From: Acetobacter ghanensis
Lineage (GTDB): Bacteria > Pseudomonadota > Alphaproteobacteria > Acetobacterales > Acetobacteraceae
Length of the DNA: 64,000 bases
Direction of reading: 5' to 3'
Assembly: GCF_001499675.1 (NCBI RefSeq)
Contig: NZ_LN609303.1
Coordinates: forward strand, 1-64,000
Position 1 is the stretch's first letter. Each line of letters begins with the position of its first letter. Shown piece by piece: positions 1-64,000 of the stretch. The translations under genes were made by a program, and so were the position numbers. The notes beneath the pieces are model-generated. The model was not told where the DNA came from. It saw nothing but the letters and a program-made list of their open reading frames with translations, and ran no database searches.

Positions 1-271
1 GCGACGTGTTATCTGGATTGTCCCATGTCAGGGTGTGCACCAGCCGGGGATACCGGCGCGTCAGGCGGGTCATCAGCGGCACATGGAAACTCTGGTGCAT
101 GGGCTCCAGCCCGAAAGACAGCAGCTTTCGGGTCGTGCGGATCCCAAAGACCGGTGGTGGCCAGCCCCCCGTATCGCGACGTGCCGCACGTAACCAGTCC
201 CGCAATGCCGCACGATCGCGCGCAGGCCCACGTACCTGGACGCGCACATCAGGTAGCCCCATGTCGCTCAT
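1..271 (-). CDS. Hypothetical protein, C-terminus beyond window edge
   Basis: An open frame starts at 271 and runs off the left edge (about 90 codons visible, N-terminus MSDMGLPDVRVQVRG). Its ATG overlaps the TGA of the upstream gene in an ATGA junction at 268-271, which decides the start and suggests translational coupling. The visible part is basic (many Arg) with a tryptophan-containing stretch near the edge (TWDNPDN). It vaguely recalls small ferredoxin-fold plasmid proteins, but I do not recognise the family. No function is assigned. Confidence 0.6.
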   Translation of the reverse strand, partial: MSDMGLPDVRVQVRGPARDRAALRDWLRAARRDTGGWPPPVFGIRTTRKLLSFGLEPMHQSFHVPLMTRLTRRYPRLVHTLTWDNPDNTS

Positions 272-624
272 ACGCTGCCCTCCCTGCGGGTAACGGCAAA
301 CCAGTGGCGATACCATTCCCCATCATCCAGCGGCGGGGGCGGGGCATTACGTTGCACATGCTGGCTCGGCAGGCCGGGAACCGCCCGTTCAACCAAAGCA
401 CGCATCATGCAAGCTAATGCTGTGCGATTGCACTCGGGCATGTCGCTTCCATAGCAGACACGCACCAACTCGTCGGCCAGACGCTCACGCGCGCTCCAGA
501 CCCTGTCGCACGGAGCAATCGACACCGAGATCAGGGCTGCCTGTTGCCCGCTTGCCAGCACATCTGCGGGCATGTTCGAGGGTACACCTTTCCAAAATGG
601 AGTGATGGCGATCTGTGTGTGCAT
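268..624 (-). CDS. Hypothetical protein, 118 aa
   Basis: A 118-aa soluble protein of unknown function (start MHTQIAITPFWKG, end RREGSV). A purine-rich AAGGAGAAAGATAAC ribosome-binding region lies just upstream of the ATG at 624. It overlaps the next leftward gene by ATGA, so the two probably form an operon. No signal peptide or membrane segment is visible. A large inverted repeat (656-730) lies in its presumed leader. The coding potential is supported by the coupling and the good RBS rather than by homology. Confidence 0.6.
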   Translation of the reverse strand: MHTQIAITPFWKGVPSNMPADVLASGQQAALISVSIAPCDRVWSARERLADELVRVCYGSDMPECNRTALACMMRALVERAVPGLPSQHVQRNAPPPPLDDGEWYRHWFAVTRREGSV

Positions 625-655
625 TGTTATCTTTCTCCTTCATCCCTCTGCCGCT

Positions 656-730
656 GCATGGGATCGGGACGGGGGCAACGGACGCGCGCAGCGCGAGCCT
701 GCGACCGTTGCGGCCGCCCCGATCCCATGC
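656..730 (-). promoter_or_regulatory. Large GC-rich inverted repeat in leader (element A)
   Basis: Outer arms GCATGGGATCGGG (656-668) and CCCGATCCCATGC (718-730) are a perfect 13-bp match. Second arms GCAACGG (675-681) and CCGTTGC (705-711) are also perfect. The centre is a GCGCGC-rich core. It lies 32 bp upstream of the leftward gene starting at 624, so it would be in that mRNA's 5' leader. It belongs to a family of similar structures before many backbone genes (elements B-G). Whether it acts as RNA or DNA is unknown. Confidence 0.6.
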
Positions 731-779
731 GAGGCGTCACAACACTTTGTGGCAGCCTGATCGCCTGTTCTTTTCTGCT

Positions 780-1181
780 ATGGTTTTTCTGATGCTTTTT
801 CTGCGCACCTTTGTTACCCGTGCCCGCCGCGCCGTTTCACTCTGCTGGCATGGGGTGTCCGTTTTCGGGATGAGCCTGCTCGTGCTTTACGGCATCCTCG
901 GCATCGGCCTTCAGGCCAGTCTGATGGTTGTCGCCAACACGTCGCGCCTGAGCCTGCCCGCCCTTTACTGGCTTTCGCATCAGAGCAGCGGGCAGCTGCT
1001 CGATGCGATTGCCCGCAAGAGCCAGATCATCGACCAGCTCTTTCACGGGATCAGCGGCGTCATTGCCCTGGGTGCTGTAGCGCTGCGCCTCTGGCGTCAC
1101 CACCGTCACGCCGCAAGCCGCATGTCCACGGGCGACGCTTGCGCTGCGGCCAGCAAAAACTCCACGGCAGTCGATGCGTGA
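780..1181 (+). CDS. Small putative membrane protein, 133 aa
   Basis: The chosen start is ATG at 780 (MVFLMLFLRTF), because an earlier in-frame start would translate through the inverted repeat at 656-730. Two hydrophobic stretches (around SVFGMSLLVLYGILGIGL and ISGVIALGAVALRLW) suggest one or two transmembrane helices, with a basic C-terminal tail. Codon use resembles the backbone genes. The 3' end overlaps ardC convergently by about 75 bp, and no clear RBS is visible, so this is a moderate-confidence call. Family not recognised. Confidence 0.45.
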   Translation: MVFLMLFLRTFVTRARRAVSLCWHGVSVFGMSLLVLYGILGIGLQASLMVVANTSRLSLPALYWLSHQSSGQLLDAIARKSQIIDQLFHGISGVIALGAVALRLWRHHRHAASRMSTGDACAAASKNSTAVDA

Positions 1182-2032
1182 CGCGCCGCTGTAAAAATAG
1201 CCCGCTTGTCCGCCTTCATGATTTTGATCCAGCTCTGAAGATACGCCGCATGACGCGTGGTCGGCGGCACACCCTTCACAGCACAGATCTGTGCCGCAGC
1301 CAGTTCGGCGACAAGCTCTTCCATCTGGTACGCCGCGTCACCAAAACGCTGGCCGAACGTCCTGTCCAGACGGTGCACGGCACCTGTCCAGTGCGCCAGT
1401 TCATGAGACTGAACCCGGAACAGGTCAAAGGCGTTTTCAAAGGCCTGCGGCTGCGGACACTGGATGTAATCGCGTGAAGGAACATAATAGGCTTCATCGC
1501 CCCCAAACCGGATGTCAGCCCCGGTCGCGGCGACAAATGCGTCCAGTGCCGCATTGGCGACAATCGGCGTGCTGATGACATGCTCCGGCACGTCGACCCC
1601 CTCGATCTGGTCGAGATTGAATACGGTGTAACGCTTCAGAAACGGTACCGCACGCGGATCTTCCTCACTCCCCTCGGAGCGCTCACGCTCACTCTGCGGG
1701 ACATAAGTGGATGCTTTCACGATCATGGTGCCACGTTCACCGCGGCGCACATGCCCACCCACCTGCATGGCCTGCCGATAGGTCATCCAGCGGCTACTCG
1801 AATAGCCCTTCATCGCGCCAGAAAGCCACAACAGGATGACATTGATCCCCGAATACCGGTTGGTCGTCAGGGCGTTTGTGGGCAGACCGGCAGCCCCCGT
1901 TGTCTTCCATGGCCGTGTCCAGGGCAGCGTGCCACTTTCCATCTGGGCAAGAATGGTCTGCGTCACCTCGGCATACAGGTCGAGACGTTCGCTAAGGGCA
2001 TCAGTGTTTGTGGATGTGCTGTTTCTGGCCAT
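1106..2032 (-). CDS. ardC: ArdC-family antirestriction protein
   Basis: A 308-aa ArdC-type protein. The N-terminal ssDNA-binding (DUF1738-like) domain covers roughly residues 10-140 (LPWTRPW and the SGINVILLW region). A zincin-like domain follows, with metal-binding motif HELAH at 210-214 and a downstream Glu in the MEELVAELAA helix. ArdC proteins protect incoming plasmid ssDNA from restriction, and this gene is typical plasmid cargo. The start at 2032 (MARNSTS) is preceded by GGAAGGAAAAAACAC and follows a very long inverted repeat (2049-2208). An upstream in-frame ATG at 2110 would read through that structure and was rejected. Its 3' end overlaps a rightward small membrane ORF. Confidence 0.88.
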   Translation of the reverse strand: MARNSTSTNTDALSERLDLYAEVTQTILAQMESGTLPWTRPWKTTGAAGLPTNALTTNRYSGINVILLWLSGAMKGYSSSRWMTYRQAMQVGGHVRRGERGTMIVKASTYVPQSERERSEGSEEDPRAVPFLKRYTVFNLDQIEGVDVPEHVISTPIVANAALDAFVAATGADIRFGGDEAYYVPSRDYIQCPQPQAFENAFDLFRVQSHELAHWTGAVHRLDRTFGQRFGDAAYQMEELVAELAAAQICAVKGVPPTTRHAAYLQSWIKIMKADKRAIFTAARHASTAVEFLLAAAQASPVDMRLAA

Positions 2033-2048
2033 GTGTTTTTTCCTTCCT

Positions 2049-2208
2049 GACGTCGCCGCCCGAAGGGGCGGCTGATACGCAACCGGAAGGGGTCGCCACA
2101 GGTAGGCCAATCACGCGCAGCGCCATAGCGCAGCGAAGGACCGCAGGTTGATTGGCATGCCGGCGGCCCCAGAAGGGCGTGTCAGCCGCCCCTTCGGGCC
2201 GCCACGTC
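2049..2208 (-). promoter_or_regulatory. 160-bp inverted repeat upstream of ardC (element B)
   Basis: Arms GCCCGAAGGGGCGGCTGA (2058-2075) and its exact complement at 2182-2199 give 18 perfect pairs. Outer GACGT/ACGTC extend the stem, and an inner stem GCCAATCA (2106-2113)/TGATTGGC (2149-2156) brackets a GCGCAGCGC-type core. The structure ends 17 bp before the ardC start, so its RNA form could control ardC expression. It is far larger than an intrinsic terminator and has no U-tract. Confidence 0.65.
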
Positions 2209-2278
2209 CCTTCTGAGTGTTTCCGTTGGTTTTATTCCCTCTTTTTTCCTGGCATGTCCTTGTCGTGAGCCGGATTGC

Positions 2279-2581
2279 CTACATTCCCAGCGCACGCCGG
2301 TAGATATCGAGCAGCGTTTCCTGCTCTTCCACTTCCGAAGGTTCCTGTTTGCGCTGGCGGATGATCTGGCGGATGACCTTCACATCGAACCCCGCCGATT
2401 TCGCCTCAGTGAAGATGTCCTTGATGTCGCCGGACAGCGCCTTGCGCTCCTCCTCAAGCCGTTCCACCCGCTCGATGATCGAGCGTAGCCGATCTGCGGC
2501 AATCCCGCCTACGGCTGCATCCACACTGGCGTCCATGGTGCTGTCCTCAGCATTGTCCTCATGAAAATGTCCATCCAACAT
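2279..2581 (-). CDS. DUF2312 (GapR-like) DNA-binding protein
   Basis: A 100-aa protein (start MLDGHFHEDN at 2581 after AAAGGACAGATC). Its second half is a coiled-coil segment, ADRLRSIIERVERLEEE, followed by SGDIKDIFTEAKSAGFD and ending IYRRALGM. This is the hallmark of the DUF2312 family, whose Caulobacter member GapR binds overtwisted AT-rich DNA ahead of replication forks. Here it could organise plasmid DNA. It is the last gene of the leftward operon, 29 bp after the preceding stop. Confidence 0.85.
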   Translation of the reverse strand: MLDGHFHEDNAEDSTMDASVDAAVGGIAADRLRSIIERVERLEEERKALSGDIKDIFTEAKSAGFDVKVIRQIIRQRKQEPSEVEEQETLLDIYRRALGM

Positions 2582-2610
2582 GATCTGTCCTTTCGTGTTA
2601 ACGCGGCCCG

Positions 2611-3150
2611 TCAGGGCCGCGGATAAAGCCGATGGCCGTCTTCGAGCAGTTCCAGCCACCGGGATTCCCGCGCGTTCAGTGTCTCACCTGCATCCAGACG
2701 GCGCCGCAAAGCGGTGCGATGCTCACCCAGATACCCCGCAAGCTGGCGTTCCGACCAGCCGATCACCAACTGAATCCGCAACACCCCCCACCGCCCCAGA
2801 GGTGGCCGGTTACCACCCGGGCGGACAGTGATCGCCAGCGGAGAGGGATAACGGACATGAACCGCCTGCAGGGCGATCAGCCATGCCCGGAACGGTTCAG
2901 GCATCCCCCCTTGACGCATCCACCGCGTAATCTCGTGCCGCCCATAGCCCGAGCGCCGCGACAGCTGCTGGAGCGGCCAGCCAATCCGCATCAGAGCCGT
3001 GCCGATCAGCACAGCATCGCCATGGCTGACAGGCCGCTCCCCGGGTTTATCCAGAGCGGTCACAACTTGCACACCATTCTGTCCACAGATTCTGGGGATA
3101 ACTTCCGGTGCCATCCTGCCAGCAGAGGTGAGGCGGCGTGCATTACACAT
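2611..3150 (-). CDS. HTH-containing hypothetical protein, 179 aa
   Basis: The start ATG at 3150 (MCNARRLTSAG) overlaps the stop of the DUF1173 gene by 8 nt (ATGTGTAA), the same kind of junction as the gene before it. Two helix-turn-helix-like stretches are visible: LSRRSGYGRHEITRWMRQG in the middle and WSERQLAGYLGEHRTALRRRL near the C-terminus. It is probably a DNA-binding protein of the plasmid backbone. The family name is not recognised. Longer in-frame starts lie inside the upstream gene and were rejected. Confidence 0.65.
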   Translation of the reverse strand: MCNARRLTSAGRMAPEVIPRICGQNGVQVVTALDKPGERPVSHGDAVLIGTALMRIGWPLQQLSRRSGYGRHEITRWMRQGGMPEPFRAWLIALQAVHVRYPSPLAITVRPGGNRPPLGRWGVLRIQLVIGWSERQLAGYLGEHRTALRRRLDAGETLNARESRWLELLEDGHRLYPRP

Positions 3151-4489
3151 CCTCTTCCCCACCCACGCGCGCGAGCGCTGGCGCGAAGGCGGGCCAGCGA
3201 TCAGGAGACGCGACAGCATCCCAGCTCCACCAATGCTCCTGCCCGTAGACCTCGTCGTAATAGCGCGCCTTTTCTGCCCGGCGGGCCGCATAGGCTTCAT
3301 CCGCCCGCCCGAACACCTCCATGGGTGTGCCGCGCGCATCTTCGGTATCCCTCAGAACAAAATCCGGCAGAACCACATCACGCCCAGCATCGAAACGTAG
3401 AGGCCGGATAAAACTCCGGCGCTCATCTACCAGTGCTCGGGCAATCGCCAGTTCATGGCCACTCGACACGGGTGTGAGCGTATCAGGCTCGACCTCCATA
3501 AGCGCGATGTCATCCGCGCGACAGCGCACCAGTGTGACCCCCCGATCCAATCCCACCCGCACGGTGGCCGTCACCAGCCCCACAACCCGGATAGCCCGCT
3601 CTGCGCGGGGTAACGCCAGGGCAGCCATGGCCATCGGATAGCGGCGCGTGAGACGCTCATGCCAGACGGGCGCTGCACTCACGCGGAGATTGTAAGCACT
3701 GGCGCCATCAAAGCGCAGCGAGCAGAACTGCCGGTCGGCTTTCCAGTCCACCAGTGCAATGTCGTCCACAATGCCCAGCAGCAGAATCCGCCACGTGTCG
3801 CCGCAGCTCCGCGCGGTCTCGCGCAACAGCGCAGGACCATCCTCATCGCCATAGCCAATCATTGCCAGTCGGTCTGACAAGGTCTGGTTGCGGGCGGGCA
3901 CAATCCGCACAGCGGCTCTGTCGAGTGCTTCACGGACGAAAGACCAGCGCCGCCGGGCGCGGCCCAGAGCAGGGCTCCAGCCATTCAGACCAGCCTCCTC
4001 CCAGAGCAGATGCAGCAGGCCCAGCTCGGTCATGCGCGCCTGTCGCACCGCTCCCTGCCCGCCCCCCTGTCGCGCGGCCTGCGCAGGCTCCGCCGGGACG
4101 GCCGCCACGTCGAGACAACGCAACCCCCGGCGCAGAGTAATGCCAATCCTGCCATCATCGCGCTCGCGGACCACACCATCGGCGTATCCTCCCCGACCAT
4201 CACGCCGCGGGTCGGCCTCGTGGAAGGAACAGGCGACAGCGTGCAAAGCCCCCTGATTGCGCAGGCGCGCCAGATGATAGACCTCAACCTGACGGCCATC
4301 ACGCTGGCGCAGACACCGGTGTACGGACAGCCCCATCGGCTGCCCCTGATAGCGACAGTCGCAGACCGGTCGCTCGTCTCCACCCCATGCCTGCGCCAGA
4401 CGGCGCTGCCAGGCGCCTGCCCTCTGCGGGTCGGTGTCCCATGACCGCCGCCCCCGCGTCCCATCAGGGAACGTCACCCAGTCACGCAT
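3143..4489 (-). CDS. DUF1173 family protein
   Basis: A 448-aa protein (start MRDWVTFPDG at 4489, overlapping the upstream stop as ATGCGTGA). The conserved C-terminal block (LPDFVLRDTE, then PMEVFGR, then ARRAEKARYYDE and a WWSW tryptophan cluster) matches what I know of DUF1173, a plasmid-encoded family of unknown function with an endonuclease-like PDF...MEVFG pattern. An early cysteine pair (CDCRY, about residue 50) is visible. It sits in the middle of a tightly overlapping operon. Nuclease activity is only inferred from the Asp/Glu arrangement. Confidence 0.7.
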   Translation of the reverse strand: MRDWVTFPDGTRGRRSWDTDPQRAGAWQRRLAQAWGGDERPVCDCRYQGQPMGLSVHRCLRQRDGRQVEVYHLARLRNQGALHAVACSFHEADPRRDGRGGYADGVVRERDDGRIGITLRRGLRCLDVAAVPAEPAQAARQGGGQGAVRQARMTELGLLHLLWEEAGLNGWSPALGRARRRWSFVREALDRAAVRIVPARNQTLSDRLAMIGYGDEDGPALLRETARSCGDTWRILLLGIVDDIALVDWKADRQFCSLRFDGASAYNLRVSAAPVWHERLTRRYPMAMAALALPRAERAIRVVGLVTATVRVGLDRGVTLVRCRADDIALMEVEPDTLTPVSSGHELAIARALVDERRSFIRPLRFDAGRDVVLPDFVLRDTEDARGTPMEVFGRADEAYAARRAEKARYYDEVYGQEHWWSWDAVASPDRWPAFAPALARVGGEEDV

Positions 4490-4979
4490 GACGCACATCC
4501 GCAAAAATCCGACCAGATGCGCCGTGCCGCACTTCCATCGCCATCCGGCGACTGATCATGCGGTAATGACCGGAAGCCTTCGCTTCACAGATCAGCCCGG
4601 CTTCCTCAAGCTCCACCAGCGCCGCACGGATCTGGGGCACAGGCAGAAGTAAGTCGCCAGCCAGTTCAGTGGCATCCGCACCTGCGCGACGTTCGCTGGA
4701 CAGGACACCGATAATGAGGTCAGCCGTCACATCCGCACGCACCGCACTGGTCTGTGGCATCCACGGCACGGCCGCATAGACACTGTGGCCAAGGGATGCG
4801 ACTTCGCCCGCATCGAGGAGACTGCGCAGCACCACGGGGAAGGCCCCCTTCATTTCGGCGGGCACGCAGGCACGCAACTCAAGTGCTGTATGCGGGCTTC
4901 TTTTGAGGGCGTCACGCACCCTGGTAATGATCTCGCGACGCGCCTGCTGCTGTTCGGCATCGCTCAGCTTGTCCCACAT
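4482..4979 (-). CDS. Hypothetical protein with tandem winged-helix-like segments
   Basis: A 165-aa protein starting MWDKLSDAEQQQARRE. Two segments look like winged-helix folds: residues about 20-70 (ALELRACVPAEMKGAFPVVLRSLLDAGEV) and about 100-140 (DATELAGDLLLPVPQIRAALVELEEAG). It is probably a DNA-binding adaptor or regulator. The 3' end overlaps the DUF1173 gene by 8 nt, so the two are likely co-translated. It begins 54 bp after the decayed HD-GYP frame. Family not recognised. Confidence 0.6.
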   Translation of the reverse strand: MWDKLSDAEQQQARREIITRVRDALKRSPHTALELRACVPAEMKGAFPVVLRSLLDAGEVASLGHSVYAAVPWMPQTSAVRADVTADLIIGVLSSERRAGADATELAGDLLLPVPQIRAALVELEEAGLICEAKASGHYRMISRRMAMEVRHGASGRIFADVRHA

Positions 4980-5032
4980 ACGCGGGGTAATGGTCTGTTT
5001 TTTCGGGCCATGTGGCGCCTCCTGTCTGTGGA

Positions 5033-5694
5033 TCAGGGCTTGAGTATCGCTGGTTCCGTTGTGACGGCGTGCGGAAGCCCCGCCTGGGCGCGGGCCTGCA
5101 GCAGCTCCGGCCAGATCCGCAGAGCGAGATCGGTCAGAATGGGATCAAACTTCACACCCCGCCCCTGAGCACGAGGGTGCGGACAAGGTCGGGCGGCATC
5201 GCCGGTTTGTAGACGCGCGGAGACGCCAGGGCGTCGATGAAATCCGCAATGGCGACAAGCCGGGCCAGCAAAGGTATGGCCGCACCGGACAGCCCGATCG
5301 GATATCCAGACCCGTCCCAGTTCTCGTGATGGAGCAGCACGCAGTCCGCGACATCCTGAGGCACCTCGTCCAGAGCCCGGCACAGGATCTCCAGCCCCAG
5401 AATGGTGTGCAGACGCATGATCGTCCATTCGGCAGGCGTCAGCCGCCGGGGCGCATCGAGAACTTCCGTCGGGATATGACGTTTGCCAATGTCGTGCAGC
5501 TGCGCGCCCAGAGCGAGCAGTGCTGTCGAAGGCAGGCCCTGATGGGCGTAACCAAGGGCCTGAGCCATGCCGGCGACACGATTACCGTGGCCATCAAGGT
5601 CAAGACCGGCCTGTTGTGCCAGCGCCCGGAGCTGGCAGTGTTCCGAACCAGGTGACAACTCTACCTTGGTTACGGACGGGCATATGGGTGTCAT
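5033..5694 (-). pseudogene. HD-GYP phosphohydrolase, frameshifted near C-terminus
   Basis: Frame 5694-5152 encodes an HD-GYP domain: HDIGKRHIP, HHENWDGSGYP and IADFIDAL are present, so the catalytic core for cyclic di-GMP hydrolysis looks intact. The frame stops right after TLVLRGGV at 5152. The next frame continues with the family's usual ending (GRGVKFDPILTDLAL...) down to 5033. One extra G in the G-run at about 5155-5162 restores a continuous ORF. It could be a real truncation or a homopolymer undercall. It lies between the helicase and the winged-helix gene in the same operon. Confidence 0.7.
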
Positions 5695-5741
5695 GCATAC
5701 CAGTCTGCCTGAACCCGTTGTGACGCTGTTCTGGAGGTGCG

Positions 5742-7769
5742 CTAGATCCCCAGGGCCTCATCCAGTGCGGCCCTGTTCGCCAGAGCTTCAGCACGACTTG
5801 TCGCCTTGCCCAGCCAGCCCGAATACCGGGCCTCGGGCGGGATGTCTCCGACAAAGGGCGACATGTCGGCCGAACGGCCATTGCGCCACGCGCACCAGCT
5901 GATGGACACACGCGCCCGCCCGCGCGTCAGCGCGACATAAGCCAGCCTGCGTTCCTCGTCGAGATTGGTCGGCGACAGACCGGGAAACAGCGTGTCCTCC
6001 CACCCCATCAGGAAGACATGCTCGAATTCGAGGCCTTTGGAGCCGTGGATCGTCATCAGGCGGACACGCCCCTGCCCCGCCTCGGTGGAGGCCGCGGCAC
6101 CAAGGGCTGCATGATCGAACAGGTCCTCGACACGGGTGAACTCCATGGCCAGAGAGAACAGTTCGTCGAGGTTTTCGAGGCCGGCACCGCCGTCCTCCCC
6201 CGCTGCGCGCAGCATATCCAGATACCCCGAGCGCTCTGCCAGTATACGCATCCGCGCCCCCAGTGCGGTCTCGGTGCTGTGCGCCTCCTCACGGATCATG
6301 CGCAGGAATGCGCGCACCCGCTCGGCTGTTTTGCTCTGGCTGGTGGCATAAATCTTCTCGGCCGCCGCAAACAGCGAGACGGCTTCATCCCGGGCCAGCT
6401 GCTCGATCCGTGCCAGTGTCCTGGCCCCCACGCCTCGGGCAGGCTGATTGATCACCCGCCGGAAGGCTTCATCCCCCTGCAGGACATCGGGATTGTCGGC
6501 CAGACGGAGAAGGGCCAGCACGTCCTTGACGACCGCACGCTGCCAGAAGGCCGTATCGTTGACCAGTTCGTAGGGAATATGCGCGCGAAGCAATTCCTCT
6601 TCGAGCATGCGGGAGAGAAAGTTGTATCGGTAGAGGATAGCCATGTCCTCCAGAGCGACACCGAGCAGCTGGCGACGACCGATCTCGCGTGCCAGACCCT
6701 GCGCTTCCTGCTGGCCACCGGAGAAAGCGACAATCTCGATAGGGGCACCCTCATCCTGTTCGGTAAACAGGGTCTTGTCCAGCCGACTGCGATCACGGGC
6801 GACAACACTGTTGGCCGCGGCGAGGATATGCCCCGTGGAGCGGAAATTCTGTTCCAGCGGGATCATCCGCCCATTGGGGAATTCGCTCAGGAAGTCGCGG
6901 ATAAAACCGACACTGGCGCCGCGCCAGGAATAGATCGACTGGTCGTCGTCGCCTACGGCGAAGAGCTCCCCGTGATCACGCGACAGGAGTTTTAGCCAGA
7001 GATACTGCAGGCGGTTCACGTCCTGGAACTCGTCGGCCAGTATGGCGTCAAAGCGGCGTGCTCAATCGAGACGGTACTGCTCGTCGCGCAGCATGGTTAC
7101 GGTCGGCCACAGCAGCAGGTCGCCAAAATCAGCGCAGTTCACTTCCCGCAATGCCGCCTGATACGCCGGGTAGAGCGCGGCGGCCATGTGCCAGGCCATC
7201 AAATCTTCTTCGCTCTTTGCCCCAAACCGTGCGATCTGGCTGTCCAGCACCGCTTCTGCCTGATCGGGTAGCACCAGACTGTCCTTCATGAGAGCAATCC
7301 GCTGAGCAACCGAACGCACGCGGGCACGGAACGTGTCCGCATCACCCGGGTCCCATGCCCCGTCATCGGCAGCCCGTTGTAACAGGCGCTTGACGATCCG
7401 GCGGCTGTCCTCTGCATCGCAGATGTCGAAGCCCGGGCGCAGCACCGCAATCTCGGGATCGGCGCGCAACTGGCGGCGACCATGCCCGTGGAACGTGCCA
7501 ATCCACGAAGGGGCCGCCCCCAGACCCAGTACGGCGTTAATGCGCGTGCGCATTTCATCAGCGGCCTTGTTGGTAAAGGTCACCGCCAGAATGCGGTGGG
7601 CTGGCATGCCACGTCGCACGATCCTGTCCACCACGCCGGCGACAAGGGTCTTGGTTTTGCCAGTACCTGCTCCCGCGAGCACGACAACCGGGCCTTCCTG
7701 GCATGCAGCCTCACGCTGCATGGCCGTAAGGCCAGCCAGTGCATCCTTAGTCACGCCGCTTGAGGTCAT
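5742..7769 (-). pseudogene. UvrD/Rep-like superfamily 1 helicase, interrupted by in-frame TGA
   Basis: Both halves are in one frame. The upstream part (7769-7062) has TAMQREA, Walker A GAGTGKTKTL and VTFTNKAADEMRTRI, then ends at TGA (7062-7064). Reading through, it continues ARRFDAILADEFQDVNRLQ (motif II DEFQ), GDDDQSIYSWRGA (motif III), the MTIHGSKGLEFEHV motif and YVALTRGRARV (motif VI), down to 5742. The total is about 675 aa, normal for small UvrD-like helicases. The lesion is a single nonsense codon, not a frameshift. The N-terminal overlap of 23 nt with the upstream gene supports the start. Confidence 0.8.
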
Positions 7770-8460
7770 AATGCCTGCCTCCCGACAGTATCGCCACGGA
7801 ATCCGCCTGATCGGCCAACAGCCCCACCGTTCGGCCAGAGGGTAACAACAGCTCCACGGCCTGCTCCATATCCCACACTCCGTTGGAATCCAGCGTGCCG
7901 TCGATGATCAGTCCCCGGTAGCATTTATCCTGAAACCGCAACTCCACGAACGTATCAGGCATAGGACTACACCCATGAATTGCAGAAAATGCGGCCCAAT
8001 GTGCCCGCAGCGCAGGCCGGGCCGCCCATGCGACGCTGGCAGCCAGCAGCTCTTCGATGAGCGCAATACAATCGGGACGGCGCGGCCCGACACCCGGCGC
8101 CCGGCCCTGTTCACGTGCGGTCACGGTCGCGCCATCGACCTTCAGGAACGTGCCTGGGTGACGGGCACGCCCCGTGAACAGCACAAAGTCTGTCGTCAGG
8201 TCCCACTTTCCCTTGGAGAAACAGCCCGCGACAACCAGCCCCGACACCTTCCTGCCCGTCCCGTCCGTGAAGGAAGCGATCGTCCAGGGGATTTCGTGGC
8301 CTAGCCCCGGTGTACGCTCCAGCCAGCTGGCGAGTTCGGGATGGCTAAATAGCGCCTGCTGGGCCGCACTCACGTCTTCGCCAATGTTGGAGAGGAAATC
8401 CAGCGGATCACGGTCGTCATGGGGGTTGGGCTCGTGCGAGCGAGGGGTCATGTTTGTCAT
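7747..8460 (-). CDS. Hypothetical protein, 237 aa
   Basis: The start chosen is ATG at 8460 (MTNMTPRSHE), close behind a GGACTTCTCC stretch. An in-frame ATG at 8526 would add 22 residues. The protein is soluble, acidic at the N-terminus (DDRDPLDFLSN), with no recognisable catalytic motif; it ends HYDLKRRD. It overlaps the helicase gene start by 23 nt, which suggests translational coupling and perhaps a role connected with the helicase. Function unknown. Confidence 0.6.
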   Translation of the reverse strand: MTNMTPRSHEPNPHDDRDPLDFLSNIGEDVSAAQQALFSHPELASWLERTPGLGHEIPWTIASFTDGTGRKVSGLVVAGCFSKGKWDLTTDFVLFTGRARHPGTFLKVDGATVTAREQGRAPGVGPRRPDCIALIEELLAASVAWAARPALRAHWAAFSAIHGCSPMPDTFVELRFQDKCYRGLIIDGTLDSNGVWDMEQAVELLLPSGRTVGLLADQADSVAILSGGRHYDLKRRD

Positions 8461-8563
8461 GGAGAAGTCCTTGCTAAAGTCGTCGCCGGATCCGGGGCAC
8501 GGGACATGCGCACCACGCCGGATCAAGCGTCAGTCATGATTATCTGTCCAGTTCAGGTGTGTT

Positions 8564-9529
8564 TCACGCAGCCTGTGCCCGGTTTTTGAGTGTCTGGTTG
8601 AAATCTTTGGCGCGATCGGGTGGCAGGCGACGCATGAAGGCGACACCCGCGTCATCAGCCAGACGGTAAAGCGTGTCAGCGAACGCGTTTCCGGCATCAT
8701 CGTCATCAGTCGCGACGACCAGCACCGCATCCGGCAGGGCCTTCATGGCCGCCAGATGTGTCTGGATTGCGGCAATGGTCTCAGGCCCCATACCCCCGGC
8801 GGTGGAGGCGTAGAGCGTGCCAGGTGCGCGGACCTGATCCAGTGCTGCAAAGGACAGCGCATCGATTGCCGCTTCGCAGATCACCAGACGACGCACCGGC
8901 TGAACACTGCCCGGCTGAAAGCGGAACAGGGTTTTGACTGAACCACCCAGACAGATATGGGTTTCAGGCCCACGCAGCTCCGCCCCGCAGACTGCACCCT
9001 GCGCGTCCGTATGGGCGAACCATGCCGCATGATACCCGTCACGCAGGCAGCCCTTGGCGACTGCCGCACGCACGATGGCTTCGGGCAGGCAGCGCTCGCG
9101 GATCAGATAGTTCCACACCTTCCCACCCCGGTAGAGCGACTTGCGCTCCGCCCATCGTTCGCCAGGGCTGCGCTCATCCGTCCGTTCGGCCTTTTGTGCG
9201 ACATAAACCGCTCCCTTGGGCTCCACACCGACCAGCGCACCGAGTGTCGTGCAGACTTCGTGCCATTTCATGGCGGGGTCGAGACGACGGCACAGTGCAA
9301 AAACATCGCCGCTGCTGTCGGGCGTGCCGCGCGGGCTCTGGGGATCCCACCAGCCCTTGCCGCCATGGTTGACGATGATGTGTTCGTTGCCTTTGCGATA
9401 TTTGAAGCAGCGCTTGGTGCTTTTTTCCAGCACCAGAAGAAAGTGATGGTTTTCGAGCAGGGTTGCGCAGGAGACGCCGTTGACAATGGTCTGACGATCC
9501 TGTTCGGACAGTTCAAAACGTTGATACAT
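8564..9529 (-). CDS. Toprim/DUF3991-type primase-like protein
   Basis: A 321-aa protein with start ATG at 9529 after GGGAGACCCCGAG. The N-terminal region (about 30-100) resembles a degenerate primase zinc-binding fold (HGGKGWWDPQSPRGTPDSSGDVFALCRRL). DUF3991-like sequence lies at about 135-190 (YLIRERCLPEAIV, GAELRGPE). The Toprim domain follows with acidic residues E219 (VICEAAIDAL) and the DDDDAG cluster around 275-280. Such proteins are common on large plasmids and may prime replication or process DNA. It is the first gene of the leftward run that includes the UvrD-like helicase. The frame is open upstream to about 9730, but that part is AT-rich and looks non-coding. Confidence 0.8.
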   Translation of the reverse strand: MYQRFELSEQDRQTIVNGVSCATLLENHHFLLVLEKSTKRCFKYRKGNEHIIVNHGGKGWWDPQSPRGTPDSSGDVFALCRRLDPAMKWHEVCTTLGALVGVEPKGAVYVAQKAERTDERSPGERWAERKSLYRGGKVWNYLIRERCLPEAIVRAAVAKGCLRDGYHAAWFAHTDAQGAVCGAELRGPETHICLGGSVKTLFRFQPGSVQPVRRLVICEAAIDALSFAALDQVRAPGTLYASTAGGMGPETIAAIQTHLAAMKALPDAVLVVATDDDDAGNAFADTLYRLADDAGVAFMRRLPPDRAKDFNQTLKNRAQAA

Positions 9530-10236
9530 CTCGGGGTCTCCCTTTACATGGCCACAAACCAGAAATCGTTCTGGATACTTCGCCTTTACTTCCTTTTTTA
9601 TAGCACGAATGGCCATACCCACCAAGGAAAAACGACAGAAAACAGCCATTTTTGTGCGGTTTTTACTATTATTTTTCTTAAAGTTCTCCTCATTTTTTAC
9701 TTCGTTTACTCTTTGATACTCATCCGCGACATGAAACCGGAAGTGTTCGCACGCGGCAGGCCAATCAATACTGGCTTCTGGCAACCTCACACTGGCGCGC
9801 AAGCCCGAACAAAACGCACGTCCCAACCACGACCAACCGCACGGGAGACAAAATCGCCCCACCCCACTCCTTGCCTCCTGAGCAAAAAGGCCCCGTCCCC
9901 GGCACAAGGGACTGACTGCACCAGAGGGCGCGTGGGACGCGCCAGCCGTAGGCCGCCGTAGGCGTCTGGTGAACCCACAGACTGATCGCGCGAAAAGAAC
10001 ACCGCCCAAACCAACGCATCTGGAAAAACCACGCCTGGATCACACTCTGTCCAGTCTATGGCAGCGCGTTGTGGCGCGCTTCTGCACCCTACTTCTCTCG
10101 CAGCACCCCCTTGAGACCCCGGACGGTTACGGGTCTCATCGGGGACGCTGCATTCCCCTTAGGAAGCCGGTGCTGGTACTCCCTTCAAAGGCACGCTATG
10201 CTCAGGGCGTGAGCCGCATGAAGAGCATGGCATGGC
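9530..10236. other. 700-bp non-coding stretch with AT-rich island and inverted repeats
   Basis: No convincing gene. An AT-rich island at about 9590-9725 is the likely promoter zone for the leftward Toprim operon. At 9929-9972 a CACCAGA...TCTGGTG stem encloses a GCGCGTGGGACGCGCC core, and nearby GACTGA...ACAGACTGATC segments extend it. A further hairpin lies at 10100-10151. Several open frames here are short, low-complexity and lack ribosome-binding sites. Confidence 0.5.
10100..10151. repeat. Interrupted inverted repeat upstream of WGR gene (element J)
   Basis: Arms GCAGC, CCCC and GAGACCC on the left pair with GGGTCTC, CGGGG and GCTGC on the right, around a GGACGGTTAC loop. It lies 85 bp before the rightward WGR gene and 570 bp before the leftward Toprim gene. 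It resembles the leader structures of the leftward genes, but here it could serve either direction. Confidence 0.5.
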
Positions 10237-10500
10237 ATGGAACAGATCCCGCTTTTTCCCCTGGAGGCCCGGCTGACGCGCATAAACGCGGCGCGAAACA
10301 TCTGGCGATTTTACGAGATGAGCATCCAGCATGATCTGTTCGGGGGTGCTGTCCTTGTCCGGCGCTGGGGCAGGATCGGTACCGCAGGGCGGCTGCGTCT
10401 GGACCTGCACGCCAATGAAGGCGCTGCTGCCAACGCCCTTGGCCGTCTTCTGCGCCTCAAGATCAAACGCGGCTATCGCTGGGCCTGCGCGGCCTCCTAA
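10237..10500 (+). CDS. WGR domain protein, 87 aa
   Basis: The protein carries the WGR signature, RRWGRIGTAGRLRLD at about residues 42-56, and ends in the expected KIKRGYRWA element. WGR domains bind nucleic acid in PARP-like and MolR-type proteins. Stand-alone short versions are frequent on alphaproteobacterial plasmids. It is one of few rightward genes in the backbone and converges with the 87-aa gene at 10505. The start at 10237 (MEQIPLFPLE) is typical of the family. Confidence 0.85.
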   Translation: MEQIPLFPLEARLTRINAARNIWRFYEMSIQHDLFGGAVLVRRWGRIGTAGRLRLDLHANEGAAANALGRLLRLKIKRGYRWACAAS

Positions 10501-10504
10501 CCCC

Positions 10505-10768
10505 TCAGGTAAAGGGGTTGGTCATCGGATGGGTCCTCGGAGCAACCTGCGCGTGATCAGGCAGCGCTGGTTCAGCCTCCAGTCGTGCGACAACCGCATT
10601 AAGCAGGACGGCAAGTGCGCGAGCATTGTCCAGTCCGGCCCGGTCACGCGTAATGTCCAGACGCCCATACACGCTGATTTGTGCAGGATCATTTTCCACG
10701 GTCATCTGATCAATGGTCTGCACCTGTGAGTCAGGTCCAAAGGGGGTGAAGGCGTTAGATGACGGCAT
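10505..10768 (-). CDS. Hypothetical protein, 87 aa
   Basis: The start chosen is ATG at 10768 (MPSSNAFTPFGPDSQ), 5 bp after the nuclease stop, with AGGAGTAAGCTC as ribosome-binding region. A longer in-frame start would lie inside the nuclease gene. The protein is soluble with an Ala/Leu-rich helix (NARALAVLLNAVVARLEAE). It is probably translated together with the nuclease and converges with the WGR gene, 4 bp apart. Family not recognised. Confidence 0.6.
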   Translation of the reverse strand: MPSSNAFTPFGPDSQVQTIDQMTVENDPAQISVYGRLDITRDRAGLDNARALAVLLNAVVARLEAEPALPDHAQVAPRTHPMTNPFT

Positions 10769-10772
10769 GAGC

Positions 10773-11753
10773 TTACTCCTGCTCCTGTTTGAGCGCATCT
10801 CTGAGCGCCTTCATGCTGGCACGCGCGAGTTTGCGTTCCAGACGTTTCTGCAGACGCTCCCACTCACGGTTCTCCTGCGAGCGGGGCGCATATGGACTGG
10901 CCTGAGGCTCGGGCAGCGCCATGGCCTGCGCTTTCACAGCCTCTCCGAGACCGGGGAACGGGTCAATCCCGATCCGGGCTGTCAATGACGCGACACTCAG
11001 CGTCTGACAGGTAGGATGATCCGTATTTTGGCACAGATAGGCCCCGGCTTCGTGCCTTACGGGATCGTAGACCGCTTTCCATGTCGCCGTTGGCACCAGC
11101 ACATTGTCACCGATGGCGCGGCGACTGCCGGTAAAATCCGGCCCCGTCACCACGTAGACCCCACCCTCGCGCAAGGCCATGATCCGCACAGCCATTTCCA
11201 CCCCCGTCCAGATCCCTTCATTGAGGGCTGCGGTCTGGGGCACGACATTGGAGAGCGTATAGGTCTGTTCCTGCGTCTCAACAGTCCCCGCATCGGCCGA
11301 TGGCGTCATGTGCCCACGGTCAAAGCCTGAGCATCGGTAATCCGCAAGCGTTGCACCATCTCCTGCTGGCAAACGGTCATCCGCCACAAATGTGTTTGTC
11401 GTGCGGCCAATTCTACGTCCACCCCGCACGGCCGCCGCATCGAGATACTCCGCCGACCAGAGCGGTTCATGCACCTGCCCGGAATTGAGCACGGCATAGG
11501 CTGCATTACACAGTAACGTCGTGCGGGGCTGAAGTTTTTCGTTCAAAAGAGTGGGGAGTGCATTCTCCGGCCCGAACTGGGAGCAGGTCTGCGCGGCACG
11601 AACGGGAGCGGCCGTCAGGATCGTCAGACCTGTGAGCAGGGCCACTCCTGACACACGCAGCGGTATGCGGAACACGATCTTTCTCCATTGAAGCCGACTG
11701 TGACCGGTATCATGCCGCGTCTGGGCCATAGGTACAAGGGCGCGCGCGCTCAT
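10773..11753 (-). CDS. Secreted DNA/RNA non-specific endonuclease (NUC1 family)
   Basis: The catalytic motif DRGHM (residues 145-149 from the long start) with the general-base His, and a downstream ALNEGIWTGVE segment supplying the metal-binding Asn, identify a beta-beta-alpha-metal nuclease of the Serratia NucA/NUC1 type. A hydrophobic signal peptide ending AAPVRA-A implies export. The start is ambiguous. ATG at 11753 overlaps the upstream stop as ATGA, while GTG at 11675 has GGAG 7 nt upstream and would place the signal peptide at the very N-terminus. The nuclease may degrade extracellular DNA or act in DNA processing. Confidence 0.88.
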   Translation of the reverse strand: MSARALVPMAQTRHDTGHSRLQWRKIVFRIPLRVSGVALLTGLTILTAAPVRAAQTCSQFGPENALPTLLNEKLQPRTTLLCNAAYAVLNSGQVHEPLWSAEYLDAAAVRGGRRIGRTTNTFVADDRLPAGDGATLADYRCSGFDRGHMTPSADAGTVETQEQTYTLSNVVPQTAALNEGIWTGVEMAVRIMALREGGVYVVTGPDFTGSRRAIGDNVLVPTATWKAVYDPVRHEAGAYLCQNTDHPTCQTLSVASLTARIGIDPFPGLGEAVKAQAMALPEPQASPYAPRSQENREWERLQKRLERKLARASMKALRDALKQEQE

Positions 11754-11986
11754 GCGGCCAGATCCTGCAAAAGCGTGCGGGCCACACGCCCAGCCCGAGC
11801 CGCCCGGCGGCGCAGAGCCGCACGCTCGGAAGCCCGCAGAAACCCCTCGCCCGCGTCGCTTTCCAGCTGCGCCTGCTCACGCAACAAAAGCCGCGCGGGT
11901 TTCATGCGAGAGAGCGGCTGTGCGCGATGCATCTCCCGAGGCCCAAATTCCACAAATGTCACATTGGAGAGTGTCTGACGCACCAT
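11750..11986 (-). CDS. Small Ala/Arg-rich hypothetical protein, 78 aa
   Basis: Start ATG at 11986 (MVRQTLSNVTFVEFGPREMHRA) after a GGAGAAAAG ribosome-binding site. The C-terminal half is a strongly basic helix rich in Arg and Ala (RASERAALRRRAARAG), plausibly nucleic-acid-binding. It joins the nuclease gene through an ATGA overlap at 11750-11753. Family not recognised. Confidence 0.6.
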   Translation of the reverse strand: MVRQTLSNVTFVEFGPREMHRAQPLSRMKPARLLLREQAQLESDAGEGFLRASERAALRRRAARAGRVARTLLQDLAA

Positions 11987-12069
11987 ACTCTTTTCTCCGT
12001 AAAGCAATAAAACTGACAAGCCGCACAGTCCCCGCCCGCATGACAGGAACGTGGCTGCCAAAGACAGGC

Positions 12070-12450
12070 CTAAGCCGCCTGCCGGATCTGAAACCCCCGG
12101 TGCCAGCGCACCACATCGGGCAGCGACGGTCGCACCAGCTCTGCCGTCTCATCATCCACGGCAATCAGGCTGCGCACAGCCACCTCATGCACCGCGCCAT
12201 CGGCAAGGCGACGGATCAACGCGCGATCCGAACGCCCCGAGATCACTCGGTCTTCCCAGCGCCGTGTCACCGAATTGAACCGTGTGGCTGCACAGACCCC
12301 GTTGAGGAAGGCCAGCACCTGCCAGCGCACGGATCGTCCATGGTCGAGATATTCGGGAAGACGATAGAGCGCACCCGCAGCAATCGGGCCAACACGCAGG
12401 GGGTTGTCACGGGGCGCAAACCAGCGCCCCGCATAATACTGTCTGAACAT
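12070..12450 (-). CDS. Hypothetical protein, 126 aa
   Basis: Start ATG at 12450 (MFRQYYAGRWFAPRDN) after GGAGAAAAAG. A soluble protein with an LIAVDDETAELVRPS segment and a C-terminus ending in HRGFQIRQAA. There are no recognisable domain motifs. It lies in the leftward operon between the small membrane protein and the 78-aa gene, 20-80 bp from each. Confidence 0.6.
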   Translation of the reverse strand: MFRQYYAGRWFAPRDNPLRVGPIAAGALYRLPEYLDHGRSVRWQVLAFLNGVCAATRFNSVTRRWEDRVISGRSDRALIRRLADGAVHEVAVRSLIAVDDETAELVRPSLPDVVRWHRGFQIRQAA

Positions 12451-12470
12451 CTTTTTCTCCGATGAGCACG

Positions 12471-12647
12471 TCAGCGCAGAGCCATGAAGGCCTGTCGCGC
12501 CATGGCAATGGGATGATCAGCGGCAATGGCGGCCAAAATGTCAGGGCCCACCAGTATTCCGCATATCACCACGACCAGACTGAATGTTCCGAGCACGAGC
12601 CCGACCACGTCTCTGATGTCCTGTCGGGTCTGAGGAGAGAGCTTCAT
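12471..12647 (-). CDS. Small single-pass membrane protein, 58 aa
   Basis: Start ATG at 12647 (MKLSPQTRQDIRDVV), which overlaps the stop of the upstream gene as ATGA and decides the start. One transmembrane helix is obvious (GLVLGTFSLVVVICGILVG), preceded by a polar N-terminal segment. Function unknown; such mini membrane proteins are often conserved plasmid components. Confidence 0.65.
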   Translation of the reverse strand: MKLSPQTRQDIRDVVGLVLGTFSLVVVICGILVGPDILAAIAADHPIAMARQAFMALR

Positions 12648-12916
12648 GCGCCTTCTCCTTTGCGAACGTCCTTTGCAGACGAAACACATTTGCCGCGACT
12701 GGCCCGGGCCAGTGGTAAAAACTCGTTGGCGCTGGTTCCGGGGAGGTCAGGCAAGGGCACAACCTGCGTCTCGTTTTCTGCCCGGAAGAGGTGGGGGTGG
12801 TTTGCCATCCGGAACTGGTTAAGTCCGACCTTTTTGTAGGTTTTCCCGTGTGGGGTGGCCGCAAACCGGAATCGTGTTCCCACCAGAAGGTTCTTGAAAG
12901 TGACAGGATCAGACAT
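12644..12916 (-). CDS. Hypothetical protein, 90 aa
   Basis: Start ATG at 12916 (MSDPVTFKNLLVGTRFRFA) with a strong AAAAGGAGAAAACG site. The sequence includes VGTRFRFAATPHGKTYKKVGLNQFRM, a small beta-rich fold pattern. Upstream in-frame ATGs would read through the inverted repeat at 12957-13045 and were rejected. It overlaps the 58-aa membrane protein gene by ATGA. Family not recognised. Confidence 0.65.
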   Translation of the reverse strand: MSDPVTFKNLLVGTRFRFAATPHGKTYKKVGLNQFRMANHPHLFRAENETQVVPLPDLPGTSANEFLPLARASRGKCVSSAKDVRKGEGA

Positions 12917-12956
12917 CGTTTTCTCCTTTTGGATTTTTTTTCTGACCCTTTCAGCC

Positions 12957-13045
12957 GCCTCATAGTCCGGCGCGCAGGTTAAGGGCGGCGCTTGCGCCGG
13001 GAGCCTGCGACGAACCCTTAGCCTGCGTGACGGACTATGAGAGGC
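12957..13045 (-). promoter_or_regulatory. Large inverted repeat in leader (element C)
   Basis: Outer arms CTCATAGTCCG (12959-12969)/CGGACTATGAG (13031-13041) are perfect. Inner arms GCAGGTTAAGGG (12974-12985)/CCCTTAGCCTGC (13015-13026) have one wobble. A terminal palindrome CGGCGCTTGCGCCG sits at 12986-12999. In the leftward RNA the core reads GGCTCCCGGCGCAAGCGCCG, closely matching the core of elements E and F. It lies about 40 bp upstream of the gene starting at 12916. Confidence 0.65.
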
Positions 13046-13097
13046 GATTTTTTCTTCTGTGTTTTTGTTTTTCTTTTTTATTTCTTTGTTTTCCTTT

Positions 13098-13403
13098 TTA
13101 TTTTCTCTGGACGTCATAAGTCTGAATGCCGTCAATCTGCAGGCCGTCACGGTCGAACAGGACATAGGCACAATCCTGTGCGCGCGCCGCGTCGAGAATG
13201 GCCGCAAGGCCAGGCGAGGCGTGTTCCGCCGCCTGAAGCTCCGACGACGCGTAAATCAGCCACCCATACGGCCCAACGAGACAGGACAGACCTTCCACGC
13301 CCCCTGTCTCGATATAACGGTCGAGAAGCGCTCGATCCCTGGGCGAGAGATGGGCGGTGCTCACATCGGCAAAGTGCTCAACTGGCAGGTTAGGTCTCGG
13401 CAT
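13098..13403 (-). CDS. Hypothetical protein, DUF5983-like, 101 aa
   Basis: Start MPRPNLPVEHFADVSTAHL at 13403. The second half, ASPGLAAILDAARAQDCAYVLFD followed by DGLQIDGIQTYD, resembles small plasmid proteins with a pattern of reading-frame helper domains that I associate with DUF5983. The family assignment is tentative. The gene follows an intrinsic terminator-like structure, so it may have its own promoter. Downstream (13045-13097) there is an AT-rich, T/C-run stretch. Confidence 0.55.
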   Translation of the reverse strand: MPRPNLPVEHFADVSTAHLSPRDRALLDRYIETGGVEGLSCLVGPYGWLIYASSELQAAEHASPGLAAILDAARAQDCAYVLFDRDGLQIDGIQTYDVQRK

Positions 13404-13424
13404 GACCGGAAATCCTCAGTGCAA

Positions 13425-13481
13425 AAGGACAAAGCCCCGCGTGAGCGGGGCAGACCGCAGGGCCACCCGCTTAGGCCCTGC
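13425..13481 (-). terminator. Intrinsic-terminator-like double hairpin
   Basis: Read leftward, stem GCAGGGCC/GGCCCTGC (13457-13481) is followed by GCCCCGC-TCAC-GCGGGGC (13434-13451) and then TTTGTCCTTTTG. The second hairpin plus T-rich tail is a good factor-independent terminator for the 205-aa gene ending at 13511. Confidence 0.65.
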
Positions 13482-13510
13482 ATTGGACAGGAAGCCCCTG
13501 CCCGTTCCCC

Positions 13511-14128
13511 TCAGGCGGCGAGATCCCGCGGCGACGCGCGCAGGGCGTCCTGTGCGACACGCCGCGGATGATGGCCCTCGGCGTAAGCCGCACGCAGTCC
13601 CGCAACAGTGGCAATATCAAGGAGCGTATAGGTGGACTGGCTCAGGCGCTGCACCCGCGCATTGGTCGCGCGCAACCAGCCATAGAAGCCGACATGGCCA
13701 GCGGCCGGGGCCGTGAACTCATCCGGGGTTTCGTCGGGCCAGATCGGTGCACACTCAGCAAACTGGAACGGGGTATTCGGCCCACCCCACATCCGCACCC
13801 CGTCATCATCGGGCATCGGCACAGGACTTTTGAAAATCTCGTGCACCCACGCATTCGTACCCAAAGACCCATCGCGATACGCCGCCTCAAAACCTGCGGG
13901 TCGGCGCTGCCCACGCGGCACCAAAATTATGATCATGAAACTTTCACGCGGACGGTCTGCAGCGACACGCTCCCCATACTGGCCGACGGCGTTACGGATC
14001 TGATCCAGACGGTGGCGACAATTTCCTGTAGCCGGATAAAAGTTTCCAAGCAGTTCCATGCTTGTGGACGTTCCCAGATCATCATGCTGACGGGTTGCGC
14101 GGTTTGCACTAAGTTTGAGGCGGGCCAT
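13511..14128 (-). CDS. Hypothetical protein, 205 aa
   Basis: Start ATG at 14128 (MARLKLSANRATRQHDDLG) with AAAAGGAAGCC upstream. Sequence features include an Arg-rich N-terminus, FMIIILVPRGQRRPAGFEAAYRDGS, and a repeated Ala-rich C-terminal segment with RRVAQDALR. No domain was recognised. It is preceded by a 59-bp perfect-arm inverted repeat (14172-14230) and followed by a terminator-like hairpin, so it appears to be a single transcription unit. Confidence 0.6.
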   Translation of the reverse strand: MARLKLSANRATRQHDDLGTSTSMELLGNFYPATGNCRHRLDQIRNAVGQYGERVAADRPRESFMIIILVPRGQRRPAGFEAAYRDGSLGTNAWVHEIFKSPVPMPDDDGVRMWGGPNTPFQFAECAPIWPDETPDEFTAPAAGHVGFYGWLRATNARVQRLSQSTYTLLDIATVAGLRAAYAEGHHPRRVAQDALRASPRDLAA

Positions 14129-14171
14129 GATGGCTTCCTTTTCATGATTGGGTTTCAACCCTTGCGCGTTC

Positions 14172-14230
14172 GCCACGTCTGGGAGGCCGGGGCCAGAGCT
14201 TGTCTCTGGTGGCGGCCTCCCAGACGTGGC
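14172..14230 (-). promoter_or_regulatory. Perfect 17-bp-arm inverted repeat (element D)
   Basis: GCCACGTCTGGGAGGCC (14172-14188) is exactly complementary to 14214-14230, and an inner CCAGAG/CTCTGG stem (14193-14198/14204-14209) tops the hairpin. It sits 44 bp upstream of the gene starting at 14128, with no T-tract on either side. Confidence 0.65.
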
Positions 14231-14360
14231 AGCGGGTTTTACTGTTGTGGTTTGGTGTTCTTCTTTGTGTGTGGCGCTCTCTGCGCGCAGCCCACCGAAA
14301 GACCTCGGGAGTCAGTGCGTGGCTGTGTCCATTTTGGCGCACGCACTGGCGCGGCCTCGC

Positions 14361-14765
14361 TCAGTATTCGGACGTGAGCATGACGACTTTGCCGAGATCG
14401 CTATCGGCCACAACGTAAAGCTTCAGTTCCGCCAGAGGGAAATCCGTATAGTCCAGATGCTGGCGATACAGGATGTTGGCCTCACGCTCGCCATTCCCAT
14501 CCGTGCACACAACCTCGGCGCACTGTTTGGTGAGGTCCACCCTGAGCGTCCAGCATTCGAACTCGGCACGCCTGACGGCCGGAACCAGTCGCGCACTCGC
14601 CACGATGTCCAGCAGCCACGCAGCACCATTACGAGCCAGATATGCAGCGCCATCGGTCAGGATCAGACCCATCGTGTAGCGATAATACCGGGTCGTGCCG
14701 ATAAACTGTGCCAGGACCGCGCCCGTGATCGCTTCAGATTGAGTGGTAGCCAGTGTTGCAGACAT
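14361..14765 (-). CDS. DUF6876 family protein, 134 aa
   Basis: Start ATG at 14765 (MSATLATTQSEAITGAV) after AAAGGGATAAAGAC. The pattern FIGTTRYYRYTMGLILTDG, then ARNGAAWLLDIV, then a C-terminal cysteine-containing strand fits DUF6876, a small plasmid/phage family of unknown function. It is preceded by leader element E. The assignment rests on recalled family patterns. Confidence 0.65.
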   Translation of the reverse strand: MSATLATTQSEAITGAVLAQFIGTTRYYRYTMGLILTDGAAYLARNGAAWLLDIVASARLVPAVRRAEFECWTLRVDLTKQCAEVVCTDGNGEREANILYRQHLDYTDFPLAELKLYVVADSDLGKVVMLTSEY

Positions 14766-14796
14766 GTCTTTATCCCTTTGTATTTCTGACACCCTG

Positions 14797-14889
14797 CTGC
14801 CTGTCGGGACGGTGGCCGTGCGCTCAAACGCGGCGCGCAGCGCCGGGAGCAAAGCCCCACCGTTTGAACGCACGGTCCCGGTCTGGCAG
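14797..14889 (-). promoter_or_regulatory. Imperfect long hairpin (element E), near-copy of element F
   Basis: Paired segments are CTGCC/GGCAG, GGGAC/GTCCC, CCGTGCG (14816-14822)/CGCACGG (14869-14875) and TCAAACG (14824-14830)/CGTTTGA (14861-14867). Inside is the core GGCGCGCAGCGCC (14832-14844). A 31-nt block (14820-14850) is identical to 15433-15463 in element F. It lies 31 bp upstream of the DUF6876 gene. Confidence 0.7.
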
Positions 14890-15015
14890 GCCCGCTTTTG
14901 TCTGTATTGTTGAGTTTTCTGGCGAGTATTTTGATCAGCGCATTTGTGTCCATTTTTGCGCGGTTATTCTGTTTTTTCTTATTGCAGGCTGGCGATTGGG
15001 CCTCCCTGCATTGGC

Positions 15016-15384
15016 TTAGGCAGCAAAACGGCGGGCTGGAGGCGCACCACTCAACACCGCGCGAGCGTGGCGTGTTCGGCTCAAGGAAAGCTTCAGGGGC
15101 TTGTCGTGGCGACCGTCCCAGCTCAGTCCCTCACAGGGGATCAGCACCCCTGCCCTGCGCGCATCCTGATCACGCTGGAAGCACACACGCTCGTTCCCGC
15201 CCTCAGGTCGGCAGCAGGGCTGGCCCGCAGATGCCCTGCAGCCACGACATGCCATCTGGTAGGCCGGATCACCATCAGGCCATTCATGATGGCAGCGCCG
15301 GCACGTTACAGAAGCATCGACACAGGCCCAGCGTGACGGAGATGGCATTTTGGACGCAGGAGGCAGGAAGGTAATCGGACGCAT
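15016..15384 (-). CDS. Zinc-finger-like hypothetical protein, 122 aa
   Basis: Start ATG at 15384 (MRPITFLPPASKMPSPS), with AAAAGGAGAATGCC upstream. A cysteine-rich centre (CRRCHHEWPDG, then MACRGC, then GQPCCRPEGG) gives two or three CxxC/CxxH-like pairs, suggesting one or two zinc-binding knuckles. The C-terminus is basic. It is flanked by leader elements E and F, which points to independent expression. Family not recognised; a nucleic-acid-binding role is inferred only from the motifs. Confidence 0.55.
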   Translation of the reverse strand: MRPITFLPPASKMPSPSRWACVDASVTCRRCHHEWPDGDPAYQMACRGCRASAGQPCCRPEGGNERVCFQRDQDARRAGVLIPCEGLSWDGRHDKPLKLSLSRTRHARAVLSGAPPARRFAA

Positions 15385-15405
15385 GGCATTCTCCTTTTCT
15401 GAATA

Positions 15406-15503
15406 CCTGCTGCTTGCCGGGACGGCAGACACGCGCTCAAACGCGGCGCGCAGCGCCGGGAGCGAAGCCCACCGTTGAACGCACGGCCCGTTCTGGCAGG
15501 CGC
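15406..15503 (-). promoter_or_regulatory. Imperfect long hairpin (element F), near-copy of element E
   Basis: It shares 31 identical bases with element E (15433-15463) and the same order of paired segments: CCTGC...GGCAGG outside, GCTCAAACG/CGTTGA inside, and the GGCGCGCAGCGCC core. It lies about 20 bp upstream of the 122-aa gene. Confidence 0.7.
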
Positions 15504-15550
15504 GCTGTCTGGTCTGTGTTTTTGGGTTTTTGGTCTGGAACCGGCCGCCG

Positions 15551-17518
15551 TCAGGCGGCGATCCGCACCACCTCAAGGTGGCTATCCAGATGGGCTTTGA
15601 CAGCGGCCCGCGCGTCAGGGTCAGCATCATCGGGCACCAGAACCCTGCCTGCCTGTTCAAGCAGGGCGTCTTTCACCTCAGACGCGTCTTCTTCCTGTCC
15701 TTCAGGGGCATGGGCCTCGCCTGCGTCAGCGGTTTCTCTCGGCGTAGTCTCAGCCTCGTCCGGCCCTTCCAGACCAGTTTCATACAGTTCTTCTTCAACG
15801 GTAAGCAGGTGATCAAATTCACCCTCTTCCTCATCGTCTGCCTCATGACCACCTCTCAAAGAGGCCAGCCTTTCAGCGTTACGCAACATAACAGTCAGTT
15901 CCGCTTTCCACTCATCGATCGCAGGACCGAACCCTGCCTGTTCGGGCACCCAACGACCGTCCGCTCCCACATGCGCCATGATGGCAGTCCGCATCTCCTT
16001 GCCAGTGTTGCGGGGCAGGAGTTTCAGCGCCTTACCCGCCTCCATGATGGCAGGTTTGCTGAAGCATTTGAGGAAATCGTCGAACGCCATATTGGGCATC
16101 TGCGCATCGGCGTCGAACAGCAGCCCCATGAGCTGGGCCGTTAGACCACTGCCGCTGTGCTGGCTGATCGTGCAGTTTGCGACGTTCTTGAGCACGGCTA
16201 CCGCTTCCTGTCGTAGCAGTGCAGGCTCGCGGATCAACACACCTTCGGGAAAGAGCGTGGCCAGGGCGGTCTCCCGCCGGGTCATCTGACCATAATGTTC
16301 TTGTTCAGGGGTATGCACTTTGACATTCTGCCCCCCAAGTGCGAGCAGCAGGGCCGCAACCAGATCCCACGGGTCTACGTCCTCAGCAACCGCATCAAGT
16401 GCTGCATGCAACGCCTGTGTGCGGATCAGACCCAGCATGGTCAGACCTGTGCCAGAAATGGCCGCCCGCTCTTTGGGAGCCGCAACGCTAGCAGGCACAA
16501 TGCTACGCGGGGGCACAGTCCCTTCCTGTTCTTCCAGCGCCTGCGGCCGCAACGGGATTTCGTCAATCCTCAAGGTGTTGGGGTTGAGGAAATACCCCAT
16601 CACATCGGTTTCTTCAGCGGCCATCCAGTTCAGCACCCGCTTGTAGCCATCTGGCGCCGCCGCCTGCCCGTAGTCTCCGACGTCCATCCTGACCCCGCCC
16701 TCGGGCAGACAGTCGGTCAGCCACTGCTCCTGTGCGGCGGCATAGGTCGAGCCATCCTCGGTAAAGCGGTTGTCCTTCCCGCCTTCACCAAACAGGTCTT
16801 CAGTCCACACCACGCCACAGGCCTTCGCCGTAGCCTCATCAAAGCGGGCATCCACCGCCATATAACGTGCCTGTTTCAGGAAGCGGGCGAGCTCGCGCCA
16901 GGGCACCGTGTCCTCGGGATCTTCGGCGTTCAGACGATACTCGGCCGGGTCCGCATCCTCCTCGACCATATCCTCAAAGATTTCGGCCCATGCCGCGCGC
17001 TGCTCTTCTAACGGGGCGGCGGCGATCACTTTCAAATCGTTGAAGTCCGGGCCACGGCCCATGTCGATCGCGTGCAGGATCGGATCATGCAGACCTGCCA
17101 GAAGTGAAAGGCGTTTCAGATAGGCCGGTGTGACCATCAGCGCGCGGGAAATTTGTGCGTCTGTATACGCTTTTTCGCGGCGGGCCTTATCGACAAAGCG
17201 CCATTGCTCACTCTGCGTCATCGCCTCGCGGATGATGTTTTCGGAACCAGCCGCCAGCCCATCCAGTTTTTCGTCAGAGGACGTCACGATGACGTGCATT
17301 TCACGCATCTTGGCAAGAACGCAGGCCCGGCGGCGGCGATGGCCAGCGACGATCATCAGCTGGCCGTCAGGCAATTCGCGCACCAGCGGGGCCTGCAGGA
17401 GACCCACCACCTTGATGTTATGGGCAAGGCGTCGGTCGGCTTCGACATTAGGGGCTGAGGTGCGGGGGTTTTCGGGATTGTCGAGAAGGGTTTTCGGATC
17501 GACGACGCGCAGTTCCAT
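15551..17518 (-). CDS. Large ParB/RepB/Spo0J-family nuclease-domain protein, 655 aa
   Basis: The N-terminal ParB domain is clear: LRVVDPKTLLDNPENPR at the start, then the nucleotide-binding motif GHRRRRA at 59-65. An HTH follows at about 118-143 (DAQISRALMVTPAYLKRLSLLAGL). The remaining ~450 residues form a long C-terminal extension of unknown fold with an acidic tail (DDEEEGEFDH, EEDASE). Ordinary partition ParB proteins are about 300 aa. With no adjacent parA, this is probably a plasmid regulatory or DNA-processing protein. The start at 17518 (MELRVVD) is preferred to 17536. It is preceded by leader element G. Confidence 0.8.
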   Translation of the reverse strand: MELRVVDPKTLLDNPENPRTSAPNVEADRRLAHNIKVVGLLQAPLVRELPDGQLMIVAGHRRRRACVLAKMREMHVIVTSSDEKLDGLAAGSENIIREAMTQSEQWRFVDKARREKAYTDAQISRALMVTPAYLKRLSLLAGLHDPILHAIDMGRGPDFNDLKVIAAAPLEEQRAAWAEIFEDMVEEDADPAEYRLNAEDPEDTVPWRELARFLKQARYMAVDARFDEATAKACGVVWTEDLFGEGGKDNRFTEDGSTYAAAQEQWLTDCLPEGGVRMDVGDYGQAAAPDGYKRVLNWMAAEETDVMGYFLNPNTLRIDEIPLRPQALEEQEGTVPPRSIVPASVAAPKERAAISGTGLTMLGLIRTQALHAALDAVAEDVDPWDLVAALLLALGGQNVKVHTPEQEHYGQMTRRETALATLFPEGVLIREPALLRQEAVAVLKNVANCTISQHSGSGLTAQLMGLLFDADAQMPNMAFDDFLKCFSKPAIMEAGKALKLLPRNTGKEMRTAIMAHVGADGRWVPEQAGFGPAIDEWKAELTVMLRNAERLASLRGGHEADDEEEGEFDHLLTVEEELYETGLEGPDEAETTPRETADAGEAHAPEGQEEDASEVKDALLEQAGRVLVPDDADPDARAAVKAHLDSHLEVVRIAA

Positions 17519-17547
17519 GGAGAGGCTCCTGATCATGGGGAAAACTG

Positions 17548-17693
17548 GCAGGTGATTGCGTCAGAACTGATCTGCTCTTTTTATCAATCACCTGATGTTT
17601 TCCGCGCGGTCACAGCTTATGCGGGCGGGCAAGGCCGCGCCGTCAGGCGCGCACTGCCTGGCGCTTGCGCGCCTGCATGAGCTGTGGCAGGGC
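17548..17693 (-). promoter_or_regulatory. Two nested inverted repeats (element G)
   Basis: CAGGTGATTG (17548-17557)/CAATCACCTG (17584-17593) is a perfect 10-bp stem. CACAGCTTATGC (17610-17621)/GCATGAGCTGTG (17674-17685) is a 12-bp stem with one wobble, enclosing a GCGCGC-rich core with GGCGCTTGCGC. It starts 30 bp upstream of the 655-aa ParB-like gene. Confidence 0.6.
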
Positions 17694-18064
17694 CTTATCT
17701 CTACATTTTTCCGTTTTTTCTGCTTACGGCCTCATATCGATCTTACAGGCAATTAAGAGGATTGCACTTCATCTTAGACGTACTTTGCACGCTGTTTGGG
17801 AACCCTCGAACGCGTCCACCACGACAATTGTAGGCCGCTAAGGATACACCTCAACGACTACTTGACAGACGATAATTCGGACGAACGCTCAATATCCTAA
17901 ATGGCGTTACGAATTTGTCTGTAGAAGTTGGGCTTCGGAGCCAGAAAGATCCATCATCAATCCAATCCGTTAAACTCGCAGAATTAAAGTCCTAGGAATT
18001 CTTTAATACAAAACCAATATACAAGCTCGGTCCTTAAAACCTTATATGAAAGAGATGTTAATAG
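17694..18064. other. Intergenic stretch, no gene seen
   Basis: About 370 bp of lower GC than the backbone, between the leftward ParB-like gene and the rightward NYN gene. It must hold divergent promoters, but I could not pick convincing -35/-10 pairs. No repeats longer than about 8 bp were noted. Confidence 0.4.
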
Positions 18065-18745
18065 ATGACCCATGGGAAAACGCATATTTTTCTGGATAAC
18101 TCCAATATTTTCGGCGGCGCGCAACGTGCCGCCCGTGAGGTCGAAGGCGCACCGTGGCAAAGTGTTCGAGTTGATTATCAACATCTATTTGCCGTTATTC
18201 GTCGTAGGCGGACTTCTCTCGGTTACTCAATGTTGGCGGGCTCAGTTCCTCCGGGGAATGATGCTTTATGGACTGCAGCTCAAGTTGCAGGCTTTGATAC
18301 AACACTGTTAAAACGAGTAGAGAGTGATGACGGACGGTTAGTCGAGCAAGGTGTAGATGAGGTAATTCATCTCAAAATAGGGAATATACTTCTGGATGAA
18401 GACACTCCTGGAACACTTGTAATCTTGACTGGCGACGGTGCTATCACGGAGCAAGGATCAAGCTTCACCAAACAAGTTGAACGGGCAGCAAAGCGACAAT
18501 GGAACGTAGAAATTTGGTCCTGGAGATCACAACTTTCGCCTAAGCTGCGAGATATGCGCCTGAAATATCCTGACCATGTTACCGTTTACTTCCTCGATGA
18601 GTGGTATTGGGGTCTTATTTTTATTAAAAGCGGAACTTATACTGTTAAAAATGATCAAGTTACAATGCAAGGGCGTTCATCCCATGGTATTCGATTGACT
18701 GATGAAGCTTTTTCTGAGGCTGTCGACCGCACCTCTTCAACATAA
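18065..18745 (+). CDS. NYN domain (LabA/DUF88-type) protein, 226 aa
   Basis: The N-terminus HIFLDNSNIFGG (D11, N12, N14) and the later VDEVIHLKI and ILTGDGA segments are the conserved acidic positions of NYN/PIN-like ribonucleases. These proteins cleave or bind RNA, and some act in defence or RNA turnover. Codon and base composition are visibly less GC-rich than the flanking backbone, and it is oriented against its neighbours, suggesting later acquisition. The C-terminal ~70 residues (FLDEWYWGLIFIKSGTY onward) are not recognised. Confidence 0.82.
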   Translation: MTHGKTHIFLDNSNIFGGAQRAAREVEGAPWQSVRVDYQHLFAVIRRRRTSLGYSMLAGSVPPGNDALWTAAQVAGFDTTLLKRVESDDGRLVEQGVDEVIHLKIGNILLDEDTPGTLVILTGDGAITEQGSSFTKQVERAAKRQWNVEIWSWRSQLSPKLRDMRLKYPDHVTVYFLDEWYWGLIFIKSGTYTVKNDQVTMQGRSSHGIRLTDEAFSEAVDRTSST

Positions 18746-18972
18746 TTGACAAAATTTCCCCTTAGGATCCCGGTAGCGAACGCGGGAATTTACTCATCAA
18801 GGCCGTAGTGGAGTATAATTTCCTTCGAACACTGTGCTCGCAACACCAAAATTACAATACTCGCAATCTAACCTGTGGAACAGAGACACAACACAGGCGA
18901 CGACAATCCAATCACATCAATGCGCTTCATCATGCGGCTCCTTTGAGGGGATGTGATTCGTAATAGTTTCCA

Positions 18973-19008
18973 GTATGCCGTCCGACGTTGTGACGCCGGA
19001 CGGCATAC
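18973..19008. terminator. Perfect 12-bp hairpin downstream of methylase-helicase
   Basis: GTATGCCGTCCG (18973-18984)/CGGACGGCATAC (18997-19008), 5 bp beyond the stop of the 1709-aa leftward gene. The strong stem suits a terminator, but the U-tract is weak in both directions. Confidence 0.55.
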
Positions 19009-19013
19009 GTGGG

Positions 19014-22000
19014 TCAGGCCGCGTCCTTCAGAGCGTTGGGGGTATCGTCTTCCCCTGCTGAGGGCGGGATGTCATCGTTAGCCGGAGCCTCCTCCTCCTC
19101 TTCCCTGCTGGTTGCGGCAAGATCGGCTTCGAGGTCCGCCAGAGCGTTGCGCTTCTCATCAAGCAGCGCCTGATCACGGAACGGCACACCCAGTCTGGCC
19201 TGATAGGCGGGCAGCCGTCGTGCGGCTTCATCACGGGTTTTCTGGGTGTCGGCCAGTTCCCCATCAAGACGCAGCACGAGGTTTTCGATGCGGGCCACCA
19301 GTCCCAGAGGTTTCGTGTCCTGATCCACGGGAATGTCCACGGTTCCATAAGCGAACGCCACGGACAGCCCCGCCTCGGTCACCACCTTGTCCTCGGTGAA
19401 ACGCTGACGGTTGACGGCATCCAGCATGATGGCAAACCCGCCGATACGACCCAGCGTCCACCGACCTTCCTGCGCGTTCCTGACCGCCAGACGGAGCTGT
19501 GCCAGCAGGAACGCCCCCGCCTTCTCACGCTCGGTGATCACACCGCGTTCAGTCTCAAAGCTGAAGGCCTCACCGCGTGTGGCCACACGGGCCGCCAGAT
19601 CAGCCTCGATCAGCGGGATCCGCGTCTGCGCCCAGGCGATCTCACGCTCGGCCTGCTGGACAGCCCGGCGCACGGCGAACTGATCATCGTAATGGGCCGC
19701 ATAGAGGCGTTCGAGCCGTGCGAGCTCCGCTTCCAGACCGGCTTTCTGCATAAGCCGCATATCACCAGAGGCCAGCGCCTTGGCCATGGCGAACTGGTTG
19801 CCATCGCTATCCAGATCTTCCACACGCCGGATGGACCGATCACCAGACATGGCCATCGCGATGAAGCGCAGCTTGCGTTCGAGGAGCTGCCAGTTGGTGG
19901 CATCGACAGAGCCTTCCTGCGCGTAGGCGTAAATCCGTATTTCGGGGTTCTGGTTGCCCTGGCGTTCGATGCGCCCCTCGCGCTGGATGATGTCAGAGAC
20001 CAGCCAGGGCACATCCAGATGGTGCAGGGCCAGAAGCCGCTGCTGGGCGTTCACTCCTGTCCCCATGGTCTGGGTGCTGCCGATCAGGATGCGCTTGCGC
20101 CCGGCATTGAGGTCGCCAAAGAGACGCTGCTTGGCTTCGGCTTTCTTGTAGTCCTGCATGAAGGCGATCTGCTCGCGCGGCACCCCCATGCGCACCAGCT
20201 CGTCACGGATCCACAGATAGGCGGAGAAGCCCCGCTTGCCTTGTGCGCCCACAGTGCCCAGGTCGGAGAAAATCATCTGCACCGCACCTGGCACCGCATA
20301 GGGCTGGCCAGTCTCGGGATTGGTGTAGCGGTTCTGGGCACTCTCCTCCCAGATGGCGAAGACGTTGCGGATCATCAGATCGAGCTTGCTGTCCTCCCCC
20401 TCCCCTGCCCGGCCCCAGCCGACAAAGCGCAGATCAAGGGCTGCATGACGGGCGTCCCCCATGACCGAGAGCAGGATGTCGTCGCCCTTCTGGGGTTTAC
20501 CCTTGCGGTTCTCAATCGTCGTGATCCGCTCCGCCAAAGTCTTCTGGTAGGCGCGGAAGCGGGCATGGACTGGTGCCACGACAATCTGACGGTGCCCACC
20601 CTTGACTGCTGGCAGGCTCACATAACGGCGCAGATCGTCCTGCTGGACCACATCAGCAAAGTCACGATAGAGGGCCATGAGGTCCGCGACATTGACGAAC
20701 TCGGTAAAGCGCGTGACAGGCTTGTAGAGGCCACTGGGCTGCAGTTCGAGTTCGGTCCGGGTCTCCCCGAAATTGGCGGCCCAAGCGTCGAACTCGTGCA
20801 GGCCGCGGCTACGCAGCGCATCGAGCGCCATATAGCGCTGGACCGAATACAACTCGCCCAGCGTGTTGGTAATCGGGCTGCCTGACGCCAGCACCAGCGC
20901 GCGACCGGGATTGACCCGCTCCAGATACCGGGCCTTGACGAACAGGTCCCACGCGCGCTGGGAGCCTTCGGGAGCCACGCCCTTGAGATCGCCCTGATTA
21001 GTGGCAAAGCTCAGTTTGCGGAACTGCTGGGCCTCGTCCACGAGGATCTGATCAATCCCCAGTTCCCCCAGATGCAGCATGTCATCCTTGACGCTCGCCA
21101 GCCCTTCGAGCTTCGCCTCCATGATTTCCTTCATGTGCTCGATCCGCTTGCGCGACAGCCGGTCGTCTTTATTCATCTCGCAGAGCAGCGTGTCATAGGC
21201 GTCGATCTGTTCGTCGATCATCCCGCGCTCAAAGGATGCCTCGACCGCAATGAACTTGAAGGCGCCATGGGTGATGATGATCGCATCCCAGTTCCCCGTG
21301 GCCGCGCGGGCCAGAAACCGCTGGCGTTTGGCCTTCGCGAAATTCGTCTCATCGGCGACAAGGATTTTGGCAGTCGGATAGAGCATGAGAAACTCACGGG
21401 CCATCTGGGCCAGACAATGCCCGGGCACAACGATCATTGCCTTGCTGATCAGCCCCAGTCGCTTCTGCTCCATGACGGCGGCACACATGGAGAAAGTTTT
21501 GCCCGACCCCACGGCATGAGCGATGTAGGTGCTACCCGCGGCAATGATCCGCCAGATCACCCGCTTCTGATGTTCGCGCAGGGTGATGACAGTGCTTGCA
21601 CCGGGCAGACGCAGATGATCGCCGTTGAAGGTGCGTGGCACCAGATTGTTGTAGGTATCGTTATACAGCCGCACCAGCCGGTCAGCCCGCTCGGCATCCT
21701 GCCAGACCCAGTTCTGGAACGCCTGACGGATAGCGGCCAGCTTTTCCTTCGCTGCTTCGGTTTCCTGCGTGTTCAGCACCCGGCTGTCGTTGCCGTTTGA
21801 ATCCCTGATCGTGTCCCAGATTTTTGGAGAGGCCTGTGTGAGCGCGTCTTCGAGCAGTTCACCAGCGTGGCGGCGTACCGTTCCCCAGACTGACGTCGCT
21901 TCGGCCCGCCCCAGAAAAGCACGTTTCTCGACACTCCAGCAGGCCACCTCGGCGGTATGGTGGATGACAGCCTCAACCCCCAACACCTCGCGGGTGAAGG

Positions 22001-24143
22001 CCATGATGTCGCTCACTGGCAACCAGGGCGCACCCAGGCGGGCCGTAATGTCGGATGGCCTCAGATCCTCGGGCTGGGCCCGTTCCAGCGCTGCCGCCGT
22101 GCGGGCAAAACGCGGATCGTTCTGTGCTGCGTCACGGGCTGCCGCAAGTTTGGTGCGCACGGCCCCTGAGAGCAGCTCGTCCGCCGCCACCCACACATCG
22201 CACCCCGGGCACGAGGCCTCGGGATCGAGATAGACGGCCTCACCCAGCTCGTTCAGGGCTGCCTCTACGGTGCAACCCGTCAGCTCGGCGATCAGGGGCA
22301 GATCGACACGCGCCACGTCATGCAGGCAGACCGCCAGCGCGTCATGAGCGGAGTGGATTTCGGGCTCGACCGGCGCATGGATGACACGCTCGGTAAACAG
22401 CGGCCCAGGCCGGGCTGTCTGGGTGGCCTCGTCATACTCTTCAATGGAAGAGACCAGCCAGACATCGGGATCATCATAGAACGGCTGGAGGTTGGGCCGG
22501 CGGCGGCTTTCGGTTTCTTCGCCCGTGGTCGGGTTCACCCTGACGGTCGTGTTGGTCAGATTGATCGGCCCGAACTGACGCGTAAAGCTCTGCCAGGTCT
22601 GCCGGAGGCGATGCTGGTGCCGCCCGAACGGCTGGTTGTCCATCTGGGCGCGCAACACGGCTTTGGCTGCATCCCGCACCGGGATCAGGGCTTCAATGAT
22701 GCGTGCGTGTTTCTGGAAGAGGCCTTCTTTCTGGTCCCCCTTGCGGATGGGCACCTCCTGACCTGTGCCACCTATGATCTGATGCAGGATGCGGTTGTGC
22801 AGATAGTAGCTGCCTTCCTTCAGGTCAGCGCCTGACGCCGCGGTGCCAACGCGCAGGCCATCCAGTTCTGGCCGCGTAATGCGCTGCTCTACGGGCAGCA
22901 GAAACCGGGTCTCGGGGGCGATGTAGGCCAGCGCTTCCGGTAGAGCAGTCTGAAGGTCCATGCCCGCCACCGGCAGGCAGCAGTAATCCAGACCGAACTG
23001 GCTGCTTGCCCAACCATGCCGCCCCAGAACCTGAGCGGAATTGTCTAGGAAATAGCGGTTGATCCGCAGCGGGCCGCACCCTTCATCACTGTCGGGTACG
23101 GGAGCTGTTTCCAGCCAGGTCTGATCGCCGGGCATCTCACCGATCATGCGTTTGCGGAACACAAGCAGATCGAGCACGACCTCGGTGCCGGCATCCGCAC
23201 GCATTGCTCCTGCGGGCAGACGCACCGCCCCCAGCAGGTCAGCCTCTTCGGCGATATGCTGACGTGCCTTCGGGTCGGTTTTATCCAGCGTATGACGTGA
23301 CGTGACGAACGCTGCGAAGCCGCCCGGACGCAGGGCACCAACTGAGCGGGCGATAAACCAGTCATGAAGACTGAACCCTCGCAGCTCACGATGATCCACC
23401 GCGTTGACCAGACGGTTGGAGAAGGGCGGATTGCCAATCGCCAGATCATAGGTGGTTGCCAGCGTTGCCTTCGTGAAGTCTTCGTTCCTGATCCACTGTT
23501 TGGGGAACAGCTTGCGGGCAATCCGTGCGGCAATTCCATCGACTTCAATGCCGGTAAAGGCGATCAGGCCTTCGAGACGCTCGGGCCTGAGGGCGATGAA
23601 CTGGCCAACACCACAGCCGGGTTCCAGAACGGACCCGCCTTGGAAGCCACGCTTCATGAGCATGTCCCAGACGGCGGTGACGATATATTCCGGCGTGTAA
23701 TGGGCATACTGGGTGGAGCGGGCGAGGGCGGCATGGTCCGTCTCACTGCAGGCCGCCTCCAGAGCATGGCCGATGCTGTCCCATCCTGCGCGGTAAGGCT
23801 CACCGGCACGGGGAAAGAGAGCGTTGGCCAATTCACCCGCCCCAAAGCCAATAAACCGGCTCAGCACAGCCTGCTCGTCGGGGGTTGCATTACGGTCTTC
23901 GGCTTCGAGCGTTCCCAGGAGCTTAATGGCCGCAATATTGTCCCGCGCGCGGTCTTTCCAGCTGTTGGCAAGGCCACGGGTTTCCTTGAGCCGGAAATCG
24001 GTCTGGGGGATGACCAGCGGGGTTTCTGCGATGGGGGAGGGGAGGGGGCTGTCTTCGCCTTCAAGCTCACCCCAGAACAGGTCTGCGGCACCGCTGAGGG
24101 AAGAGGAAGAGAACAGGCTGAGCTGATCATCGAACAGGGACAT
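19014..24143 (-). CDS. Giant N6-adenine methyltransferase-SNF2 helicase fusion, 1709 aa
   Basis: Domains in order: a methyltransferase core at about 145-260 with SAM motif LEPGCGVGQF (173-182) and catalytic motif NPPF (238-241); a central linker with CxGC cysteines; a superfamily 2 helicase with Walker A HAVGSGKTF (about 880), DEAQ box (about 1037), SGSPITNT motif III and REGRIERQG motif VI (about 1388); and a C-terminal coiled-coil/acidic tail. This architecture is known from large plasmids and phages (strawberry-notch/Snf2-methylase type). Role inferred: plasmid DNA modification or protection against host restriction. It is the longest gene here, monocistronic, with hairpins before and after. 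Confidence 0.85.
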   Translation of the reverse strand: MSLFDDQLSLFSSSSLSGAADLFWGELEGEDSPLPSPIAETPLVIPQTDFRLKETRGLANSWKDRARDNIAAIKLLGTLEAEDRNATPDEQAVLSRFIGFGAGELANALFPRAGEPYRAGWDSIGHALEAACSETDHAALARSTQYAHYTPEYIVTAVWDMLMKRGFQGGSVLEPGCGVGQFIALRPERLEGLIAFTGIEVDGIAARIARKLFPKQWIRNEDFTKATLATTYDLAIGNPPFSNRLVNAVDHRELRGFSLHDWFIARSVGALRPGGFAAFVTSRHTLDKTDPKARQHIAEEADLLGAVRLPAGAMRADAGTEVVLDLLVFRKRMIGEMPGDQTWLETAPVPDSDEGCGPLRINRYFLDNSAQVLGRHGWASSQFGLDYCCLPVAGMDLQTALPEALAYIAPETRFLLPVEQRITRPELDGLRVGTAASGADLKEGSYYLHNRILHQIIGGTGQEVPIRKGDQKEGLFQKHARIIEALIPVRDAAKAVLRAQMDNQPFGRHQHRLRQTWQSFTRQFGPINLTNTTVRVNPTTGEETESRRRPNLQPFYDDPDVWLVSSIEEYDEATQTARPGPLFTERVIHAPVEPEIHSAHDALAVCLHDVARVDLPLIAELTGCTVEAALNELGEAVYLDPEASCPGCDVWVAADELLSGAVRTKLAAARDAAQNDPRFARTAAALERAQPEDLRPSDITARLGAPWLPVSDIMAFTREVLGVEAVIHHTAEVACWSVEKRAFLGRAEATSVWGTVRRHAGELLEDALTQASPKIWDTIRDSNGNDSRVLNTQETEAAKEKLAAIRQAFQNWVWQDAERADRLVRLYNDTYNNLVPRTFNGDHLRLPGASTVITLREHQKRVIWRIIAAGSTYIAHAVGSGKTFSMCAAVMEQKRLGLISKAMIVVPGHCLAQMAREFLMLYPTAKILVADETNFAKAKRQRFLARAATGNWDAIIITHGAFKFIAVEASFERGMIDEQIDAYDTLLCEMNKDDRLSRKRIEHMKEIMEAKLEGLASVKDDMLHLGELGIDQILVDEAQQFRKLSFATNQGDLKGVAPEGSQRAWDLFVKARYLERVNPGRALVLASGSPITNTLGELYSVQRYMALDALRSRGLHEFDAWAANFGETRTELELQPSGLYKPVTRFTEFVNVADLMALYRDFADVVQQDDLRRYVSLPAVKGGHRQIVVAPVHARFRAYQKTLAERITTIENRKGKPQKGDDILLSVMGDARHAALDLRFVGWGRAGEGEDSKLDLMIRNVFAIWEESAQNRYTNPETGQPYAVPGAVQMIFSDLGTVGAQGKRGFSAYLWIRDELVRMGVPREQIAFMQDYKKAEAKQRLFGDLNAGRKRILIGSTQTMGTGVNAQQRLLALHHLDVPWLVSDIIQREGRIERQGNQNPEIRIYAYAQEGSVDATNWQLLERKLRFIAMAMSGDRSIRRVEDLDSDGNQFAMAKALASGDMRLMQKAGLEAELARLERLYAAHYDDQFAVRRAVQQAEREIAWAQTRIPLIEADLAARVATRGEAFSFETERGVITEREKAGAFLLAQLRLAVRNAQEGRWTLGRIGGFAIMLDAVNRQRFTEDKVVTEAGLSVAFAYGTVDIPVDQDTKPLGLVARIENLVLRLDGELADTQKTRDEAARRLPAYQARLGVPFRDQALLDEKRNALADLEADLAATSREEEEEAPANDDIPPSAGEDDTPNALKDAA

Positions 24144-24162
24144 GAAAGGCTCCGGATAAACG

Positions 24163-24200
24163 CCGAACGCCGCCTGCGTCTGGGACGAGGCGGCGTTCGG
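24163..24200 (-). promoter_or_regulatory. Hairpin in leader of methylase-helicase (element H)
   Basis: CCGAACGCCGCC (24163-24174)/GGCGGCGTTCGG (24189-24200) is a perfect 12-bp stem, topped by CGTC/GACG. It lies 20 bp upstream of the start codon at 24143, so it overlaps the ribosome-binding zone and could limit translation of a costly protein. Further GC-rich imperfect repeats lie at 24257-24375. Confidence 0.6.
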
Positions 24201-24420
24201 GGAGGATGAATAACGGCAGGGAAGGGGACTGAGCGCTGGGTTGCGTCAGATTTTCTTCTGCATGCTGTCTCCGGAACCGGGCCTGGGTGGCGCGGGCAAA
24301 GGCGGCGCCCGGGCCGGGATCGGGCTGGCGTCAGACAGACCGACCCACCCTTTGCGCGGGACGCTCAGGGCTGGTCGGGGTTTTATTTTTATCTCACGCG
24401 TAGCTGAGTATTTTTTGGAA

Positions 24421-24511
24421 ATTAGACATGTCTAATAGAAATTAACAGGTTGATCTGACATTCTGTGGGATGTAATCATTGCGCGGCAAACGTAATTAGA
24501 CATGTCTAATT
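24421..24511. promoter_or_regulatory. Two palindromic operators/partition sites upstream of parA
   Basis: ATTAGACATGTCTAAT occurs at 24421-24436 and again at 24495-24510. The second copy extends to an 18-bp perfect palindrome (24494-24511). Centres are 74 bp apart, about seven helical turns, so a dimeric protein could bind both on one DNA face. The second copy lies 20 bp before parA. Likely target of the ParA or ParB-like protein for autoregulation or partition. Confidence 0.7.
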
Positions 24512-24530
24512 TATATAAGGCGGTAGCTGC

Positions 24531-25178
24531 ATGACAAAAATCGTTTTAGTGTCGTCGCCCAAAGGTGGAAGCGGGAAGTCAGTGGTCACGAGGCACCTTC
24601 TTGTCGCAGCGGCACAAGAAGGCCAGAAGGTCATTGGAATAGACTTTGATCGTCAGGGTACAATCGACAAGTGGGGAAAGCGACGGCAGGCACTCCGGTC
24701 TAAAATGCCTGAGTTTATCGATGTTACGATTGTTGGCGCGCAACTTCAGGATTGGCGAGGCGGTCTCAGTAAAGCAACAGGCTATGACTTAGCCGTCATT
24801 GATACGCCTCCCAGTGTTGAAGATCACATGTCAGCAATCACTGGCCTGGCGCAAGCCGCTGACATCGTAGTTGTTCCTTGTGCCTGCACTCAGGACGATG
24901 TCGATAGCATCGCCCCATGGATCGATGTTTTAAACCAGGTTACCAACAATACCGTGGTCGTGTTGAATAGAGCTAATCGCCGCACCAATTCATTCGCTAG
25001 AGTGCGCGGGCGGCTCATCAAAGTGGCTGATGTTATTCCAGTAGAGCTTCCTCAATTAGAGGATGTGCATGTGCCCAGTGGTAAAGGACTGACGCTTCTC
25101 GATTTCACAAAAAGTCGAGGTCAGGAGCCATTTGAAGAACTTTGGGCATTCATAAACAGGAAAATCACCAATGTCTAA
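24531..25178 (+). CDS. parA: ParA-family partition ATPase
   Basis: A 215-aa P-loop protein with deviant Walker A KGGSGKSVV (residues 11-19), Walker A' GIDFDRQG and Walker B LAVIDTPP. It lacks an N-terminal HTH, so it is the small (type Ib-like) ParA class, in which the partner protein usually represses the operon. The operon has paired palindromes upstream and a parB-like gene overlapping its stop by 8 nt (ATGTCTAA). It drives active segregation of the plasmid. Confidence 0.88.
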   Translation: MTKIVLVSSPKGGSGKSVVTRHLLVAAAQEGQKVIGIDFDRQGTIDKWGKRRQALRSKMPEFIDVTIVGAQLQDWRGGLSKATGYDLAVIDTPPSVEDHMSAITGLAQAADIVVVPCACTQDDVDSIAPWIDVLNQVTNNTVVVLNRANRRTNSFARVRGRLIKVADVIPVELPQLEDVHVPSGKGLTLLDFTKSRGQEPFEELWAFINRKITNV

Positions 25179-25878
25179 AACACACCGGGTATCACGCACC
25201 TCAATCATGTCCGTAATGGAAGAAGATGATAGCCTGAGTGTTAGCGATAACCGTGCCGAAATGTTAATAGAACGAGTTGTCATTGATGATAATGTCATGA
25301 CGACAATAGAAGACGTGTTTGCAGGTACTTCTGTAATTTCCGATACTGAAAAAGTCTCGCGTATTTTGGCAGTTCGTGCCGAGGTCAATCAGAACTGGAG
25401 TCAAGCCCGCGATTCATTCCTCGCCATCGGACGTGCTCTTCTGGATTTGGAAAATGTTCTGTCAAAAGCCGAATATATTAAATTGAGGCAAGGCTCTGAT
25501 CGTCTGTTTCCCTTTTCTGACGCCACGGCAACACAATTAAGACGGATCGCGAAAGCCGTTTCGGATGGGGTAATCCCTTTGGATGCTTGTCCTGGGAGTT
25601 ACGGAACAGCGTATCAAATTACTCTATTGAATGAACATCAACTGCGGGTAGCTAAAGAGCGTGGCTTAATTCGCCCAGATGTAACTCGTCGGGAGATTGC
25701 CAACCTTCGTAAAGAGACGGTTATTAAACCGGAAATCTCCGGTCGAGTGGACGTCAATGTATTGAAGGAGGAGTATAGAAAACTTCTACGGCATCGAGAA
25801 AAGCTGGAATCTGAAATGGCTGCCGTTGATTCCAAAATACAGGATATCAGGGGACTCTTGGGGGATTTAGTAGAGTAA
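25171..25878 (+). CDS. Putative ParB-like centromere-binding partner, 235 aa
   Basis: Start ATG at 25171 overlaps parA by 8 nt. No canonical ParB (GxRRxRA) motif is visible. There is a helical region (WSQARDSFLAIGRALLDLENVL), an HTH-like segment around ATATQLRRIAKAV and a C-terminal coiled coil (EEYRKLLRHREKLESEMAAVDSKI). Position after parA makes it the probable partition adaptor. It is likely to bind the palindromes upstream of parA. Confidence 0.65.
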   Translation: MSKTHRVSRTSIMSVMEEDDSLSVSDNRAEMLIERVVIDDNVMTTIEDVFAGTSVISDTEKVSRILAVRAEVNQNWSQARDSFLAIGRALLDLENVLSKAEYIKLRQGSDRLFPFSDATATQLRRIAKAVSDGVIPLDACPGSYGTAYQITLLNEHQLRVAKERGLIRPDVTRREIANLRKETVIKPEISGRVDVNVLKEEYRKLLRHREKLESEMAAVDSKIQDIRGLLGDLVE

Positions 25879-25893
25879 CTGCTTGACAACAAA

Positions 25894-25938
25894 GATACCC
25901 CGCTAGAGTTCGCGCCATGGGGACTCTAGCGGGGTATC
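25894..25938. repeat. 16-bp inverted repeat of iteron halves at parB/repA junction
   Basis: GATACCCCGCTAGAGT (25894-25909) and its exact complement (25923-25938) flank a 13-bp centre. Each arm contains the iteron core CCCGCTAGAGT. The right arm overlaps the last codons and TAG stop of repA. It may serve as a bidirectional terminator between the convergent genes or as an outlying RepA-binding palindrome. Confidence 0.65.
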
Positions 25939-26849
25939 CCATGAATCTTAGGGGCAATGGGCGCCCTAGATGGATGTAAGATAACACCAGTTTTTGTAAC
26001 TTCAGTTTTAGCCGCAGGATATACAGCTAGCGCTATTTTCAAGTTGTCTATGAACTTCGGTCTGAAATGGTCTAACCGTACGACACCTGCACCAAACTGG
26101 GCTTTCAAAGCAGACCATGTGATTGCTGTTGGCCCTTTCAATGCGTGAAGCCGATAAGCAAGCCAACAATAAATGTCGAGCGCTTGGCTATGTCCGTTTA
26201 ATGCGCGGATTGCAGCTTCTTCGATCGGAATCGGATGTTTTTGCAGCTGATCATAAAATAGTTCGGAAAGCTTAGCTCGCTCCAGAAACTGTTGTTTGCC
26301 GTTATCTTTATGATCATCCGTAAATATAGCGGCATCCACAATATTTTGATTTATCAACCCGCTAGAGTTCCCGGATTGGAAATGAAACGAGATTCGGCAT
26401 CTGAAAATTCGCTCGGCTTGCTCTTTAACGTCTTTAATAGATTTTCCACCTTGCGGAATGCCCATTCTCTTGAGCCAATCTCTCAGGGATTTTCCTAGTT
26501 CAATTTCTCTATTCTGGGTTTTTATGGCTTCTGTTTGTAGGTAAAGCATGATTAATCGTGCTTTACTTCCGTAGGGTACTCCTACAGATACTGGATTTGT
26601 ACCACGCACTGCCCGACGACCGGGTTCAACAATCATCACTGCTCTGTCTGTCTCAATTTGCCAGACAAGATCGTCAGCTAAGCGTTTATGTGGCAATCCT
26701 ACATGAGCGAACCCACTATATAGAAAGCCGATACCTGTGTCTTCATAAGCCATATAGTCAGCGGCAATTTCTATGATCTTTCGATCTTCGTCAAAGGATA
26801 GAGCCCCTTGTTTACCGTGTTCTTCTATGAGCTTGTGAATGGTTCCCAC
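25926..26849 (-). CDS. repA: Plasmid replication initiator (RepA_C-type)
   Basis: A protein of about 307 aa with YMAYEDTGIGFLYSGFAHVGLPHKR, AVMIVEPGRR, the SKARLIMLYLQTEAIKT helix and a C-terminal winged-helix region (LDIYCWLAYRLH, ITWSALKAQFG). This matches plasmid RepA_C initiators of alphaproteobacteria. The start is taken as GTG at 26849, with AAAGGAG 7 nt upstream. Frame-open GTG at 26882 lacks an RBS. Iterons lie upstream, one inside the gene (26358-26372) and one at its stop, so RepA dosage is probably iteron-controlled. Convergent with the parB-like gene. Confidence 0.85.
   Translation of the reverse strand: MGTIHKLIEEHGKQGALSFDEDRKIIEIAADYMAYEDTGIGFLYSGFAHVGLPHKRLADDLVWQIETDRAVMIVEPGRRAVRGTNPVSVGVPYGSKARLIMLYLQTEAIKTQNREIELGKSLRDWLKRMGIPQGGKSIKDVKEQAERIFRCRISFHFQSGNSSGLINQNIVDAAIFTDDHKDNGKQQFLERAKLSELFYDQLQKHPIPIEEAAIRALNGHSQALDIYCWLAYRLHALKGPTAITWSALKAQFGAGVVRLDHFRPKFIDNLKIALAVYPAAKTEVTKTGVILHPSRAPIAPKIHGIPR
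26358..26372 (+). repeat. Iteron copy within repA coding sequence
   Basis: CCCGCTAGAGTTCCC lies inside repA (codons for SGNSSG on the other strand) and matches the origin iterons exactly in the core. It could be a RepA handcuffing or repression site, or a coincidence of composition, although a 15-bp match is unlikely by chance. Confidence 0.6.
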
Positions 26850-26908
26850 TAGAGAACTCCTTTGAGCAGGATTGGTGAACACTAGCAGTAATTTTGCGCT
26901 TGAGAAGT

Positions 26909-27266
26909 GGGAACTTTAGCGGGAAGGCACCGTACGAGGCGTGCTAATATTTGAAGTATTATTTAAAATATTAGTTTGTCACGCCAGAGTCCTCGGGGTA
27001 ACTCCAAAAAATCAGGAATATCCAGCATTTATATCCGCTAGAGTTCCCAGACAATCCCGCTAAAGTTCCCATTTTGCCCCGCTAAAGTTCCCGGGGTTCC
27101 GCCAGAGTCCTCGGGATAATTTAAACATTTTTCCCTCTAAAGTTCCCACTTTATTTTCTAAGTGGACGTCATCCATCCGAGTCTCTGTGACTGCTACTGT
27201 GTCTGAGCCACTTTGCTGTTTAAAGCCATGAAATCTAAATAACTTTGTTCTGGGAACTCTAGCGGG
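26909..27266. repeat. Iteron array, probable replication origin
   Basis: Consensus CCCGCTAAAGTTCCC. Copies on + start at 27034, 27056, 27078, 27098 (variant CCGCCAGAGTCCTCGG) and 27133. A further variant lies at 26982-26997. Inverted copies are at 26909-26923 and 27252-27266. The central spacing is 22, 22 and 20 bp, about two helical turns. AT-rich tracts (26945-26980, 27115-27240) between them could be the melting region. Location directly upstream of repA fits an iteron-regulated origin. Confidence 0.8.
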
Positions 27267-27313
27267 GCAGTGATCTCTACCTTGATGAATAATCAGACAG
27301 ATTTATTTTTAAA

Positions 27314-28747
27314 TTAACGGTTTAACGCATGTTCTTCAAAAGGATCACCTAGCTCCAGATAATCGCCTAGCGCTGCATACGTTGCGTGTCGTGCAAGGCG
27401 CTTGAGTTTGACGGGGTGCGCACCAGCATCCATCCCGGTTGTAAGCGCACCCCGTTTCAGGCTGTGCCCACCAAAGGTCTTTCCATCCAACCCCGCAGCA
27501 CTGGCACGGCCCTGGATGATCCGGGCGATAGAGCGATCTGTCAGGGGCTGCTGCCCAATTTCACGGCCATTCCCTTCAGAGGTGGCTGTGCTTTCCTTGC
27601 GGACACGGCGGAAGATGGGGCCAGCCTGTATGCCAGACACGGCTAGCCAGGCCCCGTATGCCTTTACTGGGCAATACTGATCCCGGGTATAGGGGAGGGC
27701 GATCTCCACACCCTTTCCTTGTCTATCTCCCTTTGACTGGGGAAGGGTGACGAGCAGGCCTTTACTGACCAAGTTTACGTGGCGAACATCGATGCTGGCC
27801 AGCTCAGAACGCCTGAACGCACCATAGAATCCCATGAGGAGTAAAGCCCGGTCCCGTATCCCGGATAACTTGCTCAGGTCTATCGCACTGATGATTGTTG
27901 CCAGAACGTCCAGCGTTGCGGCGGCCTTGCGACGCGGTGTAAAGCCATCCCTCGCAGCGGTGCGCCTGATCCCGGTCATGGTTTCGCCAATAGCGGCGTC
28001 AGCGGTGGGAACGGCGCACCCTGCCAGGCGGTGAAGATAGGTGATTGCGGCCCGTCGTAGCTCCAGTGTTGAGGGCGCAAGACCCCGACCTCTTTCGTCT
28101 GCCAGGAATGCGGCAATGTCGGCCGAACGTGCAGGGAGACAGGGAAGGGTATGACGATCCGCCCAGGCACACCATGCCCGGACACCAGCACGATAGGCTT
28201 TGCGTGTATTATCTGCCTTGGCCTGCAAAGCGTAGGCTGAGGCACTATCACGCGCGGTTTCAAGAGAGCCATCGCGTTGCGGGACGACCCTTCCAAGAGA
28301 GGCGTCAAACCATCGGATAATGACGCCGGGCGTCTGACCCGCAGGAGAGGGCAGGGGAGGGGACGCGTCAGACTGTACGATAGTGTCCCTGTGTGCTTGC
28401 CTGTAACGCGCCAGAAAATACGGAACTGAACTGAGATGCAGCACGATAGCCAGTGAGGGATCATCTGGAGCCACACCGATCCGCTCTGCGGCCAGTGCAC
28501 GGGCACGGGCAGCGAACGGCACGTCATGAGCAATTACCAGATCGTCGGTCTTATTTCCTGAGAGGGAGATACCAGACAAGCGCAGTTCCAGTCCTGGGGA
28601 GAGGCGGGCAGCAGCAAGAATTTCCGGCAGTGTGTCGGCTGCTGAACCTGCCTCGTCCAGACGGTGTCGGGTAGTCCGGTCACACCGCTCGAACAGAGTA
28701 GCTAAAACCCGATCTTTTCGGCCGTGGACAACAACTTCAACCTGCAT
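27314..28747 (-). CDS. Tyrosine recombinase/integrase, 477 aa
   Basis: The C-terminal catalytic domain has the Arg of FYGAFRRSEL, HSLKRG (H-x2-R) and ARHATYAALGDYLE with the final His and Tyr nucleophile. A SAM-like core-binding domain (DNTRKAYRAGVRAWCAWADRH) precedes it, and there is an unusual N-terminal ~170-residue extension. Adjacent to the origin, it may resolve plasmid multimers rather than integrate; no flanking att sites were seen. The start at 28747 follows a region without strong RBS. Confidence 0.85.
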   Translation of the reverse strand: MQVEVVVHGRKDRVLATLFERCDRTTRHRLDEAGSAADTLPEILAAARLSPGLELRLSGISLSGNKTDDLVIAHDVPFAARARALAAERIGVAPDDPSLAIVLHLSSVPYFLARYRQAHRDTIVQSDASPPLPSPAGQTPGVIIRWFDASLGRVVPQRDGSLETARDSASAYALQAKADNTRKAYRAGVRAWCAWADRHTLPCLPARSADIAAFLADERGRGLAPSTLELRRAAITYLHRLAGCAVPTADAAIGETMTGIRRTAARDGFTPRRKAAATLDVLATIISAIDLSKLSGIRDRALLLMGFYGAFRRSELASIDVRHVNLVSKGLLVTLPQSKGDRQGKGVEIALPYTRDQYCPVKAYGAWLAVSGIQAGPIFRRVRKESTATSEGNGREIGQQPLTDRSIARIIQGRASAAGLDGKTFGGHSLKRGALTTGMDAGAHPVKLKRLARHATYAALGDYLELGDPFEEHALNR

Positions 28748-28926
28748 AAACGGCGCCTCGTGCTTGCTACTATCCTGAGTATCTTATACCCAGTGTAGTA
28801 GCTCACGGTGCTGAGCGAGAAAGGTATTTTTCATCTCATACCGTCTTTCTTGAAGACCGGCATGGGGGGAAAGCGGAATGTCCGCAATGGAATTGAACGA
28901 GGTGAACAGCGGACATAATGGCAGCC

Positions 28927-29814
28927 CTAGAGGAAAGACCAACCCCTTCCCTGGTCGTATGTCATCACTTTTCCAGCGGATGTCATCGGAAAATGCGATG
29001 TGAATAATGCCGCGTTATGTTCGGCAGCATAATTCAAAGCCCATTTGCGCGATATGATGGCTATCTGAGGATCTGCATCAAAAACGGCACTCCACTCCGG
29101 AATACATACCTGAATGGGGTGATGCATGACATCACCCGTGAAGAGCGCACGCTCCATACCTGATTTCAGCACGAGAGACGCGTGATGGGGCGTATGCCCA
29201 GGTGTGGAGTGAAAGGAGATTCCTTCAAGAACTTCGGATCCGTCTACGTCAATCTGATCCGCAAGATCCGCCGAGATAATCGGATCAACGCTATCAATGC
29301 GTGTCATGAAACTGGTTTTATTGCGGACGCTATCATGAGCCGGATTACTGAAAAAATCATATTCGGCTCTAGAAAAGACATATCGGGCATTCGGGAAGGT
29401 CGGAACCCAGATGCCATTTTGCAGGCGTGTGTTCCACCCCACGTGATCAACATGCAGATGGGTGAGAAGAACAAAATCGATATCTTCTGGTCGGACGCCA
29501 GCGCGCATCAGATTTTCAAGCCACACGGTCTGCAAGTGATCGAAAAACAGAGCAGCAGGTCGAGCCTTGCTATTCCCGGCCCCCGTATCCACAAAAATGT
29601 TCCGACCGCGATCCTTGATGAGCCAGCTATGAACGCTCAAAAGGACTTTCGTTTCTGAAGCATCCAGCGTTTCAGGTAGATCAGAATAGGCCTGAAGTGC
29701 CGTTGCATCATCCCAGTCAGGAAGCAACTGTTCTGGAGTGAGTGCTGCCAGCGTCAGATCCTGTATTTTTAGTATGCGGGCATCCCCTACAGCATACCAC
29801 TGAAGATCGTTCAT
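28927..29814 (-). CDS. MBL-fold metallo-hydrolase, 295 aa
   Basis: A metallo-beta-lactamase fold with the zinc motif HLHVDH at 119-124, FVDTGAG before it, GHTPHHAS and FTGDVMHHP after it. The family includes N-acyl-homoserine lactonases (AiiA-like), glyoxalases and other hydrolases. The length and motif spacing resemble quorum-quenching-type or uncharacterised MBL proteins. No signal peptide. It sits upstream of a YciI-like gene in the opposite reading order (both leftward, 52 bp apart) and may form an operon with it. Lactonase activity is speculation, though the plasmid also carries a luxI gene. Confidence 0.82.
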   Translation of the reverse strand: MNDLQWYAVGDARILKIQDLTLAALTPEQLLPDWDDATALQAYSDLPETLDASETKVLLSVHSWLIKDRGRNIFVDTGAGNSKARPAALFFDHLQTVWLENLMRAGVRPEDIDFVLLTHLHVDHVGWNTRLQNGIWVPTFPNARYVFSRAEYDFFSNPAHDSVRNKTSFMTRIDSVDPIISADLADQIDVDGSEVLEGISFHSTPGHTPHHASLVLKSGMERALFTGDVMHHPIQVCIPEWSAVFDADPQIAIISRKWALNYAAEHNAALFTSHFPMTSAGKVMTYDQGRGWSFL

Positions 29815-29866
29815 AATCCCAAGGCTCTCTTTTCGTTTTTATTTCTCAAAAAACACAGCGCTGTCG

Positions 29867-30199
29867 TCATGAAGGGAAAAGAGACTTCAATTCTTGCGGG
29901 AGTTTGCCTGTTGCATGGTTTGACAGGCACCCGAATAGTGGGTCCCATTCTTCAATGCGCAGATCACAAATCAAACCTTCGGATGTAAAGGGATCACCGG
30001 CAATCATCGCGTCAATCTCCTGCCGATTGGCGCCTTTCATAATCAGAAAGCCGGAGCGCAATGGGGTACCTTTCAACGGACCGGAGGCCAGCAGGCTGCC
30101 TTCCTGAATAAGGCGCCTGAGATACAACACGTGTGCGGCGACATGCTGTCCCCATCCCTCGCCGTCAGGGTGGTCCATGCGCACAAGATAAACAGGCAT
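29867..30199 (-). CDS. YciI family protein, 110 aa
   Basis: Start taken at 30199 (MPVYLVRMDHPDGEGW), because the family begins with a short beta strand. The typical YciI pattern GPLKGTPLRSGFLIMKGANRQEIDAMIAGDPF is present. It is a ferredoxin-like-fold protein, function often unknown. It is divergent from the LysR gene at 30316 across a 116-bp gap and probably controlled by it. It is the first gene of a likely two-gene unit with the MBL hydrolase. Confidence 0.8.
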   Translation of the reverse strand: MPVYLVRMDHPDGEGWGQHVAAHVLYLRRLIQEGSLLASGPLKGTPLRSGFLIMKGANRQEIDAMIAGDPFTSEGLICDLRIEEWDPLFGCLSNHATGKLPQELKSLFPS

Positions 30200-30315
30200 T
30201 TCGAAAGTCTCCACCAGAACTGGACTTGCCAATCACTCGAAGCCTTCAGCATATTCCTCTTTATTCGCTGGATAAATTGTCGATACGTGACATCAGTCAC
30301 AACTGAGGATGATGA

Positions 30316-31236
30316 ATGCTTGACCGGTTAACCAGCATGAAGATTTTTATCAAGGTCGTGGAATTGGGGTCCTTTGCTGCGGCCTCCCAGCATCTGACTT
30401 TGTCGCCGCAGATGGTCGCCAAGCATATAGAGGCTCTGGAGCATCACCTTGGTGCTCGCCTGTTGCATCGAACGACACGTCGGCAAAGTCTGACTGAAAC
30501 AGGACGCCTCTATTGCGAGCAATGTCGGCTTGTTCTGCAGGCTGCTGAACGAGCTGACAGTCTGGCAGCCAATATGCTTGGCACACCGCGCGGCACATTA
30601 TCTGTCAGCGTCCCAGTCACCTTCGGGCGAACAGTATTGCTGCCATTTATTCACAGTTTTCAAAAAAGATACCCAGAAATTCAAGTGCATTTATCCCTGA
30701 CAGACCAACTGGTTCACCCCACAATGGATGGTCATGAGGCTGTGATCCGAATTGGTGAACTGGAGACGGACCTTACAGCGGTCAGTCGTCCTTTGACGGC
30801 CTATCGTCGGGTCATCTGCGCGGCTCAAACCTATCTGGAAAAACACGGTTTTCCAGGGCAGCCCGAAGGTCTGATGCGCCACGAGTGTCTCGTATATGAA
30901 AACTCCGGCGGCCCTGTAACCACGTGGTACCTTTCTCAGGGGAGCGTTACGCGACCTGTCACCGTGTCCGGGAAGATAATCAGTAATGATTCAAGTGTTC
31001 TGCATTCTGCAGCTCTTGGTGGCGATGGCATTCTGCTGGGATATGAGCAGGCTCTGCTTCCAGATATTAAAAGCAAACGGCTTGTCCGGCTTATGCCCAG
31101 GTGGAAAGTTCCGGACAGGCCCATGTACCTGCTCTATAACGCAGGTCCGGTTATGACACCAAAGCTGCGGGTCTTTGTGACCGAGCTTCAAGAGGCTTTC
31201 CAGCCTGAAGCCTCTTTTCGACGGAAGGGTGCCTGA
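30316..31236 (+). CDS. LysR-family transcriptional regulator, 306 aa
   Basis: N-terminal winged HTH (MLDRLTSMKIFIKVVELGSF, then HLTLSPQMVAKHIEALEHHLGARLLHRTTR) and a LysR substrate-binding domain. It resembles the CrgA/AaeR-like subgroup, with CAAQTYLEKHGFP and YLLYNAGPVMTPKLRVFV. Divergent placement from YciI-MBL suggests it regulates that pair in response to a small molecule. Confidence 0.9.
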   Translation: MLDRLTSMKIFIKVVELGSFAAASQHLTLSPQMVAKHIEALEHHLGARLLHRTTRRQSLTETGRLYCEQCRLVLQAAERADSLAANMLGTPRGTLSVSVPVTFGRTVLLPFIHSFQKRYPEIQVHLSLTDQLVHPTMDGHEAVIRIGELETDLTAVSRPLTAYRRVICAAQTYLEKHGFPGQPEGLMRHECLVYENSGGPVTTWYLSQGSVTRPVTVSGKIISNDSSVLHSAALGGDGILLGYEQALLPDIKSKRLVRLMPRWKVPDRPMYLLYNAGPVMTPKLRVFVTELQEAFQPEASFRRKGA

Positions 31237-31267
31237 CTCCTAAGCTCAGTTGGCAATCAGTTCCTGT

Positions 31268-32014
31268 TCACCATCCCTGTTCAGTCGGAAGAACAAACAG
31301 TTCTGCAACATCCATACGTGCAGGTGATTTCAGAGCAAAAAGGATACTGTCTGCTATGTCCTCGCCCTCGAGAAAGGTCATGGACGCTGCAAGGTCATCC
31401 ATCTGTTTGCGGTAATCAGCATCTGTAATGTGATCGTAAAGCTCTGATTTTACGGCTCCCGGCTGAATGCAGGTAACGCGGATATTATGCTTTGGTCCGA
31501 TCTCCATTCTTAGGCCGTCTGAAAACGCTGTCACCGCAGCCTTGGTGGCACAATAAACGGCGAGACCCGTAAAGACCTTCCGGCCTGCAATCGAGGACAT
31601 GTTGAAAATATGACCCGAATGCTGTGCGATCATCTGCGGAAGAACGGCTGCCGTTGCATTGAGAACACCGGATATATTGACGTCCACCATCTGCTGCCAT
31701 TCGTTCACTTTCAGGCTGTCAACGCTGGATAGGGGCATCAGGCCCGCGTTGTTGATCAGAACATCAATCCTTCCAAATTGGGCGATCAAGCTCTTTGCCG
31801 CTTCTTGACACGAGACAAGATCAGTAACGTCCGTCACCAGAGGAATGGCTCGACCGCCAGCCTTGGTAATTTCAATAACAAGCGTCTCCAGGCGATCATG
31901 ACGACGTGCCGCCAGGCCGACTGTCATTCCTTCTGCTGCAAGTTTGCGCGCTGTTGCCGCACCAATGCCACTGGATGCTCCGGTCACCAGAGCAATTTTT
32001 CCTGCAATATTCAT
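31268..32014 (-). CDS. Short-chain dehydrogenase/reductase, 248 aa
   Basis: Rossmann motif TGASSGIG (9-16), NNAG, catalytic Ser in NMSSIAGR and YCATK (Tyr/Lys), plus [10 protein letters not shown], define a classical SDR. The start at 32014 ([12 protein letters not shown]) is preferred to 32041. Substrate unknown. It is divergent from the AraC-type regulator at 32164, which probably controls it, with 150 bp of shared promoter region. Confidence 0.9.
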
Positions 32015-32163
32015 AATCTTCTCCACACGACGAGCCTTCAATCGGCCTTAATTGTCGAAGGAGGTGTAAATTATGCCAGAAGATATCTCGCATGGCTTCT
32101 TGCTGAAACTATTGTGATTTTGCGCTATAGATAGTCGCGCAAAGAATTGAGAGAGTGTAGCAG

Positions 32164-33078
32164 ATGGTTTTGCCCTGCCTTCCTTCTCGGCGTGCTGCCA
32201 GTTTGACACTGGAGCAATTTCTCCCCGGGAAGAAAGTCGCGCAAAGTGAAGGAGATGTCTGGAAGGATGTTGACGTCCAGATATTCACTCGCCCGGTACA
32301 AAAAGACGAAATTCTTGTACCTGCCGTCGCAGAACCCTTGCTTGTCTGGGTTATCCGCGGAGAAGCAAATATTGAAGAGCGTGAACTGACAGGGCCTTGG
32401 GAACAGAGCAAGGCAAGAGCAGGAACGTTTTACCTCACGCACACGGACATACCCTATCTGATGCGTTGGCAGGGCAAGGGAGACACTTGTTTTGAAGTGT
32501 TGCATCTCTATCTTGGACTTGAGCTTGTCGATCGGGCTGCCATGTCATTAAATCTGAATTCATCCCGTATTCGAATGCGGGATGTTTCGGGCGGGGAAGA
32601 TGCTTTCATATCAGGAATTTTGAGTGGTCTGATAGCTGAAATGCAATCTTCTGTTATTGCAAATCCCTTATTTGTAAATGGCCTTCTGGAGAGTCTGACA
32701 GTTCATCTTTTAAGACAGTATGCTGATACCAAGGCTAAGATAAAGCTACGATCCACACTCTTGCCCACATGGAAACTGCGTAGAGTTCTAGATCATATGG
32801 AAGCACATCTGGCTGAACCATTTGATTTGGATTGTCTTGCTGCTTTGTGTGGCATGAGCCGTTTTCACTTCAGTCGCTCATTCCGTACAACCACGGGACA
32901 AACTCCCTCTGGTTGGTTCATGCAGCGCCGCGTCCAGAAGGCATCAGAAATGCTTTGTAAGACCAATGTTCCTATTATCGAGATTGCCTTGGAGATCGGA
33001 TACGACAATCCAAGTCACTTTGCTCAGGTCTTCCGCAGAGTGACGGGTGTCAGTCCTCGTGATTATAGAAAAATGTAA
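32164..33078 (+). CDS. AraC-family transcriptional regulator, 304 aa
   Basis: An N-terminal cupin-like effector domain (about 1-190) is followed by two HTH motifs: FDLDCLAALCGMSRFHFSRSFRTTTG and IIEIALEIGYDNPSHFAQVFRRVTGVSP at the C-terminus. Divergent from the SDR gene, so likely its activator. The next gene, DUF2938, is convergent 19 bp downstream. Confidence 0.9.
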   Translation: MVLPCLPSRRAASLTLEQFLPGKKVAQSEGDVWKDVDVQIFTRPVQKDEILVPAVAEPLLVWVIRGEANIEERELTGPWEQSKARAGTFYLTHTDIPYLMRWQGKGDTCFEVLHLYLGLELVDRAAMSLNLNSSRIRMRDVSGGEDAFISGILSGLIAEMQSSVIANPLFVNGLLESLTVHLLRQYADTKAKIKLRSTLLPTWKLRRVLDHMEAHLAEPFDLDCLAALCGMSRFHFSRSFRTTTGQTPSGWFMQRRVQKASEMLCKTNVPIIEIALEIGYDNPSHFAQVFRRVTGVSPRDYRKM

Positions 33079-33097
33079 TCAGTACATGAGTAAGGTT

Positions 33098-33580
33098 TCA
33101 GCAAAGACCTTGGTAAAAAATTTCTCCTAAATACAGTCCCATTCCAAAGACAGCATGAGCGCTTATACTGAGAAATAGTCCTTTTCCAGGATTGGGAGCC
33201 CTAAGCCCGAAAAAACCGCCGCCCAGAGCAGGTTTCATAAACAGAAAAGGGGCTAAAAGGGTAACAAGTCCGAAGAGTAGACCATTTAGCAGTGTGGGGA
33301 CTGTCTTTGCTATAACCACCACAAAACTGAGGTACAGTGCGGCATAAATAGCACCAATCAGATAATGAAATGCCCAGCCAACAAGTGCCTCTCCTTTCAG
33401 GGAGGGTCTTTTTCCAATCATTGGGTCATAGATCCTGCCGTCACGCCACCCTATGACCCAGCGGCCGGTGACAGGCCAGTTGGCTGCAGGAATTCCAGTC
33501 AATGGTTTCTGGGCTTGCTGCCAGATATCGGATGCAGCAGTCGCCACGACGCCGACTGTCAGCATTTCGAGCAAATTCAT
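33098..33580 (-). CDS. DUF2938 membrane protein, 160 aa
   Basis: Start chosen at 33580 (MNLLEMLTVGVVATAASDIWQQ). Four hydrophobic segments are visible (LLEMLTVGVVATAA, FHYLIGAIYAALYLSFVVVIA, LLNGLLFGLVTLLAPFLFM, AHAVFGMGLYLGEIFY). The WPVTGRWVIG and GEALVGWAFHYLIG motifs match DUF2938, a four-helix inner-membrane family of unknown function. Divergent from the Rrf2 regulator, which likely controls it. Confidence 0.82.
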   Translation of the reverse strand: MNLLEMLTVGVVATAASDIWQQAQKPLTGIPAANWPVTGRWVIGWRDGRIYDPMIGKRPSLKGEALVGWAFHYLIGAIYAALYLSFVVVIAKTVPTLLNGLLFGLVTLLAPFLFMKPALGGGFFGLRAPNPGKGLFLSISAHAVFGMGLYLGEIFYQGLC

Positions 33581-33683
33581 ACAGCATGTCCTCAAAGTAA
33601 GAGCGTTCGCACACAGTTTCATGTCACTTTTCGAGTTTCATGATATACTGACGAAATTGCACTCTAGCAACACATGGAGTTAC

Positions 33684-34136
33684 ATGAGACAAGATAACAG
33701 ATTATCCTGTGTGCTCCACGTACTCCTGCATATGGCAGAAGCAGGTGGTCCCATGACGTCAGAAGCCCTGGCTCGCGCCCTTAACACCAACCCCGTGGTT
33801 GTGCGACGTCTTATGGGCGGTCTGCGTGAGCATGGATATGTGCACTCCGAGAAAGGACATGGCGGGGGGTGGACGCTCTCATGCCAGTTGGATCAGGTGA
33901 CGCTGCGGGATATTTACGAGGCTCTTGATGCTCCAAGATTATTCGCCATAGGGAACCGGAGTGAGGAGACTGAGTGCCTTGTCGAAGAAGCCGTCAACCA
34001 CGCCATGAGTAGCGTCCTGGCCGATGTTAAGGCCCAATTTCTGGCGCGTTTTGGCCAGATTACACTTGCAGCACTTCACGCCGACTTCCATCAGAGGCTA
34101 GCAGAGCGCCATGGTCCGACTACGCTCTGCAAGTAA
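33684..34136 (+). CDS. Rrf2-family transcriptional regulator, 150 aa
   Basis: Start at 33684 (MRQDNRLSCVLHVLLHMAEA) after ACATGGAGTTAC. The winged HTH fits Rrf2 (MTSEALARALNTNPVVVRRLMGGLREHGYV, HGGGWTL). The three cysteines used by FeS-binding members (IscR, NsrR) are missing, so it probably senses through another ligand. Earlier in-frame starts overlap the DUF2938 gene. It likely controls DUF2938 and/or the truncated reductase gene downstream. Confidence 0.85.
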   Translation: MRQDNRLSCVLHVLLHMAEAGGPMTSEALARALNTNPVVVRRLMGGLREHGYVHSEKGHGGGWTLSCQLDQVTLRDIYEALDAPRLFAIGNRSEETECLVEEAVNHAMSSVLADVKAQFLARFGQITLAALHADFHQRLAERHGPTTLCK

Positions 34137-34211
34137 ACCAAGGGGCTGATGACTAGGATGGCTGCTGACCTTGTGTTTCCCGGAATTCAGATGTCGCAAA
34201 CAGTGAGATGT

Positions 34212-34582
34212 TTACGCTACATGACGTTGCTGGTGTTTTAGCCAGGCTATGGCGTCGGTCACCTCAATGCCCTGTAAAGCGTTAAAAGTCCGATCCTTGT
34301 CCCATGCCACGCCAGTATCGCGTGCGAACGCAAGACGGTATTTCCGTATTCCATCGTCAGGGTGTGCGGCGACTTCTGCGCACAGCCAATCCATATCCCA
34401 CAGCTCCCGAGTGACAGGGCGGCCGAGATAGTGCTGCATTTTTTCGGCGAGTTGAGCGTAGGAAAACGTATCCCCGGCAACGTAAACCACCTCGTTCTGG
34501 ATCGGCGGTTTATGGGCGAGGATGCTCGCTGTAAGTCGTCCTATATCTTCGGAAGTGGTCACGGTCAGGCGGTTATCCCAAC
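34212..34582 (-). pseudogene. NmrA/NAD(P)-binding reductase, C-terminal fragment
   Basis: The open frame encodes the last ~116 residues of an NmrA-like atypical SDR (EDIGRLTASILAH, VVYVAGDTFSYAQLAEKM, RKYRLAFARDTGVAWD). The Rossmann GxxGxxG N-terminus is missing because an IS3-family element starts at 34583. The missing part is not on the other side of the element; that side carries a VOC gene, so sequence was deleted. Confidence 0.8.
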
Positions 34583-34636
34583 TGAATTGCCCCGGGTTTT
34601 GTGGAGACAGAACGACCCGAGAGGTAAGAAGGATTC

Positions 34637-35832
<1,196 letters not shown>

Positions 35833-35872
35833 ATCAGATAAAAAACGTCTCCACAAAACCCGGGGCAATTCA

Positions 35873-36009
35873 ACTAGCCCATCATTGTCCTGAAGGACGG
35901 CCATCTTGCTCCCACGCACAACGAGAGTGCGCAGGCCGAAATACTGTTCGAACATTGCGCGATCAGCCCCAGTATCATGGCTGTAGAGGTTGATATGGTT
36001 CAGCTTCAT
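35873..36009 (-). pseudogene. VOC/glyoxalase family gene, N-terminal fragment
   Basis: Start ATG at 36009. About 46 residues (MKLNHINLYSHDTGADRAM, then FGLRTLVVRGSKMAVLQDN) match the first beta-alpha-beta unit of a VOC-fold protein with the metal-binding His5. The frame then runs into the IS3 end and stops at 35821. The remainder is lost. Confidence 0.75.
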
Positions 36010-36458
36010 GAGTGTGCCTTTCCGTTGGTGAGACGGACACGAGCCGGCCGCAGTCTGGACAACGACGACCGACCACGGACGAGGCCTATCCTCGTCGTGT
36101 CCGGCCATGGCCAAGAGCGGGTTTATTCGCTCAAGCGTGACTGTCTCCGGAGAGACCACAGGTTATCACCATACCTGCATCGCTGTCTTTTTAGGCAAAA
36201 ACGACTTTGCTGACGCCAGCAGTAGCGGTCAAGCAGCTTTGTCAGTTATGTCCGCTTCGCGGTAGCTTACTGAATGACGGACACGACCATATGTAGGCCA
36301 CTGCGACCTGCCTGCTAAGCAATCGACCATTGCCGGGCACGAGATTTTCGCGTCAAAACTGTGTTAGTTCTCCCCGGTTTTCTCGCATCCATTTAGCCTC
36401 CTCACTTGGGGTGCGATGAAATTGGCGTTTGAAACCCGGGCTGCACCAATCTGCGAAA
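36010..36458. other. Intergenic, no gene seen
   Basis: About 450 bp. It contains the presumed promoter of the truncated VOC gene on the minus strand and a TGTCCGCTTCGCGG...GACGGACA inverted arrangement around 36248-36282. No plausible gene with an RBS. Confidence 0.4.
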
Positions 36459-37115
36459 TTATGGCTCTGCGTCCGTTATGCCGTCTGAAGTACGCCGAAA
36501 CGGCTGCAGCCGGTCCGTTAGATAGAGACGGTGCATTCGCCGCAATTCGTCAGGCCCGCCTGGCGTCGTGGGGGCGTCCTTCGCCAGCATGCTGCGCAGC
36601 ACTTTCATAGTGTTTAGAACGACCGCAGCAATATCTCTCGCCAGTGCTTCATCCAACCCTGGCGCACAGACACGCAACGCTGCCGCAATTCCGGCTATGG
36701 CATGTCCTCGTGCACGATCACGGATCTCCGTCTTGTCAGTCCGTGCTTCCATCAGCGCGGACAGGGATTTCACGCGAGGATGAAGCGTGACAAGCAGTTC
36801 GATCAGGACGTCCGCCAGAGCGTCCGGGGATAGCGTAGCGGCACGTTTGGCGAGTGCCTCGTATTCGTCTTCCAGAATGGCGATATGCCGTTGCACCAAA
36901 GCGTCCGCCACCGCCTCTTTGTTTGGAAAGAAACGATAGAGCGAGCCGATTTTTGCCCCGGCGCGCGCGGCGATCTCCGCCATGGTCGTCGCCTCGTACC
37001 CTCGTTCCGCCATGAGGTCGGACGCGGCCTCCAGTAATTCCTCGACGCGCTGACGCCCAGCCGCGCGCTGCGGTTGAAGAGATGTCCGTTTACCCCTTGA
37101 CGAATTTGAGTCCAT
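36459..37115 (-). CDS. TetR-family transcriptional regulator, ~218 aa
   Basis: The N-terminal HTH is clear: LMAERGYEATTMAEIAARAGAKIGSLYRFFPNKEAVADAL. The ligand-binding helical domain is generic. Divergent from the isochorismatase-like gene, with a TTGAGTA-CC-TACTCAA palindrome at 37135-37150 between them. It likely represses itself and the hydrolase/transporter pair. Confidence 0.9.
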   Translation of the reverse strand: MDSNSSRGKRTSLQPQRAAGRQRVEELLEAASDLMAERGYEATTMAEIAARAGAKIGSLYRFFPNKEAVADALVQRHIAILEDEYEALAKRAATLSPDALADVLIELLVTLHPRVKSLSALMEARTDKTEIRDRARGHAIAGIAAALRVCAPGLDEALARDIAAVVLNTMKVLRSMLAKDAPTTPGGPDELRRMHRLYLTDRLQPFRRTSDGITDAEP

Positions 37116-37134
37116 CCTCAAATAATGCCCCTGC

Positions 37135-37150
37135 TTGAGTACCTACTCAA
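37135..37150. promoter_or_regulatory. Palindromic operator between tetR and hydrolase
   Basis: TTGAGTA-CC-TACTCAA, perfect 7-bp arms, at 37135-37150, typical in length for a TetR dimer site. A related ATTTGAG-N6-CTCAAAT lies at 37104-37123, over the tetR start codon, perhaps a second autoregulatory site. Confidence 0.65.
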
Positions 37151-37222
37151 CTTACTAACGTTTCCGCGTGTTCCGGACAACGGTTCGGGATGACGGTCAA
37201 ACGTCAACAGGGATGTTTCTCC

Positions 37223-37789
37223 ATGATTTCGCTTCAAGCCACCAAGACGGCTCTTGTCCTGATCGATCTCCAGAAGGGCATTACGGGGCTTCCTCTGGCT
37301 CCGACACCGGGTGCTTTGATTGTTGAGCGATCGAAAGAACTCACGGCGCGTTTCCGAACTGCCGGCGCTCCGGTCATTCTGGTCAACGTCGCGTTCGCGC
37401 TGGACTTTGCGGACGCGGTGCATACGGTCGTCGATCGCTCCTTTTCGCCGCCGGGCGGTTTTGCACCCGACTGGATGGAACTGGTCGACGGGCTTGCCGA
37501 ACCAACCGATCTGCGCATCACGAAACGGCAGTGGGGTGCCTTCTACGGCACGGATCTTGACCTCCAACTGCGGCGACGCGGGATCACGACCATCGTGGTC
37601 GGTGGAATCGCCACCAATCTGGGTGTGGAATCTACCGCCAGAGCGGCGCATGAGCACGGATATAACGTCGTGCTCGTCGAGGATGTCATGTCCACATTCA
37701 CCGAAGAGATGCAGCGCTTTGCCTGCGAAGAGATTTTTCCCCGTCTTGGCCGGGTGACGACGAGCGACGCGATCGGGCTGGATGCGTAA
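37223..37789 (+). CDS. Isochorismatase-family hydrolase, 188 aa
   Basis: Start at 37223 (MISLQATKTALVLIDLQKG) with the catalytic Asp in LIDLQKG and Lys in RITKRQWGAF. The usual nucleophile position reads GIATNLGVESTARAA, with Gly instead of Cys, as in EntB/PhzD-type isochorismatases rather than cysteine-dependent amidases. It is therefore possibly active on an ether-type substrate or uncharacterised. It is followed after 48 bp by a DHA2 transporter and regulated by the divergent TetR. An in-frame ATG at 37190 is less likely. Confidence 0.85.
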   Translation: MISLQATKTALVLIDLQKGITGLPLAPTPGALIVERSKELTARFRTAGAPVILVNVAFALDFADAVHTVVDRSFSPPGGFAPDWMELVDGLAEPTDLRITKRQWGAFYGTDLDLQLRRRGITTIVVGGIATNLGVESTARAAHEHGYNVVLVEDVMSTFTEEMQRFACEEIFPRLGRVTTSDAIGLDA

Positions 37790-37837
37790 ACGCATGCCTC
37801 ATGTCTGCGCGTCTCACGGTTTCCCGCGAGATCATTC

Positions 37838-39256
37838 ATGAACGCCAGAACGTCGTTGCCAGCCTTAGACCCGGATCAACTGCCTCCGGGCACCTGGAAA
37901 ATCGTGAGCGTCGCGGCGGTCGGATCTTTCATGGCGCAACTGGGCGCCACGATCGTCAATGTGTCGCAACCAGATCTCGTCGCGACCCTGCACGCTCCGT
38001 TTTCACACATTCAATGGGTGGTCAGCGGCTATCTGCTGGCGCTCGCCCTGACGTTGCCACTGAATGGATGGCTCGTAAGCCGCCTCGGGGGGCGAGCGGT
38101 CTATTTATGGTGCTTCGGTGCCTTCACGCTGACATCAGGCCTGTGCGCACTAGCGTGGTCTGCGCCGTCCCTGATCGTATTCCGGCTGCTGCAAGGCATG
38201 GCGGGCGGACTGCTCGCCCCTATGGCGCAGATGACGGTAGCTCGTGTGGCGGGCCGACAGATGCCGAGGGTCGCGAGCGCGATGACGGCACCTGTTCTGC
38301 TCGCGCCGCTTCTTGGACCCGTCGTCGCCGGTGCCATTCTCTCCGTCGCGTCCTGGCGATGGATCTTTCTTCTCAATGTGCCGGTTGGGCTTGCGGCTTT
38401 TGCCCTTGCCGTTCTGTTTCTCCCGGACGATCGACATGACGAGCGTTTCCGTTCACTTGACCTGACAGGGCTAGGATTTCTCGCGCCCGCTCTCGTCTCG
38501 TTTCTTTACGGCATGGATCATGTCGCCCGGCCTTATGGACAGGCGACCTTAGGCGCGTCCCTCGTGCTGTTCGTCCTGTATGTCAGATCCGCGCGACGCA
38601 AGGGCGATGACGCGCTGATCGACCTGCGCCTGCTGCGTGCGCCTGCCTTTTCGGTGTCGGCGATCATCATGTTTCTGACGAACGGGGTATCGTTCGCTGG
38701 TCAGATGCTTCTACCCATATGGCTGATCCACTCCTGCGGCGTCTCGCCCGAGCGGACGGGCCTGTTCATGGCACCCCTGGGTCTGGGGATGATGTGCGTC
38801 TATCCGCTCATTGGGCGTCTGAGTGACCGGTTTGACGCGCGCGATCTGACCGGTTGCGGGGCTCTTTTGTCCTTTGTTGGCACACTGATTTTAGCGTTGC
38901 TCGCCTATAACGGTCTGAACGTCGTCCTGCTCGCCTTAGCATTGTTGCTGCGTGGCGGAGGTGGTGGCGCTGTCGGTATTCCGGCGATGAGCGTGGGATA
39001 TGCTTCGATCGCACGCGCAGATATTCCGATGGCAACGACTGCGCTGAACATCATGCAAAGGATTGGGGGACCGACATTGATCACAGCGTGCGCCACATTC
39101 CTTGGGTGGCGGCTTGCGACAGTCGCTCCGTCTCATGTCGTGTCAGAGGCTTATGCCGAAACATTTGGATTGCTCGCGTTATTTCATGGCACTCTGTTGC
39201 TCGCCACGCGCTTCATCAGGCCTTCGGAAAAGAAACGCCAGTTCGGATCGAACTGA
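37838..39256 (+). CDS. MFS transporter, DHA2 (14-TM) drug-efflux type
   Basis: 472 aa with about 14 hydrophobic segments. The family signature is visible early (ATIVNVSQPDLVATL, then IQWVVSGYLLALALTLPLNGWL), with GRAVYLW and LLLPIW-type helices. Such transporters export drugs or toxic compounds using the proton gradient. In tandem with the hydrolase and the TetR gene, this is a typical induced efflux/detoxification unit. Confidence 0.9.
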   Translation: MNARTSLPALDPDQLPPGTWKIVSVAAVGSFMAQLGATIVNVSQPDLVATLHAPFSHIQWVVSGYLLALALTLPLNGWLVSRLGGRAVYLWCFGAFTLTSGLCALAWSAPSLIVFRLLQGMAGGLLAPMAQMTVARVAGRQMPRVASAMTAPVLLAPLLGPVVAGAILSVASWRWIFLLNVPVGLAAFALAVLFLPDDRHDERFRSLDLTGLGFLAPALVSFLYGMDHVARPYGQATLGASLVLFVLYVRSARRKGDDALIDLRLLRAPAFSVSAIIMFLTNGVSFAGQMLLPIWLIHSCGVSPERTGLFMAPLGLGMMCVYPLIGRLSDRFDARDLTGCGALLSFVGTLILALLAYNGLNVVLLALALLLRGGGGGAVGIPAMSVGYASIARADIPMATTALNIMQRIGGPTLITACATFLGWRLATVAPSHVVSEAYAETFGLLALFHGTLLLATRFIRPSEKKRQFGSN

Positions 39257-39362
39257 ATCTGGCGGGCATTGATACTCGCCTGAGAGAATAAAAATCACCC
39301 AGGCAAGATGGGCCTGCATCGTCCGCTTTGCGGTCATTCGTTTGTGTTTCGGATTGTCCGAC

Positions 39363-39424
39363 ATGAGGCGACTGTGGCCTGTCTGCTCCTTTATCACTGA
39401 GCAGACAGGCAGGTCAGGGGGGGG
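39363..39424. repeat. Direct repeat copy 1 with hairpin and G-run
   Basis: Begins ATGAGGCGACTGTG and contains the perfect stem GCCTGTCTGCTC (39377-39388)/GAGCAGACAGGC (39399-39410), then AGGTCA and eight Gs. It matches 45520-45582 almost base for base. The two copies bracket the mesD-mesX-Rieske module. Confidence 0.8.
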
Positions 39425-39519
39425 AAGTGGAATGTCCGGTGTCGAAAGTAAAATCGAGAAATCGGACATTGTAAAAGAAAAACACGAGGAGATTCCAAGC
39501 GTGAATTTTGAAAAAATAC

Positions 39520-40419
39520 TTAAGTTACCAAAGAAGGTAAAGCAGCAAATTCGATAAAGTCCTGCAGATATCGGACCTCTTCATCGGTTTCGCGGCAACC
39601 AAGAAATATCTGCTTTGCAATGCCCTTTTTACCAAGCTTCACCGGGTAAAGGTTAAAGCGTGGGGCATACTCTTCCACAAGCCAGCGTGGAAGTGCTGCA
39701 ACGCCCCTTCCATGCGCCACCATCACCAGCATGATATCCGTGGTTTCAATCTGCTTCTGCTGTCGTGGGCCAATACCAGCAGGCTGCAGAAACTGCGTAT
39801 AGATATCCAGCCGCTCGGACGGGACAGGGTAGGTGATCAATGTTTCGCCAGCAAGCTGTTCTGGCAAGACGAACTTCTCATTCCGAAGAGGATGTTCAGG
39901 GCCAATGGCCAGAACGAGTTCATAATCGAAGACCGGCGTGAATTTCAGGCCGGGTTTGTAAAGCGGATCAGGGGTGACTACGATGTCAATCTCATTGCTG
40001 AACAACGCGCCAATACCGCCAAACTGGAACTTCTGCCTTACATCCACGTCAACTTTGGGCCATCGCTCCAGATACGGGGAGACGACTTTCAGAAGCCACT
40101 GATAGCAGGGATGACACTCCATGCCGATGCGGAGTGTACCACGTCCTCCATTTGCGAACTGTTCAAGGCGGCTTTCCGCCAGCTCAAATTGAGGAAGCAG
40201 GCGGTTCGCCAAAGCAAGCAGCCATTCGCCTGCCTGATTGAGCACAAGGGAGCGTCCCTCCCGCCTCCATATCTTTACGCCAAGCTGCTGTTCTATCTTG
40301 CGGATCGCGTGACTGAGCGCCGGCTGGGTCAGGTTCAGACGCATCCCTGCAGCCGTCAAAGAGCCTTCTCGCGCGACTTCCCGAATAATTGTCAGATGAC
40401 TGCGCTCCAGAACACCCAT
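39520..40419 (-). CDS. LysR-family regulator (MetR-like), 299 aa
   Basis: HTH at the N-terminus (EGSLTAAGMRLNLTQPALSHAIRKIEQQLGVKIWRREGRSL) with a LysR effector domain of the type found in MetR, the homocysteine-responsive regulator of metE. It sits downstream of and in the same direction as the mesD-mesX genes, so it probably regulates methionine synthesis. It ends about 95 bp from direct repeat copy 1. Confidence 0.85.
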   Translation of the reverse strand: MGVLERSHLTIIREVAREGSLTAAGMRLNLTQPALSHAIRKIEQQLGVKIWRREGRSLVLNQAGEWLLALANRLLPQFELAESRLEQFANGGRGTLRIGMECHPCYQWLLKVVSPYLERWPKVDVDVRQKFQFGGIGALFSNEIDIVVTPDPLYKPGLKFTPVFDYELVLAIGPEHPLRNEKFVLPEQLAGETLITYPVPSERLDIYTQFLQPAGIGPRQQKQIETTDIMLVMVAHGRGVAALPRWLVEEYAPRFNLYPVKLGKKGIAKQIFLGCRETDEEVRYLQDFIEFAALPSLVT

Positions 40420-40736
40420 GGTCTACCTCGCGAATGCACAAAATTCATATAATCATAAAAACATATCATTTTAGTTCACTCTCACAAAATTTTATCATGA
40501 TGGTTTACATGATTCTTTTGGGACAGCTTTCCATCATCCCGACCAATAACCGTGGCCTCTTGTGCACTGAATCTGAATACAAATTCGACGTCCTGCATGA
40601 AGCATGGAGGGAAAGGTCCGGAGACTGTATTTTCTTGCCACTGACAGAAAGTGTCTCCTGCTTGCTCTGGGAAGACCGCATCGACATGGTCGTCTCTGCG
40701 TTTCTTCCTCTCTTGGCGTCCAGCTACGGCAGGTTG
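40420..40736. other. Intergenic stretch between LysR and mesD
   Basis: About 317 bp with lower GC. It contains the promoter of the leftward LysR gene. Open frames here lack a ribosome-binding site and overlap mesD, so I reject them. No strong repeats. Confidence 0.4.
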
Positions 40737-41765
40737 TCAGGCCGAAAGTTCTCTGCGAACGATTTTCGTGCCTGCGCCCAGAGCATTCAACTTGCCTCGC
40801 GCCACGTCACGCGGCAAAGGGGCCATGCCGCAATTGGTGCAGGGATAAAGCTTGTCGGCATCCACAAATTGAAGGGCTTTTCGTAGCGTATTTGCGACTT
40901 CGTCTGGAGTTTCAATGGCATTGGTTGCCACATCAATGGCGCCGACCATCACCTTTTTCCCACGAATGAGTTCGATCAGATCCATCGGAACACGGGAATT
41001 CTGACATTCCAGCGAGATCAGATCGATATTGGATTTCTGAAGCTTGGGGAAAATCTCTTCATACTGCCGCCACTCTTCTCCAAGAGCATTTTTCCAGTCG
41101 ATATTGGCTTTGATACCATAACCATAGCAGATATGGACGGCGGTTTCGCATTTCAGTCCTTCAATAGCCCGCTCCAAAGTGGCGATGCCCCAGTCATTCA
41201 CCTCATCAAAGAAAACATTGAAGGCAGGTTCATCGAACTGGATGATATCGACGCCAGCGGCTTCCAGTTCCCTCGCTTCCTGATTGAGGATTTTGGCGAA
41301 TTCCCACGCCAGTTTTTCACGACTTTTGTAGTGGTCATCGTAAAGCGTATCGATCATGGTCATGGGACCAGGCAACGCCCATTTGATGGGTTTCTTTGTC
41401 AGCGTGCGCAAAAATTTCGCACCCTCGACAAAGACGGGCTTCTCGCGTGCCACGGCACCGACAACGGACGGCACACTGGCATCGTAACGGTTGCGAATTT
41501 TAACCGTCTGACGGTCTTCAAAGTCGACGCCGCTGAGATGCTCGATAAACGTCGTGACGAAATGCTGACGCGTCTGTTCGCCATCGCTGACGATATCAAT
41601 GCCAGCCCGGTCCTGATCGTCCAGGGTCAGGCGCAACGCATCCTGTTTACCTTCGACAAGTTCCTCATCCTGCAATTTCCAGGGCGACCAGAGAGTCTCG
41701 GGTTTTGCGAGCCAGGACGGCTTGGGCAGGCTGCCAGCTGTCGAGGTAGGAAGCAGTTTGTTCAT
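40737..41765 (-). CDS. mesD: Folate-independent methionine synthase core, MesD
   Basis: 342 aa, corresponding to the catalytic (C-terminal) half of MetE without its folate-binding N-terminal half. Zinc ligands are visible: His211 and Cys213 (AVHICYGYG), Glu253 (SLECQNSR) and Cys312 (YPCTNCGM). From Price et al. (folate-independent methionine synthases) this family is MesD, which needs MesX and, as I recall, oxygen. It transfers a methyl group, donor not known to me, to homocysteine. MesX is encoded immediately upstream (28 bp). Confidence 0.85.
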   Translation of the reverse strand: MNKLLPTSTAGSLPKPSWLAKPETLWSPWKLQDEELVEGKQDALRLTLDDQDRAGIDIVSDGEQTRQHFVTTFIEHLSGVDFEDRQTVKIRNRYDASVPSVVGAVAREKPVFVEGAKFLRTLTKKPIKWALPGPMTMIDTLYDDHYKSREKLAWEFAKILNQEARELEAAGVDIIQFDEPAFNVFFDEVNDWGIATLERAIEGLKCETAVHICYGYGIKANIDWKNALGEEWRQYEEIFPKLQKSNIDLISLECQNSRVPMDLIELIRGKKVMVGAIDVATNAIETPDEVANTLRKALQFVDADKLYPCTNCGMAPLPRDVARGKLNALGAGTKIVRRELSA

Positions 41766-41792
41766 AAGACTTTATCCTGTGTTTCTGACTGA

Positions 41793-42791
41793 TCAGGCGG
41801 CGTAGATGGCAGACCACTGTTCCAGAAAATCATGATACGGTTCGATAAAATTCTCTTCCGTATATTTACCCTGTGCGGTTGCTAACTGGCTCCGCTCTTC
41901 GCGGTCGTAGACAATGCGGGTGTTTGAATAATCCTGATGTTGCAGGCTTGGCTTGTAACAGGCGGGGGCCGCAGCATTGGCATTGTAGATTTCAGGGCGG
42001 TAGACCTTCTGAAAAGACTCCATCACACTGATGGTGCTGATAAGCTCAAGAGTCGAATAGTCAGAGAGCAGGTCACCAAAAAAATAGAACGCCAATGGCG
42101 CTGCGCTATTGTGGGGCATGAAATAGCGGACCTGCATTCCCATTTTATTAAAATACTGATCTGTCAGAGAAAATTCACGCTGCTGGTATTCAACCCCCAG
42201 AACAGGATGCTGATTTTCGGTCCGATAATAGGTTCGGTTGGTTGAAACGCTGAGGCATATAAGGGGAAGCTTCCTGAAATTCTTTCTATAAGCGGTGGAA
42301 TTCACAACGCTCTTAAAAAGATTTCCGTGCAGATCTCCGTAATTTTGAGGAACGGTGAACTCTACCTTGTTTTTATTGTAGCCGGGCAGCAGCACACTGA
42401 AATCATAATCCCGTACATATGAGGAAAAACTGTTTCCTGCGAGACCTTCTATGCGCCTGTTGGCCTTTTTATCGACAATCGTTGTGTAAAGAACTTCGAT
42501 CAGCGGAAAGCTGTCGTTCTTGCCGGCAAAGGCGAGGTCCATCTCAATGGAAACGATTTCAAGCTCGACGGAGTAGCGATCCCCCATGGGGTTGTCCCAA
42601 TGCGCCAGGCCATTGAAACGATTGTCAATCATCCTGAGCACGTTGCGCAGGTTTTCCTGACGGCTTTCGCCTCTTGCCAGATTGGCGAAATTGGTCGTGA
42701 GACGCGTTCTGTCGGATGGATGATAATTCTCATCGAAGCGAATGCGCTTTATTTCAAATGCTGTTTCCCTGATCATTGAAGCCTTCATCAT
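41793..42791 (-). CDS. mesX: MesX (DUF1852), auxiliary protein of MesD
   Basis: 332 aa, starting MMKASMIRETAFEIKRIRFDENYHPS, with the conserved TTNFANLARG, NRFNGLAHWDNP and VQNYGDLHG-like regions of DUF1852. This family is the reported partner of MesD. Together they give cobalamin-independent methionine synthesis. The operon is leftward, mesX first. The leader on this strand (42792-43000) contains no recognisable riboswitch. Confidence 0.85.
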   Translation of the reverse strand: MMKASMIRETAFEIKRIRFDENYHPSDRTRLTTNFANLARGESRQENLRNVLRMIDNRFNGLAHWDNPMGDRYSVELEIVSIEMDLAFAGKNDSFPLIEVLYTTIVDKKANRRIEGLAGNSFSSYVRDYDFSVLLPGYNKNKVEFTVPQNYGDLHGNLFKSVVNSTAYRKNFRKLPLICLSVSTNRTYYRTENQHPVLGVEYQQREFSLTDQYFNKMGMQVRYFMPHNSAAPLAFYFFGDLLSDYSTLELISTISVMESFQKVYRPEIYNANAAAPACYKPSLQHQDYSNTRIVYDREERSQLATAQGKYTEENFIEPYHDFLEQWSAIYAA

Positions 42792-43030
42792 GCCTGCTGT
42801 TAAGAGCCGTGCCTGCCTTATGCCGGAAGACTTTATTGAGCAGAAATGATTTTATTTCATTAAAACATAAATATCGTTCATAGATCAGATGTGATCAGGG
42901 TGACGCCGAAAATGGATAAGATCAGAGACTGATCTGCCATCTAGCATGTAAAAAATCGATATCTGCCTTCTGTCGTTCCATGATGTTCCGTCTTGCGCGC
43001 TATGTGCATCTGGCGGCATGGTGCAAGGGC

Positions 43031-43248
43031 GAACGCTTCGATGGTCCCGCGCGAGCGGGTTAATAGGGAACACCGTCACGCACTGGGCAGATGACCGTCC
43101 AGAGGCATAGTCGGTGGCTGCTCCCGCAACTGTAGGCGGTATGCTGCTGGTTCGTTCACCCTGAACGTGGACCACTGTTCCCATAGAGGGCGGGAAGGTT
43201 GGAACCAGTCGGCCGTGATCCGTGAGCCAGGAGACCTGCCATCGTTCA
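43031..43248 (+). ncRNA. Cobalamin (B12) riboswitch
   Basis: On the plus strand the typical elements occur in order: TAATAGGGAAC, then GGCTGCTCCCGCAACTGTA, then CCACTG, then GCGGGAAGG, and the B12 box AGCCAGGAGACCTGCC at 43225-43240. P1 is formed by CGATGG (43039-43044) and CCATCG (43239-43244). Binding of cobalamin usually represses the downstream gene, here a Rieske oxygenase unit. It points away from mesX. Confidence 0.9.
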
Positions 43249-43293
43249 GCCACCAACCGTCGGGCGGGATGACCGAAGGGAGGAGAAAAGTCT

Positions 43294-43431
43294 ATGCCTG
43301 TCTGCCTCGTGCTTCCACCATTCCTACTGAATCGGTTAACCGGATCTTTTCAGGCCACAGTCCCTTGTCCCGTCATTTCTGACCGATATGCGCGACACAT
43401 GTTCGTGCTGCTGAAAGCCCCTGGCCGTTAA
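43294..43431 (+). CDS. Possible small leader ORF, 45 aa
   Basis: ATG at 43294 preceded by a strong GGGAGGAGAAAAG ribosome-binding site just after the riboswitch. It reads MPVCLVLPPFLLNR... and ends with TAA at 43429-43431. The protein has no recognised domain and is not CbtB, the B12-regulated cobalt transporter subunit. It may be a leader peptide or a small membrane-associated protein. Coding status unproven. Confidence 0.35.
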   Translation: MPVCLVLPPFLLNRLTGSFQATVPCPVISDRYARHMFVLLKAPGR

Positions 43432-43585
43432 GCACTTCGGGTCCAGGAACCGGGCAATCACGCGCCTTGTCCGGTAGTGATAACGGTTACGCTTGCTCAG
43501 ACAAAATGTGAGAGACGGGACAGCACTCCATACTAGAGCGTTACGTCCTTTCGCCCTGGTCTGAGCCGGATGAAATGCCGAGGCA

Positions 43586-44680
43586 ATGGAAAACGAATTT
43601 CGTCAAACTTCAGAACATCCCGTGTGCGCAGAACACACCGATTTAAGGCGTATCAGAACCAATCCTGACTTCTGGTATCCCGTTGCATGGTCCCGTGAAT
43701 TGAGACGGGAGAAAGCAATCGATGTCCGGTTTGCCGGACGTCATATCGTTGTTGTGCGTCCAAAGAGCGGCGAGCCTTACGCGTTGGACGGACTATGCCC
43801 TCACCGGCAAGTTCTTTTGGGCAAAGGCGACGTGCATGGTGACGCAATAAGCTGCATCGCTCATGGTCTGAGATATGACAGGGACGGCCAGTGTGTTTCG
43901 TCCGATGTCTCTGCCGAGGCACAATGTCTGCATCTCACGACGTGGGCCTGCCGGGAAAAAGGTGGGCTCATTTTTGTTTTCATGGGGGAGCAGTCTCTTG
44001 CGGACAAGATCCCGCTTCCTGACTTTCCAAGAGTAAAGGACAGGCGTTACCGCACGCGCCGCTTTGGTCAGGTCGTGAACTGTCATTACAGTTTCATGCA
44101 TGAAAACCTGATGGATATGAATCATCAGGTTCTGCACAGTCGCCTTGTCGGCAAAATGAAGCCTCGATTTCTGGGAATGGATCACGGTGATGGTTTTGTC
44201 GAGGCTCGCTATACGTTTGTACGAACTGGCGGCAAACAGCCTTTGAGTGAAGCTCTGATCTACGGTCAGAGACGTCGTGATGGGCGGGATTTTGCCTATC
44301 GGGACGTCATGACCATCAGGACACAATATCCCTATCAGACCCTGCGTATTGAAACGCAAGGGATTGAAGAACCCGTGATGGAGTTGTGGATTTCATATGT
44401 CCCGCAGGACCGTGACGAGTTGACCAACCGTGTCTTCGGGCTGTTATCGATCAAACGATTGAAAGTGCCTTTTTTACTGGATCTGGCGTGGCCAATACTG
44501 GTCGCGTTCACGGAGCGCGTTTTCTTTGAAGATCGTGAGATCGTCGAGCTGGAACAGGCTGCATGGAAAGATCTCGGTGGCGACCATAATCAGGAAGTCT
44601 TTCCGGTTATCAATCAACTTCGTGATCTGCTCAGACGATGCGGTCAGAGACCGGATGGCGTGGGAAAGGCTGCGTCATGA
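43586..44680 (+). CDS. Rieske [2Fe-2S] non-haem iron oxygenase, 364 aa
   Basis: Rieske ligands CPH (71-73) and CIAH (90-93) bind the [2Fe-2S] cluster. The catalytic iron site is in the HENLMDMNHQVLH region (His180, His184). It resembles the VanA/DdmC-type O-demethylases and related aromatic oxygenases. It follows the B12 riboswitch by ~340 bp, so it is probably expressed when cobalamin is scarce. It is coupled to the next gene by ATGA. Being an oxygenase, it may supply a methyl or carbon substrate to MesD, but this is speculation. Confidence 0.88.
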   Translation: MENEFRQTSEHPVCAEHTDLRRIRTNPDFWYPVAWSRELRREKAIDVRFAGRHIVVVRPKSGEPYALDGLCPHRQVLLGKGDVHGDAISCIAHGLRYDRDGQCVSSDVSAEAQCLHLTTWACREKGGLIFVFMGEQSLADKIPLPDFPRVKDRRYRTRRFGQVVNCHYSFMHENLMDMNHQVLHSRLVGKMKPRFLGMDHGDGFVEARYTFVRTGGKQPLSEALIYGQRRRDGRDFAYRDVMTIRTQYPYQTLRIETQGIEEPVMELWISYVPQDRDELTNRVFGLLSIKRLKVPFLLDLAWPILVAFTERVFFEDREIVELEQAAWKDLGGDHNQEVFPVINQLRDLLRRCGQRPDGVGKAAS

Positions 44681-45057
44681 GACCGCCGTTTATCCGTCCA
44701 CCCTCCCATGTTCTTCATCCTCTGCTTGAAAAGATTATTCTCCTCGCACCCGACCGCACCTGCGTTCTTGCTTTCCTGGGGCAGAATTACTTTTTACCCG
44801 AAGATGAACAGTTGCAGCGGAATGGGTATGAGCTGTTCCAGATGATGGTTGCCGATTTACCAACTATACATCAGGAACGCGGCAACCATCTGGAAGCGCA
44901 TTTCAGGCCACTACTGAATGCGGCCATGGAGATGGTCATGACGTTGCCCGACATGCCCGAAAACACATCCGGCACGTATTACGCGCAAGCCTATATTGCG
45001 ATTCAGAATCTGATCGGCGCGCAGAAAGCCGCAATGAGCATGTATTGTCGTGCATAG
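44677..45057 (+). CDS. Hypothetical protein, 126 aa, coupled to Rieske gene
   Basis: Start ATG at 44677 overlaps the Rieske stop (ATGA), which decides it. Alpha-helical, no recognised domain (LLEKIILLAPDRTCVLAFLGQNYF; MNAAMEMVMTLPDMPENTSG). Could be an accessory or electron-transfer-related small protein, but there are no visible metal motifs. Confidence 0.65.
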   Translation: MRPPFIRPPSHVLHPLLEKIILLAPDRTCVLAFLGQNYFLPEDEQLQRNGYELFQMMVADLPTIHQERGNHLEAHFRPLLNAAMEMVMTLPDMPENTSGTYYAQAYIAIQNLIGAQKAAMSMYCRA

Positions 45058-45075
45058 TATTGGAGGAGACGGCTC

Positions 45076-45354
45076 TTGAATAACGTCGTGAATTATCCCG
45101 TTCAAAGCGGGGCCGCCAGATCCTATCTGGCGGCAAAAAATCTTACCAAAGAGCAGTGCCGCTTTATTCTCTCCCTTCCGATAAGTGGCGAATACGGCGT
45201 GCCTGAAACGGACCGAGGCAGCATTCGCGCATCATTGATATTGATGGGATATGTGGCTGCCGGATTTTCCACGCGGTGGGGCAGTGCGGCCGCACGTCTT
45301 ACGCGTAGAGGATGCATCATGCATCGAAAGTTGATTTCAGGCGATATTTTCTGA
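45076..45354 (+). CDS. Hypothetical protein, 92 aa, TTG start
   Basis: Starts with TTG at 45076, preceded by GGAGGAGACGGCTC. The sequence includes KNLTKEQCRFILSLPISGEYG and a hydrophobic IRASLILMGYVAAGF segment. It follows the 126-aa gene by 18 bp and is probably in the same operon. Unknown family. Confidence 0.55.
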   Translation: MNNVVNYPVQSGAARSYLAAKNLTKEQCRFILSLPISGEYGVPETDRGSIRASLILMGYVAAGFSTRWGSAAARLTRRGCIMHRKLISGDIF

Positions 45355-45519
45355 TGGAATCAATTAGCAGCCTGAAAGGACGGAAGTGACGATAACCATC
45401 TGAGGGGCGGCCCAACTGTAGAGCCCAAAACTGCGTAACAATCTGCTCTAGGATTGATAAATAGATCAGAACGCAACTTCCGCTTTGCGCACGTTCTCGC
45501 GATCGTTCTAATGACCGAG

Positions 45520-45582
45520 ATGAGGCGACTGTGGCCTGTCTGCTCCTTTATCACTGAGCAGACAGGCAGGTCAGGGGGGGAA
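45520..45582. repeat. Direct repeat copy 2 with hairpin and G-run
   Basis: Same unit as 39363-39424: ATGAGGCGACTGTG, stem GCCTGTCTGCTC/GAGCAGACAGGC, AGGTCA and seven Gs, then AAG. Same orientation as copy 1, 6.16 kb apart. CCGCTTTGCG also precedes both copies, so homology extends further upstream in part. Confidence 0.8.
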
Positions 45583-45602
45583 GCAGAATGACTGCTCTTG
45601 GA

Positions 45603-46457
45603 TCATTTTTCTGAATTGGAAAATTCACGTTCACAAATTGGTTTAATTATTTTCTCAAAATCCATAAGCAAATTTGATTTTATACAAAATCCAAGATTCA
45701 TTGGTATGTTAGATATTGTTATTAATTGATTTTTTGTTGGAACAGGCACGGCAACCAAATTTCCATGAGATGAAAACTGCGGCCCACCCCACAAAATTCC
45801 AAGAAAATGGAATCGAGTGCCAAATTTTATTTGGCCAGATTGATCCACATGCACCCCCTCGTCCAATAGAAATATTGGAGACCCACTTGAACCAGGAAAG
45901 CAGGCACAATCAATTAGAAATTCCTTTTTACCTTTAAAGTCCACTCCAAAACTTGTTGCAGTTATACCTCTCCTTACTATCGGTACATTATTCTCTTGAT
46001 CCCATATTCCATTAGGATATCCAATCATAATTATATTTTCTATGGACGATAACGATTTTATAGCTTCTTCATTTGGGATCGTACTTTTATCCAATCCCGG
46101 AAAAAATGGTTTTTTACCTTGTGCATTCATACTGGAAAAAAACTGCGCGATAGGCAATATAGCTAAATCTATCTCAATATTAGGATGTTTTATCCACGCA
46201 TCTTCAAAATCATTAATGTTGAAATCAAAAAAATCACCTTCTTTTACATTACCGTTATCATCAGAAGTTCTAAATCTTAACGTTCCGCTCTTTGCACCAT
46301 CAATTACGTGTTTGTTGGTAACTATAGTTGGAACCATTCTTCCATTTTCTGAACGGCAAAATTCAAAAAAGAACCCTGTCCCGGTAGATGTTGCCCCATC
46401 TTTGGTTTTTGTTTGTATATGTATAGTAACGTTTATAAGTTTATCAGATATTTTCAT
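45603..46457 (-). CDS. Trypsin-like serine protease domain protein, 284 aa
   Basis: Catalytic triad pattern: His in TNKHV, Asp in EIDLAIL and Ser in PGSSGSPIF (GSSGS), a chymotrypsin-fold arrangement. No signal peptide is seen, so cytoplasmic. The DNA is very AT-rich compared with the rest, a sign of recent transfer. Stand-alone trypsin-like proteins are often found in defence islands, and here it is beside several toxin-antitoxin pairs. A 30-bp perfect palindrome lies 22 bp upstream of the start. Confidence 0.8.
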   Translation of the reverse strand: MKISDKLINVTIHIQTKTKDGATSTGTGFFFEFCRSENGRMVPTIVTNKHVIDGAKSGTLRFRTSDDNGNVKEGDFFDFNINDFEDAWIKHPNIEIDLAILPIAQFFSSMNAQGKKPFFPGLDKSTIPNEEAIKSLSSIENIIMIGYPNGIWDQENNVPIVRRGITATSFGVDFKGKKEFLIDCACFPGSSGSPIFLLDEGVHVDQSGQIKFGTRFHFLGILWGGPQFSSHGNLVAVPVPTKNQLITISNIPMNLGFCIKSNLLMDFEKIIKPICEREFSNSEK

Positions 46458-46479
46458 AATTATATTTCCACTCTAGTGA

Positions 46480-46509
46480 ATTTTATTGATATACGTATAT
46501 CAATAAAAT
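46480..46509. promoter_or_regulatory. 30-bp perfect palindrome upstream of protease
   Basis: The left half ATTTTATTGATATAC (46480-46494) is exactly complementary to the right half (46495-46509), centred on TACGTA. It lies in the promoter/leader of the protease gene starting at 46457. Possible operator or hairpin; its exact symmetry is striking. Confidence 0.75.
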
Positions 46510-46758
46510 GGGTCGAATAAAACAATCTGGGAGAAATCCTCGTCGGATCATTACATTTTGGGGCTGAACATCCAAATTTACATGCCGCCTATGGGCCTCC
46601 CCATTAAGAAGTTTAACACCGCACTACCGTCTGGGATAGACATGCACGGCGACATAATGTCCGGTTTCGGGAAGGCAATTTATCGTCTCGAATGTCGCCA
46701 ATGAGGCGTAAGCCGCCTGTCGGCTATTTGAGCTGTTCGGATCCGATGAAACAGACAG
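46510..46758. other. Intergenic, no gene seen
   Basis: About 250 bp between the palindrome and the toxin gene. A TAATGTCCGGTTTCGGGAAGG segment (46656-46676) resembles the TGTCCGA sequences near the other repeats. No coding potential. Confidence 0.35.
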
Positions 46759-47172
46759 CTAAGGATATCTGGATATACGCTTGGCTTGGGGCAGGAGAGT
46801 TTTGAACCGTGTCAGCAGGAGACGCATAAACGCATCGCTGAACTGCCCGAGGGGTGGACTTGCTTGTAGATAGTATGAAGTCGCAGTCGGGTCGAGATTG
46901 TACTCATCGAGTAGAATCCACTGCTGCCGGTTCTGATCAAGGCCGGCCCGTCGTTTTTCCGTTGCAGGCACCTCGACTGCAATACGGTTAGGAGCCGGCA
47001 GGCGTGTTGTTACCGGAAGCAGAAGAAGATAGTTCTGGTTGTTCCGTGCCACAAAAGCGGCAGCAACAGTGGTCGGGCGATCCTTGCGTCCTTCGCTTTC
47101 TCCGCGCGCGTCCTGCCAGTGCCATAGATAGGGGTATCGCAAGACCATTCCTGGCCGAAAATCGATGCTCAT
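46759..47172 (-). CDS. PemK/MazF-like growth-inhibitor toxin, 137 aa
   Basis: MSIDFRPGMVLRYPYLWHWQDARGESEGRKDRPTTV matches the plasmid growth-inhibitor subclass of PemK-like proteins, which cleave RNA. It overlaps the antitoxin stop by 4 nt (TCAT at 47169-47172). Co-operonic with an unrelated Phd/YefM-type antitoxin, an unusual pairing but known in alphaproteobacteria. Confidence 0.75.
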   Translation of the reverse strand: MSIDFRPGMVLRYPYLWHWQDARGESEGRKDRPTTVAAAFVARNNQNYLLLLPVTTRLPAPNRIAVEVPATEKRRAGLDQNRQQWILLDEYNLDPTATSYYLQASPPLGQFSDAFMRLLLTRFKTLLPQAKRISRYP

Positions 47173-47426
47173 GGCTGAGGAGTAATGTCCAGCAGGTAGC
47201 TGTCGATTGCTTGTCCAATGTCGTGGACCAGATCAGCAGGCATGTCCGCTGTCGCGCCGACCACACGCCTGTCGGCATCACGGGCTGTCAGTGCCTCATA
47301 TTGTTCAACGCTGAGCATGATCAGGCGCGGTTTACCGCGCTGGCTGATTGAGACCGGACCTTGCAGGGCACTGGCGATGATGTCGCCTGACTTACGAGAC
47401 AGGTCACTGGTCGAAAATGTGCGCAT
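47169..47426 (-). CDS. Phd/YefM-type antitoxin, 85 aa
   Basis: Start ATG at 47426 (MRTFSTSDLSRKSGDIIASAL) with a GAAGGAGGGGATC site. The Phd/YefM signature SRKSGDIIASALQGPVSISQRGKPRLIMLSVEQYEAL is clear. It binds DNA through its N-terminus and neutralises the toxin gene product by its C-terminus. An earlier in-frame ATG at 47471 is less likely. Confidence 0.85.
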   Translation of the reverse strand: MRTFSTSDLSRKSGDIIASALQGPVSISQRGKPRLIMLSVEQYEALTARDADRRVVGATADMPADLVHDIGQAIDSYLLDITPQP

Positions 47427-47875
47427 GATCCCCTCCTTCAATGAAGCGCAATAATACAGCAAATACAGCATTGATGTAAATGACGGAGATTATCACGGAA
47501 TATGGTGCGGCATTGTGCTGCTTTCGCCGCAACACAATGTTGGTTTTGTCTGAATTTAATTGCCTTCTGGGCCGAGGATACGGCACGATTTGCCTTACGT
47601 TAGGCGTGGGACGCCGATGGGCTGGAGCGCCCGGTTTCTGGCTGATTATCCTCATAATCTGGATTTTTTCGATTGGTTTTCTGTCTGGTTTTTATGTCCG
47701 ACAAGAGAACTTATCGGACATAAAAACAGGGGAGGGGGCGGAAATCAGAAAAATAGTCATTTTTGAAGTTATGGGCCGTTTAAGGTAAATCGTAATGACT
47801 TTTCCCGGCTACGCTTGCATCTATTTGCAGTAAAATGGTATCTATCGCGATATATATTATCCTGCGAGGTCCACC
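47427..47875. other. 450-bp stretch with 13-bp hairpin and G-rich tail
   Basis: TTTTTATGTCCGA (47689-47701)/TCGGACATAAAAA (47714-47726) is a perfect stem, followed by CAGGGGAGGGGGCGG. The right part contains the vapBC promoter, with TATCGCGATA palindrome at 47843-47852 and TATATTAT downstream. An open frame at 47480-47788 has no RBS and is rejected. Confidence 0.5.
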
Positions 47876-48124
47876 ATGTCAGAGACTGCCAAAATTTTCA
47901 TGACCGGTCGCAGCCAGGCGGTTCGCCTTCCCGCCGCCTATCGGTTCAATACGGCCGAAGTCAGCATCCGGCGTGATCCACAAACGGGAGATGTCATCCT
48001 CTCAGCTCGCCCCACAGATTGGGACGAGGCATTCTCGGCTATCCGGCATAGCCGGGGCGCAGAGTTGTTTCCGGCTGGCCGGGACCAGAATGAGCAGACA
48101 CGCGATCCTTTTTCCGGGTTTTGA
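47876..48124 (+). CDS. vapB: VapB-type antitoxin (AbrB/MazE fold), 82 aa
   Basis: MSETAKIFMTGRSQAVRLPAAYRF is the swapped-hairpin AbrB DNA-binding domain, followed by a toxin-binding tail with PTDWDEAF. RBS GCGAGG lies 8 nt upstream. The promoter region carries the TATCGCGATA palindrome, a possible autoregulatory operator. Followed by vapC after 3 bp. Confidence 0.88.
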   Translation: MSETAKIFMTGRSQAVRLPAAYRFNTAEVSIRRDPQTGDVILSARPTDWDEAFSAIRHSRGAELFPAGRDQNEQTRDPFSGF

Positions 48125-48127
48125 GCG

Positions 48128-48529
48128 GTGACTCTGTGGATGTTCGATACCAACACGGTCAGCGACATAGTGCGGGGAGACGAGATCGTTCTGCAGCATG
48201 TTGAGCGCCTTGATCCCCGCCAGTGTTGTGTGTCAGCGGTGACCGCTGGGGAAGTTGCTTACGGGCTGGCCCGGCGCCCTGACGCTACGCGCCTACACCG
48301 TTTGACCCAGATCGTTATGGACCGTCTGGAAGTGTTACCTTGGGACTCAGAAACTGCACACCGTTATGGCCGGTTACGCGCCAGTCAGGAACGGCAGGGC
48401 CTGTCTCTGGGCGCACTTGATATGATGATCGCAGCTCACGCCCTGACCTGTAGCCTTACACTGATTACCAGTGATCAGGCTTTTACAGCCGTCAGGGGAT
48501 TGGATGTGCGGAATTTCCGTGGAGCGTAA
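48128..48529 (+). CDS. vapC: VapC PIN-domain toxin, 133 aa
   Basis: A PIN ribonuclease with Asp7 (MFDTNTVSDI), Glu in AGEVAYGL, Asp in LGALDMMIA and Asp in LITSDQAF, the four acidic residues for Mg. GTG start. It cleaves tRNA or other RNA. The 3' end overlaps the next gene by 26 nt. Confidence 0.9.
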   Translation: MTLWMFDTNTVSDIVRGDEIVLQHVERLDPRQCCVSAVTAGEVAYGLARRPDATRLHRLTQIVMDRLEVLPWDSETAHRYGRLRASQERQGLSLGALDMMIAAHALTCSLTLITSDQAFTAVRGLDVRNFRGA

Positions 48530-49688
48530 TGAGCGGCCGCGTTCCACACTCACGGCAGACGGGCAAAAGGTGAGCCGTGCTGAGAGGCGCGCGATCACCG
48601 ACTGGTCTTCAGGCGCTCAGAAAGAGGCCGTCCCGGCTCTGGATGATATAGCCGCCGTACTGACGCGGACAGCCCTGCGATGTGGACAGCTCGACCAGCA
48701 GATATACAGGCATCCCCTGCGTGATGTGATCTTGTTCCGATCGCGTCTGGAGGCTGCCCGTAATTGTGCGGCCGTCGATGGTTTTCTGGTTGACACATGG
48801 CATCTGGCTGCCGTGCTTGAAGGGTTGCGTCCCCGGATCCGGGGACAGGATGTGTTTGAACGGGGTACCGAAATTGATGCCGCCCGTGTGGCATTCACGC
48901 AGTATCAGTGGCTGGCAAGACCCACAGGACTGCAAAAAAAGGCGATCACGCAGGCACGGGCAGTGTCCAAACCTCTAACGCAAAGCCTGGGGCCATTTCT
49001 GGGAAGTGCATTGGCGTTCCGACAATGGATAGAAGCCGGAGAGAGCCGCGCACCGTTTCGGGGCGCCCTGATGGAGGTCTGGCGTGAAGATGGCGTGTTA
49101 CGCACACCCCTTCCGCTCACGGGAGCCGCAGCCTTTCGGTCAGGAACGTCCTGGGATGTCCGGACCTGGGTTCCGTGCTGGTTGCAGGCCTTGGAAGACG
49201 AAGCTGACGCCATTCGTATCATGACCCGAACGCTTGAGGCCTCGTGGCGCGCTGCCCGTCTTCAGGCGGGTGGTCAGAGACGCACCTCCCGCGCACGCGC
49301 CGCGATCGATGTTATTGCGGCCCACCCTGTGATTTCGGCGACAACGCTTGCTACACGGCTTTCGATGTCGATCAAGGCGGCCTGCCAGTTACTTGAACGC
49401 TTTTTGAAGAAGGGGTTGATTGTGGAAGTCACCCATCGGTCCGCACGGCGGTTGTTTGCGCTGCAGGATATGGCGCCTCTACGGGAAACTGTGCAGCCAC
49501 GAGCACAAGTGGTGCCAGGACGAAAGCGTGGCAGGCCTCCTGCGAGTGCTGCTGAAGACGATATGAATGTCGCGGATACAGAATCGGTGCAGGATTTCAG
49601 CCCCCTTGAACGGTGGACACCCGATTACTCCGAACTTGAGGTCGCAATGGCTGCAATTGACCGTCTTATGGAGAAAACCTATCTGTGA
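48504..49688 (+). CDS. DUF1612/RHE_PE00001-type HTH protein, 394 aa
   Basis: Start taken as ATG at 48504 (MCGISVERNERPR), overlapping vapC. A DUF1612-like middle region (RDVILFRSRLEAARNCAAVDG, VFERGTEIDAARVAFTQYQWLARP) and a C-terminal winged HTH (VISATTLATRLSMSIKAACQLLERFLKKGLIVEVT) are visible, with an AT-hook-like GRKRGRPP. Plasmid/mobile-element regulatory protein of unknown role. IS5 remnants begin right after its stop. Confidence 0.7.
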   Translation: MCGISVERNERPRSTLTADGQKVSRAERRAITDWSSGAQKEAVPALDDIAAVLTRTALRCGQLDQQIYRHPLRDVILFRSRLEAARNCAAVDGFLVDTWHLAAVLEGLRPRIRGQDVFERGTEIDAARVAFTQYQWLARPTGLQKKAITQARAVSKPLTQSLGPFLGSALAFRQWIEAGESRAPFRGALMEVWREDGVLRTPLPLTGAAAFRSGTSWDVRTWVPCWLQALEDEADAIRIMTRTLEASWRAARLQAGGQRRTSRARAAIDVIAAHPVISATTLATRLSMSIKAACQLLERFLKKGLIVEVTHRSARRLFALQDMAPLRETVQPRAQVVPGRKRGRPPASAAEDDMNVADTESVQDFSPLERWTPDYSELEVAMAAIDRLMEKTYL

Positions 49689-49689
49689 A

Positions 49690-50010
49690 TAGCACGGCAC
49701 AAAACCGTTACAAGTCCAGTCGCGTGTCGAGCATGTCTTTGCCGATCAGAAGTCACAGACGGGGCTGTTTGTCCGGACTGTCGGTATCAGTCGAGCCACC
49801 ATGAGGATCGGGCTCGCCAATATCGTCTACAATATGCGCCGCCTCATCTTCCTCGAAAGATTGAACGCGAGCGCATAGCCATCCAGCGAGAGACAACTCC
49901 CAATCTGCTCAAAACGCAGACTGAACGCCATCGCAAAAACCGTCAATCAAATCGCCAAAACCCAGAAATTACCGGCCAGGCACATCAATCAAGGGTTCTT
50001 CGATCCCTCC
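49690..50010 (+). mobile_element. IS5-family 3' remnant
   Basis: Codes in frame for SRVEHVFADQKSQTGLF...IGLANIVYNMRR, ending at TAG 49876-49878, the C-terminus of an IS5-family transposase related to the intact copy at 62306-63385. It ends in an IS5-like terminal repeat (GGGTTCTTCGATCCCTCC). The N-terminal ~300 codons are missing. Confidence 0.85.
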
Positions 50011-50854
50011 AACTGCCAGACAATGGTCTCTGTGACACTGGTTTCGGGTGAAGTTCCGCTGATGCTGAGCCTGCGATTGTTCCTGCCGGAAAGCTGGACA
50101 GGCGACGTCGCGCGCATGGATAAGGCAGGCGTACCTCGTGCCTTACAGGACTACCGTACGAAGCCTGAAATCGCGCTTGAGGAAATTGATCGCGTCATCG
50201 CAGCAGGCGTACGCTTCGGTTGTGTGCTGGCTGATGCGGGTTACGGGTTGTCAGCCCCGTTTCGGCAGGCACTGACCGCACGGGGTCTTTGCTGGGCTGT
50301 CGGCATTCCACGACACCAGAAGGTCTATCCCGACGATGTTCAACTGATCTTTCCGGTTGCAGGCCGTGGTCGCCCACGGATGCGGCACGTTCCGGATGTC
50401 ACGTCCGTGGCTGCACACACCATGCTCGAAGGGGCAAAGTGGCGGCAGGTCAGTTGGCGCAAGGGAACGAAAAGACGTCTGACGGCTCGGTTCGCGGCCA
50501 TACGCGTACGCATCGCGGATGGCGCACCCCAGAGGATCGGCTCTGCCGGGGCCCAGCACATGCCGGGCGAAGAAGCCTGGCTTGTGGGGAGCATCGCTCG
50601 AATGGCGAACGCAAATACTATCTCTCGAACTTACCAGCCGACACGCCAATCAAGGTTCTGGCTGGCGCGATCAAAGCGCGCTGGATATGCGAACAGGCTC
50701 ATCAGCAACTCAAGGAAGAGCTGGGCCTGGATCACTTTGAGGGACGATCCTGGAGCGGACTTCACCGCCATGCCTTGATGTCGATGATGGCCTACGCTTT
50801 TTTGCAATCCCGCAGGCTTGCTCAGGCGGGACGAAAAAAAAGAGCCCTCGGGCC

Positions 50855-52170
50855 GAGACTGTGTAAAATTTTGTGCGGTGGTATTTTTTCAGGCCATTGG
50901 GAAACGGTCTTCGAACATGATGGCGAGCTGGCATCTGACAGCATACCATTCGCTTACTGAGCGCTTCCACTCTGATGAGGTAGCATTGAGCGCCAGGTAA
51001 ATCAATTTTGCTGCGGCCTCGTCACTGGGGAAGTGGCCATAGGTGCGCACGGCACGACGGATCTTTGCGTTCAGAGCTTCAATGGCATTCGTTGTGTAAA
51101 TCAGCCTGCGTGCTTCCGGGAGGTAATCAAGGAACGGAATGACCTCATTCCAGGCCCTGCGCCAACTGGGCGCGATGGCCGGGTATTGCCTGGCCAGATC
51201 GCTTTCCTCAAACCTGCCGAGGGCTGCCTCGGCCTCGCTGGCGTCCACTGCCGTATAGATTGCCTTTAGAGCGGTGGCGACGGCCTTGCGGTCCTTGTAG
51301 CTGGCAAAGCTCATGGAATGACGCAGCAGGTGAACGATGCATGTCTGAATGCGGGTCCTGGGGAAAGCCGCTTCGATAGCCTGCGGAAAACCCTTCAGCC
51401 CGTCGACGACGGCGATCAGGATATCCTGCACTCCCCGATTGCGCAGGTCACTGACGACCTTGGCCCAGAATTTGGCTCCTTCATTTTCCTGGAACCACAG
51501 CCCCAGAATGTCCCGTGTGCCGTCAGGCAGGATCGCAAGAGCTATGAAGACGGCCTTGTTCGAAACAGTCCCGTCACTGCGGATATTGACCCGGATCGCG
51601 TCCATGAAGACAATCGGATAGCACGGTTCCAGCGGGCGGTTCTGCCAGGCGGCAACCTCCTCCATCACTGCGTCAGTAATCGCGGAAATGAGGCTCGGCG
51701 AGGCCTCAACGCCGTAGATTTCTTCGATATGCCCCTGGATCTCGCGGGTCGTCATGCCCCGGGCATACATGCTGATAATCTTGCGGTCGAACTCGGGAAA
51801 GCGACGCTGATATTTGGCGATCAACAGCGGGTCAAACGTGCCATTCCGGTCCCGGGGAATATCCAGAACAACTTTACCGCTCTCCGTGGTCACGGTCTTC
51901 TGGCTTCTGCCGTTTCTGCGATTGGGCGGCAGGTTGTTCTCGGCAGAGGCGTCATCGGCGCGTTCTTCGGCGAGATGAATGTTCATCTCCGTGCTGAGCG
52001 CTCGTTCCGCCAGTGCCTTCGTCAATTCCGAGAGTATGCCGGTCTTGCCAAACAGGTCGCCGGGGGAACGTCCTTCCATCAGGCGGTCCAGGAGGTCTTT
52101 ATCAATGCTCATGCGGGGGCTCCTCTTCGAGCAATTTATCAGCACACCGCACAAAATTCAGGATAGTCCC
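50855..52170 (-). mobile_element. IS256-family insertion sequence, 1316 bp
   Basis: Terminal repeats GAGACTGTGTAAAATTTTGT and GGGACTATCCTGAATTTTGT (read inward). 8-bp target duplication CTCGGGCC at 50847-50854 and 52171-52178. Complete transposase on the minus strand. The duplication is intact, so this is a recent insertion. Confidence 0.9.
50889..52112 (-). CDS. IS256-family transposase (mutator type), 407 aa
   Basis: Start ATG at 52112 (MSIDKDLLDRLMEGRSP). Contains FDRKIISMYARGMTTREIQGHIEEIYG and DDE residues in VFMDAIRV, VVDGLKG and the NAIEALNAKIRR region. Full length and apparently intact. Confidence 0.92.
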   Translation of the reverse strand: MSIDKDLLDRLMEGRSPGDLFGKTGILSELTKALAERALSTEMNIHLAEERADDASAENNLPPNRRNGRSQKTVTTESGKVVLDIPRDRNGTFDPLLIAKYQRRFPEFDRKIISMYARGMTTREIQGHIEEIYGVEASPSLISAITDAVMEEVAAWQNRPLEPCYPIVFMDAIRVNIRSDGTVSNKAVFIALAILPDGTRDILGLWFQENEGAKFWAKVVSDLRNRGVQDILIAVVDGLKGFPQAIEAAFPRTRIQTCIVHLLRHSMSFASYKDRKAVATALKAIYTAVDASEAEAALGRFEESDLARQYPAIAPSWRRAWNEVIPFLDYLPEARRLIYTTNAIEALNAKIRRAVRTYGHFPSDEAAAKLIYLALNATSSEWKRSVSEWYAVRCQLAIMFEDRFPMA

Positions 52171-52348
52171 CTCGGGCCACCACTACAACCCAGTCTGCCA
52201 GCAGTGCGTCAGGCCATCCTTGGCCACATGTCTCGTTCATCCCCGACACAATGCCCTCATTGCGGATGGACACTCAAAAGACATCCTAACTCCATTCTGC
52301 CAAAGTAGTGCTAGCTCTGGTCGGCAATGCCGTAATCTCCGGAACGTG

Positions 52349-52380
52349 CCCCTTTGACGCGCTCTTGCGCGTCAAAGGGG
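52349..52380. repeat. 14-bp perfect hairpin followed by G-rich tract
   Basis: CCCCTTTGACGCGC (52349-52362)-TCTT-GCGCGTCAAAGGGG (52367-52380), followed by AGGGAGGAAACG. Same layout (strong stem then G-run) as the hairpins at 39377, 45534 and 47689. No ORF. Confidence 0.6.
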
Positions 52381-52708
52381 AGGGAGGAAACGCCCCGCTC
52401 CCCTTCCCCACCGTTCAAAGAAGCGAGGCCGATAAAACAGCTCAACTCTATGAATAGCCATTTCTCGGCACTCAAGGACATGAAACTGGCGTCAAGAAAA
52501 TTAACGTGCGCAAGATATTGCATTGCTTGCAATATAATTGCGAATTGATATATATCCAATTAGTCATTGATTTAGATGAAGAAAGACTAATGAAGCCCAT
52601 TTGCACCACGCCACTTGATCCGCCCAGCAGGCACGACAAGGCCGACAAACTGGGAGTCATAAATTGCAGCGCCAATATCAAAGAAACGTCAATGGCTCTT
52701 ATTAGGTC

Positions 52709-53176
52709 ATGACTCAGAGCAAAGACACGTGGCTTGCGCTCGATCAACAGGTTTGTTTTCCATTATACGCAGCCACCAACATGCTTCAGAAACTCTATCA
52801 GCCGCTGCTGCAACCCTTAGGTCTCACTTATACTAAATACCTAGTCATGATGGTACTCTGGGAAGCCGAAAGACAAAGCGCAGAAGTGACCGTGGGAGAT
52901 CTGCAGACTTGTCTTTATCTTGATGTGGCAACAATGTCTCCACTGCTCAAACGTATGGAAAAACTGGGTTTCATCGTTAGAAGAAGAAGCCGTAGTGACG
53001 AGCGCAAAGTAATGATCACTCTCACTGTCATGGGTATCGAGTTGCGTGAACGCGCATGCACCATTCCCGAACAACTCGTAACCAAACTAGAAGTCAATCT
53101 TGAGTCTCTTATCAGCTTCAGGCAAGAGGCCCAGTCTCTTGTAGAAACACTGGCCACCAAACTACGAGAGACTTAA
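52709..53176 (+). CDS. ohrR: OhrR-type MarR-family peroxide sensor, 155 aa
   Basis: N-terminal LALDQQVCFPLYAATNM holds the reactive Cys (Cys16) of organic-hydroperoxide sensors. MarR winged HTH: TVGDLQTCLYLDVATMSPLLKRMEKLGFIVRRRSRSDERKV. Normally represses ohr. No ohr gene is nearby, so it may control the following oxygen/c-di-GMP genes or have lost its target. GCAAT-ATA-ATTGC at 52529-52541 may be an operator. Confidence 0.85.
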   Translation: MTQSKDTWLALDQQVCFPLYAATNMLQKLYQPLLQPLGLTYTKYLVMMVLWEAERQSAEVTVGDLQTCLYLDVATMSPLLKRMEKLGFIVRRRSRSDERKVMITLTVMGIELRERACTIPEQLVTKLEVNLESLISFRQEAQSLVETLATKLRET

Positions 53177-53373
53177 TTTTACCGTAAAATCTAGATGTTT
53201 TCCGAAAACGTCTAATTATCGACCATAAACAAGATCCCATAATATGAATTAGGAATAAGGGGGAACAGGGACTTACTCCAACCATCTAAAGATGGGAAAT
53301 GTACAGTTAGATAAGAATTAACATTTCCCACCTAAGATAAAGACAACTCCTGAAAATAAAAGAGAAGTGAAAA

Positions 53374-54899
53374 ATGGGAAGAGATAATCAGAGAGCAGAG
53401 AGCATTCGGAATCGTCACGATTTCATCGGAATGGATGAAGGTGATTTTCAGACTATACAAGGCCTTCGTGAAATTCTCATCAACGCATTGCCTGAAGCTC
53501 TCGATGCTCTATATGGGAGAATTCGGAAAACTCCTGAGGTTAATAGTTTTTTTCTTCTGAATCGAAAATTAATCAAGCAAAAAAAGCGCAATCTTCTCAT
53601 TGGCAAGCACTTCTGGACGCCCGCTTTGATAGCTCTTACGTAAAGCAAGTGCGTCGGATAGGAGAAGTTCATGCACATATTGGCTTAACCCCCCGTTGGT
53701 ACATCGGCGGATACACAATCATTCTTGAACGCCTCATTCACTCCATTATAGAAGACGGTAAAGATCGTATCGGGTTATTTTCACAGGCATCCGGGCGGAA
53801 GCGTTTGGCCGAGAAAGTAACAAGCCTATGCAAGGCTGTTCTAACAGAAATCGATCTAACAGTCTCATATTACCTGGATGCAATGGAAACGGAGAGATCC
53901 GAGTTGCGTGCAGAACAGGAACGACGAACGCAAGAAGATCACAAAGTTATCACAGCAATTAATGAGGCTTTGACTTCTTTGGCAGATGGAGACCTCAACT
54001 ATCGCGTAACAGAAATCCTGCCAGAACGCTCTGAGGTATTAAAACAACATTTCAATGCTTCAGCAGAACAGCTTGCACAGATTATGGGTAGAATATCACT
54101 ATCCACAAAAGATGTTATGACAAATGCTGAAAGCATTCATCACGGGGCAGATAATCTCTCTTTAGCAACAGAACAACAGGCCGCTGCGCAAGAGGAAATG
54201 TCAGCAGCAGTGACGCAAATTGCACTAAGCGCTTCTGAGACAGCTAAAGAGACTACGAAAGCCCGACATATGGCTGGATTAGCACAATCAGAAGCAGAGC
54301 AAGCTAGTCAGGTCGCGACTGATGCAATAGAAGCGATTAGTAGGATGGAACAATCCTCACAAGAAATCTCAAATATTATTGGTTTAATCAATAAAATTTC
54401 CATGCAGACAAATATTTTGTCACTCAATGCTGGTGTTGAAGCGGCAAGAGCCGGTGAGTTCGGGCGTGGTTTTGCAGTCGTCGCAAGTGAGATTCGCGCA
54501 CTAGCTGAGCGTTCTGCAAACGCCAGCAAGGAAATAGCCGCGTTAATCACAAAAGCTGCTGCTGATGTCATCTCTGGTGCCACACAGGTACATAACGCCA
54601 GAGAAGCTTTGGAACGTATCACAAGCCAGGTCATCGAAATCAACGAAGTTATTACCAAAATTGCAACTGAATCCCAATCACAATCTGCCGGGTTGAACGA
54701 AGTGAAAGTCGCGATTAGAAGCTTGGAACAAACAACATTAAAAAATGCTGCCATAGCTGAAGAAAGTGCCGCTACAGCACAAAAATTAGTCATGATGTCA
54801 AATGAACTATCTCGTGACGTTTCAATATTCAAAATGGATTCTAATGCAAGAAATATAGCCTCTAATCCACTTCTTAATGTCAACAATGTTGATTATTGA
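53374..54899 (+). pseudogene. Globin-coupled methyl-accepting chemoreceptor, frameshifted
   Basis: A protoglobin sensor domain split over two frames. The first (53374-53643) ends LLIGKHFWTPALIALT. The second continues SSYVKQVRRIGEVHAHIGLTPRWYIGGY with the haem-binding His, followed by a linker, HAMP-like helices and an MCP signalling domain (EFGRGFAVVASEIRALAERSANASKEI). One extra A in the seven-A run at about 53579-53585 gives a continuous protein of about 508 aa. Role: oxygen-dependent signalling, soluble (no TM segments). It ends 9 bp before the PAS-GGDEF-EAL gene. Confidence 0.8.
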
Positions 54900-54907
54900 G
54901 CTCAGAA

Positions 54908-56679
54908 ATGAACGACAAATTTATTCGTTATGCTTTGGATAACTCTGCAATTGTAGCAATGACAGATTCCAAAGGCACCATAACCTTTGTAAATCAAAAA
55001 TTTTGTGAAATTAGTGGTTATGGTGAAAAGGAATTAATTGGTTTTAATCATAGAATATTACGCTCTGGAATTCATCATAAAGAATTTTTCTTGCAGATGT
55101 ATCGTACAATCTCAGCTGGCCACATCTGGCACGGAGAAATATGTAACCGAAAGAAAGATGGCTCCCTCTATTGGGTTGATACCACAATTGTTCCTCACTT
55201 CGCTGAATCAGGAACTGGCATGGTTGATGGTTATGTAGCAATACGTTTCGATATTTCTACAAGAAAAGATCTTGAAAAAGAGCTTCAGATAAATATTAGC
55301 AATCTTGAGTTAACAGCAAATACGGATTTCCTTACAGACTTGCCTAACCGCCGATTGTTTTGCAAGCATATTGAAGAGTTGATAAAACAGAGTAGCAAAA
55401 AGTCAGAAACATTTCATATTGCCATATTAGATATAGATATGTTCAAAGAAATAAATGATTCTTTTGGCCATGAAATAGGTGACTATCTTCTGAAAATAAT
55501 TGCATCTCGCCTAAAGAGCATTGTAAGTGATCGTGTTTTTATTGCCAGGTTAGGTGGTGATGAATTCGGTATAATATTAAATAAAAAACAAGCATCAAAA
55601 ATCTTGAATTTTGTGAAAAAATTCTAGAAACAGTTAGAGAGCCTATCAAAATTGATTCAATAATTCGTTATTGTTCAGCAAGCATGGGATGTGCAATTTT
55701 TCCTCAACATGGTCAGAATCGCCCTACCTTACTTCAGGCAGCAGATATAGCACTTTATCGTGCCAAAGAGTTGGGACGCAATAGATTTAAAGTATTCAAC
55801 AATCAAACGATGGATGTAATCAAGAGCAAATCTCAAATTTTATCAGACTTCAATCTTGCTTTAAAAAATAAAGAAGTGAAATTTTTCTACCAGCCAATAT
55901 TATATCCTTCCTCCCTCCATAACGTGTCGTTCGAAGCTCTCGTAAGATGGGATCATCCAACACTCGGTCTTCTGAATCCCGGTTCTTTTCATACTGTTTT
56001 TACTGATCCGGCCACATGTGCTGTCTTTGGAATTTACATGCTGGAAAGCATATTCGAGGACATGTCGATTATGCTTGATCATGGCATTCAATTTAGTAGA
56101 GTTGGCATTAATCTGACGGATGCAGATTTTCGTTCTGATGCTTTTATTGATCTCTTTTCCCGTAGTTGTGTCGAAACAGGAATTGGTCCTGAGCGTTTTT
56201 GTGTCGAAGTGACAGAAAGTATACTGTTGGGCCAAGAGCAAAAACGAATTGAACAGAGATTACGCCAATTACATACCATGGGGGTCGAAATAGCATTGGA
56301 TGATTTTGGCACAGGCTACGCTTCTTTAACTCACCTGCGTGAGTTCCCGATTGACCGATTAAAAATTGACCAACGTTTTGTTTCTAATATTGAAACCTCA
56401 ACTGATGATCAGGTAATCGTTCACGGTATCATTGATATTGCTCATGGATTAGGTAAGACTGTTACTGCTGAAGGCGTTGAGACTATTCAGCAAGCCAAAA
56501 CTCTTCTTAGTATGCAATGTGATTCTCTACAAGGTTGGCTTTTCAGCAAAGCATATCCTGTTGTAAATCTTGCTTCAGTATTAAAAAAAATACCAGACGT
56601 TTTTAATAAATTTGATCACACGTCACATAAAAAACACAAAAATAAACACAAAAATAAAAACAATCACGATAATAATTAA
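54908..56679 (+). pseudogene. PAS-GGDEF-EAL cyclic-di-GMP protein, frameshifted
   Basis: PAS domain (MTDSKGTITFVNQKFCEISGYGEKELIG), GGDEF with intact RLGGDEFG, frame ends at 55627. The EAL domain resumes in another frame (FEALVRWDHP, DDFGTGYASL, KIDQRFV), ending 56679. One extra T in the TTTT run near 55609-55612 repairs the ORF. The architecture matches oxygen-sensing PDEA/DGC regulators that control cellulose synthesis in Komagataeibacter. Probably paired with the globin receptor upstream. Confidence 0.82.
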
Positions 56680-56685
56680 ATAAAA

Positions 56686-56722
56686 GTCAGACGGCGATAT
56701 GTTCTTCTGGAAATCGCCGTCT
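56686..56722 (+). terminator. Terminator-like hairpin after GGDEF-EAL gene
   Basis: AGACGGCGAT (56689-56698)/ATCGCCGTCT (56713-56722), a perfect 10-bp stem 10 bp after the stop, with weak T content after it. Confidence 0.55.
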
Positions 56723-56726
56723 ACAC

Positions 56727-56846
56727 TGACGTGCCCCCCGGAAATGTAACCATTTAAAAGTAGAGTCCGATCGAGGAGGATACGGACGGATGAAGCGCAG
56801 TCGTTTTACGGAAGAGCAGATCATAGGGATCCTGAAGGAACAGAGG
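56727..56846 (+). mobile_element. IS3-family 5' remnant
   Basis: Left end TGACGTGCCCCCCGGA at 56727, then ATG AAG CGC AGT... encoding MKRSRFTEEQIIGILKEQ, the typical start of an IS3-group OrfA. The sequence is cut at 56846 by the next IS element. Confidence 0.8.
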
Positions 56847-58060
56847 TGGTCCCGGTTTTTCGGACAGGGGGTTAAGCTATAATCCGGCCTGAGAGAGGAC
56901 GGGTTTTATGGGCAAGATTACGCGCAAGAGGTATGCGGCGGAGTTCAAATCACGGGTTGCCCTGGAAGCGATCCGTGGGGAACTGACGCTGGCGGAACTG
57001 GCTTCGAAACATGGGGTGCATCAGACGATGATCGCCCAGTGGAAACGGCAGGCGATCGAGGGGATGGCAGCGACCTTTTCCGGGAAGACGGTTTCCGCGC
57101 CCCCGGTCAGTCCGGCTGATGTGGAAAAACTACACGCGAAGATAGGCGAACTACTCGTGGAACGGGATTTTTTACGCGATGCCTCTGCTCGGTTGGGCGT
57201 GTACTATCGGCCTGTGCCACAGAGCGAGGCCAATCTGGCGTTGATGCGGCTGATCGATGCCCAGTTCCTGGAAACGCCGTATTATGGTTCGCGGCAGATG
57301 ACATGGCATCTGCGTCGCCTGGGGCATGACGTTGGTCGCAAGCGGGTCCGGCGGCTCATGGCGATCATGGGTCTGCGGGCGATCTACCAGAAGCCGCGCA
57401 CGACTGTGCCGCATCCGGAGCATCGGAAATATCCCTATCTGCTACGGAATCTGGTCATCGACCGGCCCAACCAGGTCTGGTGTTCCGATATCACGTATAT
57501 TCCCATGAAACGGGGTTTTCTCTATCTCGTGGCGATCATGGACTGGTTCACGCGCAAGATCCTGTCCTGGCGTCTGTCGAACACGATGGACGCGGAGTTC
57601 TGTATTGAGGCGCTACAGGATGCCCTTACGCGCTATGGCGCCCCGGAAATTTTCAATACGGACCAGGGCTCACAATTCACGACGCCCCGTTTTACCGAGA
57701 TCCTGGAAGAGCGTCAGATCCGTATCAGCATGGATGGACGTGGGCGCTGGCTGGACAACGTGTTCATCGAGCGTCTGTGGCGGTCGCTGAAATACGAATG
57801 CGTTTACCTGCATGCGTTCGAGACGGGTTCAGAACTTCGAGTGGGGCTCACGAAATGGATCGCACATTATAACGGGCAACGTCCCCATACGGCTCTGGCT
57901 GGACGAACGCCTGATGAGGCATATCATGGCGCGCCGACACCATCTGGTCCGGGGTTAACCCCGGACCAGATGGTCAACAGCAACGCCGTCAGAATGGCGG
58001 CATAACAACAACCGGGTATAGCTTATTCAAACCCAAAAACTGTCCGAACAAACGGGTCCA
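56847..58060 (+). mobile_element. IS3-family element with fused transposase, 1214 bp
   Basis: Ends TGGTCCCGGTTTTTCGGACAG and (inward) TGGACCCGTTTGTTCGGACAG, 17 of 21 matching. Contains a single continuous transposase ORF. No matching target duplication (GAGG before, CCTC after). Confidence 0.88.
56908..58005 (+). CDS. IS3-family transposase, in-frame OrfA-OrfB fusion, 365 aa
   Basis: OrfA part (TRKRYAAEFKSRVALEAIRGELTLAEL HTH) continues without frameshift into OrfB: HTH_21, then rve catalytic DDE core (WCSDITYIP, NTDQGSQFT, NVFIERLWRSLKYE). Usually two overlapping frames; here a single ORF encodes both. Confidence 0.93.
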   Translation: MGKITRKRYAAEFKSRVALEAIRGELTLAELASKHGVHQTMIAQWKRQAIEGMAATFSGKTVSAPPVSPADVEKLHAKIGELLVERDFLRDASARLGVYYRPVPQSEANLALMRLIDAQFLETPYYGSRQMTWHLRRLGHDVGRKRVRRLMAIMGLRAIYQKPRTTVPHPEHRKYPYLLRNLVIDRPNQVWCSDITYIPMKRGFLYLVAIMDWFTRKILSWRLSNTMDAEFCIEALQDALTRYGAPEIFNTDQGSQFTTPRFTEILEERQIRISMDGRGRWLDNVFIERLWRSLKYECVYLHAFETGSELRVGLTKWIAHYNGQRPHTALAGRTPDEAYHGAPTPSGPGLTPDQMVNSNAVRMAA

Positions 58061-58075
58061 CCTCTGACCTCAATA

Positions 58076-58100
58076 CCAGAGGGTTTTTCGAACCCTCCAC
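58076..58100. repeat. IS5-type terminal-repeat remnant, copy 1
   Basis: CCAGAGGGTTTTTCGAACCC followed by TCCAC, identical to 59855-59879. Contains GAGGGTT-N5-AACCCTC and resembles the ends of the intact IS5 element at 62245. Direct orientation relative to copy 2. Confidence 0.75.
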
Positions 58101-58210
58101 CTGCTTTCGCAAAATTAGGTTATTATACTCGTAGATATATCAAAAACAGCTGTAAAGCCTATATAATTTTGACATCATATGGTTCAATGCTAACTCTATT
58201 TTACTCATGA

Positions 58211-59611
58211 ATGTATGCCACCATTAGAATAAGAGTCCGGTACGAGATGTTTTTTTCCTTTATTCAATCGGCTGAAACGAAAAATCCTAAACATCAAACT
58301 AGCCGGATAAAACGAAAAATCCTATTAAAAAAACGCCAATGGCAAGACTTAGCCATATATTGGATCGGTGCTATACTAGTAGGAATAATTGCTGTTATAT
58401 TTGCCGAATTAGGCGATTATGCAGCCGATATTCGCAATCATCTAATTGATATTAGTCCATACAGCATGTTATGTGTGGCTCCTGTAGGAATGGCAGTTAT
58501 TACGTGGATAACGCGAGTCGTATTCAATGGGGCCCAAGGCTCTGGCATTCCTCAAACAATAGCAACATTACACATTCATAATTTTGAATTAATCGATAAA
58601 ATATTATCAATAAAAATAACAATTGGTAAAATATTAATGACAACATTAGGTTTGATTTGCGGAGCATCAATAGGTCGCGAGGGGCCTAGTGTTCAAATCG
58701 GTGCATCTGTCATGCATGCTTTTTCACGCCTGCTCGGAAAAAATGGGGAAATAACTCGGCATGGTATGATACTTGCAGGCGGTGCTGCTGGGATGGCTGC
58801 GGCTTTTAATACACCGTTAGCAGGCATAGTTTTTGCTATTGAGGAATTGGCTCATTCCTTCGAGCAAAAAGCATCGGGACGAACGCTAGCAATTATAATA
58901 TTTTCTGGAGTTACATCAATAGCATTTTTAGGAAACTATACTTATTTTGGACGTTCGAACACTGCGATCCCATTAGGATCAGCATGGATAGCCGTTGGCG
59001 TTTGTGGCGTATTGGGTGGAACCGCTGGGGGAATATTTTCTCGCATCGTGATTGCTATATCTGAAGGAAGATTTTTTTCAATTTCGGTGTTTCAACAAAA
59101 TAGGCCCATTACTTTTGCTGCTTGCTGCGGTTTTGTTCTTGCCCTGTTAGGTTTGGAATCACACGGAGCAACCTATGGCACTGGTTATTTACAGGCCAAT
59201 GGAATAGTAAATGGTTATCTTCATTACCCTGCTTCGTTTTTCATAATGAAATACATTTCTATGCTGGTTACTTTTGCTTCTGGTATCCCTGGAGGTATGT
59301 TCGCGCCCTCTTTAGCTATCGGCGCTGGCTTGGGAGGGTGGATTAGTCCATTTCTCCCTCATACTACCTCGGCTGGAGTAGTCTTATTGGGAATGGCCGC
59401 GTATTTCTGTGGAGTAGCACAGTCTCCTCTAACAGCAACTATCATTGTTATGGAAATCTGTGATAATCAGCAAATTACGCTTGCCTTGTTATCAACATCT
59501 TTTCTCGCGTATGCTGTTTCCCGTATTATATGCCCAACCCCGTTATATACAGTCCTTGCAAAGAAATTTGCACGGAAACAACTTGATATTTCTGTAAAAG
59601 TTGAATCTTAA
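58211..59611 (+). CDS. ClC-family chloride channel/antiporter, 466 aa
   Basis: ClC signatures GSGIPQ (110-115), GREGPSVQIGA with gating Glu157, and GIPGGMFAPSLAIG (about 358-371), plus around ten membrane helices. It may act as a Cl-/H+ antiporter in acid resistance, fitting for an acetic acid bacterium. Very AT-rich compared with the plasmid backbone, flanked by identical IS5-type repeats and an IS110 fragment, so clearly imported. Start uncertain (58211 or 58247). Confidence 0.88.
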   Translation: MYATIRIRVRYEMFFSFIQSAETKNPKHQTSRIKRKILLKKRQWQDLAIYWIGAILVGIIAVIFAELGDYAADIRNHLIDISPYSMLCVAPVGMAVITWITRVVFNGAQGSGIPQTIATLHIHNFELIDKILSIKITIGKILMTTLGLICGASIGREGPSVQIGASVMHAFSRLLGKNGEITRHGMILAGGAAGMAAAFNTPLAGIVFAIEELAHSFEQKASGRTLAIIIFSGVTSIAFLGNYTYFGRSNTAIPLGSAWIAVGVCGVLGGTAGGIFSRIVIAISEGRFFSISVFQQNRPITFAACCGFVLALLGLESHGATYGTGYLQANGIVNGYLHYPASFFIMKYISMLVTFASGIPGGMFAPSLAIGAGLGGWISPFLPHTTSAGVVLLGMAAYFCGVAQSPLTATIIVMEICDNQQITLALLSTSFLAYAVSRIICPTPLYTVLAKKFARKQLDISVKVES

Positions 59612-59615
59612 CGCT

Positions 59616-59771
59616 ATGACCATGGTGAACTGGGCCAGCCGCAAGGCTCCTGCACCGGTAAGCTGGCTGGCACGGATGCTGGCCCGTAAGCCCCGTATGC
59701 TGGTCGCGATTGCGCTGGCCAACAGGATGGCACGGGCCATCTGGGCCATGGCGACAAAACAGGAGGATTAG
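59616..59771 (+). pseudogene. IS110-family transposase C-terminal fragment
   Basis: ATG at 59616 to TAG 59769-59771, about 51 codons, reading NWASRKAPAPVSWLARMLARKPRMLVAIALANRMARAIWAMATK: the characteristic end of IS110/IS1111 transposases. It starts 5 bp after the ClC stop. High GC unlike ClC. Confidence 0.8.
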
Positions 59772-59854
59772 CGGGATCCAGACCTGTCCGTGGCAGTCTG
59801 AGCGATGGCTCGGCTCCCGCAGATGGAACCGGTAGGGGTGTGAGAGGCCCAAAA

Positions 59855-59879
59855 CCAGAGGGTTTTTCGAACCCTCCAC
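59855..59879. repeat. IS5-type terminal-repeat remnant, copy 2
   Basis: Identical 25 bp to 58076-58100, same orientation. The 1.75 kb between them holds the ClC gene and the IS110 fragment. Confidence 0.75.
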
Positions 59880-59956
59880 ATTCAGGCATCTCCCGTTAAG
59901 ATATTCTTCATGTGTTTTAGCAATTTCTGCTTGAAACAAGAGTCTGAGAGAACAGC

Positions 59957-60052
59957 ATGGAAACAAATTATGTCTTTCTAGATCAGTTCCAACCTTCTGC
60001 CGATCTAGCGATATTGATAGGTCATTTTAGAGGGGAAGATTTAAGAGTATAA
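59957..60052 (+). CDS. Possible small ORF, 31 aa
   Basis: ATG at 59957 after GAGAGAACAGC, ending TAA at 60050-60052 (METNYVFLDQFQPSADLAILIG...). No family recognised. Lies before the 215-aa gene; may be noise or a leader. Confidence 0.3.
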   Translation: METNYVFLDQFQPSADLAILIGHFRGEDLRV

Positions 60053-60093
60053 AAATTATAAGTTTATTTAATATTTCTGTAGAGAGAATATCG

Positions 60094-60741
60094 ATGAGCG
60101 CATTGCTATATTCCTATATTGATGTCGAAAAAGATATTTATACAGAATTAATTCATCCTTTTATTGTTGAGTCTATTGATGTATTGGCGTCTGTACTCAA
60201 AAATACCGATATGATCGGCCGTCGCCATTTTATAGATATGGTATACCACGATAGTAATCGTAGAACTGAGTTTGCACTTAAGCTGGCAGCTTTTGTTTTG
60301 CACGAAGTGAATAAAATTTCTCCACCGGATGCTGGAGCAGTGGCAGCCAACATCATCCAATTAAGTCCGGACCTCGGGATTGGAACAATTAGTACGGGAC
60401 AATTGCTTTATGCCAGTGCATTGCACAAGGGACGTAGTAAAATAACAAATATCGACCTCGATCCTATCCCGTATAATGATAATATAGAAAACACATCACT
60501 TGGTTTTCAAGTAGGGAAATATCTAGCATCCAACTGTATTGCAAGTTGGGTGTGCATGCTGTCTGTCAGTTCGGAATATGACGTATCTGGCGTTCTGCGT
60601 CTCGGTGGGCGTGAAAGCAAAAACGTTATAAACCAGCTTTTTATTTATGACTGTATTAAATCTATCAATGTTTTTTCTGGAATATCTTCTGCGTTTGATG
60701 AAATTTATAAACGGGCTAAACTTATATCAACCCGAATTTAA
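60094..60741 (+). CDS. Hypothetical protein, 215 aa, convergent with luxR
   Basis: Start ATG at 60094 (MSALLYSYIDVEKDIYTELIHPFIV) after GAGAGAATATCG. Alpha-helical with some hydrophobic stretches; no recognised domain. AT-rich. Convergent and overlapping luxR by 20 bp, so read-through antisense effects are possible. It is not the small GinA-type gene known next to luxI in Komagataeibacter. Confidence 0.6.
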   Translation: MSALLYSYIDVEKDIYTELIHPFIVESIDVLASVLKNTDMIGRRHFIDMVYHDSNRRTEFALKLAAFVLHEVNKISPPDAGAVAANIIQLSPDLGIGTISTGQLLYASALHKGRSKITNIDLDPIPYNDNIENTSLGFQVGKYLASNCIASWVCMLSVSSEYDVSGVLRLGGRESKNVINQLFIYDCIKSINVFSGISSAFDEIYKRAKLISTRI

Positions 60742-61465
60742 TTGCTTTTGCCACAGCCCCGCAGGTTGTTTGTGCACAAAGTTTATGCCGAGCCGTCGCA
60801 AGATAAAGTCTTACAGTCGCTTCAGAGATATTCAGTCTGTAAGACACTTCCTGCGTCATCAAACCCTCGCCATGGTAAGCAAGACATTCTCGTTCGCGAA
60901 TGGATAACCGAGGAGGCGCCAGAGCCTCTCGACGCCCTCCATAATTAGCAAACCATTCATGCATGTATGCACCAATCTGAGAGAATGTTGCCGCATAAAC
61001 CCTTCGCCGATCTCGCCCGAAATCATGGATATTGCGACTGGTTATCGTCAGAAGACCCACTTCACCACGTAACCCTCTTAACGGAATGGACATTCCATCC
61101 TTGCCCATATTCTGTTCAGAAAAAAGCTGCATGACCCGTTTCTCTTTCTGAGAAAGTATCTTTATTTCTGACCACAAAAAAGGAAGTGCGCTGGTTAGTG
61201 CAGTACGGACTACCGGATCTGAATGAACAAGATTTTTTTCAGTATATAAGATTTGCCATGACAGCGGGTATGTCGTGACCCCCAATTCTCCTCCCTCTCT
61301 AACCCAAGGGTTGGATAGAAAGTGGTAGGTAAGATGGGCCGCGCCACTATTATCCCTGATCTCGAATGCCAACTCCTGCATTGTCGAGATGCTTTCGCAT
61401 GACTGAATGCGTTCGAGAAGGGTATCCCCTAGGGGAAGAAGCGCATTGTGTGTGTCAGGAACCAT
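60722..61465 (-). CDS. LuxR-family quorum-sensing regulator, 247 aa
   Basis: Autoinducer-binding domain with conserved Trp, Tyr, Asp and Trp (SWQILYTEKNLVHSDPVVRTALTSALPFLWSE) and PLRG; C-terminal HTH LSIRERECLAYHGEGLMTQEVSYRLNISEATVRLYLATARHKL. Same orientation and 45 bp downstream of luxI, thus luxI-luxR order. Resembles GinR of Komagataeibacter but orthology was not tested. It senses the acyl-homoserine lactone. Confidence 0.88.
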   Translation of the reverse strand: MVPDTHNALLPLGDTLLERIQSCESISTMQELAFEIRDNSGAAHLTYHFLSNPWVREGGELGVTTYPLSWQILYTEKNLVHSDPVVRTALTSALPFLWSEIKILSQKEKRVMQLFSEQNMGKDGMSIPLRGLRGEVGLLTITSRNIHDFGRDRRRVYAATFSQIGAYMHEWFANYGGRREALAPPRLSIRERECLAYHGEGLMTQEVSYRLNISEATVRLYLATARHKLCAQTTCGAVAKAIKFGLI

Positions 61466-61510
61466 TACGATTAAGGCCAGCCAAGATGTTCTTGGCTGGC
61501 ATATAAGATT

Positions 61511-62089
61511 TTAAGCGGCCAATGCAAATTTTTTATTAATTTCGTCAAGACGCGCCTGCGACACATCAAACGTGGCAAGCGTAATCATCTTCCCGTCGAG
61601 TTGAGCACTCATAATAGGTTCAGGTGGCCAGCCCGCACGCTCATAAATCCGTAACATTGGCCGAAAAAAGATACCTGTAAGATGAGTAATTCCGTTTTCG
61701 AGGCACGTTTGACACAGAGTGCGTGCTAACTCACCTGTATAATGTATCTCACCAGGTCGTAATGTCGCGCAGTAACGGGTGCTTTCCCATATTGTTGGAC
61801 TATAAATATCCGGGCAATCTGGAAAAAATGAATGAAATTTGTCACGCAACATTGTCGGTCCTGTGGTGGGAATAATACGCATGGATGTTGCGTGTGAACC
61901 ATCAGGCCGCTCTGCTACAAAATAGAGTGGGTTATACTCCCGGTCATATTCGTCTTCTTCTTTTCCATTTACGACATTAACGTCCCAGTTCAGGCGATCT
62001 GAAAAAACAATTGCACGCGCTCGAAGCATTTGTGAATATGTTTGACCGTGGTCCTGTCTTTGATTGTAACTGAATACTTTTATCATCAC
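61511..62089 (-). CDS. Acyl-homoserine-lactone synthase (LuxI family), 192 aa
   Basis: Conserved elements: RARAIVFSDRLNWDV, EDEYDREYNPLYFVAE, SMRIIPTTGPTMLRDKF, IWESTRYCA. It makes AHL signals from SAM and acyl-ACP. Start MMIKVFSYNQ at 62089, with GGAGGTTTGTG upstream. Expression probably controlled by the LuxR product and the inverted repeat at 62132-62173. Resembles GinI of Komagataeibacter. Confidence 0.92.
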   Translation of the reverse strand: MMIKVFSYNQRQDHGQTYSQMLRARAIVFSDRLNWDVNVVNGKEEDEYDREYNPLYFVAERPDGSHATSMRIIPTTGPTMLRDKFHSFFPDCPDIYSPTIWESTRYCATLRPGEIHYTGELARTLCQTCLENGITHLTGIFFRPMLRIYERAGWPPEPIMSAQLDGKMITLATFDVSQARLDEINKKFALAA

Positions 62090-62131
62090 AAACCTCCCTA
62101 TGGAGATTTTGATTTATTCAGCACTAATATC

Positions 62132-62173
62132 ATTTATAATTAGTTAATATTGATAGGTTAACTAATTATAAAT
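62132..62173. promoter_or_regulatory. 42-bp AT-rich inverted repeat upstream of luxI
   Basis: ATTTATAATTAGTTAA (62132-62147) and its exact complement (62158-62173) separated by TATTGATAGG: 16 perfect pairs. Lies 43 bp before luxI. Does not resemble the 20-bp lux box consensus. May bind LuxR or another regulator, or be a cruciform. Confidence 0.75.
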
Positions 62174-62244
62174 TAATTACATAATTGAAATTATGGCGCA
62201 TTCGCAGCCGCTTTGAAGCGCCATTTTAATATGAATACGAAGGT

Positions 62245-63517
62245 AGAGGGTCCGAAAAACCCTATGGTTTTAGCTCTGTCTCTGTGATGACTGGAGGAGT
62301 GGCTGATGACGCAGTCTGGTTTCTTTGATGTTGAAGAGCGGCTTGCTCGGTTGAGTGGGCTTGGTGACCAACTTGAAGCATTTTCCCGGATTGTGGATTT
62401 TGAGGTGTTCCGTCCGGAGTTGAACAAGGCACTGGCCTATTCAGACGGAAGAAAAGGCGGGCGTCCTCCGTTTGATCCAGTGCTGATGTTCAAAATTCTG
62501 CTCATCCAGACGCTGAACAATTTGTCCGACGAACGGACGGAATACCTGATCAACGACCGCCTGTCCTTCATGCGCTTCCTTGGTCTAGGGCTGTCTGACC
62601 GCGTGCCTGATGCCAGGACCGTCTGGCTGTTCCGGGAACGTCTGACACAGGCGGGAGCAATTGATGTTTTGTTCAACCGCTTTGATGCGACCCTGCGGAA
62701 TGCCGGTTATCTCCCCATGTCAGGCCAGATCCTGGACGCGACACTGGTAGCGGCCCCGAAGCAGCGCAATACCAATGAGGAGAAGGCCGATCTGCGGGAA
62801 GGACGGATCCCACAGGATTGGCAGGACAAGCCGTCAAAGCTGTCCCATAAAGATCGTCATGCGCGATGGACGCTGAAGTTCACCAAAGCAAAGCGTCAGG
62901 ATGACGGGACGATCCCGTCTACGGATCTCGCCATCCCTTTCTTTGGCTATAAATCGCATATTTCCATCGACCGGAAATTTCGGCTGATCCGCAAATGGAA
63001 AACGACGGATGCCGCTACCAGCGATGGTGCCAGACTACGTGAGGGGCTTCTTGGTCGCAGCAATACGGCGTCTGATGTCTGGGCCGACACGGCCTATCGC
63101 TCAAAAGCCAACGAAGACTTCATGGAAAAGCAGGACTTTGTTTCGAAGGTCCATCGCAAGAAGCCTCATCTCAAACCCATGCCCCGGCATATCCAGCGGT
63201 CCAATGCCGGAAAATCCATTATCCGGTCTCGTGTCGAGCATGTCTTTGCGGATCAGAAATCGCAAACGGGATTATTCGTCCGGACCGTGGGCATTACCCG
63301 AGCCACCATGAGGATCGGACTGGCCAATATCGTCTATAATATGCGTCGCTTTCTTCTCCTGAAGCGGATTAACGCGATCGCGTAGCAATCCAGAGCATGA
63401 GACCCTCTCTCTACTCAATACGCAGAGTGAAAATCAGGGCCACGAACCAGCAATCAATACGCTAAAAAACTAAAATCAGGCAAAAAGACAATCAATCAAC
63501 GGTTCTTCGAACCTTCC
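62245..63517 (+). mobile_element. IS5-family insertion sequence, about 1.27 kb
   Basis: Left end AGAGGGTCCGAAAAACC and right end (inward) GGAAGGTTCGAAGAACC, 13 of 17 matching. Contains an intact transposase. The exact end points are approximate; no clear target duplication is visible. Confidence 0.85.
62306..63385 (+). CDS. IS5-family transposase, 359 aa
   Basis: MTQSGFFDVEERLARLSGLG; DUF772-like N-terminus (PFDPVLMFKILLIQTLNNLSDERTEYLINDRLSFMRFLG) and DDE domain (ILDATLV, VWADTAYRS, SRVEHVFADQK). Complete; related to the remnant at 49690. Confidence 0.93.
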   Translation: MTQSGFFDVEERLARLSGLGDQLEAFSRIVDFEVFRPELNKALAYSDGRKGGRPPFDPVLMFKILLIQTLNNLSDERTEYLINDRLSFMRFLGLGLSDRVPDARTVWLFRERLTQAGAIDVLFNRFDATLRNAGYLPMSGQILDATLVAAPKQRNTNEEKADLREGRIPQDWQDKPSKLSHKDRHARWTLKFTKAKRQDDGTIPSTDLAIPFFGYKSHISIDRKFRLIRKWKTTDAATSDGARLREGLLGRSNTASDVWADTAYRSKANEDFMEKQDFVSKVHRKKPHLKPMPRHIQRSNAGKSIIRSRVEHVFADQKSQTGLFVRTVGITRATMRIGLANIVYNMRRFLLLKRINAIA

Positions 63518-63562
63518 AAATGACCGGGCGGAATCCGAATAAGAAATGATGTCGATACGCCG

Positions 63563-63591
63563 TTGACACGTGGCGTTGTGGCCTGTAGTAT
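63563..63591 (+). promoter_or_regulatory. Sigma-70 promoter of mazEF
   Basis: -35 TTGACA (63563-63568), 17-bp spacer, -10 TAGTAT (63586-63591), 30 bp before the mazE start. Good match to the consensus. Confidence 0.7.
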
Positions 63592-63621
63592 CGACTTCGT
63601 TAATACGTTATGGTGGTAACG

Positions 63622-63864
63622 ATGAAGGCTGTGGTAAAAAAGTGGGGAAATAGTGCGTCTGTCCGCATCCCCGCCTCAGTGTTGGCAGCGGCTGGTTTGA
63701 AGCTGGATCAGCCGGTCGATGTGCGCGAGGAAAGTGGTCGCGTCATCATCGAGCCAGTCACAGTCGCAGAATACGATCTGGCGGATCTGTTGGCAGGGAT
63801 TACCCCGGAGAATGTTCATTCCGAAGTAAATTTCGGAGCAGCGGTCGGCGGAGAACGTCTCTGA
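63622..63864 (+). CDS. mazE: MazE-type antitoxin, 80 aa
   Basis: MKAVVKKWGNSASVRIPASVL is the MazE/AbrB DNA-binding fold. The C-terminal part is acidic. Start at 63622 chosen (family start); ATG 63610 is possible. mazF starts 1 bp after its stop. Confidence 0.9.
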   Translation: MKAVVKKWGNSASVRIPASVLAAAGLKLDQPVDVREESGRVIIEPVTVAEYDLADLLAGITPENVHSEVNFGAAVGGERL

Positions 63865-63865
63865 T

Positions 63866-64000
63866 ATGGCCGTCTATGTGCCAGATGCCGGCGATATCGT
63901 CTGGCTCGATTTTTCGCCGCAGACTGGACACGAGCAGGCCGGTCATCGACCTGCCGTCGTTCTCTCGCCGGTGGCTTATAATCGGATTGGCCTGATGCTG
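63866..64000 (+). CDS. mazF: MazF-type endoribonuclease toxin, cut by window end
   Basis: 45 codons visible: MAVYVPDAGDIVWLDFSPQTGHEQAGHRPAVVLSPVAYN, the start of MazF/PemK (GDIVWLDF...GHEQAGHRPAVVLS). It cleaves mRNA. The rest is beyond the window. Confidence 0.9.
   Translation, partial: MAVYVPDAGDIVWLDFSPQTGHEQAGHRPAVVLSPVAYNRIGLML

Follow-up and report, generated by a model that had tools for sequence, protein, structure and literature searches.

A Rieske oxygenase operon behind a cobalamin riboswitch, beside mesDX in Acetobacter ghanensis

Most cobalamin (B12) riboswitches control genes for making or importing B12, or for established isozymes that work without it. In the window studied here, i.e., the whole 64,000-nucleotide stretch of Acetobacter ghanensis DNA that was analysed, such a riboswitch instead precedes an operon for a Rieske oxygenase and two small proteins, and the operon diverges from mesX-mesD (Table 1). 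This raises the question of what the oxygenase is for, and whether it serves the methionine synthase next to it. The original prediction was that a Rieske demethylase made at low B12 could generate or free the one-carbon donor of MesDX, or replace a B12-dependent demethylation, and that the whole might be a B12-sparing system. The arrangement it described was confirmed on every point, namely, a clear riboswitch, the operon behind it and the divergent mesX-mesD pair.

The riboswitch and the genes on either side

Table 1. Features of the locus, with positions in the window
Feature	Position	Strand	Remarks
MetR-like LysR regulator	39520..40419	-	PF03466, PF00126; after mesD
mesD, folate-independent core methionine synthase	40737..41765	-	PRK09121, 694.7 bits (cut-off 392)
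mesX, putative oxygenase partner of MesD	41793..42791	-	PF08908, 581.9 bits; divergent from riboswitch
Cobalamin riboswitch aptamer	43025..43257	+	RF00174, 91.7 bits, E 2e-21, model 1-189 of 189
Conserved stretch 3' of aptamer, probable expression platform	43258..43293	+	Ends in Shine-Dalgarno site
Short leader frame, 45 codons	43294..43431	+	Start spacing as in Komagataeibacter-type loci
Rieske non-heme iron oxygenase (clade C), 364 aa	43586..44680	+	PF00355, 65 bits; VanA_C PF19112, 50.4 bits
orf2, 126 aa, predicted all-helical	44677..45057	+	ATG overlaps Rieske stop
orf3, 92 aa	45076..45354	+	TTG start 3' of GGAGGAG

The aptamer clears the curated RF00174 cut-off of 31.5 bits over its whole length and is one of two Rfam matches above curated cut-offs within the window. 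It points away from mesXD, so that direct action is possible only on the Rieske operon. Behind it, the pattern CCGTCGG-CGGG...CCGAAGG--GG-GA is invariant across 11 aligned loci, and the distance from aptamer to start codon is 35-38 nt in the 11 loci examined; here the start is the ATG at 43294. The local fold of positions 43225-43310 was not more stable than that of shuffled sequences (z +1.03), and a scan for promoters and terminators returned chance-level signals only. From the aptamer we infer that B12 controls Rieske-orf2-orf3. The end of the aptamer lies 328 nt from the Rieske start, which means that an intervening promoter could bypass the switch.

Seven Acetobacter-type loci carry leader frames, 29-45 codons in length, which are not uniform across them. 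In Komagataeibacter-type loci, the same position is occupied by a 360-aa gene resembling the N-terminal part of MetE, of which the leader frame of A. ghanensis is probably a remnant. The MetE-like leader protein has four relatives, with 67-99% identity, seemingly from the same locus type.

The hallmarks of Rieske oxygenases are the CxH...CxxH ligands of the Rieske cluster and a 2-His-1-carboxylate iron site. Both are present in the protein encoded here, where C71, H73, C90 and H93 together with H180, H184 and D316 do not vary across 28 aligned sequences and the PF00355 and PF19112 matches exceed their cut-offs, which identifies it as a predicted VanA_C-type Rieske non-heme iron oxygenase. Its structure model has a pLDDT of 82.2. 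No reductase gene is present in the operon. Neither orf2 nor orf3 matches a Pfam or NCBIfam family at E<=0.1, and a fold search of orf2 against the PDB gave no match at E<=0.001. Homologues of orf3 are 76-97% identical in five Acetobacter-type loci and 46-50% identical in two Komagataeibacter-type loci. Purifying selection acts on each of the four genes tested, with dN/dS of 0.08-0.14 for the Rieske gene (six relatives), 0.15-0.21 for orf2 (four relatives), 0.14-0.25 for orf3 (five relatives) and 0.07-0.13 for mesX (four relatives).

On the opposite strand, the core synthase gene mesD adjoins mesX, as in the MesD/MesX system, and MesX is itself a putative oxygenase according to Pfam. The best NCBIfam match of the LysR-type regulator is MetR (PRK15421, 206.8 bits), below the cut-off of 382.

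Distribution and neighbourhoods of the riboswitch-linked clade

The Rieske protein belongs to clade C, represented by 15 named loci among the 80 matches kept of at least 586. A same-strand cobalamin riboswitch lies upstream of the clade C Rieske gene or its operon leader in 14 of these 15, and in 10 of the 11 clade C loci found, among the matches listed, in 49 genomes of the genus; L010/G131 has none directly upstream of the Rieske gene. Five of the clade C genus genomes are probably the same assemblies as named loci and were not counted twice. Among the matches listed from open-licence literature, there was no report of a Rieske gene under a B12 riboswitch.

A gene-neighbourhood survey of 23 loci showed that clade C co-occurs with mesDX in other genomes as well, so that one outcome named in advance as refuting the original prediction, a complete lack of co-occurrence elsewhere, was not what was found. 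In half of the 20 clade C genomes counted (the 15 named, A. ghanensis itself, G123, G143, G122 and G120, excluding plasmid records and G073, which is tree row L088), the Rieske gene adjoins mesX divergently; two of these ten Rieske copies are broken. Within the genus, mesX is found in nine of the ten genomes with clade C (one-sided Fisher p 0.050; p 0.079 when only intact copies are counted; uncorrected for kinship). Both counts agree with a demethylase that would produce or release the one-carbon donor of MesDX. That role is nevertheless very unlikely, given that clade C is missing from 22 of the 31 genus genomes that have mesX, which rejects the Rieske protein as an obligate partner of MesDX. 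In four of these 22, mesX is split or contains a stop, and the number becomes 20 if two partial Rieske matches assigned to no clade (G145:C173 and G148:C234, 67-68%) belonged to clade C; G146, which shows mesX with a divergent riboswitch at the end of a contig and no clade C match anywhere, is counted among those lacking it. Moreover, clade C also occurs beside metE, or beside neither metE nor mesDX. The methyl source of MetE is methyl-folate, and the donor would have to suit both folate-free MesD and folate-dependent MetE. The mesDX-linked copies are confined to one subclade of the Rieske tree, and the link therefore probably goes back to one joining event. According to PMC7857596, mesD and mesX together are enough to rescue E. 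coli metE and metF mutants, which, like the distribution of mesX and clade C, indicates that the MesD/MesX system works without its Rieske neighbour.

The wider part of the prediction fared better. In three genomes (L009, L011 and L196), QueH, a B12-free epoxyqueuosine reductase, lies with MetF beside mesDX, and across the loci the blocks that hold the module carry B12-free isozymes (MesDX or MetE, with QueH in those three) and/or B12 uptake genes. The riboswitch in 14 of 15 named loci, taken with these B12-independent neighbours, makes a B12-sparing role of the operon likely, as judged from gene order and sequence, although probably not as the supplier of MesDX.

Gene order differs among loci. 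In four Komagataeibacter-type loci (L011, L013, L014 and L018), homologues of the Rieske gene, orf2 and orf3 form three separately B12-riboswitched units instead of the one operon seen here, so that all three are riboswitch-linked in two gene orders. The genes btuB-F-C-D lie immediately upstream in Komagataeibacter-type loci and in N. hansenii. In L008 and L010, an orf2 relative stands behind a riboswitch, with a PepSY gene after it in both and a TonB receptor after it in L008 as well; in L007, a riboswitch-bearing TonB-PepSY unit adjoins a mesDX-linked Rieske copy. These neighbours, and a fold class that includes aryl O-demethylases, would fit a part in B12 uptake or in the oxidative trimming of imported corrinoids. 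This is unlikely all the same: except in L011, which holds both the mesDX block and the uptake-gene block, no uptake genes were found with the queries used beside the other mesDX-linked copies in the 23 loci. Corrinoid processing is not known to involve a Rieske step.

Two signs point to mobility of the module, i.e., identical tree rows occur in three genera, and clade C is found on plasmids typed as conjugative. Some copies are damaged. Broken Rieske copies adjoin mesX in G122 (which has an intact copy elsewhere), in G120 and in record H4/H40, and the gene is partial in 11 of 19 listed Acetobacteraceae plasmid records, nine of which are near-identical (30 of 46 and 30 of 208 plasmid records being listed). 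Some strains can thus dispense with the module.

Chromosomal relatives and candidate substrates

Clade C is monophyletic (100/100), with a long stem beside the chromosomal clade A in a tree whose root is unsure, and is either derived from, or sister to, a chromosomal Rieske protein of acetic acid bacteria. The Rieske protein of the module and the chromosomal copy of clade A share 59% identity and the same presumed catalytic residues. However, clade A is syntenic and has no riboswitch in the loci scanned, whereas clade C is mobile and riboswitch-linked, and the segment YLGKGKLPNG, present in the aligned clade A rows, is absent from clade C. No riboswitch was detected in the three chromosomal-paralogue loci scanned (L019, L024 and L029) or near the two chromosomal paralogues in the A. 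ghanensis genome.

A spare copy of the chromosomal gene, which gained its riboswitch through plasmid rearrangement and has no link to B12 metabolism, would account for the shared identity and presumed catalytic residues and for the many listed plasmid records with an incomplete gene. We regard it as rather unlikely in view of the riboswitch in nearly all named loci, the riboswitch linkage of orf2 and orf3 homologues in a different gene order and the strong purifying selection.

The Rieske family is present in 49 of 49 genus genomes searched. Among 66 clade A loci, the neighbouring genes that recur are one for a DUF815-type ATPase (57 loci) and a GNAT/MutT gene (60 loci), both named by eye; they give no hint of what clade A does. 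Relatives from the Burkholderia group lie beside msrB-dipZ-msrA in two of four records and beside unrelated genes in the others. Among proteins of known structure, dicamba O-demethylase (3gke) and guaiacol O-demethylase (7qwt) are among the closest folds, with TM-scores of 0.72-0.74 by query length, and 3gb4 (dicamba O-demethylase) and 7qwt are the best two PDB sequence matches; identity to these enzymes is only 20-22%. The best NCBIfam match is SdmA, a 4beta-methylsterol monooxygenase (NF052579, 115.3 bits, E 2.8e-33). That score lies far under the equivalog cut-off of 600, so that assignment as an SdmA sterol monooxygenase was rejected. The operon has no SdmB-like reductase.

The SdmA match draws attention to hopanoids, the boldest candidate substrate and a weakly supported one. 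Unsaturated hopanoids occur in acetic acid bacteria, and the HpnR-type reaction is a B12-dependent radical-SAM lipid modification. Ring desaturation or hydroxylation of hopanoids by the Rieske protein could offset the HpnR C-3 methylation lost without B12, which would be a special case of the explanation that we prefer below. HpnR is encoded in the A. ghanensis genome (896.8 bits) and in 10 of 10 clade C genus genomes; the latter co-occurrence is, however, uninformative, since HpnR is found in 44 of 49 genus genomes (p 0.30). Squalene-hopene cyclase accompanies the Rieske family in 35 of 36 Acetobacteraceae genomes, while 70 of the remaining 84 have it (one-sided p of 0.027 without correction; G019 and G109, with 32% Rieske matches only, placed among the 84), but the cyclase is in any case encoded by 105 of the 120 family genomes. 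All three paralogues have a hydrophobic segment ahead of the Asp presumed to bind iron. Against this, membership in the sterol family fails by score, and no hopanoid genes were recognised among the conserved clade A neighbours or in the four Burkholderia-group records read. A 2019 paper (PMC6460317) states that no enzyme had yet been established that desaturates the core of hopanoids, and proposes a fatty-acid-hydroxylase-type enzyme, not a Rieske protein, for hopanoid desaturation in a methanotroph. Action on hopanoids is therefore quite unlikely, and it is more doubtful still that clade C is a B12-independent stand-in for HpnR, oxidising or desaturating hopanoid rings at low B12, with clades A and B as the hopanoid desaturases of acetic acid bacteria.

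A proposed B12-repressed module and its known counterparts

The host has B12 enzymes that such a module could back up, MetH and HpnR. Its B12 synthesis genes include CobJ, CbiD and CobG by family search, and other cob genes by eye. Judging from these genes, the host is apparently capable of its own B12 synthesis, so that a shortage would need another cause, e.g., lack of cobalt. Genes of B12 synthesis are common riboswitch targets, and CobG, the ring-contraction oxygenase of aerobic B12 synthesis, is an O2-dependent Fe-S protein, as the Rieske enzyme would be. Replacement of CobG by the Rieske protein is nonetheless extremely improbable and was rejected: the host has its own CobG (TIGR02435, 249 bits against a cut-off of 234.8) beside cobJ and cbiD matches, and a Rieske protein is not needed as corrin-ring oxygenase.

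The explanation that we prefer, at about even probability, is a horizontally mobile, B12-repressed and O2-dependent module that stands in for a further function failing without B12, and does not supply MesDX. With B12 plentiful, the bound aptamer would switch off expression at the conserved start that follows it; with B12 scarce, the Rieske-orf2-orf3 operon would be made. The Rieske enzyme, fed with electrons by a reductase encoded elsewhere, would then use O2 to oxidise its substrate (by hydroxylation, desaturation or demethylation) and so compensate for the failing function, in parallel to MesDX and QueH. No B12-dependent enzyme with a reaction matching that of the Rieske protein was identified. 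Given the B12-free substitutes that its mobile block can carry, the oxygenase probably belongs to a low-B12 survival kit and is not the supplier of the neighbouring methionine enzyme.

This conserved mobile unit, an uncharacterised oxygenase with two new small proteins behind a B12 switch, in the company of MesDX and in some loci of QueH, suggests that acetic acid bacteria need B12 for something besides methionine and queuosine. The unit provides a short list of deletion candidates (Rieske, orf2 and orf3) for finding that need, and would aid the functional assignment of an uncharacterised Rieske family that every genus genome searched contains.

Among the closest known counterparts is the cobalamin riboswitch control of metE and similar B12-independent isozymes. 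The module shares with it the RF00174 aptamer, the conserved start site behind the aptamer and blocks that contain MetE or MesDX, with QueH in three genomes. It differs in the switched gene, which here is a Rieske oxygenase followed by two uncharacterised small proteins.

Riboswitch, Rieske operon and neighborhoods

The window lies on a 161-kb contig (C2) of a 2.84-Mb, 3-contig Acetobacteraceae genome, whose tree neighbors make Acetobacter the probable genus. The RF00174 score and the gene layout confirm the original observation of a B12 riboswitch before a Rieske oxygenase and two small proteins (orf2 and orf3), divergent from mesDX. Since the riboswitch points away from mesXD, direct action is possible only on the Rieske operon. 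Judged from their sequences, the Rieske, orf2, orf3 and mesX genes are real and under selection, with pairwise dN/dS of 0.08 to 0.14 (six relatives), 0.15 to 0.21 (four), 0.14 to 0.25 (five) and 0.07 to 0.13 (four), respectively. Elsewhere on the contig, an ALIL pseudoknot (RF01497, window 34915-35031, plus strand, 104.2 bits) was found, an insertion-sequence frameshift element, and the next stretch (L086:2858-8459) holds genes resembling, by eye, an imuA-imuB-dnaE2 mutagenesis cassette.

Features of the riboswitch-Rieske locus and of related loci
Feature	Position	Strand	Remark
Cobalamin riboswitch RF00174	window 43025-43257	+	91.7 bits, cut-off 31.5
Rieske oxygenase	window 43586-44680	+	behind riboswitch
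orf2	window 44677-45057	+	start overlaps Rieske stop
orf3	window 45076-45354	+	behind orf2
mesX	window 41793-42791	-	divergent from riboswitch-Rieske
mesD	window 40737-41765	-	divergent from riboswitch-Rieske
MetR-like LysR gene	window 39520-40419	-	divergent from riboswitch-Rieske
QueH/MetF beside mesDX	L009:5676-6332		neighbor table
QueH/MetF beside mesDX	L011:19244-19903		neighbor table
QueH/MetF beside mesDX	L196 near 13659-14318		neighbor table
360-aa leader protein	L014:8860-9942	+	first operon gene; only MetE N-terminal domain PF08267 over cut-off

The neighbor table of 23 loci contains two arrangements. The Acetobacter type has metR, mesD and mesX, then the divergent riboswitch-Rieske-orf2-orf3 operon. 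The Komagataeibacter type has btuB-F-C-D, a riboswitch before the leader gene metEN and Rieske, and a riboswitch before a DUF2147 gene, to which L011, L013, L014 and L018 add riboswitch-HTH-orf2 and riboswitch-orf3. Here metR and metE come next in L014, L018 and L185, and not in L011 (mesDX instead), L013 and L016; L012, L015 and L017 end before this position. All three operon genes thus have homologues preceded by B12 riboswitches, and this in two different gene orders, an argument for a functional unit. In three genomes of three genera (L009, L011, L196), metF and queH adjoin mesDX, forming a small block of B12-independent functions; QueH was identified by Pfam in L011 (216 bits) and L009 (213.4 bits) and by 97% identity in L196. 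PMC6461909 calls QueH a substitute for the cobamide-dependent epoxyqueuosine reductase.

Mobility of the Rieske clade, and its riboswitch linkage

Species genomes contain at least 586 relatives, and of the 80 top-ranking ones 15 share 71 to 87% identity with the window Rieske and the remainder 58 to 63%. In a 112-row tree, uncertain at its root and on some of its long branches, these 15 loci, the window and G073 form clade C (17 rows, support 100/100), on a long stem beside chromosomal clade A, where one neighbor is conserved in 57/66 loci and another in 60/66. The own genome carries three copies: C on contig C2, and A and B (59% and 52% identical to C) on C1. Clade C occurs on plasmids typed conjugative, and the rows of L004, L005 and L009 are identical although from three genera, so the clade passes from one genus to another. 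In the phylum, 6/398 genomes, from two families, have a Rieske of this kind at E<=1e-60; weaker relatives lie on a few Streptomyces plasmids among the matches listed.

A same-strand cobalamin riboswitch precedes the Rieske gene or its operon leader at 14 of 15 named loci in clade C, the sole exception being L010 (A. indonesiensis), and at 10 of 11 clade C loci in 49 genus genomes (nine intact, one broken, one fragment), where the exception, G131, is probably the same assembly as L010. No riboswitch was found in three clade A loci scanned or near the own-genome A and B copies. A start codon lies 35 to 38 nt behind the aptamer in the 11 loci examined. At Komagataeibacter-type loci it opens a 360-aa protein, directly before Rieske, that resembles part of the MetE N-terminal half (PF08267); the gene is also first in the operon of L011, L012, L013, L015, L017, L018 and L185. 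Seven Acetobacter-type loci have leader frames of 29 to 45 codons only in its place, and L016 also lacks it. Given this start codon and frame, the switch would probably act on the leader frame, reaching Rieske by polarity or coupling. Outward-pointing, back-to-back riboswitch pairs were seen at L008:5235-5766, L010:12961-13478 and L011:13854-14468, and cobalamin riboswitches before an OprB-type porin on the own chromosome (L084:10476-11675, named by eye) and a Pfam OprB porin in Novacetimonas hansenii (L016:2064-4070).

Relation to MesDX

That the Rieske enzyme makes or frees the methyl donor for MesDX, as originally proposed, is unlikely. Among the 49 genus genomes, 31 have mesX and 10 clade C (nine intact, one fragment), overlapping in nine (one-sided p 0.050, uncorrected for kinship). 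Yet 22 mesX genomes lack clade C (mesX is split or has a stop in four of these, and two have a partial Rieske match not assigned to a clade). Broken Rieske copies adjoin mesX in G122, which has another, intact copy elsewhere, and in G120. Clade C is present without mesX in G164, and in other genomes it sits beside metE. In E. coli, MesD plus MesX is enough to rescue mutants in metE or metF (PMC7857596). Since the mesDX-linked copies group in a single subclade, the link probably arose once. The common thread of Rieske and mesDX would be shared B12 regulation, and we regard the locus as a B12-riboswitch regulon whose oxygenase module is unexpected. Of the proposed B12-sparing system, the general sense is likely, given the riboswitch linkage and B12-independent neighbors; the specific tie to MesDX is not supported.

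Candidate functions and fold

MetH is encoded in the own genome, with 960 bits (cut-off 1010.9) on a fragment truncated at the edge of the locus, as are HpnR (896.8 bits, cut-off 650) and HpnJ, whose B12-binding domain is below cut-off. A B12-binding radical SAM protein (L142:10023-11621), with no NCBIfam family over cut-off, is a possible further B12-dependent function. Corrin synthesis genes are present, and CobG among them speaks against Rieske as the ring-contraction oxygenase. A hopanoid role is weakly suggested by SdmA being the best NCBIfam match, although far below cut-off, and by squalene-hopene cyclase in 35/36 Acetobacteraceae genomes with the Rieske family vs 70/84 others (p 0.027, uncorrected). 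HpnR occurs in 10/10 clade C genus genomes, but also in 44/49 overall, and the hopanoid desaturase candidate named in a 2019 paper (PMC6460317) belongs to another enzyme class; we consider such a role quite improbable. Rieske B lies ∼16 kb from hpnR in the own genome (G000:C1:2327162 and G000:C1:2343870) and about 15 to 33 kb in many genus genomes, probably plain synteny.

Searches of the open-licence literature gave no report of a riboswitch-Rieske module among the matches listed. The orf2 protein is predicted to be all-helical, with no PDB fold match at E<=0.001; its profile matched 24 proteins, all those with a named source being from acetic acid bacteria. All 28 aligned Rieske sequences share C71, H73, C90 and H93, as well as H180, H184 and D316, which are presumed to bind the iron. 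The predicted Rieske model (pLDDT 82.2) is nearest in fold to dicamba O-demethylase, guaiacol O-demethylase and SxtT/GxtA.
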